DNA of 64,000 bases from contig JALCNP010000012.1 in assembly GCA_022649135.1 (NCBI GenBank), positions 1-64,000 on the forward strand, written 5' to 3'. The notes under the pieces were generated by a model. That model did not search any database. It had not been told where the DNA came from and saw only the letters and a program-made list of their open reading frames with translations. Within the stretch, counting starts at the first letter, position 1, and each line of letters starts with the position of its first letter. This DNA is from Bifidobacterium sp. (GTDB taxonomy: Bacteria > Actinomycetota > Actinomycetes > Actinomycetales > Bifidobacteriaceae). Made by a program: the position numbers and the translations under genes. This document shows positions 1-64,000 of this stretch, in pieces.

Positions 1-549
1 GTATCCGAAACCGTTGTCGCCGCGGGGACTGCGAATGATACGGCCCTTCATCTCGCCACGCCCAAGGATGCAGGAGATGTCGCGGGATTCGCCGTCGCCG
101 CCCGTCACCCGTTCATGCGTGGTGGACAGGCCAAGATCGATGGGTCCGGGAGCGACCAGCGCCGCCGCGCAGCAGAAGCGTGCGGACCGCTGAGAATCGG
201 GGATGTCCTGCAGCTGCGCGAGAAGCAATCGGTTGTTGGCCCGGTCGTCGCCATGCACTCCGGACCATCGCGCCGACAGTATTCCCGGCGCAGCGCCCAT
301 CACATCCACGATGAGGCCGCTGTCGTCCGCGATTGCGGCGAATCCGGTACGAGCCGTGACGTCACGCGCCTTGAGCAGAGCATTCTGCTCGAAGGTGACG
401 CCTGTTTCCACAGGATCCGGCAGATCCAGGGAGCCTGCCGTCACCAGATGCACCAGCGAGGCGTCCGATGCCAGTCCGGCGCACAGGATGCGCTGTATTT
501 CGGGAAGTTTGCCCTCATTGTGGGTGGCGACGACGATGGTCAGCGTCAT
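1..549 (-). CDS. rdgB: RdgB/HAM1-family non-canonical purine NTP pyrophosphatase (3' end cut by window edge)
   Basis: Minus-strand reading from ATG at 549 gives MTLTIVVATHNEGKLPEIQRIL..., the HAM1 N-terminal motif; open to the window edge; next to rph. Confidence 0.85.
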   Translation of the reverse strand, partial: MTLTIVVATHNEGKLPEIQRILCAGLASDASLVHLVTAGSLDLPDPVETGVTFEQNALLKARDVTARTGFAAIADDSGLIVDVMGAAPGILSARWSGVHGDDRANNRLLLAQLQDIPDSQRSARFCCAAALVAPGPIDLGLSTTHERVTGGDGESRDISCILGRGEMKGRIIRSPRGDNGFGY

Positions 550-568
550 GATGCTCCTCGCGATTCGG

Positions 569-1333
569 TCAGTCGTGTTCCAAGGCCCTGCGCTGTATCG
601 ACTGCAGCTCCCTGTTTCCCTTTTCCGCGAGATCCAGCAGGACCCCCAGCTCGTCGCGTGTGAACGGGCGATGCTCGGCCGTGCCCTGGATCTCGATGAA
701 CTCGCCGGAACCGGTCATGGCGACGTTCATGTCCGTCATGGCCTGGCTGTCCTCGATATAGGGCAGATCCAGCATCGGCGTGCCGTTGATCACGCCCACG
801 GACACGGCGGACACGCAGTCCTTGAGAACGTTCTTCGCGGACTTGATGTGATGCTTCCTCTCCGCCCAGCGCAGGGCCTCCGCCAACGCCACATACGCTC
901 CCGTGATGGAAGCGGTCCGAGTCCCTCCGTCCGCCTGGAGAACATCGCAGTCCAATTGGATCTGGTTCTCGCCCAATGCCTTGGTGTCGACGACGCCGCG
1001 CAGGCAGCGCCCGATCAAACGGCTGATCTCATGGGTTCGTCCGCCGATTCTGCCGCGGACGGATTCACGATCCGTGCGCTGTGCAGTGGCCCGGGGAAGC
1101 ATGGAGTACTCGGCGGTGACCCAGCCCAACCCCGAATCCTTGCGCCACCGGGGCACCCCCGGGGTGAACGTCGCCGTGCACATCACCTTCGTGTTCCCGC
1201 ACGCGATGAGCACCGATCCCTCCGGCACATCCGTGAACCGGGTGGTGATGGACGCCGGCCGCAGCTCGTCGACCTTCCGGCCATCGGTACGAATCGCGAC
1301 TTTACCACGCAGTGCATCTTGTATTTCAACCAT
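569..1333 (-). CDS. rph: Ribonuclease PH
   Basis: [15 protein letters not shown]...[17 protein letters not shown]...[25 protein letters not shown] is typical RNase PH. Confidence 0.97.
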
Positions 1334-1446
1334 GCCTTCAAGCTATCACGAGGCAGCAACGCCGCCGATCATCGGTTTTCGCGTGCCCGCGCACCTCCGA
1401 TCCGACCGAACCCGGTCACCGGCGCGGGGCCGGCGAGCCATGCCGG

Positions 1447-2073
1447 TCAGGCGTGTACGACCCGTTTCGGCTCGATTCGGTCGATGATGAACAGAACAAG
1501 CCCGACCACGAAGAAACCGACGGCAAGCTCAAACACGTTGATGCCGAACTGGGGCCACCCGATTTTGCCCACATCGATGAACGCATAGGGGTAGGGATCT
1601 CCCCCGGCTGCCGGTCCCGAGTGCGGCCACAGCTGCGCACGTATGAGAATGAACGCCATATACAGGGGAAGATACGCGAGCCAGCTCAACGTGTAGTGCC
1701 AGGAAAAGCGGCGGTGCTCGTCGAAAAGCAGGAAATCGACTATAGCCATGACGGGGACGATGCGGTGCAGCATGGTGTTGGTCATGATTCCCAATATCTG
1801 CGGCACATAGCTCGGATTGTCGGCGGGCATCAGGAAGAAGGCGACCAGAGCGGCGATCACGGCATACAGGGTCAGACACCCCTTCAGCCAAGCGGGGGGC
1901 TGTATACCCCTCAGCAGGCTCGCGGCCCCCGCCCAGAGCATGACGATTCCGAGGACGAACCCCGTCTGGAATGTGAAATACGCCCACCTGTTCGCGATGG
2001 TCCACGCCTCGTACGTCGCGGCAAAGCACAGGGCCGCCGTGGCCAGCCTCCATAATCCAGCAATAAACCTCAT
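1447..2073 (-). CDS. Pr6Pr-family integral membrane protein
   Basis: Six hydrophobic segments; motifs such as NTMLHRIVPVMAIVDFLLFD and YPYAFIDVGKIGWPQ. Confidence 0.7.
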   Translation of the reverse strand: MRFIAGLWRLATAALCFAATYEAWTIANRWAYFTFQTGFVLGIVMLWAGAASLLRGIQPPAWLKGCLTLYAVIAALVAFFLMPADNPSYVPQILGIMTNTMLHRIVPVMAIVDFLLFDEHRRFSWHYTLSWLAYLPLYMAFILIRAQLWPHSGPAAGGDPYPYAFIDVGKIGWPQFGINVFELAVGFFVVGLVLFIIDRIEPKRVVHA

Positions 2074-2226
2074 ACCCAGCAGTGTATCCGCTCCCCGTTC
2101 GCGTCAGCGAATCGACGTGCGGCGGATACGCCCTAAATCGCGGCGCACTACTAGGATTTCCCGTAACGGTTGCCTTGCCGCAGCATCAGGCGAACACACG
2201 CAACGGGCAACGGGAAAAGAGCGAGA

Positions 2227-3549
2227 ATGACTGATTTATCCACGGCTTTGATGACCGATATGTATGAATACACAATGCTCGACGCGGCGCTCAAGGACGG
2301 GACGGCCCGGCGACGGTGCGTGTTCGAGGTGTTCACGCGACACCTTCCGCAAGGACGCCGATACGCCGTGGTGGCCGGCACCGGAAGGATCCTGGACGCC
2401 CTGCGGCAGTTCCGCTTCGCCGACGACGATCTCAGATTCCTCAGCGACCGCAAAATCGTGAGCCCCGACACCATCACATGGCTGAAGAATTTCCGCTTCA
2501 CCGGATCCATCAAGGGATACCGGGAGGGGGAGATGTTCTTCCCGAACTCCCCCATTCTGCAGGTCGAGGGAACATTCGGGGAGTGCACGCTGCTCGAAAC
2601 CCTGCTTCTGTCGATTCTCAACTACGACTCGGCCGTGGCGTCGGCAGCCTCGCGCATGGTCTCCGCGGCCAAGGACCGTCCGTGCATGGACATGGGCGGA
2701 CGCCGGACCAACGAATGGTCCGCGGTGGCCGCAGCCCGTGCGGCCGTGATCGGAGGATTCCGGGGCACAGCCAATCTTCTCGCGGCCAAACTCTACGGGC
2801 TCAAGGCGATCGGCACGGCGGCCCACTGCTTCACGCTCGTGCACGACAACGAACGGCAGGCCTTCGAGTCCCAGATCAACGCATTGGGCAGGAACACCAC
2901 GCTTCTCGTGGATACCTACAACATCGAGGAGGCCGTGAAAACGGCGGTGGAGGTCGCCGGACCCGAGCTCGGAGGCGTCCGCATCGACTCCGGGGATCTG
3001 GCATCATTGGCCCAGCGAGTCCGCAACCAGCTGGACGCACTCGGTGCGAAGAACACCACCATCACCGTGACCAACGACCTGGATGAATACGCTCTGGCCT
3101 CGCTGCAGACCGCACCGGTGGATTCCTACGGGGTCGGCACCATGCTGGTGACCGGCTCCGGGGCCCCGACATGCGGCATGGTGTACAAACTCACCGAGAG
3201 GGAGGATCGTGACGGAAGGATGCAGCCCGTCGCCAAGAAATCGCAGGACAAGGCGACAGTTCCGGGACGAAAGCTTGCATACCGTTCCTACGAGTACAAT
3301 CTGGCGGACGGCGAGCATGTCATCTCCGGTTCGGAGGAGAAGCTTGCGGCCTTCCGTCCCCAGGACGGATGGAGGGATCTGCTCGTCGATTACGTCACGG
3401 ACGGGCAGATGCACGACGAATACCAGGGCCATGACGCGATTGTGAATGCGCATCAGCACCGGGCCCGGGCGCTCGCCCAGCTACCGATCACGGCACTGTC
3501 GCTGATGAAGGGCGATCCGGTGATTCCCACCGACATCGTCGTCCTGTAA
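2227..3549 (+). CDS. pncB: Nicotinate phosphoribosyltransferase
   Basis: LSTALMTDMYEYTMLDAALKDG..., GTAAHCFTLVHDNERQAF, GGVRIDSGDL; ATG at 2227 fits better than the ORF start at 2170. Confidence 0.93.
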   Translation: MTDLSTALMTDMYEYTMLDAALKDGTARRRCVFEVFTRHLPQGRRYAVVAGTGRILDALRQFRFADDDLRFLSDRKIVSPDTITWLKNFRFTGSIKGYREGEMFFPNSPILQVEGTFGECTLLETLLLSILNYDSAVASAASRMVSAAKDRPCMDMGGRRTNEWSAVAAARAAVIGGFRGTANLLAAKLYGLKAIGTAAHCFTLVHDNERQAFESQINALGRNTTLLVDTYNIEEAVKTAVEVAGPELGGVRIDSGDLASLAQRVRNQLDALGAKNTTITVTNDLDEYALASLQTAPVDSYGVGTMLVTGSGAPTCGMVYKLTEREDRDGRMQPVAKKSQDKATVPGRKLAYRSYEYNLADGEHVISGSEEKLAAFRPQDGWRDLLVDYVTDGQMHDEYQGHDAIVNAHQHRARALAQLPITALSLMKGDPVIPTDIVVL

Positions 3550-3586
3550 TCGTCGTTGTCCTGCAGTCATCGCGGGCCGCATATGC

Positions 3587-3618
3587 ACGGGCCTTCTCGC
3601 ATATGCGGGAAGGCCCGT
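3587..3618. terminator. Inverted-repeat terminator candidate between convergent pncB and DUF3039 gene
   Basis: ACGGGCCTTC (3587-3596) / GAAGGCCCGT (3609-3618), 12-nt loop. Confidence 0.7.
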
Positions 3619-3623
3619 ACCGG

Positions 3624-3935
3624 TCAGTGACGTGTCATCTCCTCATAGATGCGCCTGCAGTCAGGACACACCGGGTACTGCGAGGGGTCATGCTTCGGCA
3701 CCCATATCTTGCCGCACAGGGCGACGACCGGCCTGCCCGTCATGCGGGACTCCATGATGCGATCCTTGGACACATAGTGGGCAAAGCGATCGGCGTCGCC
3801 ATCATCGCTGCGCTGATCGCTTTCCTCGGTCTCGGGACGTTCCAGAACCGCCGTGCCCGCACCCGAATCGGGATTGGACAACGGGGAGACCGGATCGGCC
3901 TCATCGTAGGCGACTGCATTTTGCATCTCAGACAT
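3624..3935 (-). CDS. DUF3039 domain-containing protein
   Basis: [51 protein letters not shown]; two CxxC-like pairs. Confidence 0.85.
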
Positions 3936-4126
3936 CATTAGCTCCATCCTGCACAACGGCATCACGATATACATATTGTATTGTCCTCGGTCGAACTCCG
4001 AGGCCGCTTCCTCCCGACGCGCACGCGCCCCGCACCGGCACGGCAGCGCACCGTACGACGGGACGGAGAGGACACATCCGCATGTTTTCCGCCCAGACAA
4101 CGGATTATCGCGCTAATCTGGGGGGT

Positions 4127-4624
4127 ATGACAATAGCAGTGTGCCCCGGATCGTACGACCCCGTCACCGCAGGACACATGGACGTCATCGAACGCTGCAC
4201 GCGTTTCTTTGACGAGGTTCATGTGGTGGTGGCGGTGAACGCGGCGAAGACGCCGATGTTTTCGGAACGAACCCGGGTCGAGGCGATCAGGCATGCGCTT
4301 GACGGCGACGGGTTCGCACAGGTCAAGGTGGCGTCGACGGACGGTCTCATCACCGATTACTGCAGACGCGTCGGGGCGACGGTCATCGTCAAGGGTCTGC
4401 GCCAGAACGGCGACTACGAGGCCGAGCTCGGCATGGCGCTGGTCAATCGCAAGCTCGCGAACATAGAGACGCTGTTCCTCCCGGCCGACCCGGTCCTGGA
4501 GCATATCTCCAGCTCCATCGTCAAGGATGTGGCCCGGCACGGCGGGGACATAACGGGCATGGTCCCGGACGGGGTCGCGCCCATGCTCATGGAAATCATC
4601 AAGGAAGAAAAGAGCCGCTCATGA
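4127..4624 (+). CDS. coaD: Phosphopantetheine adenylyltransferase
   Basis: [31 protein letters not shown]...[15 protein letters not shown]. Confidence 0.97.
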
Positions 4625-5364
4625 CCGAAGACAACCACGTCACCCCGCCACGCCCACAGGATGACGACGATGCGACCGCTTCCCGGAACATCCCCGCGCA
4701 GGCCGCGGACAGCCCGGGCGCGCAGGCCCGCCGTGGGTTCGACCCGTCCTCTCTGCCCGACCTGCGGGAGAAGCCGAGGAATGACGGTGACAAGGATTCC
4801 GCCCAAGGCAGAAGTCGCGAGGAGTTCACCACCGTCTACGACATCATCGACGGTCTCGAGGAATCGCTCGAGGAGGCAAAGACAAGCATGTTCTCACCGG
4901 GAACCGTCAAAGTCGATCGAGACTCGTTCACCGGTCAGCTCAACGAGCTCAAAACCATGCTCCCGATTCAGCTCGAACGCGCCTCCGCTCTGATGAGAGA
5001 GGCGGAAAGGCGCTTGGAAAGCGCGCAGACCCAGGCAAACGCCATCGTTTCCTCGGCGCAGAGCAGAGCCGCCGAGATGGTCAAGGAGGCCCAGGGGCAG
5101 GCGCAGTTCCTCGCCGGGCAGGAGAACGTGACCGATATCGCACGGCAGAAGGCGCGTGATATCCTCGATCAGGCACAGACGAAGTCCGATCGGCTGACCC
5201 AGGGGGCTGACGAATACTGCACCACCGTGATGGAGGGGCTGCAGCAGCAGCTCGGCAAACTCGATCAGGACGTCCAGGCGGGACTTGCGGTGCTTCACGA
5301 AAGGCAGCACAAGGCTGCTCAGCAGCTCCCGCATGTTGATTTACAGGATTATCCAGAAGGTTGA
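4621..5364 (+). CDS. Coiled-coil DivIVA/SepIVA-like protein
   Basis: Central long coiled coil ([37 protein letters not shown]); ATGA overlap with coaD; lies directly before the DUF177 gene. Confidence 0.65.
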
Positions 5365-5981
5365 TGATGACACGTCCAGAAGATTCGGCATGGGCCATAC
5401 CCGTGGGCCAGCTCGGTTCGCGGGCCGGACAGACAAAGAGGATCGACGCGGTGTTCCCCGCTCCCAGTGGCATAGGGGACGCCATCATCGGCGTCCGCGA
5501 GGGCGATGACGTCCGCATCGAGGGTGACATCGACTCGATCGTCGACGGTCTGATCCTCAGCGCAAGCATCAGTGCACCCGTTCACGCGCAGTGCACGAGA
5601 TGTCTTATCGACATTCATCGTCCCTGGAACGTTCCCGTCACGACATTCTTCCCCTATGATCCGTCCGCGGGCGCCTATGACGCCCCACGGGGGCACGCAG
5701 GCTCCGCTGAGGTGGAGATCATCGCCGGCGAGGACGAATCCGAGGATGAATACCCCCTCAGCCCCGACGGAACCTTCGCCGATGTGGAGGCGCTGATCCG
5801 CGACGCTCTCGTGGAGGCCCTCCCGCTGCAGCCGCTGTGCCGGGAGGAATGCCGGGGACTGTGCCCGCAATGCGGCATCAATCTCAACGAGCATCCCGAC
5901 CATCACCACGAAACCGGTGATATCCGATTCGCCGCGCTTGAGGATTTCAAGCGCCAGCTTGAACGGGGAACGGCCCGGTAG
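5361..5981 (+). CDS. YceD/DUF177 family protein
   Basis: ARCTRCL-type motif (HAQCTRCLIDI), CREECRGLCPQCGINLNEH; followed by rpmF. Confidence 0.9.
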   Translation: MMMTRPEDSAWAIPVGQLGSRAGQTKRIDAVFPAPSGIGDAIIGVREGDDVRIEGDIDSIVDGLILSASISAPVHAQCTRCLIDIHRPWNVPVTTFFPYDPSAGAYDAPRGHAGSAEVEIIAGEDESEDEYPLSPDGTFADVEALIRDALVEALPLQPLCREECRGLCPQCGINLNEHPDHHHETGDIRFAALEDFKRQLERGTAR

Positions 5982-6063
5982 CCACGGGTCGGCGGAATGT
6001 ACAACGGTTGCGCTAAACTGCTGAACGCTTAAGCTCAATCGTTCGAACGAAACAGAGGAAACC

Positions 6064-6258
6064 ATGGCACTGCCAAAGTACAAGACCTCGCGTGCAAACA
6101 CGCATTCACGTCGCGCCAATTGGAAGGCATCCGTCGCACAGACCGTCACCTGCCCCAATTGCGGAGCCCCCGCCCTGCCCCATATGGCATGCCCGAGCTG
6201 CGGATCGTTCCGCGGCCGCGTGTATCGTGACGCGATCCGGCCCGCCCACACCAAGTGA
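6064..6258 (+). CDS. rpmF: 50S ribosomal protein L32
   Basis: [22 protein letters not shown]...[23 protein letters not shown]. Confidence 0.97.
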
Positions 6259-6276
6259 GCATCCACCAATCAACGC

Positions 6277-6324
6277 GCTATGCGAAGGCCCTGCCATCGA
6301 CGGGTGGCAGGGCCTTCGCGTAGC
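6277..6324 (+). terminator. Strong terminator/attenuator hairpin between rpmF and rnc
   Basis: GCTATGCGAAGGCCCTGCCA / TGGCAGGGCCTTCGCGTAGC, 20-bp stem with one G-U, 8-nt loop. Confidence 0.8.
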
Positions 6325-6353
6325 ATTTCCACCAACAGAGAGAATCAGGCTTT

Positions 6354-7181
6354 ATGACATCTGCAGCATCGTCATCCCATGAGCAGGATTCGACGGCACC
6401 GACCTCCGGTGCACACCGCGACTCCCCCATGACGACACGGGAGGCGGCGAATGCGCCCGCACAACCCATCGAGCAGCGACCCCCTCATGAATCCGCGGCG
6501 GAGCCGCTTCTCGCCGCCCTGGGAACGACAATCAGCCCCGACCTGCTGGTCGAGGCGCTCACGCACCGCTCGTTCTCCCACGAGCATGAGGGGGCGCTGA
6601 ATTACGAGCGTCTGGAGTTTCTGGGAGACGCGGTGCTTGAACTCGTCACGACGGAAACGCTGTATTCCATACACCCCGACATGAACGAAGGCCAGCTGGC
6701 GAAGATGAGGGCCAGGGCCGTTTCCGAGGACGCCCTCAGCGCGATAGCCAAAACCAAGCTTCATGTCGGCTCCTATATTCTGCTCGGACACGGCGAGTCT
6801 GAATCAGGGGGCGCCCGGAAGAACTCGATTCTCTGCGACATCGTCGAGTCGCTTATCGGCGCGACTTTCGTGGAGCATGGAATCGACGAGGCGCGTCTGG
6901 TCATCCATCGCCTCATAGACGACACGCTTGCCGAGGTCGCCACGGAGGGACCGGCACTGGATTGGAAGACGTCTCTGACGGTCAAGGCCCATGAGCTGGG
7001 ACTGGACGAGCCGCAGTACCATATGGCCGTGGAAGGGCCCGAATACGCTCAGATCTTCACCGCCCGGGCGGTTGTCGACGACACGGGAACGGTGATAGGA
7101 ACCGGCAAGGGCTCAAGCAAAAGAAAGGCGCAGCTCGCCGCGGCCGAACAGGGGTGGAAAACGCTCAACGCCAGGCATTAG
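6354..7181 (+). CDS. rnc: Ribonuclease III
   Basis: YERLEFLGDAVLELV signature and C-terminal dsRBD (GKGSSKRKAQLAAAEQGW). Confidence 0.96.
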   Translation: MTSAASSSHEQDSTAPTSGAHRDSPMTTREAANAPAQPIEQRPPHESAAEPLLAALGTTISPDLLVEALTHRSFSHEHEGALNYERLEFLGDAVLELVTTETLYSIHPDMNEGQLAKMRARAVSEDALSAIAKTKLHVGSYILLGHGESESGGARKNSILCDIVESLIGATFVEHGIDEARLVIHRLIDDTLAEVATEGPALDWKTSLTVKAHELGLDEPQYHMAVEGPEYAQIFTARAVVDDTGTVIGTGKGSSKRKAQLAAAEQGWKTLNARH

Positions 7182-7478
7182 GCGATTCGACTGCCCCCCT
7201 CCCTTCCATGGGGTTTCCGGTTGCGGTGCACGCCCCCGAATCCGTGGTTCCGCGCCACCGAGCGCACATCCGCGCCGGCCGCGGAACGACATGAGGGGCA
7301 TCGCCACTATATGGGCAGGAGAGGCCCGACCCGGCCATCCGTAAGTACCATGAGCTAAATTATGGTGCAGAGGTTCGTCGTGACGGCCACAAGCGGTTCG
7401 CGCAACTCGATCAGGCACCCGACGGCGTTCATAATGCGCCGGACAGGCCATCATCCACACACGAATTGAAGAGGAATC

Positions 7479-9434
7479 ATGGTGTTACCAACGCCTCTAC
7501 AGGCATTTAGCGGCGTGCCCAAACCGCACGCGCCCACCGAAAACCAGACAATCATCGACGGAGAGAAAATGAACGGCGCACAGGCGCTGATTCGTTCGCT
7601 GGAGGATCTGGGAGTCAAGGATGTCTTCGGCATCCCCGGCGGGGCTATTCTGCCTGTCTACGACGCGCTTCACCATGACACGAAGTTCCGCTTCGTCCTG
7701 ATGCGGCATGAACAGGCCGCCGGACATGCCGCGGAAGGATATGCCATCGCCACCGGACAGGTCGGCGTCTGCATCGTCACCTCGGGCCCCGGAGCCACCA
7801 ACATGGTGACGGCCATCGCCGACGCCAACATGGACTCCGTGCCGATGGTGGTGATCACCGGCCAGGTCGGCGTGAACTCGATCGGAACCGACGCCTTCCA
7901 GGAGGCCGACATCGTGGGCATCACCTACCCCGTCGCCAAGCACTCGTTCCTCGTCACCTCCGCTCAGGACATCCCGCGTGTGCTGACCGAGGCTCATTAC
8001 ATAGCCCGGTCGGGCAGACCGGGTCCCGTCGTGGTGGATCTGACCAAAACCGCCCAGACCGGAGACATGTACTATTCGTGGCCCCAGCGCATGATCCTGC
8101 CTGGATACAATCCCACCGTCAAGGCCCATGGCAGGGTTCTGGGAGATGCGGCCAGACTGTTCTCGCAGTCCTATCGCCCCGTGCTCTACGTCGGCGGAGG
8201 GGCGGCACGCTCGAACGCCGGCGCGCAGGTCAGGAAACTGGCGGAGCTCACCGGAGCACCCATCGTCACGACGCTGCCCGCGCGCGGTGTCGTGCCGGAC
8301 AGCGACACCCATGCATTGGGAATGCTCGGAATGCACGGCACCATAGCCGCTACGGGCTCCGTGCAGCGCTGCGACCTTCTCGTGGCGATCGGAGCCCGCT
8401 TCGACGATCGGGTGACGGGCAAGCTCGAGACCTTCGCACCCAACGCACGAGTCATCCATATCGACATAGACCCGGCCGAAATAGGAAAGAACAGACAGGT
8501 CGACGTGCCCATCGTGGGCGATGCCGCCACCGTTCTGGACGACCTCATCACGGAGATCACGCGAACCCAGGCCATTCACGGGAAACCGGATCTGGGCCCG
8601 TGGTGGAAGCAGATCGACGCATGGCGCGAGCACTACCCCACCGCATATGCCGAACCCGATGATGGGTCACTCGCCCCCCAATGGGTGGTGCAGCAGCTTT
8701 CCAGCATGGCCGACCCCGAAACGATCTGGGTATCCGGCGTGGGCCAGCACCAGATGTGGGCCTCCCAGCTCGTGGACTTCGAGCATACCAACTCCTGGAT
8801 ATCCTCCAGCGGACTGGGAACCATGGGGTACGGCCTTCCGGCGGCGGTGGGCGCATCCGTCGCATCCGAACGATTCTTCGCATCGCGCAAGCCGGTATGG
8901 CTGATCGATGGGGACGGCAGCTTCCAGATGACATCCGAGGAGCTTGCGGCGACCGCCGTCAATCACACGCCGGTGAAGATCGCACTGCTGAACAATTCCG
9001 TCTACGGAATGGTACGGCAATGGCAGGCGCTGTTCTATGCGCACCACTATTCGCAGACGGACCTGTGTGACGGACAGGAGGACGCCTCGCAGCTCCCGCC
9101 CGAGGGAAGGACGGTGACCGATATACCCGATTTCGTCAAACTCGCGCAGGCCTACGGCTGCGTCGGTCTGCGAGCCTTCACCAAGCAGGAGGCGATCGAG
9201 GCGATCACGAAGGCCAACGGCATCAGCGATCGATCCGTACTGATCGACTTCCGCGTGTGGAAGGACGCGATGGTGTGGCCGATGGTCCCCGCAGGAACCT
9301 CGAATGACGAGGTGACGTACATGCCGGGAATCAAGCCGCTCGCACCCCAAAACGTGACATCCCCGCAGGCTCCGGCCGACGGCGGGGAGACACCGCCGCA
9401 GAACCGGCCCTCGAGCCGGACGCCGACGAAGTAA
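7479..9434 (+). CDS. ilvB: Acetolactate synthase large subunit
   Basis: NGAQALIRSLEDLGVKDVFGIPGGAILPVYDAL, GDGSFQMTSEELATA...; followed by small subunit. Confidence 0.96.
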   Translation: MVLPTPLQAFSGVPKPHAPTENQTIIDGEKMNGAQALIRSLEDLGVKDVFGIPGGAILPVYDALHHDTKFRFVLMRHEQAAGHAAEGYAIATGQVGVCIVTSGPGATNMVTAIADANMDSVPMVVITGQVGVNSIGTDAFQEADIVGITYPVAKHSFLVTSAQDIPRVLTEAHYIARSGRPGPVVVDLTKTAQTGDMYYSWPQRMILPGYNPTVKAHGRVLGDAARLFSQSYRPVLYVGGGAARSNAGAQVRKLAELTGAPIVTTLPARGVVPDSDTHALGMLGMHGTIAATGSVQRCDLLVAIGARFDDRVTGKLETFAPNARVIHIDIDPAEIGKNRQVDVPIVGDAATVLDDLITEITRTQAIHGKPDLGPWWKQIDAWREHYPTAYAEPDDGSLAPQWVVQQLSSMADPETIWVSGVGQHQMWASQLVDFEHTNSWISSSGLGTMGYGLPAAVGASVASERFFASRKPVWLIDGDGSFQMTSEELAATAVNHTPVKIALLNNSVYGMVRQWQALFYAHHYSQTDLCDGQEDASQLPPEGRTVTDIPDFVKLAQAYGCVGLRAFTKQEAIEAITKANGISDRSVLIDFRVWKDAMVWPMVPAGTSNDEVTYMPGIKPLAPQNVTSPQAPADGGETPPQNRPSSRTPTK

Positions 9435-9451
9435 GAGGAGGAAACGATATC

Positions 9452-10006
9452 ATGGCAAACTATCCCGCATCGCAGCCGACCTCCGAACGGCATACGCTCT
9501 CGGTTCTGGTGGAGAACCGCCCCGGTGTCCTCGCACGGATCTCCGGCCTGTTCGCACGGCGTGCATTCAACATCAATTCGCTGTCGGTCTCCCCGACGGA
9601 GCGTCCGGACATCTCCCGCGTCACGGTGACGGCCGATGTCGAAGCGGTGCCGCTCGAACAAATCATCAAGCAGCTCAACAAGCTCCTGCACGTTCTCAAA
9701 ATCGTCGACCTTGACCCGAACACCACGGTCGAACGGGAGCTGGTCCTCATCAAAGTGGCGGCCGATGAGTCCAACCGGTCCGACGTGCTGGAAATCGTCA
9801 GGCTCTTCCGGGTGCGTGTGGTGGACGTGCACCCCCAGTCGCTCACCATAGAGGCGACCGGGGCCGAAGGAAAGATCGACGCGCTGCTCGGCCTGCTTGA
9901 CCCCTATGGGGTGATCGAACTCGTTCGGTCGGGAGCCGTCGCCGTCACGCGCGGCCCCCGGGCGCTAAGCGAGAAGGTTCTGGGATCCGAGATAACCGGA
10001 CGATGA
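9452..10006 (+). CDS. ilvN: Acetolactate synthase small subunit
   Basis: HTLSVLVENRPGVLARISGLFARRAFNINSLSVSPTE ACT domain. Confidence 0.96.
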   Translation: MANYPASQPTSERHTLSVLVENRPGVLARISGLFARRAFNINSLSVSPTERPDISRVTVTADVEAVPLEQIIKQLNKLLHVLKIVDLDPNTTVERELVLIKVAADESNRSDVLEIVRLFRVRVVDVHPQSLTIEATGAEGKIDALLGLLDPYGVIELVRSGAVAVTRGPRALSEKVLGSEITGR

Positions 10007-10010
10007 GCAC

Positions 10011-10064
10011 CTGCCGCATGTCCGGGATCACGCCCCATCGGGCGTAGTCCCGGACATGCGGCAG
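10011..10064. terminator. 54-nt near-perfect hairpin downstream of ilvN
   Basis: CTGCCGCATGTCCGGGA (10011-10027) / TCCCGGACATGCGGCAG (10048-10064), plus inner ACGCCC-CATC-GGGCGT. Confidence 0.75.
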
Positions 10065-10139
10065 CACCCGAAACCACGCTCCTGGCGAAGCGAAGCGCCA
10101 GTTTCGCCATCGCCTGCCGACTGTTCCCGAGGATGTCTG

Positions 10140-10185
10140 GAGAATGCTCCTCATGCCGCCGTCCGACGGCCTGAGGAGCATTCTC
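10140..10185 (-). terminator. Terminator hairpin overlapping the 3' end of the lacI-type gene
   Basis: GAGAATGCTCCTCA (10140-10153) / TGAGGAGCATTCTC (10172-10185) with inner GCCGTC/GACGGC stem. Confidence 0.75.
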
Positions 10186-11284
10186 AGTGGGGTTTCGCCG
10201 TGGACTCTCTGATTATCAGTTTATCGGAATAGCGGTTGTCGGCATCCTTCGGGAAATGAATCGCGTCGTCCCCGTCGTCAAGCAATTGGCTGACCGCCCT
10301 GCGGCCGATCTCTGTAAAGTCCTGTTTCCATGTAGTTATGCTGGGAAAGGTGATGGCGGAAATCGGGTTCCCATCAAAACCGGCGACGCTGATGTCCCCG
10401 GGAACACTCTTCCCCGAAAGGAGGATTCCCCGGATGATCCCCACGGCGATCTCATCATTGCCCGCGAAAACAGCAGTGACATCGGGCATTGAGGCAAGAT
10501 AGCGACCGATCTGCTCGGCGGAATCCAGATTCCATGTTGTGGCGATGGGCGGCGTTATTGCCGCTCCTGCATCTTGCAATGCCTGACGCCATCCCATCGT
10601 CCTCGTGTATTCGTTGTCATTCTCGGGGATTGACACATGGATAACGCTCCTATGCCCCAGCCCCAGCAGATAGTGCGTGATTGCATAGCCCCCCTCATAG
10701 GCACCCAAGGCAAGAGGATCCGTCCCCGGGTCGTTCTCATCAATGACCGCCGTTGGCAACAATTGCTGAATATACGAAATGAGTGGATGCAGAGGAGAAG
10801 TGCGATCAAGGTCGATGACGATGCAACCTGACGGTTTATTCATTATTAGAGCATCTATCGTCTCCTTGGCGTTATGCGGATCGCCGTCGACCAGCGTGAT
10901 GCTGATGAGATAGCCTCGCTTTTTCGCTTCATTCTCGATACCATCAATCAGCTGCATCGGACCGAACAACGTAATATCAGTCAATATAACGGCGATGGAA
11001 GTGAGTTTGTCTGAGTTAAGTGCACGCGCAACCACACTGGGCTTGTAGTTCAGCGTCGCAATGGCCTGGGAAATCTGATTGCGCTTCCGCTCGCTGATGT
11101 GAGGGCTGCTGTTCAAATAGCGCGACACCGTAGATACAGAGACGTTGGCGCATTGAGCAACATCGCGGATCGAAGGCGCGCGTTTCCTGTTCTTCGGCAA
11201 CCGGCCCACCCACTCTTTCAAAAAACGTTTCTTTGCCGTCCCCAACGTACCGACGGCAAAGAAACTCATCCCATGATGAAACAT
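10184..11284 (-). CDS. LacI-family transcriptional regulator (start probably downstream of 11284, near 11200)
   Basis: RAPSIRDVAQCANVSVSTVSRYLNSSPHISERKRNQISQAIATLNYKPSVVARAL HTH plus periplasmic-binding-type domain; residues before ~30 are not typical of the family. Confidence 0.93.
   Translation of the reverse strand: MFHHGMSFFAVGTLGTAKKRFLKEWVGRLPKNRKRAPSIRDVAQCANVSVSTVSRYLNSSPHISERKRNQISQAIATLNYKPSVVARALNSDKLTSIAVILTDITLFGPMQLIDGIENEAKKRGYLISITLVDGDPHNAKETIDALIMNKPSGCIVIDLDRTSPLHPLISYIQQLLPTAVIDENDPGTDPLALGAYEGGYAITHYLLGLGHRSVIHVSIPENDNEYTRTMGWRQALQDAGAAITPPIATTWNLDSAEQIGRYLASMPDVTAVFAGNDEIAVGIIRGILLSGKSVPGDISVAGFDGNPISAITFPSITTWKQDFTEIGRRAVSQLLDDGDDAIHFPKDADNRYSDKLIIRESTAKPH
11220..11265 (-). 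terminator. Rho-independent terminator after the transporter genes, inside the 5' end of the annotated lacI ORF
   Basis: Minus strand: GTTTCTTTGCCGTC - 11 nt - GACGGCAAAGAAAC - G - TTTTTT; perfect 14-bp stem with U6 tract. Confidence 0.85.
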
Positions 11285-11307
11285 CTACCATTCTTGCACA
11301 GCAGAAA

Positions 11308-12192
11308 CTATTTGACCGCTCCTCCCGTGATTCCGGAGATTATCTTCTTCTGTGCGATGGCGAAGATAATCAGCAGAGGAAGGCTCATCACGATGATGTA
11401 TGCAAAAATAAGATGCCAGTTGTTGAGATACAGCCCCGCACTTGCCACATTGTACAAATTCAGCGGCAAAGTATCCATGGATCCCGACAGGATGAACAAT
11501 GCGTAGAAGACGTCGTTCCAGATGTACAGAATCAGGAGAATGGTCGCTGCAGCCATAGTCGGCCCAAGCAGGGGAAAAACGATGGTCAGGAAAATGCGCA
11601 GGGGTGATGCACCGTCAATCCGTGCCGACTCCTCCAATGAGACAGGAATCGTGCGAATGAATCCCGTCACGAAAAAGATCACTGTGGAGAGGTAAATACC
11701 GACATAAACGCATATCATTCCGATGGCCGTACCCGCAAGACCAATCATCTTCAGCAACATCATCACTGTTACCACAGCTGGAGGAAGAATCAGTCCCGAT
11801 ATGCACAGTGCGTAGACGATCGCCATCGGTTTCGTCGCACGACGCGCAAGAATCCATGATGCCATTGATCCCAAAACAAGCGAGAATAAAACCGATGGTA
11901 GAGTAACAAGAAGGCTGCCGAAAAATGCGGGAATCATCTTCCCCTGGGTGATCACAGTCCAAAAATTATCGAACAGATGCCATTTCGTCGGAAGCGACAA
12001 CGATAGCTGCAGTGCTTCTGACTGGTCTTTCGCGGCGGTGATGAAGAGGAGATAAAATGGCACTCCCAATGCCGCAACCACAAGCAGCACAAGAACGAGG
12101 GTGTGGGTTATCCTGCCGGCATGCGATTTTTTGGCTTCATAGCGATGCGCGTTCTCCGAGACTGCCTGCCCTTCAAACGATGTCATGGTCAT
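11308..12192 (-). CDS. Carbohydrate ABC transporter permease (MalG-type)
   Basis: EESARIDGASPLRIFLTIVFPLLGPTMAA EAA-loop motif; ATGA overlap with upstream permease. Confidence 0.92.
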   Translation of the reverse strand: MTMTSFEGQAVSENAHRYEAKKSHAGRITHTLVLVLLVVAALGVPFYLLFITAAKDQSEALQLSLSLPTKWHLFDNFWTVITQGKMIPAFFGSLLVTLPSVLFSLVLGSMASWILARRATKPMAIVYALCISGLILPPAVVTVMMLLKMIGLAGTAIGMICVYVGIYLSTVIFFVTGFIRTIPVSLEESARIDGASPLRIFLTIVFPLLGPTMAAATILLILYIWNDVFYALFILSGSMDTLPLNLYNVASAGLYLNNWHLIFAYIIVMSLPLLIIFAIAQKKIISGITGGAVK

Positions 12193-13133
12193 AGTATTCT
12201 TTCCTCCCGCCGACGCAAGTAAACGATTAGTGGTATTGCGATGATCATCACCATGATGAACAATATGAGGCTCATCATCGTTGACTGGGAATACAGCCCC
12301 TGCCCGAAGGTTCTCCACACGAACAGGTTGAATATTTCCGTCGATCCTCCCGGACCTCCAGCCGTTGTTGCCTGAACCGTGTCAAATCCATTCATGGATC
12401 CGAGAAGTGATGTGGCCACATTGAAGGTAACGGCAGGGGCGAGCAGGGGGAATTTGATTTTCGAAAAGATTTGGAGTCGGCTTGCCCCGTCGATTGCCGC
12501 AGCTTCAAGAACATCTTGGTCGATTGTCTTCAGCCCTGCCAAGTAGATTAGCATCGCCAATCCCGCCCATTTCCACCCTTGAATCGCGGAAACAATCACT
12601 ATTGACCATGTCGTGCTTCCCAGCCAGGCGATGTCGACATCATGGCCCGCAAAGAAGCCGAGTATCTGGTCGAGGGCGCCGTTCGCTTTGAGAATGGCCT
12701 GCCAGACATATCCCACGGCCAGAGCTGACATCAGCACGGGGATAAAGAACAGCACCCGCGCGATGCGATTCTGAAGCGTGTCCTCCTCAAGGAAAACGGC
12801 GAGCGCAAGGCCGAATGTGTTCTGGAAAAGAGCGACGAACAAAGCGAATATGAGAGTGGTTCGCAAATCTTTGAGCAACATGCCGTTTTGAAACAATGCG
12901 ACGAGATTGTCGAACCCATTGAAGCTGATGGTTGTTGTGAACGCCGACCAGTTCGTAAATGCATAGATGAAATTCAAAATCGTAGGGACAAAGAAAAAGA
13001 GCAGCAGTGTGACTCCGGCGGGAATTAAAAACCGAATCGGATAGTTCTGCCTGAGCAGAGTCTGCCGGTTCTTCTCTCCCCGTTTTCTTTGTTCGTGGTC
13101 ATCGTTAACGATAGATATTGTATTGCTCGACAT
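12189..13133 (-). CDS. Carbohydrate ABC transporter permease (MalF-type)
   Basis: EAAAIDGASRLQIFSKIKFPLLAP EAA-loop motif, multiple TM segments. Confidence 0.92.
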   Translation of the reverse strand: MSSNTISIVNDDHEQRKRGEKNRQTLLRQNYPIRFLIPAGVTLLLFFFVPTILNFIYAFTNWSAFTTTISFNGFDNLVALFQNGMLLKDLRTTLIFALFVALFQNTFGLALAVFLEEDTLQNRIARVLFFIPVLMSALAVGYVWQAILKANGALDQILGFFAGHDVDIAWLGSTTWSIVIVSAIQGWKWAGLAMLIYLAGLKTIDQDVLEAAAIDGASRLQIFSKIKFPLLAPAVTFNVATSLLGSMNGFDTVQATTAGGPGGSTEIFNLFVWRTFGQGLYSQSTMMSLILFIMVMIIAIPLIVYLRRREERIL

Positions 13134-13167
13134 ACGGCGAGCCTCCCTTTCGCAATAGGCGCGGTCC

Positions 13168-13201
13168 GGTGGCGGCCTGCAACATCGTGCAGGCCGCCAC
13201 C
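13168..13201 (-). promoter_or_regulatory. Intra-operon stem-loop between solute-binding-protein gene and permease genes
   Basis: GGTGGCGGCCTGCA / TGCAGGCCGCCACC, perfect 14-bp stem, 6-nt loop, no U tract on the transcript strand. Confidence 0.8.
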
Positions 13202-13210
13202 GTCCTTGCG

Positions 13211-14566
13211 CTAGAAGCCTTGAGCACCCTGGGCCTTGGCAACCTGAGCGAATTGATCCTGGGTCGTTTTGGCAACCTGCTCGGGCGTCATGGTCCCATT
13301 AACCATGTTTGCGAGATTCACATAGAGATCGGGATTCGCAATTGCCTCCGATTGCAGGGATCCCACACTGTTGGCGATGGAGTTGGAGGCGTCTATCGCA
13401 GCTTGCGGAACGGTGGCTGGAGTGGAAACCGTTTTCAATGCGGAAACGATATTCTGCTGCTGCACAAAATTCTTGTAGTCAGTGGACATCCAGAAATTGA
13501 TGAACTGCCTCGCGGCTGCCTCCTTCGTGGAGTCACCTGTTCTGAATGCCACGATCCCGCTTGAACCGTCAGGGATCAACGTGGTTATGGTTCCCTTCGA
13601 CGAGATGGGGAAGTAGCCGATCTTCTTATCGATCGCCTGTTTGTTGTCGTTCGCCAATGCGGCGATGGCTAGGAATTGGCTTGCGTTCCCAAAGATCATT
13701 CCGGTTTTTCCGGACCATAGTGCAGACTCCTGTTCGGTGTCCTTTGCAGACCCGGCGTCGGTGTTATAGAGCCCCTCGCTGAAAAGCTTCTTGTAATTCT
13801 CGATTGCCGTCATAAAGGTCCGCCCGGTGAGCTTTTCTTCATTCTTGTTAAGACGGGTATAGAAACCGGCTCGCGTGGCTTCGGCAAGCTGAGCCTGAAC
13901 CGCCCATTGGGTGCCCCATTGCGATCCGCCCATCTCGAACAGTGGAGACTGGACACCGTCAACATGCGCGTTCTTGATCTTCTGCGCGTCGGCGACAAGC
14001 TCATCCCAGTTATCGGGCACGGAGGTCAGCCCGGCCTGGGAAAAAACGTCTTTGTTGTAATACACGCCTATCGTCGATGGGGCCGACACCATGACGGCAT
14101 ACCGGGTCTTGTTGTATAGTCCTCCGGAATCCGCCATTCCTTTTCTATAGTTCTTGATGAACGGCGCATTATCAAGCTTCTGTAACTTGTTCTGAGCGAC
14201 GAACCCGGCGAGCATGGATCGAGTCGGCTGCCAGAACGCCATATCCGGTACATCGCCCGTCGTGATTTTCGTCTGGGCGTTGTTTTCATAGACCTCGGGT
14301 ATGGTTACCAGATTGATCTTTGCATGCGTCGTCTTCTCGAAGTCCTTGATCACCTGTGTCGGAATGTTCTTGGCCTGGGGACTTGTCCAGAACGTCAGCT
14401 GGGTTCCTTTAAGGTCGGCGGTTGGCTTCGGCCAGTACCCCGCGGCCGAGGTATCCGTGGCGTCTTGCGAAGCGGCGGGGTTCCCGCAGGCTCCGAGCAT
14501 CATTGCGCAAGCGGCGATCACAGCGGCAACACGGATCGTCTTGCCTGCTATGGATGTGGATTTCAT
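13211..14566 (-). CDS. Sugar ABC transporter extracellular solute-binding lipoprotein
   Basis: Lipobox (AACAMMLGAC), TFWTSPQAKNIPTQVIKDFEKTTHAKINLV...; operon with MalF/G permeases. Confidence 0.93.
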   Translation of the reverse strand: MKSTSIAGKTIRVAAVIAACAMMLGACGNPAASQDATDTSAAGYWPKPTADLKGTQLTFWTSPQAKNIPTQVIKDFEKTTHAKINLVTIPEVYENNAQTKITTGDVPDMAFWQPTRSMLAGFVAQNKLQKLDNAPFIKNYRKGMADSGGLYNKTRYAVMVSAPSTIGVYYNKDVFSQAGLTSVPDNWDELVADAQKIKNAHVDGVQSPLFEMGGSQWGTQWAVQAQLAEATRAGFYTRLNKNEEKLTGRTFMTAIENYKKLFSEGLYNTDAGSAKDTEQESALWSGKTGMIFGNASQFLAIAALANDNKQAIDKKIGYFPISSKGTITTLIPDGSSGIVAFRTGDSTKEAAARQFINFWMSTDYKNFVQQQNIVSALKTVSTPATVPQAAIDASNSIANSVGSLQSEAIANPDLYVNLANMVNGTMTPEQVAKTTQDQFAQVAKAQGAQGF

Positions 14567-14626
14567 TGTATTCCTTTCCTACATTTGCGAACGGTCAACG
14601 ATGATCTTCGCAAAAAATTGCTTCCC

Positions 14627-16810
14627 TCATCCGTGGACGACTCTGATGTCAAAGGTTCTCGCGGCATTCACCGACGTCGGCACGGATACGGTGAGGATTC
14701 CCGTTCCCGAGTCCCACTCCCTGTTCCACGAATCCCGGTTCACCGCATGGGGGAAAAGAATGCGGGTCTGTATGTTTCTCCCTCGCGCTGCAGGTATCTC
14801 GAGATGCACCTGACCGGTATCGCACTGACGCAGCCAGAGGGAGACGACGATCCTGTCACCGCACTGAAGTCCCAGTGCGACCGCCCGATCGTCCCATCGA
14901 GGGAGCCCCAACGGCCAGAAAGGTATCGAATGCGCGATATACGGCCGTATATCGCTGCGATACACTCGCACGGCCTCCTTGACCATACCCAGCTGTTTTT
15001 GATTGAAACGATTGATGTATCCGGACAGAAAGAAATGTCCCAGCAGCGTATTCGTCAATGCGAACGCAAATGATTCATCGCTCATCCCGGCTTCCGGATA
15101 CGCCCAGTTCCCGGCTTGCTCGGGAAGGATGATGAGCGGGGCCAGGGCTGCGATGGGGGGATACAGAAGGTAATCCTGCTGGTCGGAGGTGGACAGCAAC
15201 TGAAAATTCGATGATTGCGCGAAATCGGTTCGCATCCCTCCGGAGGAGCAACTCTCGATGATCAGCCCGGGATGACGCTTGTACAGGCCCCTGATCCATT
15301 GCAGATAGGCTCGATTGTGCTCGAGCAGACCATCTCCTACGCTATCGCTGCAGTAGTCGGTTCCCGGCCCGGGGGCGATGTTATAGTCGAATTTGAAATA
15401 CCCTATTCCGAAGGCGCTGACAAGCCGGTCGATTGTCGCATTCATATGATCGATAACCATCGGATTACGGAAATCCAACTGATACCGTTCCTGTTCGACG
15501 ACCCGCTGCCCATGATGCATGAAAAAGGCGCTATCGGGAAGAAGCCCGGCAACAGGACTGTTTACGCCGACGGACTCCGGCTCCACCCATAACCCTGCTG
15601 TCATTCCCGAGGAGCTTATTGCATCCGTGACTTCCTTGAGTCCATGGGGAAACCGCTTCTTCGAGGGTTTCCACTCCCCGACGGATGGCCACCAATCCCC
15701 GCCGTCGTCATACCATCCTGCATCTACGCAGAACACTTCGGCCCCGATGTCGGCGGCGGCGTGAATGAGCGGCAGCAGCTTCTCGGTTGAAGGATCGCCA
15801 TTGAGGGTGTTCATATAATCGTTGAATATCAGCTTCACATCCCCCGGATCGCACAAGGGGCTGTGCGCGGCGCGCCGATACCGGGTGATGAGAGAGACCG
15901 CCTGCTGGAAGTTTCTTGCGGGAGCGACGGATACCGGGACCGTGCTGAACGTTTCGTTTTTCTGCAGGATCCTGCTCCAGCCATGATTGCTCCAGTTGGG
16001 TCCCGCCAATGCGAAGTATCCGTTCGATCCATACTCTCCCGTTTCCCACCGCCAGGCGCCGTTATGCTCGATTTGGAAGATCCATGTCAACTCCGCTCTC
16101 TGCGAGCTCAGTATTCCCATTGGCAGGGAGCTGCCGGTGGAAAATGTTCCTTCGGAAATCACCGCATGCGTGCCATGCGGGTCTCGTTTTACCAGCTGCT
16201 GGTGGAGGATGGGGCACACCTGGCGTATCGGCCGTGACGTCCACCGATTTTCCGCAAGCCAGTCGTTGCTGGCTTCATAGATGCTCCATGTCCCGAAATC
16301 GGCATCGTCGCAATCGTCTCGACCGGTTCCGAAGGTACTGACAAAGGATGGGACGGATTCGAGGACAAGAGGAGATTCGATCTCGTTTTCTATGACGACC
16401 GAACTTGAGAACATGACGCAATTCCGGGGAACGTCCATATGGAGGACCGCCGAAAATCCATAGTCCGCACTGCGCATTGCGATGCGAAGATGATCACCGT
16501 CGCAATCCGACGTGGCAGTGTGGGAGACATAGCGCAGCGACTCCCCCAGTGAGGTCTGTACCAGTCTCCTGTTGCAGATTGAGTGGCCGGTTCCCCTTCC
16601 CGAGGCGAGAAGCTCCACGAGCGGAAGGGAGGATGGAAAAGCGACATGGCATTGTGTGGTCGAAATACGGTGTATTGTCACCGGACATGAATCAGCATAC
16701 CGAAACTCGATATCAATGGCTTCATTGCCCCAATGGAAGGAACCGTCCACGTCAACACCTCTCCGCTGTGAGAATTCTTGTGGCACCGGTACCAAATCGA
16801 TTTTCACCAT
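14627..16810 (-). CDS. Alpha-galactosidase, GH36 family
   Basis: DYMNTLNGDPSTEKLLPLI, CVDAGWY, GYFKFDYN (nucleophile region), IESCSSGGMRTD. Confidence 0.9.
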   Translation of the reverse strand: MVKIDLVPVPQEFSQRRGVDVDGSFHWGNEAIDIEFRYADSCPVTIHRISTTQCHVAFPSSLPLVELLASGRGTGHSICNRRLVQTSLGESLRYVSHTATSDCDGDHLRIAMRSADYGFSAVLHMDVPRNCVMFSSSVVIENEIESPLVLESVPSFVSTFGTGRDDCDDADFGTWSIYEASNDWLAENRWTSRPIRQVCPILHQQLVKRDPHGTHAVISEGTFSTGSSLPMGILSSQRAELTWIFQIEHNGAWRWETGEYGSNGYFALAGPNWSNHGWSRILQKNETFSTVPVSVAPARNFQQAVSLITRYRRAAHSPLCDPGDVKLIFNDYMNTLNGDPSTEKLLPLIHAAADIGAEVFCVDAGWYDDGGDWWPSVGEWKPSKKRFPHGLKEVTDAISSSGMTAGLWVEPESVGVNSPVAGLLPDSAFFMHHGQRVVEQERYQLDFRNPMVIDHMNATIDRLVSAFGIGYFKFDYNIAPGPGTDYCSDSVGDGLLEHNRAYLQWIRGLYKRHPGLIIESCSSGGMRTDFAQSSNFQLLSTSDQQDYLLYPPIAALAPLIILPEQAGNWAYPEAGMSDESFAFALTNTLLGHFFLSGYINRFNQKQLGMVKEAVRVYRSDIRPYIAHSIPFWPLGLPRWDDRAVALGLQCGDRIVVSLWLRQCDTGQVHLEIPAARGRNIQTRILFPHAVNRDSWNREWDSGTGILTVSVPTSVNAARTFDIRVVHG

Positions 16811-16881
16811 TCATATATCAGACATGCCAATGATAATTCAATCAATTTGTTTGTATCGACGCCATCTTGTCGATAATCTGT

Positions 16882-16910
16882 ATGATATATGGTACCGGTA
16901 CCAATGTCAA
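16882..16910 (-). promoter_or_regulatory. Predicted sigma70 promoter of the alpha-galactosidase locus with palindromic operator in the spacer
   Basis: Minus strand: TTGACA - 17 bp (TTGGTACCGGTACCATA) - TATCAT; palindrome GGTACCGGTACC at 16891-16902. Confidence 0.8.
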
Positions 16911-17089
16911 ATTCACGGCATTCACCGAATTTTCCATACTATGAACAGCCAGAGAAAGCAGGCGCGCCCTGCCCCGCGCACCCACCGGAAATCACCGACA
17001 AAGCAGAGAAATCCAACACACTCGATGTTCTCTGCATTCGCCATACGAACATCCCACCTGATCGAGTGGGATCCCGCCGCGCGGGCGTC

Positions 17090-19132
17090 CTACTCGATTT
17101 TCTCGGACAGGTCCATCCACTCGTTCTCCAGACGCGCCGACTCCTGGGAGACGGAGGAAAGCTTGTCGTTGAGCTTGTTCAGCCCCTCGAAATCACTGGG
17201 GTCGTGCTGCGCCATCACGCCCTCGATATGGGTTTTGCTCTCCTCGAGCCTGGCAAGCCTGCGCTCGATGGCCGTCACCCGTTTGGTGGCATCATGGAAG
17301 GCCTTGCCCGTGAGTCTTCCCCGGTCGCCCGCATCCTCCTCGCCCTCCGGCTGCGATGCCGCTGTCGAGGGGCCGCCGTTCTGCGCGGAGCCCTGGGAGG
17401 AGTTTTTCGCCTCGTCGATCATGGTCAGATAGTCCTGCACGCCCCCGGGCAGATGCCGCACCTTCCCCCCGATGAGGGCGAACTGCTGATCGGTGACCCT
17501 CTCCAGAAGGTATCTGTCGTGGGACACGACGATGAGCGTCCCCGGCCAGGTGTCCAGAAGGTCCTCCATCACGGCGAGCATGTCCGTGTCGAGATCGTTC
17601 CCCGGCTCATCCATGATCAGGACGTTCGGCTCGTCGAGCAGGATCAGGAGCAGCTGCATACGGCGCTTCTGGCCACCGGAGAGATCCTTGATCGGGGTCA
17701 TCAGCTGGGCCGATTCGAATCCCAGACGCTCCATCAGCTGCCCCGGCGTGACCTCCTTGCCGTCCACGACATAGCTGGGCTTGTATCGCGCGAGGACCTC
17801 CTTTATCTTGTACTTCCCCAGTTTCTCAAGTTCATCCAGACGCTGGGAGAGCACCGCGAACTTGACTGTCTTGCCGATGTTGACGCGGCCGGCCGTCGGG
17901 GTCAGGGTCCCGTCGATGATTCTCAACAGGGTCGATTTCCCCGCGCCATTGGCACCGACGATGCCGAAGCGGTCGCCGGGACCTATCAGCCACGTCACGT
18001 CATCGAGTATCTTGCGTCCGGTGATCGTCCTGCGCCGCGTGGCGGATGTGCAATCCCCTCCATCGGTCGCGTCATCGTGATCAGGACGGTCGACAAGCAC
18101 CTGCATGGATCCCCTGACCACGGGTTCCGAATAGAGAGAGGGCACGATGTCGGGCGAAACGGGGTCATCAGGCAGTGCGGCGGAACCCCGGGAATCGGAA
18201 TCGTCGTTCCGCTCATCGACCTGCCCGGAGCCGGCAGGTTCGTACATATGGGTCACGTCTATCAGGTCGACAACCTGCTTGCCCAGCCGGGAGGTCGCCA
18301 TCTGCCTGAGCTGCAAAGAGTCGCGCATCTCGGGGACGTCGGCGATCAGATCCCGGGCGGCCTTGACGTGGAATTTCTGCTTGGTCGCGCGCGCCCTGGC
18401 CCCCCGGGACAGCCAGGCAAGCTCCTTGCGAGCCAGGTTTCTGCGCCGTTCCTCGCGGACACCCGCCTGGCGCTCGCGTTCGACCCTCTGCAGCATGTAG
18501 GCGCTGTAGCCGCCTTCGAACGGGTCGATCACCCCGTCATGCACCTCCCACATGGATTCGCACACCTCGTCGAGGAACCAGCGGTCATGGGTCACGAGAA
18601 GCAAAGCGCCCTGCCCGGAGGACCAGCGGTTCTTCAGATGCTCCGCAAGCCAGTGAATCGTCACGATGTCCAAATGGTTGGTGGGCTCGTCCAGTGCAAG
18701 GATGTCCCAGTCCCTGAGCAGGAGCCGGGCAAGATCGGCGCGCCTGCGCTGCCCTCCGGACAGCGACCCGATGGTGCTTTCCAGATTCAGGCCTCCGAGC
18801 AGGGCCTCGACGATGTCCCTCGAACGGGAATCTGCGGCCCATTCGTAATCCTGTCGGCCCTCCAGAGCGGCCTGGCGAACGGTCTGATCGTCGTCCAGCG
18901 GGTCGCGCTGCTCCAGCATCGCGAAGGTCAGCCCTCCACGTCTGGTGACGCGTCCCGAATCAGGCTCCTGCAGACCTCCCAGCAATCGTAGAAGAGTTGA
19001 TTTCCCATCCCCGTTTCGACCGACGATGCCGATTCTGTCCCCTTCGAATATTCCCTGGGTCACATCGGTGAAAATGGTTTTTGTGGCAAACGCAAGGGAA
19101 ACATGTTCCAGTCCCAGATCATAAATCGGCAT
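17090..19132 (-). CDS. ABC-F family ATP-binding protein
   Basis: Two ABC domains (GRNGDGKSTLLR...LSGGQRRRADLARLLL; GANGAGKSTLLR...LSGGQKRRMQLLLILL), no TM segments. Confidence 0.93.
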   Translation of the reverse strand: MPIYDLGLEHVSLAFATKTIFTDVTQGIFEGDRIGIVGRNGDGKSTLLRLLGGLQEPDSGRVTRRGGLTFAMLEQRDPLDDDQTVRQAALEGRQDYEWAADSRSRDIVEALLGGLNLESTIGSLSGGQRRRADLARLLLRDWDILALDEPTNHLDIVTIHWLAEHLKNRWSSGQGALLLVTHDRWFLDEVCESMWEVHDGVIDPFEGGYSAYMLQRVERERQAGVREERRRNLARKELAWLSRGARARATKQKFHVKAARDLIADVPEMRDSLQLRQMATSRLGKQVVDLIDVTHMYEPAGSGQVDERNDDSDSRGSAALPDDPVSPDIVPSLYSEPVVRGSMQVLVDRPDHDDATDGGDCTSATRRRTITGRKILDDVTWLIGPGDRFGIVGANGAGKSTLLRIIDGTLTPTAGRVNIGKTVKFAVLSQRLDELEKLGKYKIKEVLARYKPSYVVDGKEVTPGQLMERLGFESAQLMTPIKDLSGGQKRRMQLLLILLDEPNVLIMDEPGNDLDTDMLAVMEDLLDTWPGTLIVVSHDRYLLERVTDQQFALIGGKVRHLPGGVQDYLTMIDEAKNSSQGSAQNGGPSTAASQPEGEEDAGDRGRLTGKAFHDATKRVTAIERRLARLEESKTHIEGVMAQHDPSDFEGLNKLNDKLSSVSQESARLENEWMDLSEKIE

Positions 19133-19200
19133 AATACACCAATCTAGCGCCGCCCCTGGGCAGAGCGGAAGGGATTACGCTGCGAGAATCCCCTGCGCGC

Positions 19201-19923
19201 CTACCTGAGCATGGTCGAGGCGTATGTGTTGCAGCGCGCCGCGAATCCGGAGAAGACCTGTTCCGCCAATGGCTGCAACTGCGGGTCGAACTCCTCGAAA
19301 TCGGCACGCATCCTCGCAACCTGGGATTTCCCGAGACCCCTGACCATGGTGGGTTCCTCGAGCCATGTGTCGAAAATCGGAGCGGTCACCTCGAGATGGA
19401 ACTGAAGACCAAGCGCGGAACCGACGCGAAAAGCCTGGTTCTTCGTCGACGCGGAACGGGCCAGCAGCTCACCGCCCCGGGGAAGTCCGACCACGTCATT
19501 ATGCCAGTGCAGGACATTGAGCTGCTTGTTCCACATGGAAAAATAATCATGTCTGTTCACGGATTTGACGGGGGCGAAACCGATCTCCGGCGCCTTCCCC
19601 GATTCGAGCCGGGCGCCCAAGGCGGTTGCAATGATCTGATGTCCCAGGCAGATCCCAAGAACCGGCTTTCCCACGCTGATGGCGGCTTTGGCGAGTTTGG
19701 CCTCGGCCTTCAGACCGGGGTATTTCTCGTAGTCGGTCGCCCCCATGGGGCCCCCCAGTATCACGACTCCGGCGAGTTCGGCGAAGTCGGGAAGATCGGG
19801 CTTCCTCTTTCCAAGGATATTCACGGTCTGAGAGGGGATCCTCACATCCTCCAGATTGTCCAATATCCTTCCGGGTCTCTCCCAGGGAACATGTTGCACG
19901 ATGAGCACTTGTGGTGACGTCAT
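19201..19923 (-). CDS. Class I glutamine amidotransferase-like protein
   Basis: VVILGGPMGATDYEKYPGLKAEAKLAKAAISVGKPVLGICLGHQIIATALG; LQFHLEV. Confidence 0.9.
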   Translation of the reverse strand: MTSPQVLIVQHVPWERPGRILDNLEDVRIPSQTVNILGKRKPDLPDFAELAGVVILGGPMGATDYEKYPGLKAEAKLAKAAISVGKPVLGICLGHQIIATALGARLESGKAPEIGFAPVKSVNRHDYFSMWNKQLNVLHWHNDVVGLPRGGELLARSASTKNQAFRVGSALGLQFHLEVTAPIFDTWLEEPTMVRGLGKSQVARMRADFEEFDPQLQPLAEQVFSGFAARCNTYASTMLR

Positions 19924-20003
19924 ACGCTCCATTGTCGCATCAGTTGGGCCGACGGTGTGCACCGGTGTTCATATTGTCGCGCAACGAGAATAATCTCGAC
20001 ACT

Positions 20004-21635
20004 ATGAAGAAAGCCGAAGAACCGCAGAATTCCAACACTTCCAGCGCGTCCATCCCGTCCGATGCGGCCCGCGGGCTGGTGCTGTACGACACCGCCTCGC
20101 ACACGATGTCGAACTTCGAGCCCATACGCCCGGGAAAAGTCGGGATCTACGTCTGCGGGGCCACGGTGCAAAGCTCGCCCCACATCGGGCACATCCGCGC
20201 AGCGGTCGCCTTCGACATCGTCCGCCGATGGCTGATGCGGCTGGGCTATGACGTCGTCTTCATCCGCAACGTGACCGACATCGACGACAAGATCCTGGAC
20301 AAGGCTGCGGCCGCGCACCAGCAATGGTGGCAACGCGCATACCTCTATGAACGCGAGTTCACGAGAGCCTATGACGCTCTTGGCGTCCTCCCCCCGACAT
20401 ACGAGCCCCGGGCGACGGGGCACATCATCGACATGGTGGAGATCATCCGTCGCATCATCGACAACGGGCATGCCTATGCCATCAGGGACGGGCAGGGTCG
20501 ACCCACGGGAAACGTGTATTTCGACGTGCCCAGCTGGCCGCAATACGGAGAGCTCACCCATCAGAAGCAAAGCGGATCGTCGCGCGACGAGGCATCCGAG
20601 GTGGCCGACAGAATGGGCCCGAGCGTCGATGCGGCCGGCGTCGACAAGTACAACCCGATCGATGCCGCGGACGAGTCGGCGGACAAGCGCGATCCACGCG
20701 ACTTCGCCCTGTGGAAGGCCCCCAAACCCTCCGATCCGGAAACGGCGCGGTGGGACACCCCCTTCGGCGCCGGGAGACCGGGGTGGCATATCGAATGCTC
20801 CGCCATGAGCCACCGTTATCTTGAAGGCATGTTCGACATCCACGGAGGGGGGCTGGACCTGCGGTTCCCCCACCATGAGAACGAGATGGCGCAGACCAAG
20901 GCGGCAGGCTGGAGCAGCGCGGCGCGATGGATGCACTCCGCATGGGTGACCGCCAAAGGCGAGAAAATGTCGAAATCCCTGGGCAACGGACTGTCGGTTC
21001 CCGCGGTTCTGGCCCACCATCGTGCATGGGTGGTCCGATACGCACTGGGATCCGTCCAGTACCGTTCGATGCTGGAATGGTCCGATCAGAGCCTTGCCGA
21101 AGCCCAATCGGCATTCGACCGCATCGGCAACTTCATCGAGCGTGCGGGGGCGGCCATAGGCGGACAGCCGTCCCGCGACGCCATCGAATCCGTTCCGGCG
21201 GACGCCCTTCCCGCATCGTTCGTCTCCGCCATGAACGACGACATCAACGTCTCGGGCGCGATCGCGGCGATCTTCACTGAAATCAGAGGAGGCAACACCC
21301 TGCTCTCGCAGCTGCAGGACCGCTCCACGAGCGCGTCGACGCACGACCGGGTGCGATCCTGCCTGATCGGCGTCCGGGCCATGCTCGACACGCTCGGCCT
21401 CGACCCCCTTGCATCGCCGTGGAACGAGGAGGGTGCAGGCGCCGCCGGTTCAGCGGCAGCGCGGGAAGAGCACGACATCCTGGATTCGCTGATCACCTCC
21501 CAGCTGAGGCTGCGCAACGAGGCCCGCGAACGAAAGGACTTCGCGAAGGCCGACGAGATCCGCGACGAGCTCCACGCGGCGGGAATCGACATCGAGGACA
21601 CCGCACAGGGATCGGTGTGGAAGGTGGGCGAGTAG
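20004..21635 (+). CDS. cysS: Cysteinyl-tRNA synthetase
   Basis: GIYVCGATVQSSPHIGHIRAAVAFDIVRRWL, GWHIECSAMS, GEKMSKSLGN. Confidence 0.96.
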   Translation: MKKAEEPQNSNTSSASIPSDAARGLVLYDTASHTMSNFEPIRPGKVGIYVCGATVQSSPHIGHIRAAVAFDIVRRWLMRLGYDVVFIRNVTDIDDKILDKAAAAHQQWWQRAYLYEREFTRAYDALGVLPPTYEPRATGHIIDMVEIIRRIIDNGHAYAIRDGQGRPTGNVYFDVPSWPQYGELTHQKQSGSSRDEASEVADRMGPSVDAAGVDKYNPIDAADESADKRDPRDFALWKAPKPSDPETARWDTPFGAGRPGWHIECSAMSHRYLEGMFDIHGGGLDLRFPHHENEMAQTKAAGWSSAARWMHSAWVTAKGEKMSKSLGNGLSVPAVLAHHRAWVVRYALGSVQYRSMLEWSDQSLAEAQSAFDRIGNFIERAGAAIGGQPSRDAIESVPADALPASFVSAMNDDINVSGAIAAIFTEIRGGNTLLSQLQDRSTSASTHDRVRSCLIGVRAMLDTLGLDPLASPWNEEGAGAAGSAAAREEHDILDSLITSQLRLRNEARERKDFAKADEIRDELHAAGIDIEDTAQGSVWKVGE

Positions 21636-21684
21636 AGGTCCGTTCGGCCCGTCTCCCCGCCGAACCCGTTCCCGCCTTTTTCTC

Positions 21685-23532
21685 TCAGAATCCTCCCTGC
21701 TCAATGCGCTCCACGCGGGCGTGCAGCCCCTCCTTGCGCAGGAACGAGCTGAGAGGCTCCAGATCCCACGCCTCATAGCGATCCCGGAACCGGGCGATCC
21801 GCTCCGGCGGATACAGCGAGGGCTCGATCTCCATCATCTCGGCAGGTAGCGGCCGATCGCCGCTGATCTTGGCGTCGATGAGCACGACCTTGCCCGCGCG
21901 GACATCCCGCACGGCCTGTTCGAAGACCCCGTGCACCTCGGATATCTCCCGGATCGTGTAGCCGACCGCGCCCATGGACTCCGCGAGCTTGGCGAAGTCT
22001 ATGCCCGTGAAATGCACGCCCAGATACCCGAGGTTGGTATCCTCCTGCTCATCCTTGATGAAACCGTATTGGTTGTTCGAGAACACGACGTTGATGATCG
22101 CAAGACCGTACTGCACCGCGGTGGCGAGATCCTGCATCGTCATGCTGAAGCCACCGTCCCCGGCGAGATTCCACACCTGACGGTCGGGAAAGTCGAGCCT
22201 CGCGGACAATGCCCCCGGAAGGCCGATGCCCATGGTCGCGAACAGCGACGACGTGCGCCACATCTGCGCCGGGTTCATGTGCAGATGACGTATGGATGTC
22301 TGGGTGACGTCGCCCACATCGATCGAGAAGATGGCATCGTTCTCGGCGAACTCATTGATGGCGTCATACACCTGGTACAGCTGCAGGTCGCCGTCGGTCT
22401 TCTTCTCCAATGCGCGCACGTAGCGGTTCCAGTTCGCCACATTGGCCACGTTTGCCCTCCACCAGGCGGTGCTGGGCTTCTCGTCCACCTGCTCGCAGAT
22501 GGCGCGCACGGCATCGCCGGCATCGCCCAGTATGGAGACATCGGCATGGTGACGCTTCCCGAGTCTGGAGGGGTCGATATCGATCTGAACGAAGCGTTTC
22601 ACGTTGGCGAACAGATTCGACACCTCGGCGAACGGGTAGTTGTTCCCGACGAACAGAACGGTGTCCGCTTCGGGGAAGACCTCCACCGAGGGCTTGGTGG
22701 ACACGCGGTTGGGGCTGCCCAGCAGAGCCTCGAAATCCGAGGGGAAAATGTCGAAGCTGATGCCGGTGTTGGCCAGAGGGGCCTTGATCCTACGGCACAG
22801 CTCAATCACGCTGTCGCCGCTTCCCCGTGTTCCGATGCCGGCGAACACCACGGGACGTTCTGCCGTGTTGAGGATATCGACGGCCGCGGCGATGTCGTTC
22901 CGGTCGAGTGCGGGGTGGGGGAAACGTCGGAAGGAGCCCGCCGAGGAATACCATTCGTTCTCGTCGACGTCCTCCCATCCCAGATTGACGGGAATCTGCA
23001 CCACGGCCACACCCTTTTTCGCATACGCCTGACGTATCGCCTCATCCACCACATGCGGCATCTGCGCCGCCGTGGACACCTGCCGGTTGTACACCGCCAC
23101 ATCGGCGTAGATGGGATTCTCGTTCATCTCCTGGAAGGTGTCGAGGTTGAGGCCGGCGGTTCCGAACTGGCCGATGAGGGCCAGAACGGGAACATGCTCC
23201 TCCCGGGCGTCGTACAGGCCGTTGAGGGTGTGGGTGCCGCCGGGACCCGCCGAACCGAAGCACACCCCTATGTGCCCGGTGTACTTGGCATGCATGGAGG
23301 CCGCCATCGCCCCCACCTCCTCGTGGCGCACCTGGATGTAGTCGATTCGATCGCGTTCCACGTACAGCGCATCCATCAGCGAGTTGATGGATCCTCCGGG
23401 GATGCCGTAGATATGCCGGACACCCCACGATTGCAGGACCTTGACCACGGCCACCGCCGCCTTGAGAGTGCCCTCCCCATGGCGGTTGGCGGTCGCGCTG
23501 TCGAATCCGAACTGTATGACGTTCCTTGCCAT
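21685..23532 (-). CDS. Pyruvate oxidase (SpxB/Pox-type ThDP enzyme)
   Basis: VRHIYGIPGGSINSLMDAL, GQFGTAGLNLDTFQEMNENPIYADVAVYNR, FVGNNYPFAEVS, NNQYGFIKDEQEDTN; ATG 23532 preceded by AAGGAG. Confidence 0.88.
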   Translation of the reverse strand: MARNVIQFGFDSATANRHGEGTLKAAVAVVKVLQSWGVRHIYGIPGGSINSLMDALYVERDRIDYIQVRHEEVGAMAASMHAKYTGHIGVCFGSAGPGGTHTLNGLYDAREEHVPVLALIGQFGTAGLNLDTFQEMNENPIYADVAVYNRQVSTAAQMPHVVDEAIRQAYAKKGVAVVQIPVNLGWEDVDENEWYSSAGSFRRFPHPALDRNDIAAAVDILNTAERPVVFAGIGTRGSGDSVIELCRRIKAPLANTGISFDIFPSDFEALLGSPNRVSTKPSVEVFPEADTVLFVGNNYPFAEVSNLFANVKRFVQIDIDPSRLGKRHHADVSILGDAGDAVRAICEQVDEKPSTAWWRANVANVANWNRYVRALEKKTDGDLQLYQVYDAINEFAENDAIFSIDVGDVTQTSIRHLHMNPAQMWRTSSLFATMGIGLPGALSARLDFPDRQVWNLAGDGGFSMTMQDLATAVQYGLAIINVVFSNNQYGFIKDEQEDTNLGYLGVHFTGIDFAKLAESMGAVGYTIREISEVHGVFEQAVRDVRAGKVVLIDAKISGDRPLPAEMMEIEPSLYPPERIARFRDRYEAWDLEPLSSFLRKEGLHARVERIEQGGF

Positions 23533-23764
23533 GAGCGCTCCTTTGCGTCGTGACCCAACCTCGATGCACGGCACCGGCTGGGTAGGTACCTGCCACGTTA
23601 ACATCACGAGCCGGAAGGTCAACCCCCTCGCCCTATGAGTTTGCTCACAGTCCCGAAGGCACCGCGGCAGTGGCGGCGACCCGCAGGTTGGGGCTCTGTC
23701 CCACGCGGAACCCCTGTGCATGCGCACCTGCGCCACTCGATCTCGTCGTGCCCTCTTTCTCCCT

Positions 23765-23854
23765 CCCCCTCCCCCGTGGACAGGGCGCCTTTTGCCAAAG
23801 GTGTCGATCTGAGCAAAGCGTACGGCCCCCTCCCCCGTGGACAGGGCGCCTTTT
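23765..23854. repeat. Two 29-bp perfect direct repeats with a 61-bp period in the pyruvate oxidase/ffh intergenic region
   Basis: CCCCCTCCCCCGTGGACAGGGCGCCTTTT at 23765-23793 and 23826-23854. Confidence 0.9.
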
Positions 23855-24019
23855 CCGCTTCCGCGCCGCCGTTACCTGAGACGAGGGCGGCTCCGATGCG
23901 CGTGGGCCCTCCATTGCCCTCCACGCCTGCGGCGCCCGTCATCGGGATGCAGCGCCCAACGGGCGCCGAACGATACCGCAGCCGGTTTTTCCGTGACAAC
24001 GACTAGACTGGTTGACATT

Positions 24020-25663
24020 ATGGCAGCATTTAGTTCTTTGACAGACCGGCTCTCCAATGCCTTCAGGCATCTGAAGAGCAAGGGCAAGCTTTCCGAAGCG
24101 GACATCGACGGCACGATTCGCGAGATCCGCCGCGCTTTGCTCGATGCCGACGTGGCGCTGGATGTGGTGCGTTCCTTCACGGCTCGAATAAGGGAGCGGG
24201 CGCTCGGCGAGGAGGTCTCCCAGGCGCTCAACCCCGCCCAGCAGGTGGTGAAGATAGTGGACGAGGAGCTGACCGGCGTCCTTGGCGCAGGTGTCGACAG
24301 GCCCCTGAACTTCGCCAAGAAGCCTCCCACCGTCATCATGCTGGCAGGTCTGCAGGGAGCAGGCAAAACGACTCTGGCGGGAAAGCTGGGTTACTGGCTC
24401 AAGGATGCCGGCCACACACCGCTGCTGGTCGCCGCGGATTTGCAGCGGCCCAACGCGGTGACCCAGCTGCAGGTCGTGGGCGAGCGCGCCGGAGTGCCGG
24501 TATACGCCCCGGAGAAGGGCGTGCAGGCGAATGGCGGCGACTCGGTGTCTTCCCCCGGTCTCACCACCGGCGATCCGGTGAAGGTAGCCACGGATTCCCT
24601 TTCCCTGGCGCGAACCAAGCTGTACGACACGGTTGTCATCGACACCGCAGGTCGACTGGGAGTCGACGAGACGCTGATGAAGCAGGCGCGCGACATTCGC
24701 GACGCCGTCCACCCCGACGAAATACTGTTCGTCATCGATGCCATGGTGGGCCAGGATGCGGTCCAGACCGCCAAGGCCTTCGACGAAGGCGTCGATTTCA
24801 CCGGCGTGGTCCTCTCCAAGCTCGACGGCGACGCCCGAGGCGGGGCGGCGCTGTCCGTGGCAAGCGTGACCGGCAAGCCGATACTTTTCGCCTCGACCGG
24901 CGAAGGGCTGAAGGATTTCGAGATTTTCCACCCCGATCGCATGGCCTCGCGCATCCTTGACATGGGAGACATCCTGACCCTCATCGAACAGGCGCAGCAT
25001 CAGTTCGACGAGGACGAGGCCCGAAAGGCGGCCTCGAAAATCTCGCAGGGCACCTTCGGTCTCGACGATTTCATGGATCAGCTGCAGCAGGTGCGCAAGC
25101 TGGGCTCCATGAAGAGCCTGCTAGGCATGATTCCGGGCATGGCGCAGCATCGCAAGGAGCTTGAGCAGTTCGACGAGAAGGAGATCGACCGGACCGAGGC
25201 GATCATCCGCTCGATGACCCCGGCCGAGCGTCGCGAGCCCTCGATTCTCGACGGGTCGAGACGAGCGCGCATAGCGTATGGCTCGGGAACGACCGTTTCG
25301 GCGGTGAACAGTCTGCTGCAGCGTTTCGAACAGGCGGCGAAGATGATGAAACGCATGGCCGGCAAGGGGGGCATGGCCACGGGAATCCCGGGTCTCTCCG
25401 GATCGTCGGGCGTGAAACGCGGTGGCAAGAAAAACAAGAAAAAGGGCTCACGGTCCGGCAATCCCATGAAGAGGGAGGCCGAGGAGAAGGCATTGCGCGA
25501 CAGGCTGGCAAAGAGGGGCGAATCCTCCTCGGACGGCTCCGCCTTTGCGAAGAAACCTCAGAACCCGGCGCTTCCCGCCGGCCTCCAGGAGGCCCTTGAG
25601 CAGGGAGGCATGCCGGATCTGCCGCCCAATCTCGGCGGAGGTCTTTCCGGTCTTCTCGGCTGA
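24020..25663 (+). CDS. ffh: Signal recognition particle protein
   Basis: MAAFSSLTDRLSNAFRHLKSKGKLSEADID..., GLQGAGKTTLAGKLG, VIDTAGRLGVDE, M domain. Confidence 0.97.
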   Translation: MAAFSSLTDRLSNAFRHLKSKGKLSEADIDGTIREIRRALLDADVALDVVRSFTARIRERALGEEVSQALNPAQQVVKIVDEELTGVLGAGVDRPLNFAKKPPTVIMLAGLQGAGKTTLAGKLGYWLKDAGHTPLLVAADLQRPNAVTQLQVVGERAGVPVYAPEKGVQANGGDSVSSPGLTTGDPVKVATDSLSLARTKLYDTVVIDTAGRLGVDETLMKQARDIRDAVHPDEILFVIDAMVGQDAVQTAKAFDEGVDFTGVVLSKLDGDARGGAALSVASVTGKPILFASTGEGLKDFEIFHPDRMASRILDMGDILTLIEQAQHQFDEDEARKAASKISQGTFGLDDFMDQLQQVRKLGSMKSLLGMIPGMAQHRKELEQFDEKEIDRTEAIIRSMTPAERREPSILDGSRRARIAYGSGTTVSAVNSLLQRFEQAAKMMKRMAGKGGMATGIPGLSGSSGVKRGGKKNKKKGSRSGNPMKREAEEKALRDRLAKRGESSSDGSAFAKKPQNPALPAGLQEALEQGGMPDLPPNLGGGLSGLLG

Positions 25664-25679
25664 CGGCAGGTAGTCTGCC

Positions 25680-26819
25680 ATGCCCTATGCTCTTGCGACG
25701 GTTCTACTGGCATGCTGCGTATGGTTCGCCCTGCGATGGCTTCCCGCGGGAGCCGACGGCCATGGGCCGTTGCCGTATCTTCTTGCGGTCGTTCGCTTCC
25801 TGTGGGTTCCGCTTCTGGCATGCATCGCCATCTCGGCTGTGGTGCGGCAGTGGCCGATCTTCCTGTGGGGCTGCGGCCTTCTTCTCGTGTTCGCAGGCGT
25901 GGAGCATGGCTGCGGGCACCCGGCCACGCGTGGTTCAGCGGCACCGGGGCGACGGGGCGCCCTGTGTCCCCTTCGCCCTGACGAGGGGCGGATCCCGGGG
26001 AAGCGCACAAGCGCAGACCGGCATGCGGACGATGCGGGATCCTTCACGGCCATGACCCTGAACTGCCGGTACGGCCAGGCGGATCCTGCGGAGATCGTGG
26101 ATGCCGTCCGGACCGGCAACGTGTCGGTGCTCGCCCTCCAGGAGCTCACCGACGATCTTGCCGGGTCATTGCAGGACGCCGGGCTGTCGGATCTTCTGCC
26201 CCACCGGCGGCTCGGCGTCTCGCACATGACGGACAACGGCGGCTTCAACGGCATCTGGTCGCGTTTCCCCGCCACCGCCGGCAGCCGCGATTCCCTTGAC
26301 ATCTCAGCCGCCGATGTGCCTACCCTTACCTTCGAGCTCCCCTGCGGGCGGTCGCGGGATCGTTCCCGGGTCGCCTCGTCGGGCGTGCGGAGCATCACCG
26401 TCGTGTGCGCGCACACGAAGTCCCCGATGCGCGGATGCCGCGACTGGTCGACCGGGATCCGCGCCCTTGGCGGATTCGTCCGGGGAAGCGACCGTTGCCA
26501 CGCGACCATGATTATGGGCGATCTGAATTCGCATCGGGATCATCCCAGTTTCCGCAGCCTGCTCGATTCGGGTCTCCATGATGCCGCAGAACTCGCCCCG
26601 CAGCGTCCGAGGGGAACGTTCCCCGCACGCATCGCATGGCCCCGCATACCCCTGGACCATATACTGGTGAGCGCCGGACTTGAGTGCCGCAGGATGCGGG
26701 TGATGACCATATCGGGCACGGATCACCGCGCGGTCATCGCCGACATGGCGCCCCAGCCGTACAACGGCATCGAAGATGCTGCGCCGACGGACATGCACGG
26801 GGGTCCCGCATGCCGTTGA
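25680..26819 (+). CDS. Endonuclease/exonuclease/phosphatase family protein with N-terminal membrane segments
   Basis: FTAMTLNCRYGQADPAEIV...LALQEL...IMGDLNSHRDHPSF...ISGTDHRAVIADM. Confidence 0.85.
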   Translation: MPYALATVLLACCVWFALRWLPAGADGHGPLPYLLAVVRFLWVPLLACIAISAVVRQWPIFLWGCGLLLVFAGVEHGCGHPATRGSAAPGRRGALCPLRPDEGRIPGKRTSADRHADDAGSFTAMTLNCRYGQADPAEIVDAVRTGNVSVLALQELTDDLAGSLQDAGLSDLLPHRRLGVSHMTDNGGFNGIWSRFPATAGSRDSLDISAADVPTLTFELPCGRSRDRSRVASSGVRSITVVCAHTKSPMRGCRDWSTGIRALGGFVRGSDRCHATMIMGDLNSHRDHPSFRSLLDSGLHDAAELAPQRPRGTFPARIAWPRIPLDHILVSAGLECRRMRVMTISGTDHRAVIADMAPQPYNGIEDAAPTDMHGGPACR

Positions 26820-26978
26820 GGCGTTTCGCGGTATCCACACCCAGGAGTTATAATATCTCAGTTATTCACGCTTGCAGAGCCCTCTCATCCTGCATGACGT
26901 GAGGAACACGTGGATTGCGGCGTCCGTGCCCCACACGGAAGCCGGAAATTCACACCTCAAGTAACAAGGAGAGCCATT

Positions 26979-27437
26979 TTGGCAACCAAGATTCGTCTGA
27001 AGCGAATGGGCAAGAAGTTCTACGCCTTCTATCGCGTGATCATCACCGATTCACGCAACAAGCGCGACGGTCGGTCGATCGAGGAGATCGGCCTGTACGA
27101 CCCGAACAAGCAGCCGTCCCTTATCCAGATCGATTCCGAGCGCGCTCAGTATTGGCTGGGCGTGGGAGCACAGCCTTCCGAGGCCGTGTTCAAGCTGCTG
27201 AACATCACTGGTGACTGGCAGAAGTTCAAGGGAATCGACGGAGCGGAAGGTACGCTGAAGAGCGTGGAGTCCGGCCCCGATGCCCAGGCCCGCGTCGACG
27301 CCGTCGAGGCTCAGGCGCAGAAGCTGAAGGCGGCCAAGTCCGAGGCCGATGCAAAGGCCGAGGCCAAGGCAGCGGCAGAGGCGAAGCCCAAGGAAGCGGC
27401 ACCGGAGGCTGCGGCCGGTGAAGAGAAGGCCGAGTAG
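26979..27437 (+). CDS. rpsP: 30S ribosomal protein S16 (TTG start, Ala/Lys-rich C-terminal extension)
   Basis: (L)[47 protein letters not shown] 5' of TTG. Confidence 0.95.
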
Positions 27438-27439
27438 CC

Positions 27440-27673
27440 ATGCTCGTCCAGGCTGTTGAACATCTGATCACGAACATCGTGGATTTCCCCGATGACGTTT
27501 CCGTTAAGTCTCACGAGAACACGCGTGGAGAACTCCTCCGCGTGCGCGTGAACCCCGAGGATATCGGCCGTGTCATCGGTCGCGGGGGCCGCACGGCCAA
27601 CGCGATCCGGACCGTGGTCCAGGCCCTGGCCGACCACAAGGTGCGTGTCGATATCATGGACGTGCGTAAGTGA
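27440..27673 (+). CDS. khpA: KH-domain RNA-binding protein
   Basis: VNPEDIGRVIGRGGRTANAIRTVVQ; between rpsP and rimM. Confidence 0.93.
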   Translation: MLVQAVEHLITNIVDFPDDVSVKSHENTRGELLRVRVNPEDIGRVIGRGGRTANAIRTVVQALADHKVRVDIMDVRK

Positions 27674-27682
27674 GCCTTTAGC

Positions 27683-28267
27683 GTGGTGAATCAACAACAC
27701 GAGGACAACCCTCAGCCGCAGACGCTGCTGAGGGTTTGTCGTATAGGCCGCGCCCAAGGACTCAAGGGAGAGGTCAACGTTCATCCTTTCACCGATGAGC
27801 CGGAGCGCAGATTCGAGTCCGGGTCGGTCCTGTACACGCAGGACGGCTCACGGAAATTCACGGTGCTCCGTTCGCGTGCATCGGCAAGCCGCTGGATCGT
27901 TCTGTTTCAGGGAGTGGACGATCGCAATGCCTCGGAGGCGTTGAACGGTCTGGATCTTTATGTCCCCGAGGACGACAGGGACACCATGCTCGCCCAGGAC
28001 GCCTGGTATCCGAAGGATCTGGTGGGTCTTGAGGTTCGGATCGATGACGGCAGCGAGCCCGATATGCCGCGGGGACAGGTGGTGGGCACGGTGGTTGACG
28101 TGATCGACGCCCCCGCGCAGTCCCTGCTGAAGATCCGCCTTGCCCATCCCACGGAGGACGAACGGACCTCGCTGGTGCCGTTCGTCGACGAACTGGTCCC
28201 CACCGTCGACATCGATGCGGGGTACCTCACCGTCAACCCGCCCCACGGCCTCATCGCGGGATTGTAG
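27683..28267 (+). CDS. rimM: Ribosome maturation factor RimM
   Basis: RVCRIGRAQGLKGEVNVHPFTD...WYPKDLVGLEV. Confidence 0.94.
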   Translation: MVNQQHEDNPQPQTLLRVCRIGRAQGLKGEVNVHPFTDEPERRFESGSVLYTQDGSRKFTVLRSRASASRWIVLFQGVDDRNASEALNGLDLYVPEDDRDTMLAQDAWYPKDLVGLEVRIDDGSEPDMPRGQVVGTVVDVIDAPAQSLLKIRLAHPTEDERTSLVPFVDELVPTVDIDAGYLTVNPPHGLIAGL

Positions 28268-28474
28268 TCACACGCCGCGCGGACGAGGCGCTCTGGGGGC
28301 GTGCGACGGCCAGTGTCCCCCCAGCGCCTCGGGCACGCTGGGTCGGGTGCGCCACGCTTCGACGGGTACGCTGGCCGACGGTCGCCATGGATCCACCGCA
28401 GCACCCCATAGCGGCGGATCCGGCCGAAACGTCTTCTTCGCGAAGCATTCACACCATGGGAGGGTGAGAAAAAC

Positions 28475-29263
28475 ATGAAAATCGACATCGTTTCCGTTTT
28501 TCCGGAGTTCTTCGACGTCCTGCGCCTGAGCCTGCTGGGAAAGGCACAGGACAAGGGGCTGATATCCATCGCCGCGCATGATCTGCGCGACTGGACCCAT
28601 GACGTTCATCACTGCGTGGACGACACGCCCGTCGGGGGCGGCGCGGGAATGGTGATGAAGCCCGAGGTCTGGGGAGAGTGCCTGGATGACCTTCTGCGCG
28701 CCGACGCAGGCAGACCGACATTGATTTTCCCCAATCCCTCGGCCCCCCTTTTCACTCAGAGCGACGCGACCGAACTGTCCGGAGCGGATCATCTGATCTT
28801 CGGCTGCGGACGATACGAGGGCTATGACGCCCGGATCCCGGAGCATTACCGCGCATGCGGCATCGACGTTCGCGAGTACTCCATCGGCGACTACGTGCTC
28901 AACGGCGGGGAGGTGGCGGCGGCGGCCATGCTGGAGGCGATAACGCGTCTTATCCCCGGATTCATGGGCAACCCCGAGTCCATCGTTGAGGAGTCGTACA
29001 CCGGAAGAAACGCACTGCTCGAGCACCGCCAATACACGAAGCCCGCGCAATGGCGCGGGCTGGACGTCCCCACGATTCTGCTCAGCGGGGACCATGGAAA
29101 AGTCGACCGGTACCGCAGGGACGAGGCGATGCGCAGAACCGACAGGATACGGCCGGATCTTATCGGGAGACTCGTGTGCTCCGAGCTCGACAAGGCCGAT
29201 CTCGCATTGCTCGGCTCCCTCGGATGGGACCTGTCCGGCGAGCATCCGACCCGGATCGAATAA
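28475..29263 (+). CDS. trmD: tRNA (guanine-N1)-methyltransferase
   Basis: MKIDIVSVFPEFFDVLRLSLLGKAQDKGLI...GGGAGMVMKPE...FGCGRYEGYDARI. Confidence 0.97.
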   Translation: MKIDIVSVFPEFFDVLRLSLLGKAQDKGLISIAAHDLRDWTHDVHHCVDDTPVGGGAGMVMKPEVWGECLDDLLRADAGRPTLIFPNPSAPLFTQSDATELSGADHLIFGCGRYEGYDARIPEHYRACGIDVREYSIGDYVLNGGEVAAAAMLEAITRLIPGFMGNPESIVEESYTGRNALLEHRQYTKPAQWRGLDVPTILLSGDHGKVDRYRRDEAMRRTDRIRPDLIGRLVCSELDKADLALLGSLGWDLSGEHPTRIE

Positions 29264-29302
29264 ACGCTTCGGGACTCGTTCCGCCGGACAATCGCGGACC
29301 CC

Positions 29303-29917
29303 CTATAGCCCCTTCACCACGACGCGCTCGGATGCATCCATGCGCTCGGTGTTGCCCGTGGGGGTCACGATATCTCCGAATGGCATCTGAGCCAGCAGCT
29401 TCCAGCTTGCCGGAATGCCGAAGACCCGATGGACCTCCTCGTCGATCAGCGGGTTGTAATGCTGAAGGGAGGCCCCCAGACCCTGCTCGGAAAGAGCGGT
29501 CCACACCGACAGCTGCAGCATGCCCGCAGACTGCTGGGCCCATATCGGGAAGTTCCCGGCATATGTCGCGAACTTCTCCGCAAAACCGGAGGTGGTCTCC
29601 TCATCGTCAAAGAACAGAACCGTGGCGTGGGCCGCCGCGAACGAGTCGATCTTCTCCTCGGTTTTCTTGAAGGCCTCCTCGTCGACGGATACGGCCCGCA
29701 GCGCATCCTTGACGATGTCCCAGAGCTTGGCGTGATCGGCCCCGAACAGAAGAACGGCTCGCTGTGACTGCGAATTGAAGGCACTGGGGACGGCGACGAC
29801 GAGGTCGCTGACCAGATCGACGAGCTTGCGGTCGCTCAGGGCCGACGTCCCCGTCAGGACGTACTGGGAATGACGCGTGTGCAATGAGGCAAGGATATCC
29901 GACATGTTTTTCTCCAT
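29303..29917 (-). CDS. Nitroreductase family protein
   Basis: SDILASLHTRHSQYVL...VPSAFNSQSQRAVLLFGADHAKLWDIV...SAGMLQLSVWTALSEQGLGASLQHYNPL. Confidence 0.9.
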   Translation of the reverse strand: MEKNMSDILASLHTRHSQYVLTGTSALSDRKLVDLVSDLVVAVPSAFNSQSQRAVLLFGADHAKLWDIVKDALRAVSVDEEAFKKTEEKIDSFAAAHATVLFFDDEETTSGFAEKFATYAGNFPIWAQQSAGMLQLSVWTALSEQGLGASLQHYNPLIDEEVHRVFGIPASWKLLAQMPFGDIVTPTGNTERMDASERVVVKGL

Positions 29918-30096
29918 AACGCTAGGAACGCGACGTCGATGGAAACCGGCGCCGCCCTTATATGAACACCTCGATTAGAGGTATATCAATGAGTCTTAGC
30001 ATACAGAGGGAAAGGTCGTCTCCGCGGCGCATTTCACTTCAGGAGAATTCCGGCCCCATGTGACCGATCTCACTTTATTATTCGCACTTCACCCAT

Positions 30097-30687
30097 TCAG
30101 ACCTCCCCGCCATCGCCCTGCGCGATGAAATAGGACACATCGGTCTCCCCGTAGGAGCGGCGATCGGCGAGCGTCCACCCCTCAGGAGCGCGGGGATGGG
30201 AAGACCGGCTCGAACGTTCCAGAACGATGACGGAGCCTTCCCCCACAACCCCTCCATGAACAAGATCATTCATCAGCGACTCGCATGCGGATGTCGGCAC
30301 GGCATAGGGGGGATCGATGAACACCACGGAAAAGGCCGGACCGCAATAGGAGGAAGCGAAGCGCTCCGCACGACGCCTCAGGGCGCGGGCCGTCATGGCG
30401 CCATTCCACGACGAGGAGCGCCGGAGCACCCCCAGGGTCCGGGACAGGGCCGAAACCACGGGACCGGCATCGTCAACGCAGATAAGCTCGTCCGCCCCGC
30501 GCGACAGGGCCTCGATGCCCAGCGCGCCGGTACCCGCATAAAGATCGAGCACCCGAGAGCCGTCGAACATCCCCCGGGAGTCCAGATACGAGAACATCGC
30601 CTCCTTGGTCCGATCCGTCGTCGGTCGGGTGCCGGCGTTGACGGCAGGCAGGGACATGCCCTTGAATCGTCCGGAGATAACATGCAT
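30097..30687 (-). CDS. rsmD: 16S rRNA (guanine966-N2)-methyltransferase
   Basis: MHVISGRFKGMSLPAV...RPTTDRTKEAMFSYL...VLDLYAGTGALGIEALSRGA...VFIDPPY. Confidence 0.95.
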   Translation of the reverse strand: MHVISGRFKGMSLPAVNAGTRPTTDRTKEAMFSYLDSRGMFDGSRVLDLYAGTGALGIEALSRGADELICVDDAGPVVSALSRTLGVLRRSSSWNGAMTARALRRRAERFASSYCGPAFSVVFIDPPYAVPTSACESLMNDLVHGGVVGEGSVIVLERSSRSSHPRAPEGWTLADRRSYGETDVSYFIAQGDGGEV

Positions 30688-30732
30688 ATCCACCATTATG
30701 CCCCGGGGCTGCACAAGGCAACGAAAGCGCAC

Positions 30733-33147
30733 CTAGTCCCCGACGATCACCGACTCCCCCGCGCGCGTAAAGTCCAGAACCGCGCCCGCAAGCTGAACCT
30801 GGTGTTCCAGCCCGGGATCGGCGTCCAGCACCCCTTGGGCATCCTTGCGCGCCCGTGCGATAACGGGCGCATCCTGCACGACCCTGAGCAGCTTCAGGCT
30901 CGACTTCCCGCCCGACTGGGCATCCCCCAGAACGTCCCCGGCACCGCGCAGCTCGAGATCCGCCTGGGCTATCCGCGCCCCGTCAAGCGATCCGTGGATG
31001 ATCTCCAGTCTCTTCTCGGCGATGCTCCCCGGTTCCGCCCTGGAGACAAGAAACGCCCATGAGCGGGTACCGCCACGCCCGACACGCCCGCGAAGCTGAT
31101 GCAGCTGAGACAATCCGTAGCGATCGGCGTCAAAGACCACTATGCAGCTTGCCTGGGGGACATCGACCCCCACCTCGATCACCGTGGTCGCGACCAGGAC
31201 CGGCGTGCTTCCGTCGGCGAAGCCCGCCATCACACGCTGTTTGGTCGCATCGTCGTCTCGCCCGCTCAGAGTCGCGATCCGAATTCCCGAAAACTGGGCG
31301 AGACCGGCGAGCCTGCGGGATATCTCCATCACGGAATGAAGAGGGCGGGGCTGTTCGGCAGCGGACTCCCCCGTCTCCTCGTCGATCCGCGGAGCCGCCT
31401 CCATCCCCTCCTGGCTGTCGTCGTCCTCGTCGATTCGCGGACAGACCACATAGGCGCGTTCGCCGGCGTCGACGCGGCTGCGAATATGGCCGAACATGCG
31501 CGATATCGTGTGCGCATCGGACTCCCGCACGACGACCGTGTGTATGGGCTTGCGACCCCCTGGAAGCTCCGTGAGCATCGATATGTCCAGATCCCCGAAC
31601 CACGTCATAGCCGCCGAACGCGGGATGGGAGTCGCCGTCATCACCAGAAGATGGGGGGACCTCCGTCCTCTGTCGTGCAGGGACCCGCGCTGCTCCACGC
31701 CGAAACGGTGCTGCTCGTCAATGACGACCAAGGCAAGATTCGGCGCCTGGAATCGCGCGGAGAACGCCGCATGCGTGGCAACCACGATGCAGGGGTCGCC
31801 GCTTGCGGCCTGCGCGAAGGCCTTTCTGCGCGCGGCCAGCCTCATCCCGCCCGTGAGCAGAACGACCGGCACGCGACGACCCCGGCCGTCTCCCTCATCT
31901 CCTGGATCTGCGATCTTCCCCGCAGCGTCGGAGACATCATCGCCGCCACCGGACAAAGCACGGACGAAAGCGCGGACCGTCGCGTAATGCTGTTCGGCAA
32001 GAACCTGCGTCGGCACCACGAGTACAGCCTGGAAACCGCAGTCCACCGCCTGCAGCATCGCGGCAAGAGCCACCACCGTCTTCCCGGAGCCGACCTCTCC
32101 CTCCACAAGACGGTGCATGGGATAGGGACGGGCCATATCCTGGGCGATCTGCGACATGACTTCGCGTTGGCCCCGGGTGAGCTCGAACGGAAGCGAACGC
32201 ACGAATGCATCACGCAGGGCAGTGGCATCGCAGGAATATGCCTCGCATCCGTGAATCTGCTGACGTGTGCGCAGCACGGCCGTCTGGGAGACGAACGCCT
32301 CCTCGTAGCGCAACGTGGCCACCGCCGAGGAGAACATATCCACCGTGTGCGGATCATGGATGGCCCATATCGCCTCCCGGCGGTGAAGAAGTCCATTGGA
32401 TTCGCGAACCTCCTCGGGCAGGATGTCCGGGATCGATCCGCTGCCCTCCCGAGCATCGCTCTTCGCATCGTCATCGTTTCCGCGCTCGCCACGAGCGGCA
32501 TCGTCGAGGACGGCATCAGCAGCATATTGCGCAACCGGGGAATCCACGGCCGTCAGCATCGCGATAATCGACTCGTGGATGTGCTCACTCGATATGCGGG
32601 AATTCGCATGGTAGACGGGCCGGGGTCTGCATACCCTTGCCAAGGCGGCCTCATCCGTCGGGGCGTCGAACCTCATGCCCTCCTCCCCCTCGGCAGACGA
32701 TGGCACCGTCAGCACCTGGGGGTGGGTGAACTGGAGCTGACCGTTGAACTCACTGGGCTGCCCGGCAATCACGACATGCGCACCATTGCGCAGCTTCGAG
32801 GCCATCCATTCCACATAGGGCCGCTTATGCGAGAAGAACACGATTCTCGCCGTCCCCGAATCCGTCGATCGCGCCGCCGCGAACCGGGCGTCGTCCACAA
32901 CGGCCTCCAGGCGGTAGCCCCGCCCACTCATCGAGCTCACCCGGACATCACCCACCTGGGCTGCGAAAGCCATGTCCTCGCCGATCGTCGCCTCACGGAT
33001 CGCCCGCAGGGGGACGGGGGGAATCACACGAAAAGGATAGTACGTCATCGCTTCGCCGACGGTACGAACCCCCAACGCCTTGAAGGCACTCACACGGCGC
33101 TTATTGCTGATCAGCGACGACACCGCCGCATTCAATGAAACGCTCAT
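30733..33147 (-). CDS. recG: ATP-dependent DNA helicase RecG
   Basis: MHRLVEGEVGSGKTVVALAAM, VVIDEQHRFGVEQR, LHQLRGRVGRG. Confidence 0.96.
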   Translation of the reverse strand: MSVSLNAAVSSLISNKRRVSAFKALGVRTVGEAMTYYPFRVIPPVPLRAIREATIGEDMAFAAQVGDVRVSSMSGRGYRLEAVVDDARFAAARSTDSGTARIVFFSHKRPYVEWMASKLRNGAHVVIAGQPSEFNGQLQFTHPQVLTVPSSAEGEEGMRFDAPTDEAALARVCRPRPVYHANSRISSEHIHESIIAMLTAVDSPVAQYAADAVLDDAARGERGNDDDAKSDAREGSGSIPDILPEEVRESNGLLHRREAIWAIHDPHTVDMFSSAVATLRYEEAFVSQTAVLRTRQQIHGCEAYSCDATALRDAFVRSLPFELTRGQREVMSQIAQDMARPYPMHRLVEGEVGSGKTVVALAAMLQAVDCGFQAVLVVPTQVLAEQHYATVRAFVRALSGGGDDVSDAAGKIADPGDEGDGRGRRVPVVLLTGGMRLAARRKAFAQAASGDPCIVVATHAAFSARFQAPNLALVVIDEQHRFGVEQRGSLHDRGRRSPHLLVMTATPIPRSAAMTWFGDLDISMLTELPGGRKPIHTVVVRESDAHTISRMFGHIRSRVDAGERAYVVCPRIDEDDDSQEGMEAAPRIDEETGESAAEQPRPLHSVMEISRRLAGLAQFSGIRIATLSGRDDDATKQRVMAGFADGSTPVLVATTVIEVGVDVPQASCIVVFDADRYGLSQLHQLRGRVGRGGTRSWAFLVSRAEPGSIAEKRLEIIHGSLDGARIAQADLELRGAGDVLGDAQSGGKSSLKLLRVVQDAPVIARARKDAQGVLDADPGLEHQVQLAGAVLDFTRAGESVIVGD

Positions 33148-33221
33148 GCACTCCATCTTCCCCAAGCAGCCCGACAGAGCGAGACGCGGCGGGCGCCGCG
33201 TCGTGTCCGACGGGGAACAGC

Positions 33222-33256
33222 AAAGCCCCGAAAGCCATACGGTCTTTCGGGGCTTT
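33222..33256 (-). terminator. Terminator hairpin downstream of rpmB
   Basis: AAAGCCCCGAAAG / CTTTCGGGGCTTT, 9-nt loop. Confidence 0.8.
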
Positions 33257-33274
33257 AAGCGTTTATCTCGCTAT

Positions 33275-33469
33275 TCACGCGGCCACGCGCTGAACCTTGC
33301 CTGCCTTGAGGCATTTGGCGCACACGCTGATGCGAACGCTTTCGCCATCAACGGTGGTACGAACCGGCTGCAGGTTCGGGCGGAAGGTGCGCTTATTGCG
33401 GATATGCGAATGCGAAACGGTGAAACCGGTCTGCGGTCCCTTGCCGCACACTGCGCAACGAGCTGCCAT
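33275..33469 (-). CDS. rpmB: 50S ribosomal protein L28
   Basis: [36 protein letters not shown]. Confidence 0.97.
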
Positions 33470-33754
33470 GATGAACTCCCTATTTGTTGACTTGCACGTC
33501 TGTTTTACGCTCGACCACGATAGATACGACGCCGAACACACAACTTCACTAATATATAGCTAAATCGGATAATCCGCAACTGCAGCGTGTATCAACGCTC
33601 ATCTTTCAGCGCAAACGCCGCCGGACACGATATATTCAGCTTATATGCCTATGGTGATTCCCATCCTAAGCTTCTAGAATCACGCTGGAGCGACTATCGT
33701 CCACACCATCACAGGATCCACGCTCATGCGCGCTGCGACGAACAGGAGGTCAGC

Positions 33755-34879
33755 ATGGATGACATCACACGAACCGATCCCGCACCGGCAACCGAGGCGA
33801 ACGGCGCCTCCGTATCCGGGCGTTCGGGAGAAGCCGACGCCAGGAGCCGCGCGGTCAGGGACACCGGTCCATCCGTTCTTTCCCTGGGTCAGATATGGGT
33901 CGACATCATGCTCGATGTCCCGGCCATTCCCCAGGCCGGGGGCTTTGCGGTCACCCGGCAGGTGACGCCGGCGATCGGAGGAAGCTACCGGGTGCTGGAT
34001 GCCGCGCGCCGCATGGGGGCCCGGTCCCGGCACGGCGGCATCATCGGCACCGGCTTCTGGGGCACCGCGATTCGCAACGCACTGCAGGAAAGCGGCATCG
34101 AGCACGTCGGACAGGACCGGCTCGACGCCGATACGGGATTCAGACTCGTATTCAACGATGGCGAACGCAAAACGTTCATCGCCACCTACGGCGCCGAAAC
34201 GCAGGGGGACGAGGAGACCTTCGCCGAGCTCGAGCCCGACGCCGGCGATGTCGTTCACATCAGCGGCAACACCCTGATGGATCATTCGGCGGCGGGAATC
34301 GACGTTTTCCTCGAGAGAAAGGGCAATGCCCCGGGGTCGCGCGACTTCACGCTGGTTCTCAACCCCACGAACTCCCTGCACCTGGTGAACGACCATCTTC
34401 TGGAGGACACGGTTCTCGCCCGGCCGCTGTGGTCATGCAACCGGCAGGAGGCGGTTACTCTGGCGGAGCGTCTCGGCGTCGACACACGCAACGACGCGGC
34501 CATGACCGTCGGGGGCGGATTCGACGAATCCATGGCGGGGCTATGCGAGGCCCTGGGCTCGGTGCTGCACGCCCCCATCGTGCTCCGCGCCGGATCGCGA
34601 GGCGCCTGGGTGCGCGAGGCGAACGCCGCCCATGCACTTCACATCCCCGGGTATCCGACGAAGCCCGTGCACACCAGATCCGCCGGCTCATGCCACACCG
34701 GTGCCCTGTGCGCGATGCTCGCCGAAGGACGTTCGCTGCAGGAGGCGACCCGCCTCGCCAACGCGGCCGCGTCCCTTGCCATCGATCACAGCGTCTCGGG
34801 GGTGCCGCAGTGCCCGGATCCGACCCAGGCGCAGGCCTTGGCGGATTCATCCGGAGACATGCCGGACGAACGCCGCTGA
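33755..34879 (+). CDS. PfkB-family carbohydrate kinase
   Basis: LSLGQIWVDIMLDVP...GGSYRVLDAARRMGA...RSAGSCHTGALCAML; AGGAGG upstream of ATG 33755. Confidence 0.85.
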   Translation: MDDITRTDPAPATEANGASVSGRSGEADARSRAVRDTGPSVLSLGQIWVDIMLDVPAIPQAGGFAVTRQVTPAIGGSYRVLDAARRMGARSRHGGIIGTGFWGTAIRNALQESGIEHVGQDRLDADTGFRLVFNDGERKTFIATYGAETQGDEETFAELEPDAGDVVHISGNTLMDHSAAGIDVFLERKGNAPGSRDFTLVLNPTNSLHLVNDHLLEDTVLARPLWSCNRQEAVTLAERLGVDTRNDAAMTVGGGFDESMAGLCEALGSVLHAPIVLRAGSRGAWVREANAAHALHIPGYPTKPVHTRSAGSCHTGALCAMLAEGRSLQEATRLANAAASLAIDHSVSGVPQCPDPTQAQALADSSGDMPDERR

Positions 34880-35090
34880 AACCTGTCATCGTCGGCTGCG
34901 CCAAGCCCTCACCTGCATCCGGGCAGCGGGCGCGCGAGGGGATACGACGTCGCCCCATCCCGAGCAACGCCGTATCCACCCCTCTGTATAGTCTCTGAGC
35001 GGTGCCATTTCATACGGGACGGACGAGGGTCTTCTCGCCCGGGCGCCCCATGAACACCTGTAGGTCATGTCTGGAGTTGCGGGGAGATGA

Positions 35091-36371
35091 TTGCCGATGA
35101 CGGATTCTTCGACACCACGCAGGCTGCTGAGCGAGGACGTCCGGGAGCACAATCTTGACCTGCTGCTCTCCCAGCTCTCCACCAGGGCGGGGGTTTCGCG
35201 ATCCTATCTTGCGCAATCGACGGGTCTGGCGCCAAGCACGATCACGCTACTGATAGACGAGCTGCAGGAGCTGGGATTGGTGACGACGCTGGACGACGTC
35301 GATTCCACGACACTGGAACCGGGACGCCGAAAACAGCTGCTGACCCTTGCAAGCAACACGTATGCGATCGCCGGAATGCAACTCACCGGCGACTGCGTGC
35401 GCGTCTCCTGCAGGTCCATCAGCGGACAGGACATCCTCGACGAGGAGCGTCCGGTTGTTTTCCAGGGCCGTTCCATCGAGGAGTTCGCGCACTACATAGC
35501 GGAGCGGATAGAGAATCTCGTGGGGATTCTCGCAACCCGCAGATTTTCGGGGCTCCCGGTCGTTGGCGTGGTGATGCCGGCACCCGTTTTCAACAATCAC
35601 CGCACAATACTTGCGGCAATTGATTTTGGATGGACCTCGACGGTCGATCTCGCGGCGCTCATCGAGCATGATCTGTCACACGACGTGAAGGTTCTGCTGT
35701 TCAACGACGCCAACTGTTCATTGTGGGCCGACTACACCCACCTCTGCATGACGTCTCCGCGTTCGTCGATGCCGGAGAACGTCCTGTACATCAAATCCGA
35801 TGTCGGCATCGGAGGCAGCGCCGTCATTCATGGCAGAATCTACAACGGATCCCACGGCATGGCCATGGAGCCCGGGCATATGCAGGTGGACCCGCACGGA
35901 ATCGCATGCAAGTGCGGACGAGTGGGCTGCCTGGTCACTCTGGCCGGTCCGGACGTGCTGATCCGCAAAGCCGCAATGACCAAGGAGGACAAGGAGCTGG
36001 GCAGGGATGCGACCCTGGCGCTGCTGTTGCGCAGGGAACGCGAGGGGGATCATGAGGCGGCGATGATTCTGGGCGGGGCCGACGATCTGATACGCACCAT
36101 GCTTATCGACATCATCACGATGTTCACCCCGGATCGCGTGATTCTGGGAGGGTACCTTGCCCGGCGGGTCGACCGTCTGTCCGACGGACTTCCACCTTTC
36201 GCGTTTTTCCCGACGGGCGCAGGGACCTCCCCCGATTCGGCCGGAATCATTCCCACGCATTATCCGACGAATGGGGCGATGACCGGCATGCTGATCAGCC
36301 TGAAGACCATGGTGCTCTCCAACGCGGCCCACATAGCCCGCAAGGAGAGATGGACGCCTTCGGTCATCTAG
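35091..36371 (+). CDS. ROK-family transcriptional regulator
   Basis: N-terminal wHTH (SRSYLAQSTGLAPSTITLLIDELQELGLV) plus ROK domain (ACKCGRVGCL zinc motif). Confidence 0.92.
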   Translation: MPMTDSSTPRRLLSEDVREHNLDLLLSQLSTRAGVSRSYLAQSTGLAPSTITLLIDELQELGLVTTLDDVDSTTLEPGRRKQLLTLASNTYAIAGMQLTGDCVRVSCRSISGQDILDEERPVVFQGRSIEEFAHYIAERIENLVGILATRRFSGLPVVGVVMPAPVFNNHRTILAAIDFGWTSTVDLAALIEHDLSHDVKVLLFNDANCSLWADYTHLCMTSPRSSMPENVLYIKSDVGIGGSAVIHGRIYNGSHGMAMEPGHMQVDPHGIACKCGRVGCLVTLAGPDVLIRKAAMTKEDKELGRDATLALLLRREREGDHEAAMILGGADDLIRTMLIDIITMFTPDRVILGGYLARRVDRLSDGLPPFAFFPTGAGTSPDSAGIIPTHYPTNGAMTGMLISLKTMVLSNAAHIARKERWTPSVI

Positions 36372-36488
36372 GGCGGCGCCGAGGGGATGCCGCTCCTGCG
36401 GGCGAAGGCGCTGAACGCCGATCGGGGGCATCCCCTCAGCTGGTCGGCGCCTCGTTGGCCTTGAGGAAATTCACGAAATCGCATGTCC

Positions 36489-38036
36489 TCACACGGTGGG
36501 TGCTTCGTGCTTCCCCATGGAGATGAGCTCGGCTTCCAGCGCGTACGCGTCGGGGTCGAAGCGCGCGCCTCCAAGAAAGCGCAGGGCTCCGCAGGGGAAC
36601 TCACTCGTGGGATGTGCGCCGAGGCCACCGTGCGAGATGAATTCGACCCAGGCTCCGTGCATTTTCTTCGCAAGCGGCTCGGATGGGTGATCGCCCAGCA
36701 CCTCTGAGACCTTCGGGGCATCGAGAAGATCAAAGAAGTAGGGGATGTCGTCGCAGTGCACCGAGCAGTTCGAGACCGCGGAGCTCTGCCCGAAATCATA
36801 GAGCCAGGTCCGATCGCCCGCTCCTGCTGCATTGCGCGCACTCGCCGCCTTGGCGATGCCGACACGGAACATGAAGATGGTGTTCAGCTGCCCGGCTATC
36901 CGATCCGGTCCGATCCTATGGATTTCCTCGATGAATTGAGCCGCGGCGCGATCCGAGATGCCGGCGGCCCGGAGCTGGTCCTCATCCTCCTCCAGCGTCG
37001 TGTCCGTGTCCATCGGGAAGGCGAACTCATTATGCGTGCTTCCCATGAGCAAAGACACCTCGCCACCCTGTCCGCTCGCATAGGCGTCGTATTCGGACTG
37101 CGTGATGACATCCCCGTCGATCGTAGGCGCATACGCGAGATTCACCGAACCGATGAAGCCGTCGTTGATGGCCTTCACCATGTCGTCGACGGAAGACAGG
37201 GATGCGGGGGCGTCGGCGATGACGTTGACGGCACGCTCATGATCGAGGATCACGTTCTGATCGACGCCCCTCCATGCCTCGGCGGTTGGTTCCACCCCGA
37301 TCACGGAGGCGAGAGATCTGCCCACCTCCTCCGCCTGCCATGCATCGGGGCCGCCGAAAGCACCCGATTCGCTGATGGCCCCGCGGAAGAGACCGGACGC
37401 CTTTCGCGATCCCAGCAGGGCAAGAGCGCTTCCACCGCCTGCGGACTGGCCGGCGATCGTCACCTTCGACGGATCGCCTCCGAACTCCTCGATGTTCTCG
37501 TTTACCCACGTCAAGGCGGCTATCTGGTCAAGAAGACCCCGGTTGAGGGGGGCATCGCGCATCCATCCGAAGCCGTCGAATCCCAGACGATAGGAAATGG
37601 AGACGGTCACTATGCCATCGGCATTGAACGAACGCCCGTTGTACCACGGCGAGGACGGGGATCCGGCGAAATATCCTCCACCGTGTATCCACACGAGTAC
37701 CGGAAGATGGGCCCTGCGGTCGCGTGGCGCCGGGGTGAACACATTGACGTTGAGAGTGCTGTCGCCGCAGATCGAAGGCTCCGGTATGGTGACCACCGGC
37801 CCGAAGGGCCGTCTCTGCGCGGTAGGCCCGTATTCCAGCGCGGGACGAACCCCGCTCCAGACAGGGAATCTTTCCGGCGCGGCGAATCGCAGGTCTCCCA
37901 CGGGAGGCGCGGCAAACGGTATGCCGAGATAGGCGGCCGAAGAGGCGTTCTGCCATCGGCCCTGAACGCTTCCACGGGTCGTTTCGACCACGGGTGCCAG
38001 TGCGGGCACATCATAATATGGTACTTGCATGACCAA
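36489..38036 (-). CDS. Type-B carboxylesterase/lipase
   Basis: LPVLVWIHGGGYFAGS, TIAGQSAGGGSALALL (GxSxG nucleophile elbow). Confidence 0.92.
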   Translation of the reverse strand: MVMQVPYYDVPALAPVVETTRGSVQGRWQNASSAAYLGIPFAAPPVGDLRFAAPERFPVWSGVRPALEYGPTAQRRPFGPVVTIPEPSICGDSTLNVNVFTPAPRDRRAHLPVLVWIHGGGYFAGSPSSPWYNGRSFNADGIVTVSISYRLGFDGFGWMRDAPLNRGLLDQIAALTWVNENIEEFGGDPSKVTIAGQSAGGGSALALLGSRKASGLFRGAISESGAFGGPDAWQAEEVGRSLASVIGVEPTAEAWRGVDQNVILDHERAVNVIADAPASLSSVDDMVKAINDGFIGSVNLAYAPTIDGDVITQSEYDAYASGQGGEVSLLMGSTHNEFAFPMDTDTTLEEDEDQLRAAGISDRAAAQFIEEIHRIGPDRIAGQLNTIFMFRVGIAKAASARNAAGAGDRTWLYDFGQSSAVSNCSVHCDDIPYFFDLLDAPKVSEVLGDHPSEPLAKKMHGAWVEFISHGGLGAHPTSEFPCGALRFLGGARFDPDAYALEAELISMGKHEAPTV

Positions 38037-38051
38037 TTCTCCTTAATGTCG

Positions 38052-39353
38052 TCATTTGACTGTTTTTATCGGTATCACGAAAAGCGTCGACAGGGCGGCG
38101 GCGATCGCGGAGTAGAAGAAAAGAACCCTGTGGTTGCCTGCGAACGCGGTGAGAAGCCCGGCGGCAATAAGAGGGGTCAGCGCCTGCGGGATGTTCGAGG
38201 CCACATTGAGAATGCCCAGGTCCTTGGCCGCGGCCCCGTTCGAAGGCAGCACATCGACCATCATGGCCATGTCCACTGCGATATAGGCCCCGTACCCCAG
38301 TCCCAGAAGACCGCCATAGACATACATGCCGGTAACCGTGCGCATGAACAGCGGAATGCAGATCGAACCGGCGATGAACAGGGTGGCGACCCCGACAAAG
38401 ACCTTTCTCCTGCCCAGTTTGTCGGAGATGCGTCCCGCAAGCAGGGTGGAAATGGTCACGGTAACCAGGCTGATGATGCTCAGTATCGAGACCACGTCGC
38501 CTGTTTTCGCCGGATTCACGCCGATGTAATCGGTGATGATATACAGCTGGTAGTTGGTGATGGCCTGATATCCGAGAATCATGAAGAACCGGCCGCCGAA
38601 CGCCCAGAAGAAATCCGGGTGCCTGCGCGGATTGACCATGAACGTTGCGAGGAACGCGGACCAGTCCATTGCAGTATGGACTTCGGTGACGCTTGATTTG
38701 TCCGGATTCGCAAGAACGAAGGCGATGCAGATGACGATGACGAGAATCCCGAAAAAGGTGTATGCGACCCCGATCCTGTTGAGCAGCTGTCCGGCGACGA
38801 TGACCCCCACCGTCCCGCCCAGGGACGAGCCCACCCCCGTGATCGCAGATGCCAGACCGCGGTTGTCGCTCTCTATTCGATCCGAGATGATGGCGGAGAG
38901 GGGGCCCTGAAAAGCGTTGAGCAGGACCTGTATGGCAACCCATGCCACCGCAATCCACAACAGTGTGTTGGCCGCCTGAATGGCAATCGTGCATATGCCG
39001 CCGCCGATGCCGCCCAGCAGTATCCATGGTGCACGACGCCCCAGTCTGGTTCGCGTCCGGTCCGAGAAGGCACCGACAATCGGCTGGACGAAAATGGTGG
39101 CAACCGCCGAAATCGAAGTGACAAAGGCCAGATTCGTGACTTTGTGCGCGGCATCGAGATTCGTCATCTGCTGCGGCAGAAGAATCGCGACCAGCCCGGC
39201 ATAGGTCATGAACAACCCCAGATATGACACACCCAGAGAAGCCAGGAGCGCTTTGCGCTTCCCTGCGGATAAAACTACGGGCGGCGGCGTGACGCCCGGA
39301 GACCGAACCGATGCCACACCCCCGTCAGCCTGTGGTGAATGACTACTGCTCAT
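38052..39353 (-). CDS. MFS transporter
   Basis: About 12 TM segments; GAFSDRTRTRLGRRAPWIL and GRISDKLGRRKVF MFS loop motifs; GGAGGAG RBS. Confidence 0.92.
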   Translation of the reverse strand: MSSSHSPQADGGVASVRSPGVTPPPVVLSAGKRKALLASLGVSYLGLFMTYAGLVAILLPQQMTNLDAAHKVTNLAFVTSISAVATIFVQPIVGAFSDRTRTRLGRRAPWILLGGIGGGICTIAIQAANTLLWIAVAWVAIQVLLNAFQGPLSAIISDRIESDNRGLASAITGVGSSLGGTVGVIVAGQLLNRIGVAYTFFGILVIVICIAFVLANPDKSSVTEVHTAMDWSAFLATFMVNPRRHPDFFWAFGGRFFMILGYQAITNYQLYIITDYIGVNPAKTGDVVSILSIISLVTVTISTLLAGRISDKLGRRKVFVGVATLFIAGSICIPLFMRTVTGMYVYGGLLGLGYGAYIAVDMAMMVDVLPSNGAAAKDLGILNVASNIPQALTPLIAAGLLTAFAGNHRVLFFYSAIAAALSTLFVIPIKTVK

Positions 39354-39425
39354 TACTCCTCCTTGAGTAATCTTCCTTGATTACGGCCTTGGCCAATACA
39401 TGTGATGTCAAGGAAGTTATCGAAG

Positions 39426-39468
39426 ATTCTATCTCGAAAACCTGTTTATTTCAACCCTTGAAATAAAC
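39426..39468 (-). promoter_or_regulatory. Predicted promoter of MFS-carboxylesterase operon with 25-bp inverted-repeat operator over the -35
   Basis: Minus strand TTGAAA - 17 bp - TAGAAT; GTTTATTTCAA-CCC-TTGAAATAAAC at 39444-39468. Confidence 0.85.
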
Positions 39469-39671
39469 TTTCGACGCATGTGCGCCCACCGTTCCCGCTA
39501 CGCTGGCACATGGAACGCAGACCCGCACACTCCCCCTGCATGCTGAAGACGATCCCGCTTCCCGGGTCGCGCGCAGACCCGGGGAACGACGACACCATTC
39601 GCCATCGGCTTCTTCGTCATGGGTGCGCCGCCCCGCGCCCCCACGACGCACCGCACGCATGGCATTCCCCG

Positions 39672-39881
39672 TCACGCCACAATTACTCCTCCCGCGTAGG
39701 TAAGGCCGTACAGGAGTTCATCGCCTTTCGTTATCCGTTCGAAGCCACGGAACGAATAAATCGTTCCGACCGTCTCATGGGAATAGACCAGCCCGTGCCC
39801 GCGAAACTCACGGGGTCCCCTGTATGGATGGTCCTCATCGCACCAGCGCAGCGCCGCACGCAGGAAAGCATAGCTGTCGCC
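39672..39881 (-). pseudogene. Possible remnant of a DUF5680-like gene (C-terminal half only)
   Basis: YAFLRAALRWCDEDHPYRGPREFRGHGLVYSHETVGTIYSFRGFERITKGDELLYGLTYAGGVI with no in-frame start outside the upstream lactonase gene. Confidence 0.4.
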
Positions 39882-39900
39882 GTCCCGTCGTTCGCCGCCT

Positions 39901-41232
39901 CTATGGCAGCGGAACCAGAACCGTCGGGGAGTTCGCCGGGAACCGGCCCGCCAGGCGCGGATACCCGCCGGGCCCCACGCGGAACACACTCAGTTCGTTG
40001 GAGGCCTCGTTGGCGGCGACGATGCAGCCACCGATCCTGCACAGCTGCCGGGGTCGGCTTCCGGCCGCCGAGACGCCACGGTCCACCCATTCCGCATCAT
40101 CGGGGGAAACCCGCGCCTCCGGCGACGATCCGCGCTCCATGCGAACAAGAGATCCGCCGGCATAGCTCAAGGCGACGATCCGATCGGATCCGCGAAGACC
40201 CACATAGGCGTACCCCTGGATCGCCCCGCCCTCGCGATCGGAGTCCGACCCGGGATCGCAATGCGCGCACCCTTCCGGATCGCGTGCGGCGGCATCCGCG
40301 CCTCCCGCACCCTCGCTCTGCCGGAGAACGGAGAGCGGCATATATGCCAGCGATGCGGCCTGATCGCCGCTCAGTGCACCGAGCGGCACGTTCTGCACGG
40401 CGCGGATGCCGCAGTCCTCATCCAACGGCGACCCCTGAGGTCTGAGCACGATGACCTCGCACGACCATTCGCACACCACGGCGACGGTCCAGTCGCGTGA
40501 CGAACGGGCCAGCGGGGTGGGCAGGATATGCATGTCCCTCGGGCCCGTGCCCGGTTTCAGGCGGATGGTGCCGATGCGCTGCAGGGTGCCGCAGTCCCAG
40601 GCATGGACGTATATACGGTCGGCTCCCAGATCCGTGCTCAGCACCCGCCCGTCGGGCAGGGGAAGGATCCAATGGGCGTGGGGGCCCTCCTGCGCGGGAA
40701 GAGGACCGGACCCCTCGCCCTCGAAGGTCTGCGCGGCGGGCATCATGCCACCGTCCTCGGCGAGCGAGTGCACGCTTAAAGCCCCGTTTCCGTAATTCGC
40801 CACAAGCAGATGACGCCCACCCAGGTCGTCGACAGCCACGGCCGCGTGGGTGGGGCCCTTCCCCGTCGTGACGATGCGAGAGCGCAGACGCAGGCGCACC
40901 CCGTCGCCATCCTTGCCGAGAATGAGAGACGCCACCTCGTCGCTGTCCTCAAGAACCGCGTATACGATGTCGGCGTCATGGCACAGCCATGTCGGCGAGG
41001 GAAGGGATGCAAGCACCCCCCGATTCGTCAGGCTCACGCTGCCTTCGGTGCAATCCGCCGCGTCCGGGGCGCCATGGGGATGCGAGGAGACGCTCGCGCC
41101 ATCCCGGACTTCCCGCACGCGGCCGCGGCCGGGAGCGTCGTCCTCGTAGACGAAGCGCTCGATTCCGGGGCTGTTCTGTCCGTGCAGCGACCCGAACCCA
41201 CCAACCAAAACATTCATAGCATGCGCATCCAT
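39901..41232 (-). CDS. Lactonase-family seven-bladed beta-propeller (6-phosphogluconolactonase YbhE-like)
   Basis: VLVGGFG...HAAVAVDDLGGRHLLVANYGNGALSVHSL...GPHAHWILPLPDGRVLSTDLGADRIYVH...GPRDMHILP. Confidence 0.82.
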   Translation of the reverse strand: MDAHAMNVLVGGFGSLHGQNSPGIERFVYEDDAPGRGRVREVRDGASVSSHPHGAPDAADCTEGSVSLTNRGVLASLPSPTWLCHDADIVYAVLEDSDEVASLILGKDGDGVRLRLRSRIVTTGKGPTHAAVAVDDLGGRHLLVANYGNGALSVHSLAEDGGMMPAAQTFEGEGSGPLPAQEGPHAHWILPLPDGRVLSTDLGADRIYVHAWDCGTLQRIGTIRLKPGTGPRDMHILPTPLARSSRDWTVAVVCEWSCEVIVLRPQGSPLDEDCGIRAVQNVPLGALSGDQAASLAYMPLSVLRQSEGAGGADAAARDPEGCAHCDPGSDSDREGGAIQGYAYVGLRGSDRIVALSYAGGSLVRMERGSSPEARVSPDDAEWVDRGVSAAGSRPRQLCRIGGCIVAANEASNELSVFRVGPGGYPRLAGRFPANSPTVLVPLP

Positions 41233-41422
41233 GTTCCCAATGTACGCCCACATCCTGTCCGTATGCGACCGGGGGTTCGCTCCGAGACGCAAATCCCCGC
41301 GGACCCCTCCATGGCATAGGCTGGGAGATGGCAGACGGAGGTGCCATGGCCCGGAAACACAGGCGCCACAGAGCAAAGGCGACGGATCCGTACCGCGCCG
41401 ACCGACAGGGAAGGAGGGCCCG

Positions 41423-42631
41423 ATGGGCAACATCATCGACTATGCCACACGGGAGACGCGCACCTTCCCCGAATGCCCGTTCAATGCGGTGGACGCCCTG
41501 GTTCTCGCCGCGCTGTGCTATCAGAAACCGCCCGCCATCGTCCCCTCCCTCGACGAGGCGTACGAGCGTTATGGCACGCTGCGGAACCGCGTGACATCGA
41601 TGGACCTCCGCCATCCGGTCTCCTCCCTGCGCGCGCTGGGAAGACCCCCCTTCGAGGCCCCCACGCTCGGCGAGGTCGCGCGTGCTCTCTCGCCCGCGGA
41701 CTTCGCCCTGAGAACCGGGCACGCGGGCCTGGGGGATCCGCATCTCACCCGGACCCTGTACGCCGCGGTCTCGCACAATCCCCGGTTCGCGAACCTTCCC
41801 GTCGGAGCCTACGAGGAGCGCTACAGCAGCGAAGAGCAGACGCAGTTCGCAGCGGAGACGTTCCTGCTTCCCGACGGCATGCTCGCGATCGTCTTCCGCG
41901 GAACCGACGACTCCTTCGTCGGGTGGAGGGAGGACTTCAACATGGCCTTCCAGTATCCGGTCCCCGCCCAGACGTCGGCGCGGGACTACGTCCGCCGCGC
42001 GGCCCGGATATGGGATGCTCCGATCTTGCTTCTGGGGCACTCCAAAGGCGGCAACCTTGCGGTGTACGCCGGAATCAACGCGCCCTCGGACGTGCGAGCA
42101 CGCATCGTCCGCATGTATTCGCTCGACGGGCCGGGCTTCCCCTCCCGCATCGTCCACAGCGACGAATACACAGCGATGATCGACCGCATCGAGAAGATCG
42201 TTCCCGACTCCTCTGTCGTCGGAATGCTGCTGGAGACGCCCGAGCCATGCACCGTAGTCAAATCCGACCAGAAAGGGATTCTGCAGCATCTCGCGTTCTC
42301 CTGGCAGGTTCGGGACACGGCCTTCGAACTCGAGCCCGGCATCTCCCCGGGATCGCAGTATTTCAACACGGCCCTGAACTCATGGCTGACGGAACTGTCC
42401 AGGGATCAGCGAAAAAGGGCGGTGGACGCCCTGTTCACAATTCTTTCCTCCGGCGGCGCGGACCACATCTCGCAGATCCCCTCCACCTTCCCGAAGGCGA
42501 TTCCTCCGCTGATCGGATCCTTCGTCGGCCTCAACGACGAGGATCGCCGCAATATGCTCACCGCCTTCAACCTGCTGATCCGGGCATCGCTGACACGGGA
42601 CACGAAACACTTCGAACCGCGTGGGCGCTAG
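41423..42631 (+). CDS. DUF2974 (Mbeg1-like) putative lipase
   Basis: MGNIIDYATRETRTFPECPFNAVDALVLAALCY...ILLLGHSKGGNLAVYAGINA...YSLDGPGF. Confidence 0.88.
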   Translation: MGNIIDYATRETRTFPECPFNAVDALVLAALCYQKPPAIVPSLDEAYERYGTLRNRVTSMDLRHPVSSLRALGRPPFEAPTLGEVARALSPADFALRTGHAGLGDPHLTRTLYAAVSHNPRFANLPVGAYEERYSSEEQTQFAAETFLLPDGMLAIVFRGTDDSFVGWREDFNMAFQYPVPAQTSARDYVRRAARIWDAPILLLGHSKGGNLAVYAGINAPSDVRARIVRMYSLDGPGFPSRIVHSDEYTAMIDRIEKIVPDSSVVGMLLETPEPCTVVKSDQKGILQHLAFSWQVRDTAFELEPGISPGSQYFNTALNSWLTELSRDQRKRAVDALFTILSSGGADHISQIPSTFPKAIPPLIGSFVGLNDEDRRNMLTAFNLLIRASLTRDTKHFEPRGR

Positions 42632-42684
42632 ACGGCCGGGACTAGACTGAGCACCACCGGAAATGTTCTTGGAGGAGGTCAACC

Positions 42685-43707
42685 GTGGGTGAACAGGACG
42701 TGAGCGAGGCAGTGCGCAGCCTGCCAAAGGCCGAGCTGCATGTGCACATCGAGGGGACGCTGGAGCCTGGGCTCGCGCTTGATCTGGCGAAGCGCAACGG
42801 CGTGAGCCTGCCGTGGGCAACCATCGACGAACTCCGTCGGCAGTACGAATTCGGCGATCTACAGTCGTTTCTGGATCTGTACTATCAGCTGATGGGAACG
42901 CTGGCCAGCGCCGACGACTTCCATGATCTGATGCTGGCCTATCTTGCACATGCGGCGGCGGACGGTGTTCGCCACGCGGAGATATTCTTCGATCCCCAGG
43001 TCCATATCCGCAACGGGCTCGACATCGACGCGGTGATGGACGGCCTGCTGTCGGGGCTGGCCGAAGGCCGGAAGAGATTCGGGATCACCGGGGGCCTCAT
43101 CCTTTCCATCGTGAGGGACCTTCCCATCGAATCGGCCGACAGCGTCCTCGATGCCGTGCAGAACAGGGCCGGGGATCTTCTGGGCATCGGCCTTGACTCG
43201 GCGGAGGTCGGCTACCCCCCGTCGCTGTTCGTCCACGTGTACGACAGAGCCCGGGAGATGGGGCTTCACTGTGTTGCGCACGCCGGAGAGGAGGGCTCTT
43301 CGGACTATGTGGCCCAGGCGCTTGACCTTCTTCATGCCGAGCGGATCGACCATGGCGTCCACGCGATCGACGACCCGGCACTGGTCGCCCGCATAGCCAG
43401 ATCGGGAATAGCCCTGACGGCATGCCCGCTGTCGAACCGGCGCCTTCAGGTAGTGAAGGATCTGCACGACCTCCCGCTGCAGGAGTTCCTCAGGGCGGGA
43501 GTCCCCGTCACCGTCAATTCCGATGATCCGGCATATTTCGGGGGGTACATCGCGGACAACTACGCCGCCCTGGAGAAAATCGGGTTCAGCCTGGAGCAGC
43601 TGGGCGCGATTGCACTCAACTCCATTCACGCCTCATTCATCAGTCCGGATGAGATGCGAGACCTTGAGGCGCAATACGCGAGTTGGAAGGCGCGATATCT
43701 GAACTAA
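42685..43707 (+). CDS. Adenine deaminase, Aah1-type (adenosine deaminase superfamily)
   Basis: LPKAELHVHIEGTLEP, GLDSAEVGYPP, HAGEEG, RIDHG, CPLSNRRLQVVKDLHDLPLQEFL, NSDDPAYFGGYI. Confidence 0.85.
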   Translation: MGEQDVSEAVRSLPKAELHVHIEGTLEPGLALDLAKRNGVSLPWATIDELRRQYEFGDLQSFLDLYYQLMGTLASADDFHDLMLAYLAHAAADGVRHAEIFFDPQVHIRNGLDIDAVMDGLLSGLAEGRKRFGITGGLILSIVRDLPIESADSVLDAVQNRAGDLLGIGLDSAEVGYPPSLFVHVYDRAREMGLHCVAHAGEEGSSDYVAQALDLLHAERIDHGVHAIDDPALVARIARSGIALTACPLSNRRLQVVKDLHDLPLQEFLRAGVPVTVNSDDPAYFGGYIADNYAALEKIGFSLEQLGAIALNSIHASFISPDEMRDLEAQYASWKARYLN

Positions 43708-43708
43708 A

Positions 43709-43729
43709 TATTAGATATACTGTCTAATA
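43709..43729. promoter_or_regulatory. 21-bp inverted repeat, candidate TetR operator
   Basis: TATTAGA-TATACTG-TCTAATA between adenine deaminase stop and tetR start. Confidence 0.65.
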
Positions 43730-43791
43730 GTTTGAGCGCACTCGCCGCGCACCCGCGACAGGCTCTGCCGCAAACCAGAAAAGAGGGATCC

Positions 43792-44433
43792 ATGCCGAGG
43801 CCGCCCCACAACTGCGATACGCCCCCTGCGAAGGAACGCATGCACGATGCCTTCTGGCAACTGCTCAAGGAGCGTGACTACAGCACAATCACGGTCACGG
43901 ACATCGTCCGGCGCGCAGGGGTGAACAGGAACTCCTTCTACTATCATTTCAGCGGTCTGCCCGAACTCGCCGACTCGTCCATCCTGCAGCTCGTGGAAAG
44001 CACGAAGATCTCTCTTCCGGGACCCGACGCCGACCCGAATTCCACATGGCGGGAGAACGTCACCCACATGCTCAGCTCCCCCGCCCAGCGAGAGCGTCTG
44101 GACAGACTTGCACTTCTGGCCGGGCCACACAGCTCATCCGAGCTGTTGGAGTCCCTGCGCGACTTCACCCGTCTGACCGTCCTGAGCTTTCTGCAACTCG
44201 ACGCGAACAATCTGGACCTCGACACGGATCTTCTGCTCGACTTCGCGGTGGGGGGCATGCTTGCGATACTGCGCCGGTGGCCGGAACTGTGCGACACGAT
44301 CAGCATCGACGATCTGCTCAACCAGGATGTGGCCGTGCTGGCGATGGGCCTGTACCTTTCCATGTCGAAAAGCGACATGAAAAGCTCCTGGGAGCGCATC
44401 TTCCACGCGCAGTCGCCGCGCACCGAAGCATAG
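43792..44433 (+). CDS. TetR/AcrR-family transcriptional regulator
   Basis: AKERMHDAFWQLLKERDYSTITVTDIVRRAGVNRNSFYYHFSGLPELAD HTH. Confidence 0.92.
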   Translation: MPRPPHNCDTPPAKERMHDAFWQLLKERDYSTITVTDIVRRAGVNRNSFYYHFSGLPELADSSILQLVESTKISLPGPDADPNSTWRENVTHMLSSPAQRERLDRLALLAGPHSSSELLESLRDFTRLTVLSFLQLDANNLDLDTDLLLDFAVGGMLAILRRWPELCDTISIDDLLNQDVAVLAMGLYLSMSKSDMKSSWERIFHAQSPRTEA

Positions 44434-44448
44434 GACCGCGGAGGCATC

Positions 44449-45270
44449 ATGGTCGATTCAGCACTCGCCTGGCTTCAGACGCACAGCAACAGGATCATCC
44501 TGCTGCTCATCGTCGCGGCATGCGCGGCACTCGCCGCATGGATTCTCGGTGGGATACTCAAAAAGGCGCTCGACCGATCGAGCATTCCCAGCGCCTCCAT
44601 CTTCGTCAACCTGCTCAAGGCCTGCATATGGGTGATCGCCGCCGCCATGGTTCTGGAGCCCGTGTTCGGCATCAATCCGACGACCCTCATCACGGCGCTG
44701 GGAATCGGCGGAATCGCCATATCCCTAGGCCTGAAGGACACGATATCCAACATCGTGGGCGGATTCGGCCTGATGCTCGGCAAGGTCATCCAGCCCGGCG
44801 ACTTCATCACGGTGAACGGGACCACGGGCATGGTGCAGGATATCACCTGGAGACAGACCGTCGTGAGATCACGGGACGGCAACGAAATCGTCATCCCGAA
44901 TTCGGTGCTCAACACCTCCGCGCTGGAACGGATCACCGCCGTCGGAGAAAGCTGCGTATCCGTCACCTTCACGGTCAGGGCGGGAAGCGACCTGACTCGG
45001 GTGGAGCGCGCCATCATCGCCGCCGTGGGACGTCGCACCTCGGGGCAGACGGATCCCGATCATCCCCCGATCGTGCAGTTCCGTGACTTCTCTCCGTACG
45101 GCATCGAAGGCGCGGTGCTGATGTTCGCCAAGCCCGGGGTGTTCGCCTCGACCCTGCAGGACGAGGCCATCAGAGCCCTGGCGAATGCCGATTTCATCGA
45201 GCAGCGGGCCGCGACCGGAACGCAGGCGAGACGGTCGGATCCCAAGACCTCGAAACCGCCTTCCGCATGA
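44449..45270 (+). CDS. MscS-family mechanosensitive ion channel
   Basis: GIGGIAISLGLKDTISNIVGGFGLMLGKVIQPGDFITVNGTTGMVQDITWRQTVVRSRDGNEIVIPNS. Confidence 0.93.
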   Translation: MVDSALAWLQTHSNRIILLLIVAACAALAAWILGGILKKALDRSSIPSASIFVNLLKACIWVIAAAMVLEPVFGINPTTLITALGIGGIAISLGLKDTISNIVGGFGLMLGKVIQPGDFITVNGTTGMVQDITWRQTVVRSRDGNEIVIPNSVLNTSALERITAVGESCVSVTFTVRAGSDLTRVERAIIAAVGRRTSGQTDPDHPPIVQFRDFSPYGIEGAVLMFAKPGVFASTLQDEAIRALANADFIEQRAATGTQARRSDPKTSKPPSA

Positions 45271-45309
45271 CCCGCATGACCCGTATGACCCTCATGACCC
45301 GCATGTCAC
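45265..45309. repeat. 9-bp tandem array (GCATGACCC), five units, spanning the mscS stop codon
   Basis: GCATGACCC GCATGACCC GTATGACCC TCATGACCC GCATGTCAC. Confidence 0.9.
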
Positions 45310-45313
45310 GCCG

Positions 45314-46453
45314 TTAGGAGACGAGCATCATCCAGGTCGCAATCCAGATGCACAACAGCACGAAGGTGATCATTCCCGGATTGAGCAGAACCGTCGACAC
45401 GCGCATGCCCCGGGGGAGCTGCTCCGGCGTGACGTAGAACCGCCAGGCGTGCCTGTTCACGACAAGCAGCACGATTCCCGCGACCACAAGCGCCAGCATG
45501 GCCAGACCGTACAGACCATACAGCGCAAGACCTCCGGATCCCTTGGCGGACAGCGCGGACAGGGATCCCGATTCAAGATCCTTCACTGTGCCCGAATCCA
45601 GATGCGACAGGATCCAGGGAGCGACCACCCCCCCGTTGAGATTCACCAGCATGTGCATGACGATGCCGTAGCGCAGCCGGGAGGTGCGCACGTAGATGTA
45701 GCCGAGGATGAGCCCCAGACCGAAGGCGTAGAAAAACTGGAAGAGATTGAGATGGAACAGGCCGAAGACCAGCGCGGAAAGCACGATCGCCGGTTTTTCG
45801 CCGTATCTGCGGGTGCGGTCGATGATCTGCTTGCGAAACAGCCACTCCTCGAACACCGGGGCGAGCAGAACGAAGAACACCAGGGCGATGACCGGATCGG
45901 TGCTGCCCGCGAGTTCGGCGACATCGTTCACGGCCCTCCCCGCGGACAGGACGTCGGAGAGAACCGAGCCCAGGATGCTGCCGCCGTAGACGATCGGCAC
46001 GGAGATCACCAGAAGTGTCACAAAGCGCTTGGGCGACAGGGCGAAACGACGTGTCGGCAGGACCGGCACCCGGTGAAGGATCAGCACCGCCACGGGCATG
46101 GCCACGAGATACAGGCCGATGTCCGACAGAAGCACGGAAACCCAGCCGGGCCACTGGCCGTGACGAGGGACGACGATTCCCAGGATGGCGCCGAGCAGCA
46201 TCTCCATCGCCATCCAGATCAGCATCATCGCGCATAGCGCTGCACCGACCACGCTGAAACGGCGACGGGCGAGAAACCACCAACGCGATCCGCGGGTGGG
46301 GTCGTAACCGATGCGGCCGCCCGGATCCCCCTGGGCATCGCGGTGTGCCATGGGTTTGCGTGACATGTTCACCATAGGCGTCTCCCCTACTGTCGAGAAA
46401 GCAGATGGCAAGCTGCCAGCTGCCATTGCCCAACCATACTCCCGAGGTTTCAC
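45314..46453 (-). CDS. CPBP-family intramembrane metalloprotease
   Basis: LAPVFEEWLFRKQII, FGLFHLNLFQFFYAF, IVMHMLVNLNGG motifs. Confidence 0.9.
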   Translation of the reverse strand: MKPREYGWAMAAGSLPSAFSTVGETPMVNMSRKPMAHRDAQGDPGGRIGYDPTRGSRWWFLARRRFSVVGAALCAMMLIWMAMEMLLGAILGIVVPRHGQWPGWVSVLLSDIGLYLVAMPVAVLILHRVPVLPTRRFALSPKRFVTLLVISVPIVYGGSILGSVLSDVLSAGRAVNDVAELAGSTDPVIALVFFVLLAPVFEEWLFRKQIIDRTRRYGEKPAIVLSALVFGLFHLNLFQFFYAFGLGLILGYIYVRTSRLRYGIVMHMLVNLNGGVVAPWILSHLDSGTVKDLESGSLSALSAKGSGGLALYGLYGLAMLALVVAGIVLLVVNRHAWRFYVTPEQLPRGMRVSTVLLNPGMITFVLLCIWIATWMMLVS

Positions 46454-46494
46454 CGGATGCGCATGCCTATGCGTGGGGGAACCGCCCTTCGACG

Positions 46495-47778
46495 CTATCT
46501 CACGGCCAGCGCAGGAACGGGGAACGCCCCGACGACGACCCTGCCGCCGATGGGGACGCGGGGAGGAAGAAGGTGTGCGGACGTCTGCACCACGACGTCA
46601 CGGCAGACATCCGCATCCTGCTGCGCGCGCACCCTGACGCTCACGCGCACCACCGCGCCCAGGAAGTGAACGGCACGAACCACCCCCGGAACCCCGGCCT
46701 CCGCCGGGAGGCCGGACACCGACATGCCTATGGTCCCATCACCGCAGACGGGTTCCGCGACCGACGAGCCGGAGGGACGGGACCACGGCTGCGCATCATC
46801 GGCTTCGAATGTCAGCCCCAACGACTCGGGACGGACCAGGACGCTGGCGTTGCCATCCGGCGCGGATCCGGAGAGCAGAGGCACCCGACTGCCGAACACG
46901 ATGGCCTCGCCGTGGTCGACGACGCAGGGAAGACGATTCGTCACACCCACGAATGTGGCCACATATTCGGTGGCCGGCCGCTGATACAGCGTTCGCGGCG
47001 CGGCGATCTGCTCGACCCGGCCACGGTTCATGACCCCGATGCGGTCCGCTATGGCCAGAGCCTCCTCCTGATCATGCGTCACGAACACGGTGGTCGTTCC
47101 CGTCTCCCTCTGAATCCTGCGAATCTCCTCGCGCAGCTGGACCCGGACCTTGGCGTCGAGGGCGGACAGCGGCTCGTCGAGCAGCAGCACCTTCGGCGAG
47201 ACGGCCAGGGCGCGCGCGAGCGCGACGCGCTGCTGCTGCCCGCCCGACATCCGCTGCGTGTATTTGCCGGCCTGATCGGCAAGACCCACCAGATCCAGCT
47301 TCTCCATCGCCAGGGTCCGCCTGCGCGAACGGGAAACGCCGTGGGCCTCGAGACCGAATTCGATGTTCTGCAATGCCGTCATATGGGGAAACAGGGAGTA
47401 CGCCTGGAATACCATGGCCATGTTCCGCCGGTTGACCGGCACCCCGGTGACGTCCCTCCCGCCCACGAAGATGCGTCCGGCCTGAATGTCCTCAAGACCG
47501 GCGAGGGAGCGCAGCGCCGTGGACTTTCCACACCCCGAACCGCCCAGCAGAACGACCATTTCCCCGGGTTTGACATCCAGGCTGAAATCGTCGAGGGCCT
47601 TGGCCGCGCTTCCCGCATAGATCTTGTCGACATGCCGCATGCTGATGCCCCCGCCGAGCCCGCGGGAATCGTCAAGCACGGCCCGTGCCGCGCGTTCGAC
47701 GGGGGAATCGTCGACGTGCTCGACGGCGGACGCCTCCGAAGGGTGAAGGGTGCGGGTTTTGTGAATCGTCACAGACAT
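46495..47778 (-). CDS. ABC transporter ATP-binding protein (MalK/PotA-like with C-terminal TOBE region)
   Basis: LLGGSGCGKSTALRSLAG, LSGGQQQRVALARAL-type signature (MSGGQQQRVALARALAV), LLLDEPLSALD. Confidence 0.93.
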   Translation of the reverse strand: MSVTIHKTRTLHPSEASAVEHVDDSPVERAARAVLDDSRGLGGGISMRHVDKIYAGSAAKALDDFSLDVKPGEMVVLLGGSGCGKSTALRSLAGLEDIQAGRIFVGGRDVTGVPVNRRNMAMVFQAYSLFPHMTALQNIEFGLEAHGVSRSRRRTLAMEKLDLVGLADQAGKYTQRMSGGQQQRVALARALAVSPKVLLLDEPLSALDAKVRVQLREEIRRIQRETGTTTVFVTHDQEEALAIADRIGVMNRGRVEQIAAPRTLYQRPATEYVATFVGVTNRLPCVVDHGEAIVFGSRVPLLSGSAPDGNASVLVRPESLGLTFEADDAQPWSRPSGSSVAEPVCGDGTIGMSVSGLPAEAGVPGVVRAVHFLGAVVRVSVRVRAQQDADVCRDVVVQTSAHLLPPRVPIGGRVVVGAFPVPALAVR

Positions 47779-48653
47779 CCTGTGTCTTCCTTTCGATGTG
47801 TCGCCGTGGAGGACGCACGATCGAGCACGGCGAGGACGATCACGCCGAACAGCAGGGCAAGCAGGGACATCGCCGCGCTGATCTGCGAGTTCGACTGGCC
47901 GAGCTGGTACAGCGCGACCTGAAGGTTGATCCGACCAAGCAGGGAGGCCACCGTATATTCCCCCAGCACCACGGCTATGGAGATGAACGATGCCGACACT
48001 ATGGCCTGTCGGAGATTGGGAATGATCACTCGGACGAATACGCGCGGCCACGAGGCGCCCAGGGAGCGGGAGGCGTCGCACAGGGTCGTCACATCGATGG
48101 ACTCCAGCCCCAGGGCCATGGCCCGGAAGGCGTACGGCATGACAAGAACCACATAGGCGAAGCACAACCAGATCGAGCCGGTCCCGAAGACGTTCGCCGA
48201 CAGCCAACGATAGATGGGCCCCAGGCCGACCACCAACGCAATCGCCGGAATGGTCAGAGGAAGGGTGGCGACCCATTCCATGGCCCTTTCCAGCCTGGCC
48301 GAGCGTATGTGCGCAATCACCATGGCGGGGACCATGAGGGCGAGCATCAGCGCCACCGTCACCGCCGACAGACCCAGGGATGCCCCCAGCCCCTGCCACA
48401 GCACGCTCATGTCGGTTCCCATGCTCTGCGCATCGCCGGTGAATACAGCCTTCCACGCCGCCATGCTCCAGCGTCCCGACAGGGGCTGGCGAACGGTGAA
48501 CAGAAGCATCGAGATCAGAGGCACGCTCAGGAACAGCAGCACAAGGGTTATGACGATGCCTTTGACCATGCTCTGGCGCGCCAGGATGCGAGACCTGAGC
48601 TGGGGAGGCGCCGCGAATCCCGCGGCATCGCGCGGTGTGCTCCCTACTGCCAT
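47769..48653 (-). CDS. ABC transporter permease
   Basis: CDASRSLGASWPRVFVRVIIPNLRQAIVSA EAA loop, TM segments. Confidence 0.9.
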   Translation of the reverse strand: MAVGSTPRDAAGFAAPPQLRSRILARQSMVKGIVITLVLLFLSVPLISMLLFTVRQPLSGRWSMAAWKAVFTGDAQSMGTDMSVLWQGLGASLGLSAVTVALMLALMVPAMVIAHIRSARLERAMEWVATLPLTIPAIALVVGLGPIYRWLSANVFGTGSIWLCFAYVVLVMPYAFRAMALGLESIDVTTLCDASRSLGASWPRVFVRVIIPNLRQAIVSASFISIAVVLGEYTVASLLGRINLQVALYQLGQSNSQISAAMSLLALLFGVIVLAVLDRASSTATHRKEDTGCL

Positions 48654-49564
48654 CGTCCGGCCCTCGTTTCGACGGTATGGCTGAGAATCATCACCAGCGC
48701 AGCCACCATGATCATGGCAAACGCCAGCACCTGCGCGAAACCCTGCTGATCGGGATCCATCTCGTTGCGCATCGCCCCCTGAATCATGAGCGGAACCACG
48801 ATCGAACGTTGGGAGAAAAGGGCCGCGGCGGTGGCATATGCGGAAAACGCATTGGCGAAAAGCAAAAGAAACGCGGAAACGAAGCGGGGGGCGAGAATGG
48901 GCCCGCCCACCCGAATCCAATACCTCCAGGTGCCGCCACCCAGGCTTTCGCAGGCTTCCCGCCATTGCGGGAGCATCGAGTCGGCGGCGGGAAGAAACAT
49001 GATGATCATCAGCGGAATCTGAAAATAGCAGTAGACGACGATCAGCCCGCCGACGGAGCTTATCCAGTTCGGATCGATGGTGTATGCGAACAGCTGGTGG
49101 ATGACGAGCGTCCCCACCCCATTGATGCCGATCGTCGCGATGAAGGCGAACGCAAGCATCACCCCTCCGAACTGGGCGAGGACGGAGCTGAGGGCCGCCG
49201 TCAGACGCCGAAGCACGCCGCGGGGCCTGCGCCCTATCGTCAGCGCATACGCGGCGAATGCCCCGACGACCGCGCCGATGAGGGCCGAGACGGCCGAGAC
49301 GAGAAGGGACATGGCAAAGCTGGAAACGGCATTCGCCTCGGCGAGCTTTCGGAAGTTCGCCAGGGTGAAGGATCCGGAGGGCGAGGTGAACGCCCCCCGG
49401 ATCACGATGACGGTGGGTGCGAGGAGGAAGCATGCGGCGTAGGCGAAAAACGGGATGGCGACCGCGGCGGCGCCGACGCGCCGGCTGCGGAAGGCGAGCG
49501 GGTGGGTCGCGCAATGCGCTCCGGATCGCTGGTCGGCCTTCAGCCGAGAGGGTGCGATGGTCAT
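48644..49564 (-). CDS. ABC transporter permease
   Basis: REACESLGGGTWRYWIRVGGPILAPRFVSAFLLLFANAFSAYATAAAL. Confidence 0.9.
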   Translation of the reverse strand: MTIAPSRLKADQRSGAHCATHPLAFRSRRVGAAAVAIPFFAYAACFLLAPTVIVIRGAFTSPSGSFTLANFRKLAEANAVSSFAMSLLVSAVSALIGAVVGAFAAYALTIGRRPRGVLRRLTAALSSVLAQFGGVMLAFAFIATIGINGVGTLVIHQLFAYTIDPNWISSVGGLIVVYCYFQIPLMIIMFLPAADSMLPQWREACESLGGGTWRYWIRVGGPILAPRFVSAFLLLFANAFSAYATAAALFSQRSIVVPLMIQGAMRNEMDPDQQGFAQVLAFAMIMVAALVMILSHTVETRAGRWQ

Positions 49565-49568
49565 GCCG

Positions 49569-50729
49569 TCAGTTGCCTATCGTCGAATCCCAATGGTTCT
49601 GCAGCCATGTGGTGATGCGCGTCGAATCCTCGTTCGTGTAGGTGACGGGCTTGCCCTCGATTTTGGTGGAGGATGCGAGGATGGCCTTGTCGACCGTTCC
49701 GCTCTTTTCCATGGAGTCAAGCAGGACGGGATTCGACCCGCCCTTGAGCCACAGGTTCTGGACCTGCGGGGTGTAGAGATATTCCTCCCAGAGACGCGCC
49801 GCCGCGGGGTGCGGGGCATCCTTGTTGATGGCCTGGTTGTAGTAGCTCACCACCTGGGCCTTGGGGAATGTTCTGTATTGCCAGTTCACCCCCTTGGCCT
49901 TGAGCTCTTTGCGGTACGAGGCCTGGTTGTATGTCCAGTCGAACACGACGCCCGTCTGTCCCGAATCGATCGTCCCGTCCGTGACGTCGATCTGGGTGAG
50001 GTTTCCGGCCTGCTTGAGCTTGGTGAAGAAATCGAGACCGGGCTGCAGATCGGTGATGCTGCCACCGGCGAGCTGGTTCGCCATCAGAAAGCCGTTGAAG
50101 GCGGCTCCCGCCTCCGCGGGCTTGCCGTTGAGGGCCACGGTACCGGCGAACTTCCTGTTGAGCAGGTCATCAAGCCTGGTGATGGAGCCGTATTTGTCCT
50201 TGTTCCAGCCAATCGACATGATTCCCGTATAATCGGCGCAATACAGGCCGTCGCCGTTTTTGAGGGTGGAGGGGATGGTGTTCCACGCCTTGACCTTGTA
50301 TGGGGCGAAGTCGTCCGTGCTGGTGGATGCTATGGCCAGACCGACGTCGAAAACGTCCGGTGCGGCACTGGTGCCCCTGTTCGTCTTCGCTGCATCGATC
50401 TCCTCCTTGGAGGAGGCGTTGGGGTTGATTTCGGTGATGGCGATCTTCGGATACTTTTTCTTGAAGGTGCTGATCACCTCGCCATAGTTGGACCAGTCGT
50501 GGGGCAGGGCGATCACGTTAAGAGCGCCCTCCTTGTCGGCGGCGGCCTCCAGGGCCTGCATGGACCCGAAATCGGCGACCGATGTCGCCGATGACGCCTT
50601 GGCGGCACCCCCCGAAAGAGATGCCGTCCCCTGCGCCGAGGCGCTGCCGTTGCCGGAACCGCACGCCGCCATGGATATCGCCAGTATGGCCGCAATCGAT
50701 CCGGCCGCGATTCTTCGCTTTGCATTCAT
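49569..50729 (-). CDS. ABC transporter substrate-binding lipoprotein (iron/polyamine/aminophosphonate-like class)
   Basis: Lipobox AISMAAC; LNVIALPHDWSNYGEVISTFKKKYPKIAITEINPNASS; operon with permeases and ATPase. Confidence 0.9.
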   Translation of the reverse strand: MNAKRRIAAGSIAAILAISMAACGSGNGSASAQGTASLSGGAAKASSATSVADFGSMQALEAAADKEGALNVIALPHDWSNYGEVISTFKKKYPKIAITEINPNASSKEEIDAAKTNRGTSAAPDVFDVGLAIASTSTDDFAPYKVKAWNTIPSTLKNGDGLYCADYTGIMSIGWNKDKYGSITRLDDLLNRKFAGTVALNGKPAEAGAAFNGFLMANQLAGGSITDLQPGLDFFTKLKQAGNLTQIDVTDGTIDSGQTGVVFDWTYNQASYRKELKAKGVNWQYRTFPKAQVVSYYNQAINKDAPHPAAARLWEEYLYTPQVQNLWLKGGSNPVLLDSMEKSGTVDKAILASSTKIEGKPVTYTNEDSTRITTWLQNHWDSTIGN

Positions 50730-50950
50730 GGGAGTCTTCCTTTCGCCCATCCATCGATGGCGTTCATCCGCACACGCGGACCGCCACTGCATGACTAGGC
50801 TAAAGGAGCCGCCTAACGCGAAGTTAGACGCCCCATGAATTCTGGAGGGTGTTTATGGTGAACGGAAGATGACCGGTCACAAGACGTGGTGCGCAACGGC
50901 GGGGACGCCGATACGGGACGGCCGTCTCATGCGGATCCGCACCGATGGCT

Positions 50951-52102
50951 CTACCGGCGTTCCTGCGCGCAGAGGGCCCCTTCGAGCAGACGCGTGATCA
51001 CCTCGGTGTAGGTGACGCCCGTGGCCTCCCACGCCTTGGAATACATGGAGATGGGGGTGAAGCCCGGCATTGTGTTGATCTCGTTGACGATCACCTGCCC
51101 ATCACGTGTGACGAAGGTGTCCACCCGGCTCAGCCCCGTTCCATCGACCGCCGTGAACGCCTTGACCGCGATGTCTCTCACCGCACGAAGGGTCTCTGCC
51201 GGCAGGGTCGCCGGGACTTCGACGTGCGACGCCTCGGAGTCCATGTACTTGCTGTCGAAATCATAGAACTGATCGGATCGCGAATCCTTGCGGTCCAGCA
51301 CGATCTCCCCCGGCCAGCTTGCCGCCGGTTCGCCATCGGTTCTCGGGGCCAGCACGGCGCATTCGATCTCCCGGCCGTCGATCCCCTGTTCGACCAGCAC
51401 CTTCCAGTCGTGCCGGGAGGATTCGAACACGGCCCGCGCCAGGGCACTCCCGTCGGGATGATCGACCTTCACGACGCCGAAGCTCGAGCCCGCCCGCGAG
51501 GGCTTGACGAAAAGCGGATACCGAAGGTGCGCCGATTCGATCTGGTCGGAAATCTCACGCTCGTTGGCGCGGAATTCATCGGCCCCGTCGAACCCCCGCG
51601 TGTCGATCGTCACCCCCGGGGCCACCGGGATTCCGGCCGTCGACAGCAGCTCCTTCGTGAAATGCTTGTCCATGCACGCCGCGGAGGCGAAAACCCCGCA
51701 TCCCACATAGGGGACTCCCATCATCTCGAGCAGCCCCTGCACGGTGCCGTCCTCGCCGTAGGGCCCGTGAAGCACGGGGAACACCACATCGACGCGGCCC
51801 AGGGAGGTAAGGGTCCCATCCTGCTCGCGAACGAAGAAACCGTCCGCGCCACAGCCCGCCGCGAGAACGACCTGCCGAGATCCGGCGGTGTCGCGCACAA
51901 CGGGCAGCCCCTTGGTATGAAGGCTGTAGTCGCGGGGATCGACGTCGCTGATGATCCACCGGCCCTGTTTGGTGATGCCCACCGCAATCGGGTCGAAAAG
52001 CTCACGGTCCATGGCTTTGAGCACCCCGGAGGCGGAGATGCAGGAGATCGAGTGCTCGTCTGCCTTGCCGCCGTACAACACCACTACTCGCTTTTTCGCC
52101 AT
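50951..52102 (-). CDS. ddl: D-alanine--D-alanine ligase
   Basis: KRVVVLYGGKADEHSISCISASGVL...FPVLHGPYGEDGTVQGLLEMMGVPYVGCGVFASA...VNEINTMPGFT. Confidence 0.96.
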   Translation of the reverse strand: MAKKRVVVLYGGKADEHSISCISASGVLKAMDRELFDPIAVGITKQGRWIISDVDPRDYSLHTKGLPVVRDTAGSRQVVLAAGCGADGFFVREQDGTLTSLGRVDVVFPVLHGPYGEDGTVQGLLEMMGVPYVGCGVFASAACMDKHFTKELLSTAGIPVAPGVTIDTRGFDGADEFRANEREISDQIESAHLRYPLFVKPSRAGSSFGVVKVDHPDGSALARAVFESSRHDWKVLVEQGIDGREIECAVLAPRTDGEPAASWPGEIVLDRKDSRSDQFYDFDSKYMDSEASHVEVPATLPAETLRAVRDIAVKAFTAVDGTGLSRVDTFVTRDGQVIVNEINTMPGFTPISMYSKAWEATGVTYTEVITRLLEGALCAQERR

Positions 52103-52317
52103 GATCGTCCTCGTCCCGTCTTCCCTGTTCTTGGCCTGCGAACATACATCGCACCCCAGCCTACCCGCAGCGCGCGGATGATTCTCCGGAGCCGCAGGCA
52201 ATCGAAGGAAAATCTTCACGCTTCGGCACCTGACCCCGCAGCGAGGCATGGCGCAGGGTCATCCACAGACGCCTCCCGCGAAAGGCCCTCGAAACGCCCT
52301 CCCCCCGAGATTGAGAC

Positions 52318-52332
52318 GGGAGGGAGGGAGGG
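52318..52332 (+). other. G-quadruplex motif, four G3 tracts with single-nt loops
   Basis: GGGAGGGAGGGAGGG, 21 nt past the gpsA stop. Confidence 0.85.
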
Positions 52333-52352
52333 ACGCCGTCGCTTCCCCTCCC

Positions 52353-53348
52353 CTACTCCTCGCGGATCTCGCCGTCGAAGAGAAGATCGAGCATCTCCTG
52401 GCAGGATATGCCCTCGTCGAGCACATGCCTCATCGCACATGCCAGCGGCGTGGGGACGCCGTAGCGCCTGCCCAGCGCGACCACGGCGTCCGTGGTGGGA
52501 ACGCCCTCGGCCACGCCGTTGCTCGCGCTCCTGGCCTCTTCGAGGCTCATCCCCTTGCCAAGATTGGAGCCGAACGTGTAATTGCGGCTCAACGGCGAGC
52601 CACAGGTCGCGATGAGATCCCCGACTCCGGCCAATCCGGCGAACGTTCTGCCTTGGGCCCCCGCCGCCTGTCCCAATGCGGTGAGTTCGGCAAGCCCACG
52701 GGTCTCGATCATCGCCGCCGTGTTCTCACCGTATCCCGCCCCCCGGGCCATGCCGACGGCGAGGGCCACGACGTTCTTGAGCGAGCCACACATCTCCAGC
52801 CCGATTACATCGGTGCTCACGAAGGCCTTGAAATACCCGGTGGTGCAGGCCTTGGCGACGGTTCGCGCGTTGTCGATGCTTCGGGAGGCCACCACCGTGG
52901 CGGACGGCTCCCGCTGGGCGACCTCCTTGCTGAGGTTGGGTCCCGACACCGCGGCGAAACGCTCCTCGGGCACATCCAGGGCCTCGCAGACGACCTCGTC
53001 CATTCTCTTGCCGGTCGTGCGCTCGATCCCCTTCATCAGGGACACGACGATGGCGTTCGACGGTATCATCCCCCGAAACTCCTCCAGGGCGACCCGCGCG
53101 AATTGCGCGGCTATGGCGACCACGACGATGTCCGCTTGCGACACGGCCTGCGCACGATCCGACACGGCGGTCATGCCGTCGGGCAGCCTCTCCACGCCGG
53201 GAAGGCGGAGGGGGTTGCAATGCCTGTCTCGGATGCTGTCGACGACCTGCTGCTCAACGGCCCACATCGTCACATCGTTACCCGCGTCGGCAAGCACCCG
53301 TCCGAATGTCGTACCCCATGCACCTGCGCCCAAAACCGTTATGTTCAC
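52353..53348 (-). CDS. gpsA: Glycerol-3-phosphate dehydrogenase [NAD(P)+] (GTG start)
   Basis: VNITVLGAGAWGTTFGRVLADAG...SGPNLSKEVA...GLAGVGDLIATC; AAGGAG before GTG 53348. Confidence 0.95.
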   Translation of the reverse strand: MNITVLGAGAWGTTFGRVLADAGNDVTMWAVEQQVVDSIRDRHCNPLRLPGVERLPDGMTAVSDRAQAVSQADIVVVAIAAQFARVALEEFRGMIPSNAIVVSLMKGIERTTGKRMDEVVCEALDVPEERFAAVSGPNLSKEVAQREPSATVVASRSIDNARTVAKACTTGYFKAFVSTDVIGLEMCGSLKNVVALAVGMARGAGYGENTAAMIETRGLAELTALGQAAGAQGRTFAGLAGVGDLIATCGSPLSRNYTFGSNLGKGMSLEEARSASNGVAEGVPTTDAVVALGRRYGVPTPLACAMRHVLDEGISCQEMLDLLFDGEIREE

Positions 53349-53398
53349 TGTCCAAAACTCCTTAGCGCCAAGACGCCCATCGCTGTTTCGCAGACCTG

Positions 53399-54289
53399 CT
53401 AGGCCATGATACGGCTCATCGTGCGATAATCCCAATAGCCGGCGGGTGCCTTCTCGCCCCGGATATGCTCCATGATCGCCGTCATGCGCTCCCGGACCCT
53501 GCGTGTGAGCTCATCGGCGGCCTCGACGGGGGGTTCGGCTCCCCATGAATCAGCATTGCGCAGAAGATCGGAATAATCCAGGCGCGCATCGAAGCACATG
53601 ACGACATTCCTGCGCGGCCATGGCCACCAGTGGTTGATGCTCGCCGCCCCCCAGGTGACCGCGCAGAACAGAGGGACCTGTTTCCCCAGTCGGCGAGAGG
53701 CCTCGAGGGCGATGAAGCCGACGCCGTTCTTCATGCTCATCGGCCATTTCCTGGGATCACGCGTCACCGTTCCCTCCGGCCACACCGTCAGAGGTCTGCC
53801 CTCGGTGAGGATGTTCACGGACTCCTCCTCGATGGCGCGCGCCTTGCCGCTTCTGCGGGGAACAGGCTGCATACCCACCAGACGGAACCATCGTCCCAGA
53901 AGCGGCCAGCTCCCCAGCTCCGCCTTCGCCATATAGCGGGGGCGTCTGCCCATGTGGAACAGGGACATCATGGGGATGAAAACGTCATACATGGTGACAT
54001 GCGTCGCCGCAGTGATGAAGACCCCCCTCTCGGGGATGTTCTCCAGGCCCCACGCGCGAACCCTGCTGTGCGCCCGCATGACGATGGACACGCCCTCGAG
54101 CAGGCGGGCCGTCGCACGGGGGTTCTGGGCGTTGATTTCCGCAGTGTTCTCCTCCCGCCTCCCGGTGGGGAAGTATCGGGTGGGATCGACGAGGTGATGT
54201 TCGGCGTCAAGTCTCGCCACCTGGTCATCTCCCAGTGGGGAGACGGCGGATCGTGGTGAGGGCGTGCCTTTGGATGTCATGACATCCAT
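53399..54289 (-). CDS. plsC: 1-acyl-sn-glycerol-3-phosphate acyltransferase
   Basis: FITAATHVTMYDVFIPMM, YMAKAELGSWPLLGRWFRLVGMQPVPR, VWPEGTVTRD; one position of the usual HX4D box reads HVTMYD. Confidence 0.9.
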   Translation of the reverse strand: MDVMTSKGTPSPRSAVSPLGDDQVARLDAEHHLVDPTRYFPTGRREENTAEINAQNPRATARLLEGVSIVMRAHSRVRAWGLENIPERGVFITAATHVTMYDVFIPMMSLFHMGRRPRYMAKAELGSWPLLGRWFRLVGMQPVPRRSGKARAIEEESVNILTEGRPLTVWPEGTVTRDPRKWPMSMKNGVGFIALEASRRLGKQVPLFCAVTWGAASINHWWPWPRRNVVMCFDARLDYSDLLRNADSWGAEPPVEAADELTRRVRERMTAIMEHIRGEKAPAGYWDYRTMSRIMA

Positions 54290-54400
54290 TGTCGATGCCC
54301 CACCAGACACGAGACCCGGGGGCGTGAACCGGCCGAGGCAGGGCCGGTTGCCGAGGAGAGGGAAGAGCAGACGCGAGACCGGGCCGACGACCGCCGGCAT

Positions 54401-55726
54401 CTACTCGATGGACGCGCCCAGGGCCGTGAGCTTTCCCCGGAAGTCGGCATAGCCGCGATCTATGAGACTGATGCCGTGCACGTCGGACGGCCCGTCGGCG
54501 GTGAGGGCCGCGATGAGGTGGCTGAAGCCCCCGCGCAGATCCGGAACATCGATGTCACGTCCGCTCAGCGGCGTGGGGCCGAAGATAACCGCCGAATGCT
54601 TGTAGTTGCGCTGGCGGAAGCGGCACGGCAGCGAGCCGAGGCATTCCCGGTAAAGCTGAATCGTCGCACCCATCTGCACCAGGGGCTTGGTGAAGCCGAA
54701 ACGATTCTCGTACACGGTCTCATGCACGATGGAAAGCCCATTCGCCTGGGTCAGAGCCACCACCAGGGGCTGCTGCCAGTCGGTCATGAATCCGGGATGC
54801 ACATCGGTCTCTATGGCCACCGGCTTGAGATTCCCGCCCGGATGCCAGAAGCGAATGCCCTTGTCGGTGATGTCGAATTCTCCGCCGATCTTTCGGAAGA
54901 CGTTCAGATAGGTCATCATCTCGGGCTGGCTCGCCCCCTTGACGAAGATGTCCCCATGGGTCGCGAGCGCCGCCGAGGCCCATGACGCGGCCTCGATGCG
55001 GTCGGTAAGGGACGTGTGCGTGTAGCCCTTGAGACTGCCGACGCCCTCGATGCGGAACGTCCTGTCGACGTCGACGGAGATGATCGCGCCCATTTTCTGC
55101 AGCACCGCCACAAGATCCATAATCTCGGGCTCGGTCGCCGCACCCGAAAGCTCGGTCTTCCCCTCGGCGAGCACGGCGGCGAGAAGCGTCTGCTCGGTCG
55201 CCCCCACGGAGGGGTAGGGAAGGTGGATCTTCGCCCCGTGCAGACCGTTGGGAGCCGTGATGTGGATGCCGTCCTTGTGTTCCTTGTCGACATTCGCGCC
55301 GAGCTTGCGCAGGGTCTCCAAATGGAAGTCGATCGGCCGGCCGCCGATGTTGCATCCGCCGAGCGCGGGGATGAAAGCCTCACCCAGACGATGAAGCAGA
55401 GGGCCGGAGAACAGAATGGGTATGCGCGAGGAGCCGGAGAGCGTGTCCACGTCGGCCACGTCGGCCAGCTGGACATGCGTGGCGTCGATGGTGACGATTC
55501 CCTTGCTGCCGTCGACGTCGACATTCACGCCGTGCAGGCGAAGCAGATCCGAGACCACATGCACGTCACGGATCTCGGGGACGTTTTTGAGGATGGAGAC
55601 ATCGGGAGCCAGCAGCGCCGCGACCATGGCCTTGCTTACGAAATTCTTCGCCCCTCGCACCTTGATGGTTCCGGTAAGGGGTCTGCCTCCCACGACATGC
55701 AAGACATCATTCGTATCCTCAGCCAC
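54401..55726 (-). CDS. murA: UDP-N-acetylglucosamine 1-carboxyvinyltransferase
   Basis: VVGGRPLTGTIKVRGAKNFVSKAMVAALLA...DLRGGFSHLIAALTADG. Confidence 0.94.
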   Translation of the reverse strand: MAEDTNDVLHVVGGRPLTGTIKVRGAKNFVSKAMVAALLAPDVSILKNVPEIRDVHVVSDLLRLHGVNVDVDGSKGIVTIDATHVQLADVADVDTLSGSSRIPILFSGPLLHRLGEAFIPALGGCNIGGRPIDFHLETLRKLGANVDKEHKDGIHITAPNGLHGAKIHLPYPSVGATEQTLLAAVLAEGKTELSGAATEPEIMDLVAVLQKMGAIISVDVDRTFRIEGVGSLKGYTHTSLTDRIEAASWASAALATHGDIFVKGASQPEMMTYLNVFRKIGGEFDITDKGIRFWHPGGNLKPVAIETDVHPGFMTDWQQPLVVALTQANGLSIVHETVYENRFGFTKPLVQMGATIQLYRECLGSLPCRFRQRNYKHSAVIFGPTPLSGRDIDVPDLRGGFSHLIAALTADGPSDVHGISLIDRGYADFRGKLTALGASIE

Positions 55727-55942
55727 AATCAACCTCTTTCGTCTCTTCGCAATCGTGCATGCGACCGATCCGCTCCTCATGAGGGCATCGTTCACATGCG
55801 TCAGACCCCAGTCTGCCACACGGGATGTGGTCAACTGGTGAAATGCGCCCGCAGCCAAACGATTCGTCGACCCGATCCGTCACCACGAAGGCCGGGGCGG
55901 CGGCACGGCACGGAGACGAAGTCATGGCGCCCATGCCCGCGT

Positions 55943-57073
55943 CTACGGCCGCGGATGCATATGAGCCCTGATCTCCCCGGCAAGCCCGGGGTTCCACATG
56001 GCCCCGGTCGCGCTCATCACCGCATGGGCTCCCTCGCGGCGATATGCATCGAAGTCGTCAGGGCCGGTTACACCACCGATTCCGATGATGTCGAAATCAA
56101 GCTCGCAGCGCCTGCGGATCGCGGCGAGACGACGGACCATCTTCAGCCCCGCGCCTCGGATGGCGTGCCCGCATACGCCGCTGCGTTCCCTTCCGCTGCC
56201 GGGAAGCGCCTGTCTTCCCCGATCGTCGACAAGTCTGGCGGAAATGGTGTTGATGGCCGAAAACGCCTGGACCGTTCCCCTGCCCGCGGTTTCGCGGACC
56301 ATGGTCTCCAGCGCGTCGTCGCTGTCGAGATAGGCGAGCTTGATGATCAGGGGACGGTCCCCGATCTCGTTCTTCACGGCCTCGCAGATCGCTGCCACAA
56401 GATGGGGATCATGGCACAGCAGCCTGTTGCGGCCCTCGTTGGGGCAGCTGGTGTTCATCTCCATGAGCCCGGCCCCGGTTTCGACTATGAGACGGGCGGT
56501 ACGCACATGGTCGTCCACATAGTCCCGCGTGTCCATGCCCTCCACCCGAGACCCTTGGAAACTGGGAATCAGCAGATGCCCCGGACCGGCCGCATGAATC
56601 GCGCGGCGCATATCGGGCTGCCACTGATCGGGATCACGCGAGGGGACCCCGAAGGAGTTCGAAATCGACAGGGGCCGCTCGTAATGCCTGTCCGCCAGCA
56701 CGCTCTCGCCTCTTTCCGCGACGGCGGGATCCAGAAGCCCGTCCGAAGACCGCGGGTGCACGGCAAGCACATTGGGGAACGGGTTGCACGCCCAGGCACG
56801 GGATCGCACGGTTTTGTACACCGCCAGGTCGAAGCCCATCGCGAAGGCCGCGGTGGTGAACCGCGAATTCAGCAGAGGACCCGCCGGAATCCCGAAAACC
56901 CCGTCCACCGGGAACCCGAGGAAACGCTCCCCTCCGCAGGTCTCGTCCTTCCGGACGTCTGCCTCTTCGGGAGCGTGGACACGATGCAATGCATCGGCAA
57001 AGGCGCCGAACGGGCCGCGCTCGTAATTCTCCTCGTAGCTGCGATTGACGTCATACCACAAATCGCCGTCCAC
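55943..57073 (-). CDS. Dihydroorotate dehydrogenase-like flavoprotein
   Basis: FGIPAGPLLNS, MEMNTSCPNEG, PLIIKLAYLD, IIGIGGVTGPDDFDAYRREGAHAVMSATGAMWNP. Confidence 0.75.
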   Translation of the reverse strand: MDGDLWYDVNRSYEENYERGPFGAFADALHRVHAPEEADVRKDETCGGERFLGFPVDGVFGIPAGPLLNSRFTTAAFAMGFDLAVYKTVRSRAWACNPFPNVLAVHPRSSDGLLDPAVAERGESVLADRHYERPLSISNSFGVPSRDPDQWQPDMRRAIHAAGPGHLLIPSFQGSRVEGMDTRDYVDDHVRTARLIVETGAGLMEMNTSCPNEGRNRLLCHDPHLVAAICEAVKNEIGDRPLIIKLAYLDSDDALETMVRETAGRGTVQAFSAINTISARLVDDRGRQALPGSGRERSGVCGHAIRGAGLKMVRRLAAIRRRCELDFDIIGIGGVTGPDDFDAYRREGAHAVMSATGAMWNPGLAGEIRAHMHPRP

Positions 57074-57087
57074 TGCCGCAGCCCCCG

Positions 57088-57366
57088 TCAGTCCACGCCC
57101 AGATCGAAGGCGGCGGCATCGTCCTTCGCGGAATACTGACGGAACGCCATCAGTGTCTGTGTCGCGCTGACGCCATCGACCTTGGCGATCCCGTCGGGAA
57201 TGATTCGCGCAAGATCGTCGAAATCCGGTGTCGACACGATGGCGACGAGATCGACGTCGCCCGCGACCGAATACACGTCCCGCACCCCCTCAAGCTCCAC
57301 AATCGCCTGAGCCGCCTGCGATATCCTGTCGGATTGGACTGTTATCAACACCACTGCGTCAGCCAT
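57088..57366 (-). CDS. Stand-alone Lrp/AsnC ligand-binding (RAM) domain protein
   Basis: ADAVVLITVQSDRISQAAQAIVELEGVRDVYSVAGDVDLVAIVSTPDFDDLARIIPDGIAKVDGVSATQTLMAF; no HTH. Confidence 0.88.
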   Translation of the reverse strand: MADAVVLITVQSDRISQAAQAIVELEGVRDVYSVAGDVDLVAIVSTPDFDDLARIIPDGIAKVDGVSATQTLMAFRQYSAKDDAAAFDLGVD

Positions 57367-57414
57367 GATATGCTCTTTCACTCGCGTTCATCAACGAGGC
57401 CCATTATATGTTGC

Positions 57415-58131
57415 TCAGGCCCCCTGCGCATCCGTATGACCGTTCATCCCGGCCCTTTCGCTCAGAGGCCCCTCCCAGGCGTCCTCCTGCGGCTCCCGCG
57501 CCGACACGATCGCTCTTTCCGGAAGATGCCTGGCCGGGATCGTCGTGGGCTTGAACGGGAAACGCCTCGCGCGCACGCGTTCGTATGCGGCGATGTCGTC
57601 CTCGTGCCGCAGGGTCAGATCGATGTCGTCGAAGCCGTTCATCAGACGCCATCGCGTGTAGTCGTTGACCTCGAACGGCAAGGTCACCTCCGCGCATGTG
57701 ACGGTGCGCGTGTTGAGGTCGACGGTGAGGGACCGGCCGGGCTCCTCGTCAAGCAGCTTCCACAGCAGCTCGACGCTTTCCTGCGGCATGATGGCCGCCA
57801 GCACACCGTTCTTCGCGGTGTTTCCATAGAAGATATCCGCGAAGCGCGCGGAGATGATCACGCGGAAGCCGTAGTCGTGCAAGGCCCACACCGCGTGCTC
57901 CCTCGAGGAGCCGATACCGAAATCCGGCCCGGCCACAAGCACACGGCCGTCGGCGTATGCGGGTTTGTTCAGGACGAAACCGGGGTCGCGCCGCCACGCG
58001 TAGAACAACGCGTCCTCAAAGCCGCTTTTGGTCACCCTCTTGAGAAAAACCGCGGGAATGATCTGATCGGTGTCGACGTTCGAGCGTCTCAGGGGAACGC
58101 CCACCCCCGTCACGACAGTGAGTTTTTCCAT
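57415..58131 (-). CDS. leuD: 3-isopropylmalate dehydratase small subunit
   Basis: [33 protein letters not shown]...[34 protein letters not shown]. Confidence 0.96.
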
Positions 58132-58278
58132 ATGCATCCATCCTTCGTCGTTGATTCGTATGTGTCTTGTCCGCGCCACGGCCACGAGCCGGATATCCGG
58201 TCCCGCCCATCCGCGGTCGTCGATGGCCGGATCGGGTGCGGCCAGGGCCCCGAGGGCCGATCCTCGAGGCGCCGTCCG

Positions 58279-59682
58279 CTACAGATCGGCCGGGCTGGAT
58301 ATGGTTCCGCGCACGGCCGTCGCCGCGGCGACCAGAGGCGAGGCCAGATGGGTGCGCGAGCCCTTTCCCTGACGGCCTTCGAAATTCCTGTTCGAGGTGG
58401 ACACCGAACGCTCCCGGGCCATCATCTTGTCCGGGTTCATTCCCAGGCACATCGAGCATCCCGCGTTGCGCCACTGCGCGCCGAAGTCCTCGAAGATCCT
58501 GTCGAGTCCCTCCTTCTCGGCCTGCAGACGGACACGGGAGGAGGCCGGAACGACCAGGACGCGATGGATCGATTCCGCCTTGTGGCGCCCCTTCATCACC
58601 GATGCCGCGGCACGCAGATCCTCTATGCGGCCATTCGTGCAGGAGCCGATGAACACCGTGTCGACGGGGATGTCCCGGATGGGCATTCCCGGCGTCAGAC
58701 CCATGTATTCAATGGCCGATGCGGCTGCCGCCCTTGCGGAGGAGTCGGCGATCCTTTCGGGCACCGGAACGTCGGCGGTGATGGGGAGCCCCTGTCCGGG
58801 GTTGGTGCCCCACGTCACGAACGGGGCCAGCTTCGAGGCGTCGATGGTCACCTCCCGGTCGAACACGGCGTCGTCATCGGTGCGCAGCGTCCTCCAGTAT
58901 GCGAGCGCCTGGTTCCACATCTCCCCGGTCGGGGCGTGCGGCCTGCCCTGAAGATAGTCGAAGGTCGTCTCGTCGGGGGCGATCATCCCGGCCCGGGCGC
59001 CGGCCTCGATCGACATGTTGCATATGGTCATCCGCGCTTCCATGGAGAGTTTTCTGATGGCCTCGCCCCGATACTCGATGACGTGGCCCTGCCCGCCGCC
59101 GGTTCCGATGGTCGCGATAATCGCCAGAATGATGTCCTTTGCCTCCACTCCGGGGGCCAATTCGCCTGTGACGTTGACGGCCATGGTTTTGAATGGCTTC
59201 AGCGAGAGCGTCTGCGTGGCCATGACATGCTCGACCTCCGAGGTCCCGATGCCGAAGGCGAGGGCGCCGAACGCCCCGTGGGTCGATGTGTGGGAGTCCC
59301 CGCACACGATGGTCATGCCGGGCTGGGTGAGGCCGAGAATCGGGGCGAAGGCGTGAACGATTCCCTGGTCGGCGTCCCCGAGGCCATGCAGGCGAACCCC
59401 GAACTCGCGGCAGTTTCTCTCGAGGGTGCTCAGCTGGAGCGCCGACGTGCGGTCCGGATTCGGCCGGTCGATGTCGACCGTTGGCGTATTGTGATCCTCG
59501 GTGGCGATGAGCAGTTCGGTGTGCCTCGGTCTGCGTCCCGCGAGACGCAGACCCTCGAACGCCTGGGGGCTTGTCACCTCATGCATGAGCATGAGATCGA
59601 TGTAGATGAGGTCCGGGGCGTCATCATGGCCCTGCGACACAAGATGATCCGCCCAGACCTTTTCGGCAAGCGTCGTTCCCAT
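58279..59682 (-). CDS. leuC: 3-isopropylmalate dehydratase large subunit
   Basis: [55 protein letters not shown]. Confidence 0.96.
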
Positions 59683-59826
59683 AGTCTCTCCTTGGCTTTA
59701 TTCCGCGGTTTTCGCGCTCCACAGCGCCGGTTCTGCACATATGCGCGGGTTCATACAACCGAGTATGGGTGCTTACGGCTTGCGCGGACTTTTGCGTTTC
59801 GAAATGTGAGATGCCATAATCCGATT

Positions 59827-60654
59827 ATGACCTCTCCACACCAATGCCCCGGCACACCTCCCGCACACTTCGACAACACCACCCTCGCGACCGAGTATTC
59901 GGCCGTCACCGTCGGCGCGACAGACGACGGCGAGATTCACTCGGGAGTCGGAGTGCTTGACAAAACCGTCAAGATCCTGGATGCGCTGGAGTCCGGTCCG
60001 TCGACGCTGGGTCAGCTCGTCGCGGCCACCGGATTGGCCAGACCGACGGCCCACAGACTCGCCATCGCCTTGGAACGTCACCGATTCGTGCTGCGCGACC
60101 AGCACGGCCGCTTCGTGCTCGGCTCGCGGTTTGCCGAGCTTGCGGCCGCCGCGGGCGAGGATCGTCTGCTGACCGCGGCAGGGCCGATTCTGCAGACCCT
60201 GCTGGACAGGACCGGCGAATCGGCTCAGATATATCGCCGACAGGGGGATCAACGCGTGTGCATCGCGGCCGTGGAAAGGGCCAGCGGTCTGCGGGATTCG
60301 ATTCCGGTGGGGGCCATGCTGTCGATGGAGGCGGGTTCGGCCGCGCAGATCCTTATCGCATGGGAGGATCCGGAGCGTCTGCACCAGGGTCTGCGGCACG
60401 CCCGCTTTACCTCCGCGCAGCTCGCGATGGTTCGCAGACGGGGCTGGTCTGAATCGGTGAACGAGCGCGAGGAGGGGGTGTGCTCGATATCGGCGCCGAT
60501 ACGGAACGCTTCCAATCAGGTGATAGCCGCGATCTCCATCTCGGGGCCCTCAGGCCGAATGGGGAGCGCACCGGGACGTCGATACGCACCTCTCGTCATG
60601 GGCGCGGGAAAATACCTCACCGAGGCCCTGATCAAGGCCAGCGCGGGAAGGTAG
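59827..60654 (+). CDS. IclR-family transcriptional regulator, divergent from leuCD (NdgR/LtbR-like)
   Basis: LDKTVKILDALESGPSTLGQLVAATGLARPTAHRLAIALERHRFVLRD...; adjacent to leuCD as in other actinobacteria. Confidence 0.92.
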   Translation: MTSPHQCPGTPPAHFDNTTLATEYSAVTVGATDDGEIHSGVGVLDKTVKILDALESGPSTLGQLVAATGLARPTAHRLAIALERHRFVLRDQHGRFVLGSRFAELAAAAGEDRLLTAAGPILQTLLDRTGESAQIYRRQGDQRVCIAAVERASGLRDSIPVGAMLSMEAGSAAQILIAWEDPERLHQGLRHARFTSAQLAMVRRRGWSESVNEREEGVCSISAPIRNASNQVIAAISISGPSGRMGSAPGRRYAPLVMGAGKYLTEALIKASAGR

Positions 60655-60659
60655 GGGGA

Positions 60660-60685
60660 CGGGTCCCCGGGGCGCCGGGGACCCG
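60660..60685. terminator. GC hairpin between convergent iclR and metallophosphoesterase genes
   Basis: CGGGTCCCCGG-GGCG-CCGGGGACCCG, 11-bp stem. Confidence 0.6.
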
Positions 60686-60724
60686 GGAAACGGGGACGAC
60701 CAGGAGGCTCGTGCAGCGTCGCCG

Positions 60725-62071
60725 CTATCTGCCCGACCGCAGACTCTTCCAGATGCGTTGGATCACGTTCGGCCGACGCAACAGATTCACGGCTTCGCCC
60801 GGGGATGCCGCGGTGTTGTTCAATGCATACGTATAGGCCTTGCGAGAACTGGGCTTTCCGACCAACTCACCGAATTCAAGCAGTTGGGTTCGCGGCTCGT
60901 GCGGATGGCGAATGTCGAATTCCACCAGACGCGACGCCCGTTTGGAGGGCGCGGGTCCATATGAGCCGAATCCGCAGGTGGGGGTCGCGGCCAGGGCGAT
61001 GCCGTCGACCATCCCCACGAAGCCGTTGCGATGGTCATGGCCGCAGGCCACGGCGAAATAGCCATGCGTGGACTTCAGCACGTCGAATTCGCCGCATTCC
61101 GCGTCGGGACAGCTGATCCCCTCCCCCAGATAACTCCCGGGCAGTGTCGCGCTCTCATCAAGCACGAAATAGTGCCCGGAAAAGGTCCGGTAGCCCTCGA
61201 TGGCATGCGCGGCGGTGGACGGCACCTCCTTGAGCAGCCGGTAGTGCTGACGTAGCGGAATGTGCTGAAACACGAGGGACTTCGCGTGGATGAGTTCGGG
61301 AAGCTGGCGCAGGAAGTCCATCGCCTTGCCGGAAGGCGCCCCGTAGCCCCCGGAATGCGCATAGTCTCCCGAATCCAGCAGCACCAGTCCCAGAACGTTG
61401 CGGGTGCGGTCCACGTCCATCACGGGCAAGGCGAACGTTCCTGGCTCGCACGGTATGATCTGCTGCCGGGGCAGGCCCGATCCCGGCTGCGTACGCGGCC
61501 GGTCCGGACGCGCGACCGTCGACTCGGGGTTGAGGCATCCGGGAAATTCGCGGTACAGGGCGTCCATCTGCGCATTGTCCAGACCGCACTGAAAATCATG
61601 GTTTCCGTAGGTCACGGCCCACGGCACACCCCGATCGACCAACGGCTGAACGAACCGGGATATCGAGGAGCGCACGAGTTCGCGCGTCCGCTCCACCGCC
61701 TCGTCATGCTGGACCGAACTCTGCAGCCGGCCCAGGGCTCTCACCCCGGACCAGCGAGAGGAGGACCAGCTGCGCTTGCGGAAGGTCTGCGAGTACGCGG
61801 TGTCGTAGCCCGCTATCTGGTTTCCGGTGAAGACCACCACATCGGGACGCACCGCGTCGAGGGATGCCGCGATCAGGGAGATGGTGTCGGACGATACCTT
61901 CGGTCCGTCCTGAATATCGGCGAACTGCAGAACCCGGAACTTGCCGGAATTGTGAAATTGCAAAAGTCCCAGACGAGCCGATACGGAAAGAGGCCTGTTC
62001 ACGCCATTGTGAGGGGCCTGCGCCTGTCGGTCCGCGGGGCGGGGCCCCTCGGGATTGTGAAGTTCAGTCAT
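60725..62071 (-). CDS. Metallophosphoesterase (calcineurin-like)
   Basis: FRVLQFADIQDGPK, VVVFTGNQ, AVTYGNHD, VACGHDHRNGFVG. Confidence 0.9.
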   Translation of the reverse strand: MTELHNPEGPRPADRQAQAPHNGVNRPLSVSARLGLLQFHNSGKFRVLQFADIQDGPKVSSDTISLIAASLDAVRPDVVVFTGNQIAGYDTAYSQTFRKRSWSSSRWSGVRALGRLQSSVQHDEAVERTRELVRSSISRFVQPLVDRGVPWAVTYGNHDFQCGLDNAQMDALYREFPGCLNPESTVARPDRPRTQPGSGLPRQQIIPCEPGTFALPVMDVDRTRNVLGLVLLDSGDYAHSGGYGAPSGKAMDFLRQLPELIHAKSLVFQHIPLRQHYRLLKEVPSTAAHAIEGYRTFSGHYFVLDESATLPGSYLGEGISCPDAECGEFDVLKSTHGYFAVACGHDHRNGFVGMVDGIALAATPTCGFGSYGPAPSKRASRLVEFDIRHPHEPRTQLLEFGELVGKPSSRKAYTYALNNTAASPGEAVNLLRRPNVIQRIWKSLRSGR

Positions 62072-62166
62072 ACCGACAACAGTAGTGCATGCCTGCGCGG
62101 TTCACCTATGAAAAAGCCCTTCCGGCCTGCGGCGGGAAGAGCGTGCACTATTTGTCTGCATATTGG

Positions 62167-62238
62167 CTGGGGTACCTGGACTCGAACCAAGAACAACTGA
62201 ACCAGAATCAGCCGTGTTGCCAATTACACCATACCCCA
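62167..62238 (-). tRNA. tRNA-Gln(CTG)
   Basis: Cloverleaf TGGGGTATGGTGTAATTGGCAACACGGCTGATTCTGGTTCAGTTGTTCTTGGTTCGAGTCCAGGTACCCCAG, loop TTCTGGT. Confidence 0.92.
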
Positions 62239-62277
62239 ATGGGCAAAGCCGTTATAGCCGAGGCTGTAACGTCTTCG

Positions 62278-62350
62278 TACCCCCAATCGGATTTGAACCG
62301 ATGTTGGCGCCGTGAGAGGGCGTAGTCCTAGACCGCTAGACGATGGGGGC
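62278..62350 (-). tRNA. tRNA-Glu(CTC)
   Basis: GCCCCCATCGTCTAGCGGTCTAGGACTACGCCCTCTCACGGCGCCAACATCGGTTCGAATCCGATTGGGGGTA, loop CTCTCAC. Confidence 0.92.
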
Positions 62351-62496
62351 TCTATCATCTATCACGCCTCCAGGCGCAACAGATGAACACTATACCCAGT
62401 TGCCGCCGCCCTCGCAAGGCGGCGTGTCGGACGGACGTGGGGAAACGTCGCGCTCCCCCGGCTCCCCCGGCTCCGCCGGTGCGGCGGCCCCGGCGG

Positions 62497-64000
62497 TCAC
62501 AGATGCTCGCGCAGCCCACGCAGGCGCGCGCATGTGATGGATTTCCCGAGGATCTCCATCGATTCGAAAAGCGGCGGGGACACGCGGCGCCCCGACACGG
62601 CGACCCGGACGGGTCCGAAGGCGAGACGCGGCTTGTACCCTCCCTTGTCCACCAATGCCTCGGTAAGCAGCTCATGCAGTGTCTCGGCCCGCCAGTCGGC
62701 AGCGTCCACCTGCTCGAGGGCTTCCACGGCGGTTGCGAGAACCTCTCCGGCCGAATCCTTGAGCTGCTTGCGCGCATCGACATCGGGCTCGATGTATTCG
62801 GAGTCGCTCATCAGGCTGCCCACCATTCCGGAGACCTCGCCCAGGAGACGCACACGTGGCTGGATGAGGCAGGCCGATTGGGAGAGGATGGACTTCTCCC
62901 GGAGGCTCAGGGCGTCCCAGCTGTCGGCGGACACGACACCGTCCCTGTGCAGGTAGGGGACGGAACGATTGAGAAAGTCCTGGGGGTCGAGCATGCGGAT
63001 GTGCTCGGCATTGATGGAGATGGCCTTGTCGATGTCGAAATGCGCAGGGTTCGCCTTCACGTCGCGCACGTCGAATTTCTCGACCATCTCCTTCATGGAG
63101 AACACGTCACGGTCGGGCGCGATCGACCAGCCCAGCAGTGCCAGGTAGTTGAGCAGCCCCTCGGGTATGAACCCATGGTCGCGATGCAGGAACAGATTCG
63201 ACTCCGGATCTCGCTTGGACAGCTTCTTCTTGCCCTGCCCCATCACATAGGGCATGTGGCCGAACAACGGGATTTCTTGCGCCACGCCCAGCTTCATCAG
63301 ATAGCGGTAGAGCACGATCTGCCGAGGTGTCGAACTGAGCAGATCCTCGCCCCGCAGCACCACGTTGATGCGCATCATCGCGTCGTCGACGGGATTGGTC
63401 AGGGTGTACAGCGGATCGCCGTTGGGGCGCACGATCACATAGTCCGGCACCGACCCCGCCTTGAAGTCGATGGTGCCGCGGATCAGGTCGTCGAAGGAGA
63501 TGTCCTCGTCGGGCATGCGGATCCGCAGGGCGGGCCTGCGGCCCTGCTCGCGGAAGGCACTCCTCTGCTCCTGCGTCAGCGTGCGGTCATAGCCGTCGTA
63601 TCCGAAGGCCTGGGGCCGTCCCGCCGCGATGTTCCTCGCCTCGATCTCCTCCGGCGTCGAGTACGATTCGTACGCATACCCCGCATCGAGCAGCCTCGCG
63701 GCCACGTCGCGGTAGATGTCGCCCCGTTCGGATTGACGGTACGGTCCGTCGGGCCCGCCGACCTCGATGCCCTCATCCCAGTCGATGTTCAGCCAGCCGA
63801 GGGCGTCCAGGATCTGCCGGTAGCTTTCCTCCGAATCCCGCTGCGCATCCGTGTCCTCGATACGGAACACGAAGGTCCCATGGGTGTGGCGTGCCTCGGC
63901 CCAGTTGAACAGGGCCGTACGGATCATGCCGACATGCGGGGTCCCCGTGGGCGAGGGGCAGAAACGGACCCGAACGTTCTTCGGGAGTTCAGGTTTGGTT
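62497..64000 (-). CDS. gltX: Glutamyl-tRNA synthetase (5' end cut by window edge)
   Basis: [55 protein letters not shown]; runs to the window edge. Confidence 0.96.

Follow-up and report, generated by a model that had tools for sequence, protein, structure and literature searches.

A putative ROK-controlled MFS–type-B carboxylesterase operon with a conserved palindromic operator in Bifidobacterium

Results

The window, a 64,000-nucleotide stretch of DNA from a Bifidobacterium sp. genome (2.37 Mb, 33 contigs), carries two co-directional genes on the minus strand. The first gene of this operon encodes an MFS transporter (38052-39353; PF07690, 7.7e-33; PF13347, 9e-20) and the second a type-B carboxylesterase (36489-38036; PF00135, 7e-77) that, by eye, lacks an evident signal peptide. 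Convergent to the esterase gene, on the plus strand, lies a gene for a ROK-family transcriptional regulator (35091-36371; PF00480, 1e-29). With TTG 38036 as the esterase start, the MFS and esterase genes are 15 bp apart; ATG 38030, in frame and preceded by AAGGAG, is the likelier start, and for the ROK protein ATG 35097 is likelier. On re-reading the sequence, the gene coordinates, spacing and co-direction of the MFS and esterase genes given in the original prediction were all correct.

Upstream of the MFS gene, the minus-strand promoter (39426-39454) consists of a −35 element TTGAAA (39449-39454), a 17-bp spacer and a −10 element TAGAAT (39426-39431). A perfect palindrome with 11-bp arms and a 3-bp spacer, GTTTATTTCAA-CCC-TTGAAATAAAC, covers the −35 element at exactly 39444-39468, as had been claimed, and TTGAAA falls entirely within one arm. 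It has a single match in the 64-kb window, and none of 100 window shuffles contained a match, even at three mismatches. At up to three mismatches it is also the sole match in the 2.37-Mb genome; the 17-bp core, searched at two mismatches, gave one further weak site (G000:C3:30786). As in ROK repressor systems, an A/T-rich palindromic operator overlaps the promoter of the target, and we infer repression rather than activation.

The leader at 39354-39419 on the minus strand contains a predicted hairpin that we regard as tentative (z = −2.15 against shuffles, with equally good folding in 4 of 200). Within the MFS-esterase leader taken as 39354-39428, CTTCCTTGA has two alternative pairing partners, TCAAGGAAG on its upstream side and the Shine-Dalgarno stretch TCAAGGAGG. 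By this folding prediction, the alternative pairing is a possible translational switch. An Rfam search of 33000-42000 returned zero matches.

The esterase, the ROK protein and the operator were sought in a family set of 189 genomes. Six of these, counting the window's own, contain the esterase. ROK orthologs are restricted to three: the window's own genome, G141 (47% identity) and G037 (39% over the better-matching piece); the next-best matches in the set, at about 30% identity, represent the general ROK background. With one mismatch allowed in the search, a zero-mismatch operator was found in exactly these three genomes. Random coincidence of two 3-of-189 sets has a probability of 1 in 1.1 million when relatedness is ignored. 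Gene order in G141 and G037 is that of the window, with MFS, esterase and then the convergent ROK gene. The sequence upstream of the MFS gene is TTAATTTCAAACCTTGAAATTAA in G141 and TTAATTTCAAGCCTTGAAATTAA in G037, the latter followed 56 bp downstream by a second copy, TTAATTTCAATGGTTGAAATTAA. Promoter geometry is also fixed: the −35 element occupies the same palindrome arm, 17 bp from the −10 element, in the window (TTGAAA-17-TAGAAT), in G141 (TTGAAA-17-TATAAA) and in G037 (TTGAAA-17-AATAAT).

The arrangement extends beyond the family. Microbacterium sp. 18062 has co-directional ROK, MFS and esterase genes, with a one-mismatch core, AATTCAACACTTGAAAT, upstream of the MFS gene; a weak −10 element follows at a spacing of 18 bp. 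When each upstream region of the four genomes was shuffled 3000 times, no shuffle reached the observed core (zero mismatches in three genomes, one in the fourth). The presence of the operator core upstream of the MFS gene in three bifidobacterial genomes and one Microbacterium, on which the co-occurrence count rests, is thus far beyond chance.

Esterase loci that lack this ROK protein provide the counterpart. At four mismatches or fewer, no operator is present at the B. tissieri, B. vansinderenii or B. callimiconis loci, nor at the two Alicyclobacillus loci or that of M. enclense, and a ROK relative is missing from all six. The operator therefore tracks the ROK gene and is separable from the esterase alone. 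Conservation of the palindrome in relatives that have the operon had been set in advance as a test that could have failed, and the palindrome is conserved in both G037 and G141.

Two other interpretations of the palindrome can be weighed against these data. A perfect inverted repeat is able to fold as RNA and might serve structurally, for example as a terminator or leader hairpin, instead of being an operator. The palindrome is, however, A/T-rich and upstream of the predicted transcription start, in three genomes it overlaps the −35 element at an identical register, and its core sequence is kept beyond what mere pairing would demand; a structural role is hardly credible. Alternatively, the operator might be bound by another regulator of the genome, a different ROK protein or one of LacI or TetR type, with the adjacent ROK protein controlling something else. 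There are nine ROK-domain matches in the genome, several with room for a DNA-binding domain, and many ROK sites share T/A-rich outer arms (PMC4856308). Yet the operator is limited to genomes with this ROK ortholog, while other ROK proteins occur in most genomes (113 of 189 at 1e-25), and the window-type ROK gene adjoins the operon in four genomes and in two different gene orders. Binding by another regulator is accordingly improbable. Control of the operon by the adjacent ROK protein through the palindrome, by contrast, is very likely real on these comparative grounds, and the conserved neighborhood, operator co-occurrence and fixed promoter geometry support the regulator proposed in the original prediction.

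Wider searches added few cases. Class-wide and order-wide scans yielded one further ROK relative, in G467, and zero further close esterases, and a plasmid collection contained zero esterase relatives at 1e-100. In G467, the ROK gene is divergent from an esterase relative, no MFS gene was found at the locus, and the gap between the two genes contains a four-mismatch site equaled by 0.4% of shuffles. As a distant case of the operator, this site is suggestive only. A fourth operator-like site in the family set, with one mismatch in G136, was taken as chance; the surrounding stretch is A/T-rich, and next to it are what by eye resemble an integrase gene and the end of a tRNA.

The two G037 operators (L054, 5287-5365) differ in position. 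One covers the −35 element and the other lies just past the predicted transcription start, at about +8 to +30. Such a pair would suit two ROK dimers that cooperate or loop the DNA.

The ROK protein scores 104.5 bits against PF00480, for which the cut-off is 22.9. By phmmer it aligns to operator-bound Lmo0178 and to Mlc over residues 15-361, a range that includes the DNA-binding domain. Pfam HTH models matched the G141 ortholog and gave no match in the window ROK protein; an N-terminal helix-turn-helix is nevertheless indicated by alignments that start at residues 15-24 and by confident model helices spanning residues 11-57. An AlphaFold model built from five orthologs has a mean pLDDT of 76.8, with low confidence at residues 251-282, and its top Foldseek match is 5f7q, the ROK repressor Lmo0178 on its operator. 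According to the model, the window protein has the fold of an operator-binding ROK repressor.

The putative effector site departs from the family pattern. In the ExGH and CxCGxxGCxE motifs of the metal and sugar site, the Cys and His positions are kept, and an EPGH motif is present; three of the five orthologs have EPGH, and the other ROK proteins read have E[I/L/V/F]GH. The last Glu of CxCGxxGCxE is replaced by Val or Ala in all five orthologs (GCL[V/A]T), whereas the other ROK proteins scanned have GC[L/A]E, with one exception (GCLN). In ROK sugar kinases, this Glu contacts the sugar. Its loss throughout the five orthologs suggests an unusual effector.

The esterase, of 515 residues, contains a COesterase domain (PF00135, 7e-77) and a GxSxG nucleophile motif, here GQSAG (FGGDPSKVTIAGQSAGGGS). 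Signature 2 of type-B carboxylesterases, quoted as EDCLxLN in PMC3701795, is replaced by GDSTLNVNVFTP, and relatives have variants of it. Because the COesterase domain score is still high, the departure would mark a subgroup of the family rather than a protein outside it. The esterase relative of A. tengchongensis was considered as the malathion-hydrolyzing D1CarE5, an identification that was rejected since the published motif and primer sequence are absent from the locus.

The MFS protein belongs to the MFS fold family (PF07690, 7.7e-33). It is 75% identical to the MFS protein beside the esterase in G141, 67% to that in G037 and 53% to that in Microbacterium; those at other esterase loci are 30-33% identical. 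It matches MFS_2/GPH sugar-symporter models and, weakly, efflux models (H+ antiporter, Bcr/CflA), none at the NCBIfam cut-off. We infer import rather than export.

Glycosidase genes accompany the esterase in relatives. Each of the five other bifidobacterial loci has a GH3 gene several kb or less from the esterase. The GH3 protein of G141 passes the NCBIfam threshold for exo-alpha-(1->6)-L-arabinopyranosidase, and those of G037 and B. tissieri fall just under the one for exo-beta-1,3/1,6-glucosidase. The B. vansinderenii and B. callimiconis loci also encode a GH30 protein with a sub-threshold resemblance to endo-1,6-beta-glucanase. Outside the genus, a GH3 gene immediately precedes the esterase gene in A. 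tengchongensis, and one is nearby in M. enclense; the A. hesperidum locus has the esterase and no GH3 match. The common theme of these neighbors, as far as their sequences predict, is 1,6-linked or 6-substituted beta-glucosides. Because the neighbors point that way, an ester-modified plant glycoside, either ester-capped or ester-linked, is our best guess at the substrate, a tentative choice that relies on guilt by association.

The same genes might serve detoxification, with the MFS protein exporting and the esterase inactivating a toxic ester, such as a plant defense compound, antibiotic or pesticide, under induction via ROK. The weak matches to efflux families would fit, and xenobiotic esters are among the possible substrates of broad type-B carboxylesterases (PMC3701795, for a protein that differs from the esterases here). 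The MFS_2/GPH sugar-symporter matches, the ROK regulator and the GH3 and GH30 neighbors in relatives all point instead to glycosides, and we consider detoxification unlikely.

The PfkB kinase and beta-propeller lactonase that flank the locus had been proposed to supply later pathway steps, which the comparison does not support. Relatives of the two occur widely without the operon, in 82 (PfkB) and 38 (lactonase) of 112 genus genomes. In five related genomes (L083-L087), RecG, PfkB, lactonase and an Mbeg1-like gene are arranged as in the window; PfkB and lactonase are immediate, convergent neighbors with no ROK, esterase or MFS match between them. In G037, their relatives are on contigs other than that of the operon. 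PfkB and lactonase were therefore rejected as operon partners and are better seen as older neighbors on either side of a 5-kb ROK-esterase-MFS cassette.

The segment missing from the five related genomes spans 34880-39900. Since PfkB and lactonase adjoin without it there, it was probably gained in the window's lineage; loss in the others is the less simple option. No end repeats of at least 10 bp were found between the two flanks. The G+C content of the cassette genes (59-63%) is just slightly lower than that of the neighbors (64-68%), so composition gives no date for the gain. A DUF5680 gene remnant at 39672-39890, which covers just the C-terminal portion of the profile, separates the operon from the lactonase gene; the five cassette-free sites contain nothing that matches it.

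Discussion

We consider it likely that the ROK protein is a dedicated local repressor that acts via the palindrome on an operon tentatively assigned to ester-glycoside uptake and cleavage, the whole forming an acquired cassette. In the proposed mechanism, ROK would bind the palindrome over the −35 element and exclude RNA polymerase until freed from the operator by an inducer, which is probably either the compound taken up or a product of its cleavage. The MFS protein would import an ester-modified small glycoside or related ester, from which the presumably cytoplasmic carboxylesterase would strip the acyl or aglycone group. Glycosidases encoded elsewhere, perhaps by a TetR-linked GH30-GH42-GH3-GH3 cluster on contig C15 of the same genome, could then use the sugar. 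The three genes would have entered an older PfkB-lactonase gene pair as a unit.

The C15 cluster (L098, G000:C15:33000-48000) has the order MFS-GH30-GH42-TetR-GH3-GH3, with GH42 assigned by eye, and is without an esterase. It resembles the esterase-containing cluster of B. vansinderenii and B. callimiconis, and by analogy its glycosidases are perhaps linked to the MFS-esterase operon.

Bifidobacteria are already known to have local ROK regulators that sit next to transport genes and use palindromic operators; the MFS–type-B carboxylesterase target appears to be new, and the unusual effector site may make this ROK protein a variant. NagR of B. longum subsp. infantis is a global ROK repressor with 11 palindromic operators, 10 of them overlapping the −10 or −35 element, and GlcNAc-type effectors (PMC9599254). 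The window ROK protein shares with it the palindromic operator, which for NagR mostly covers −10 or −35, and differs from it in target, in altered residues at the effector site and in its predicted control of one operon through one operator. AraU controls an arabinose transporter (PMC5928203). RafR, listed with other ROK regulators in PMC4856308, controls a raffinose cluster in B. breve UCC2003. Both are local regulators next to the sugar-uptake genes under their control, as would also hold for the window ROK protein; for neither has an MFS–type-B carboxylesterase pair been reported. Lmo0178 of Listeria monocytogenes (PDB 5f7p/5f7q/5f7r), solved with operator and with inducer, is the best sequence and fold match; it is about 20% identical and keeps the Glu (GCLE), whereas the window protein has GCLV.

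On the enzyme side, CaeA of B. longum subsp. longum is a hydroxycinnamic acid esterase that frees glucose from feruloyl glucose (PMC6237967). Like, presumably, the window esterase, CaeA is a cytoplasmic bifidobacterial esterase, and its plant-glycan locus also has transporters and a local regulator (PMC6237967). That locus differs in having a smaller alpha/beta hydrolase (about 35 kDa), a LacI-type regulator and ABC transporters in place of a 515-residue type-B carboxylesterase and its partners. A literature search, with most subscription papers outside its coverage, found no report of a ROK-controlled MFS–type-B carboxylesterase operon.

The locus offers some bifidobacteria a possible route to ester-decorated plant glycosides, such as saponins and acylated flavonoid or phenolic glycosides. 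As a candidate switch with one operon, one operator and a precisely delimited predicted binding site, TTnATTTCAAnnnTTGAAATnAA, it is directly testable, and the lost sugar-site residue makes the question of the effector of ROK concrete. We speculate, as a doubtful extension of the motif comparison, that the GCL[V/A] subgroup, most members of which also have EPGH for E[I/L]GH, senses an ester-modified glycoside or the released acid rather than a free sugar, and that it is paired with a new type-B carboxylesterase subgroup specific for ester-capped beta-glycosides. If true, these ROK proteins would act as sensors of acylated or aromatic compounds.

The flanking PfkB-family protein (33755-34879) has TRSAG[S/A]CHTGA instead of the ribokinase-like DTxGAGD. 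Nine other bifidobacterial loci share this altered motif, apart from one small variation, and most of the genus carries the gene; the protein may have a kinase fold with different or no catalytic activity. In G467 (L062, 7000-9195), a PfkB gene with the canonical DTLGAGD starts 10 bp behind the ROK gene, which belongs to the subgroup of the window ROK protein.
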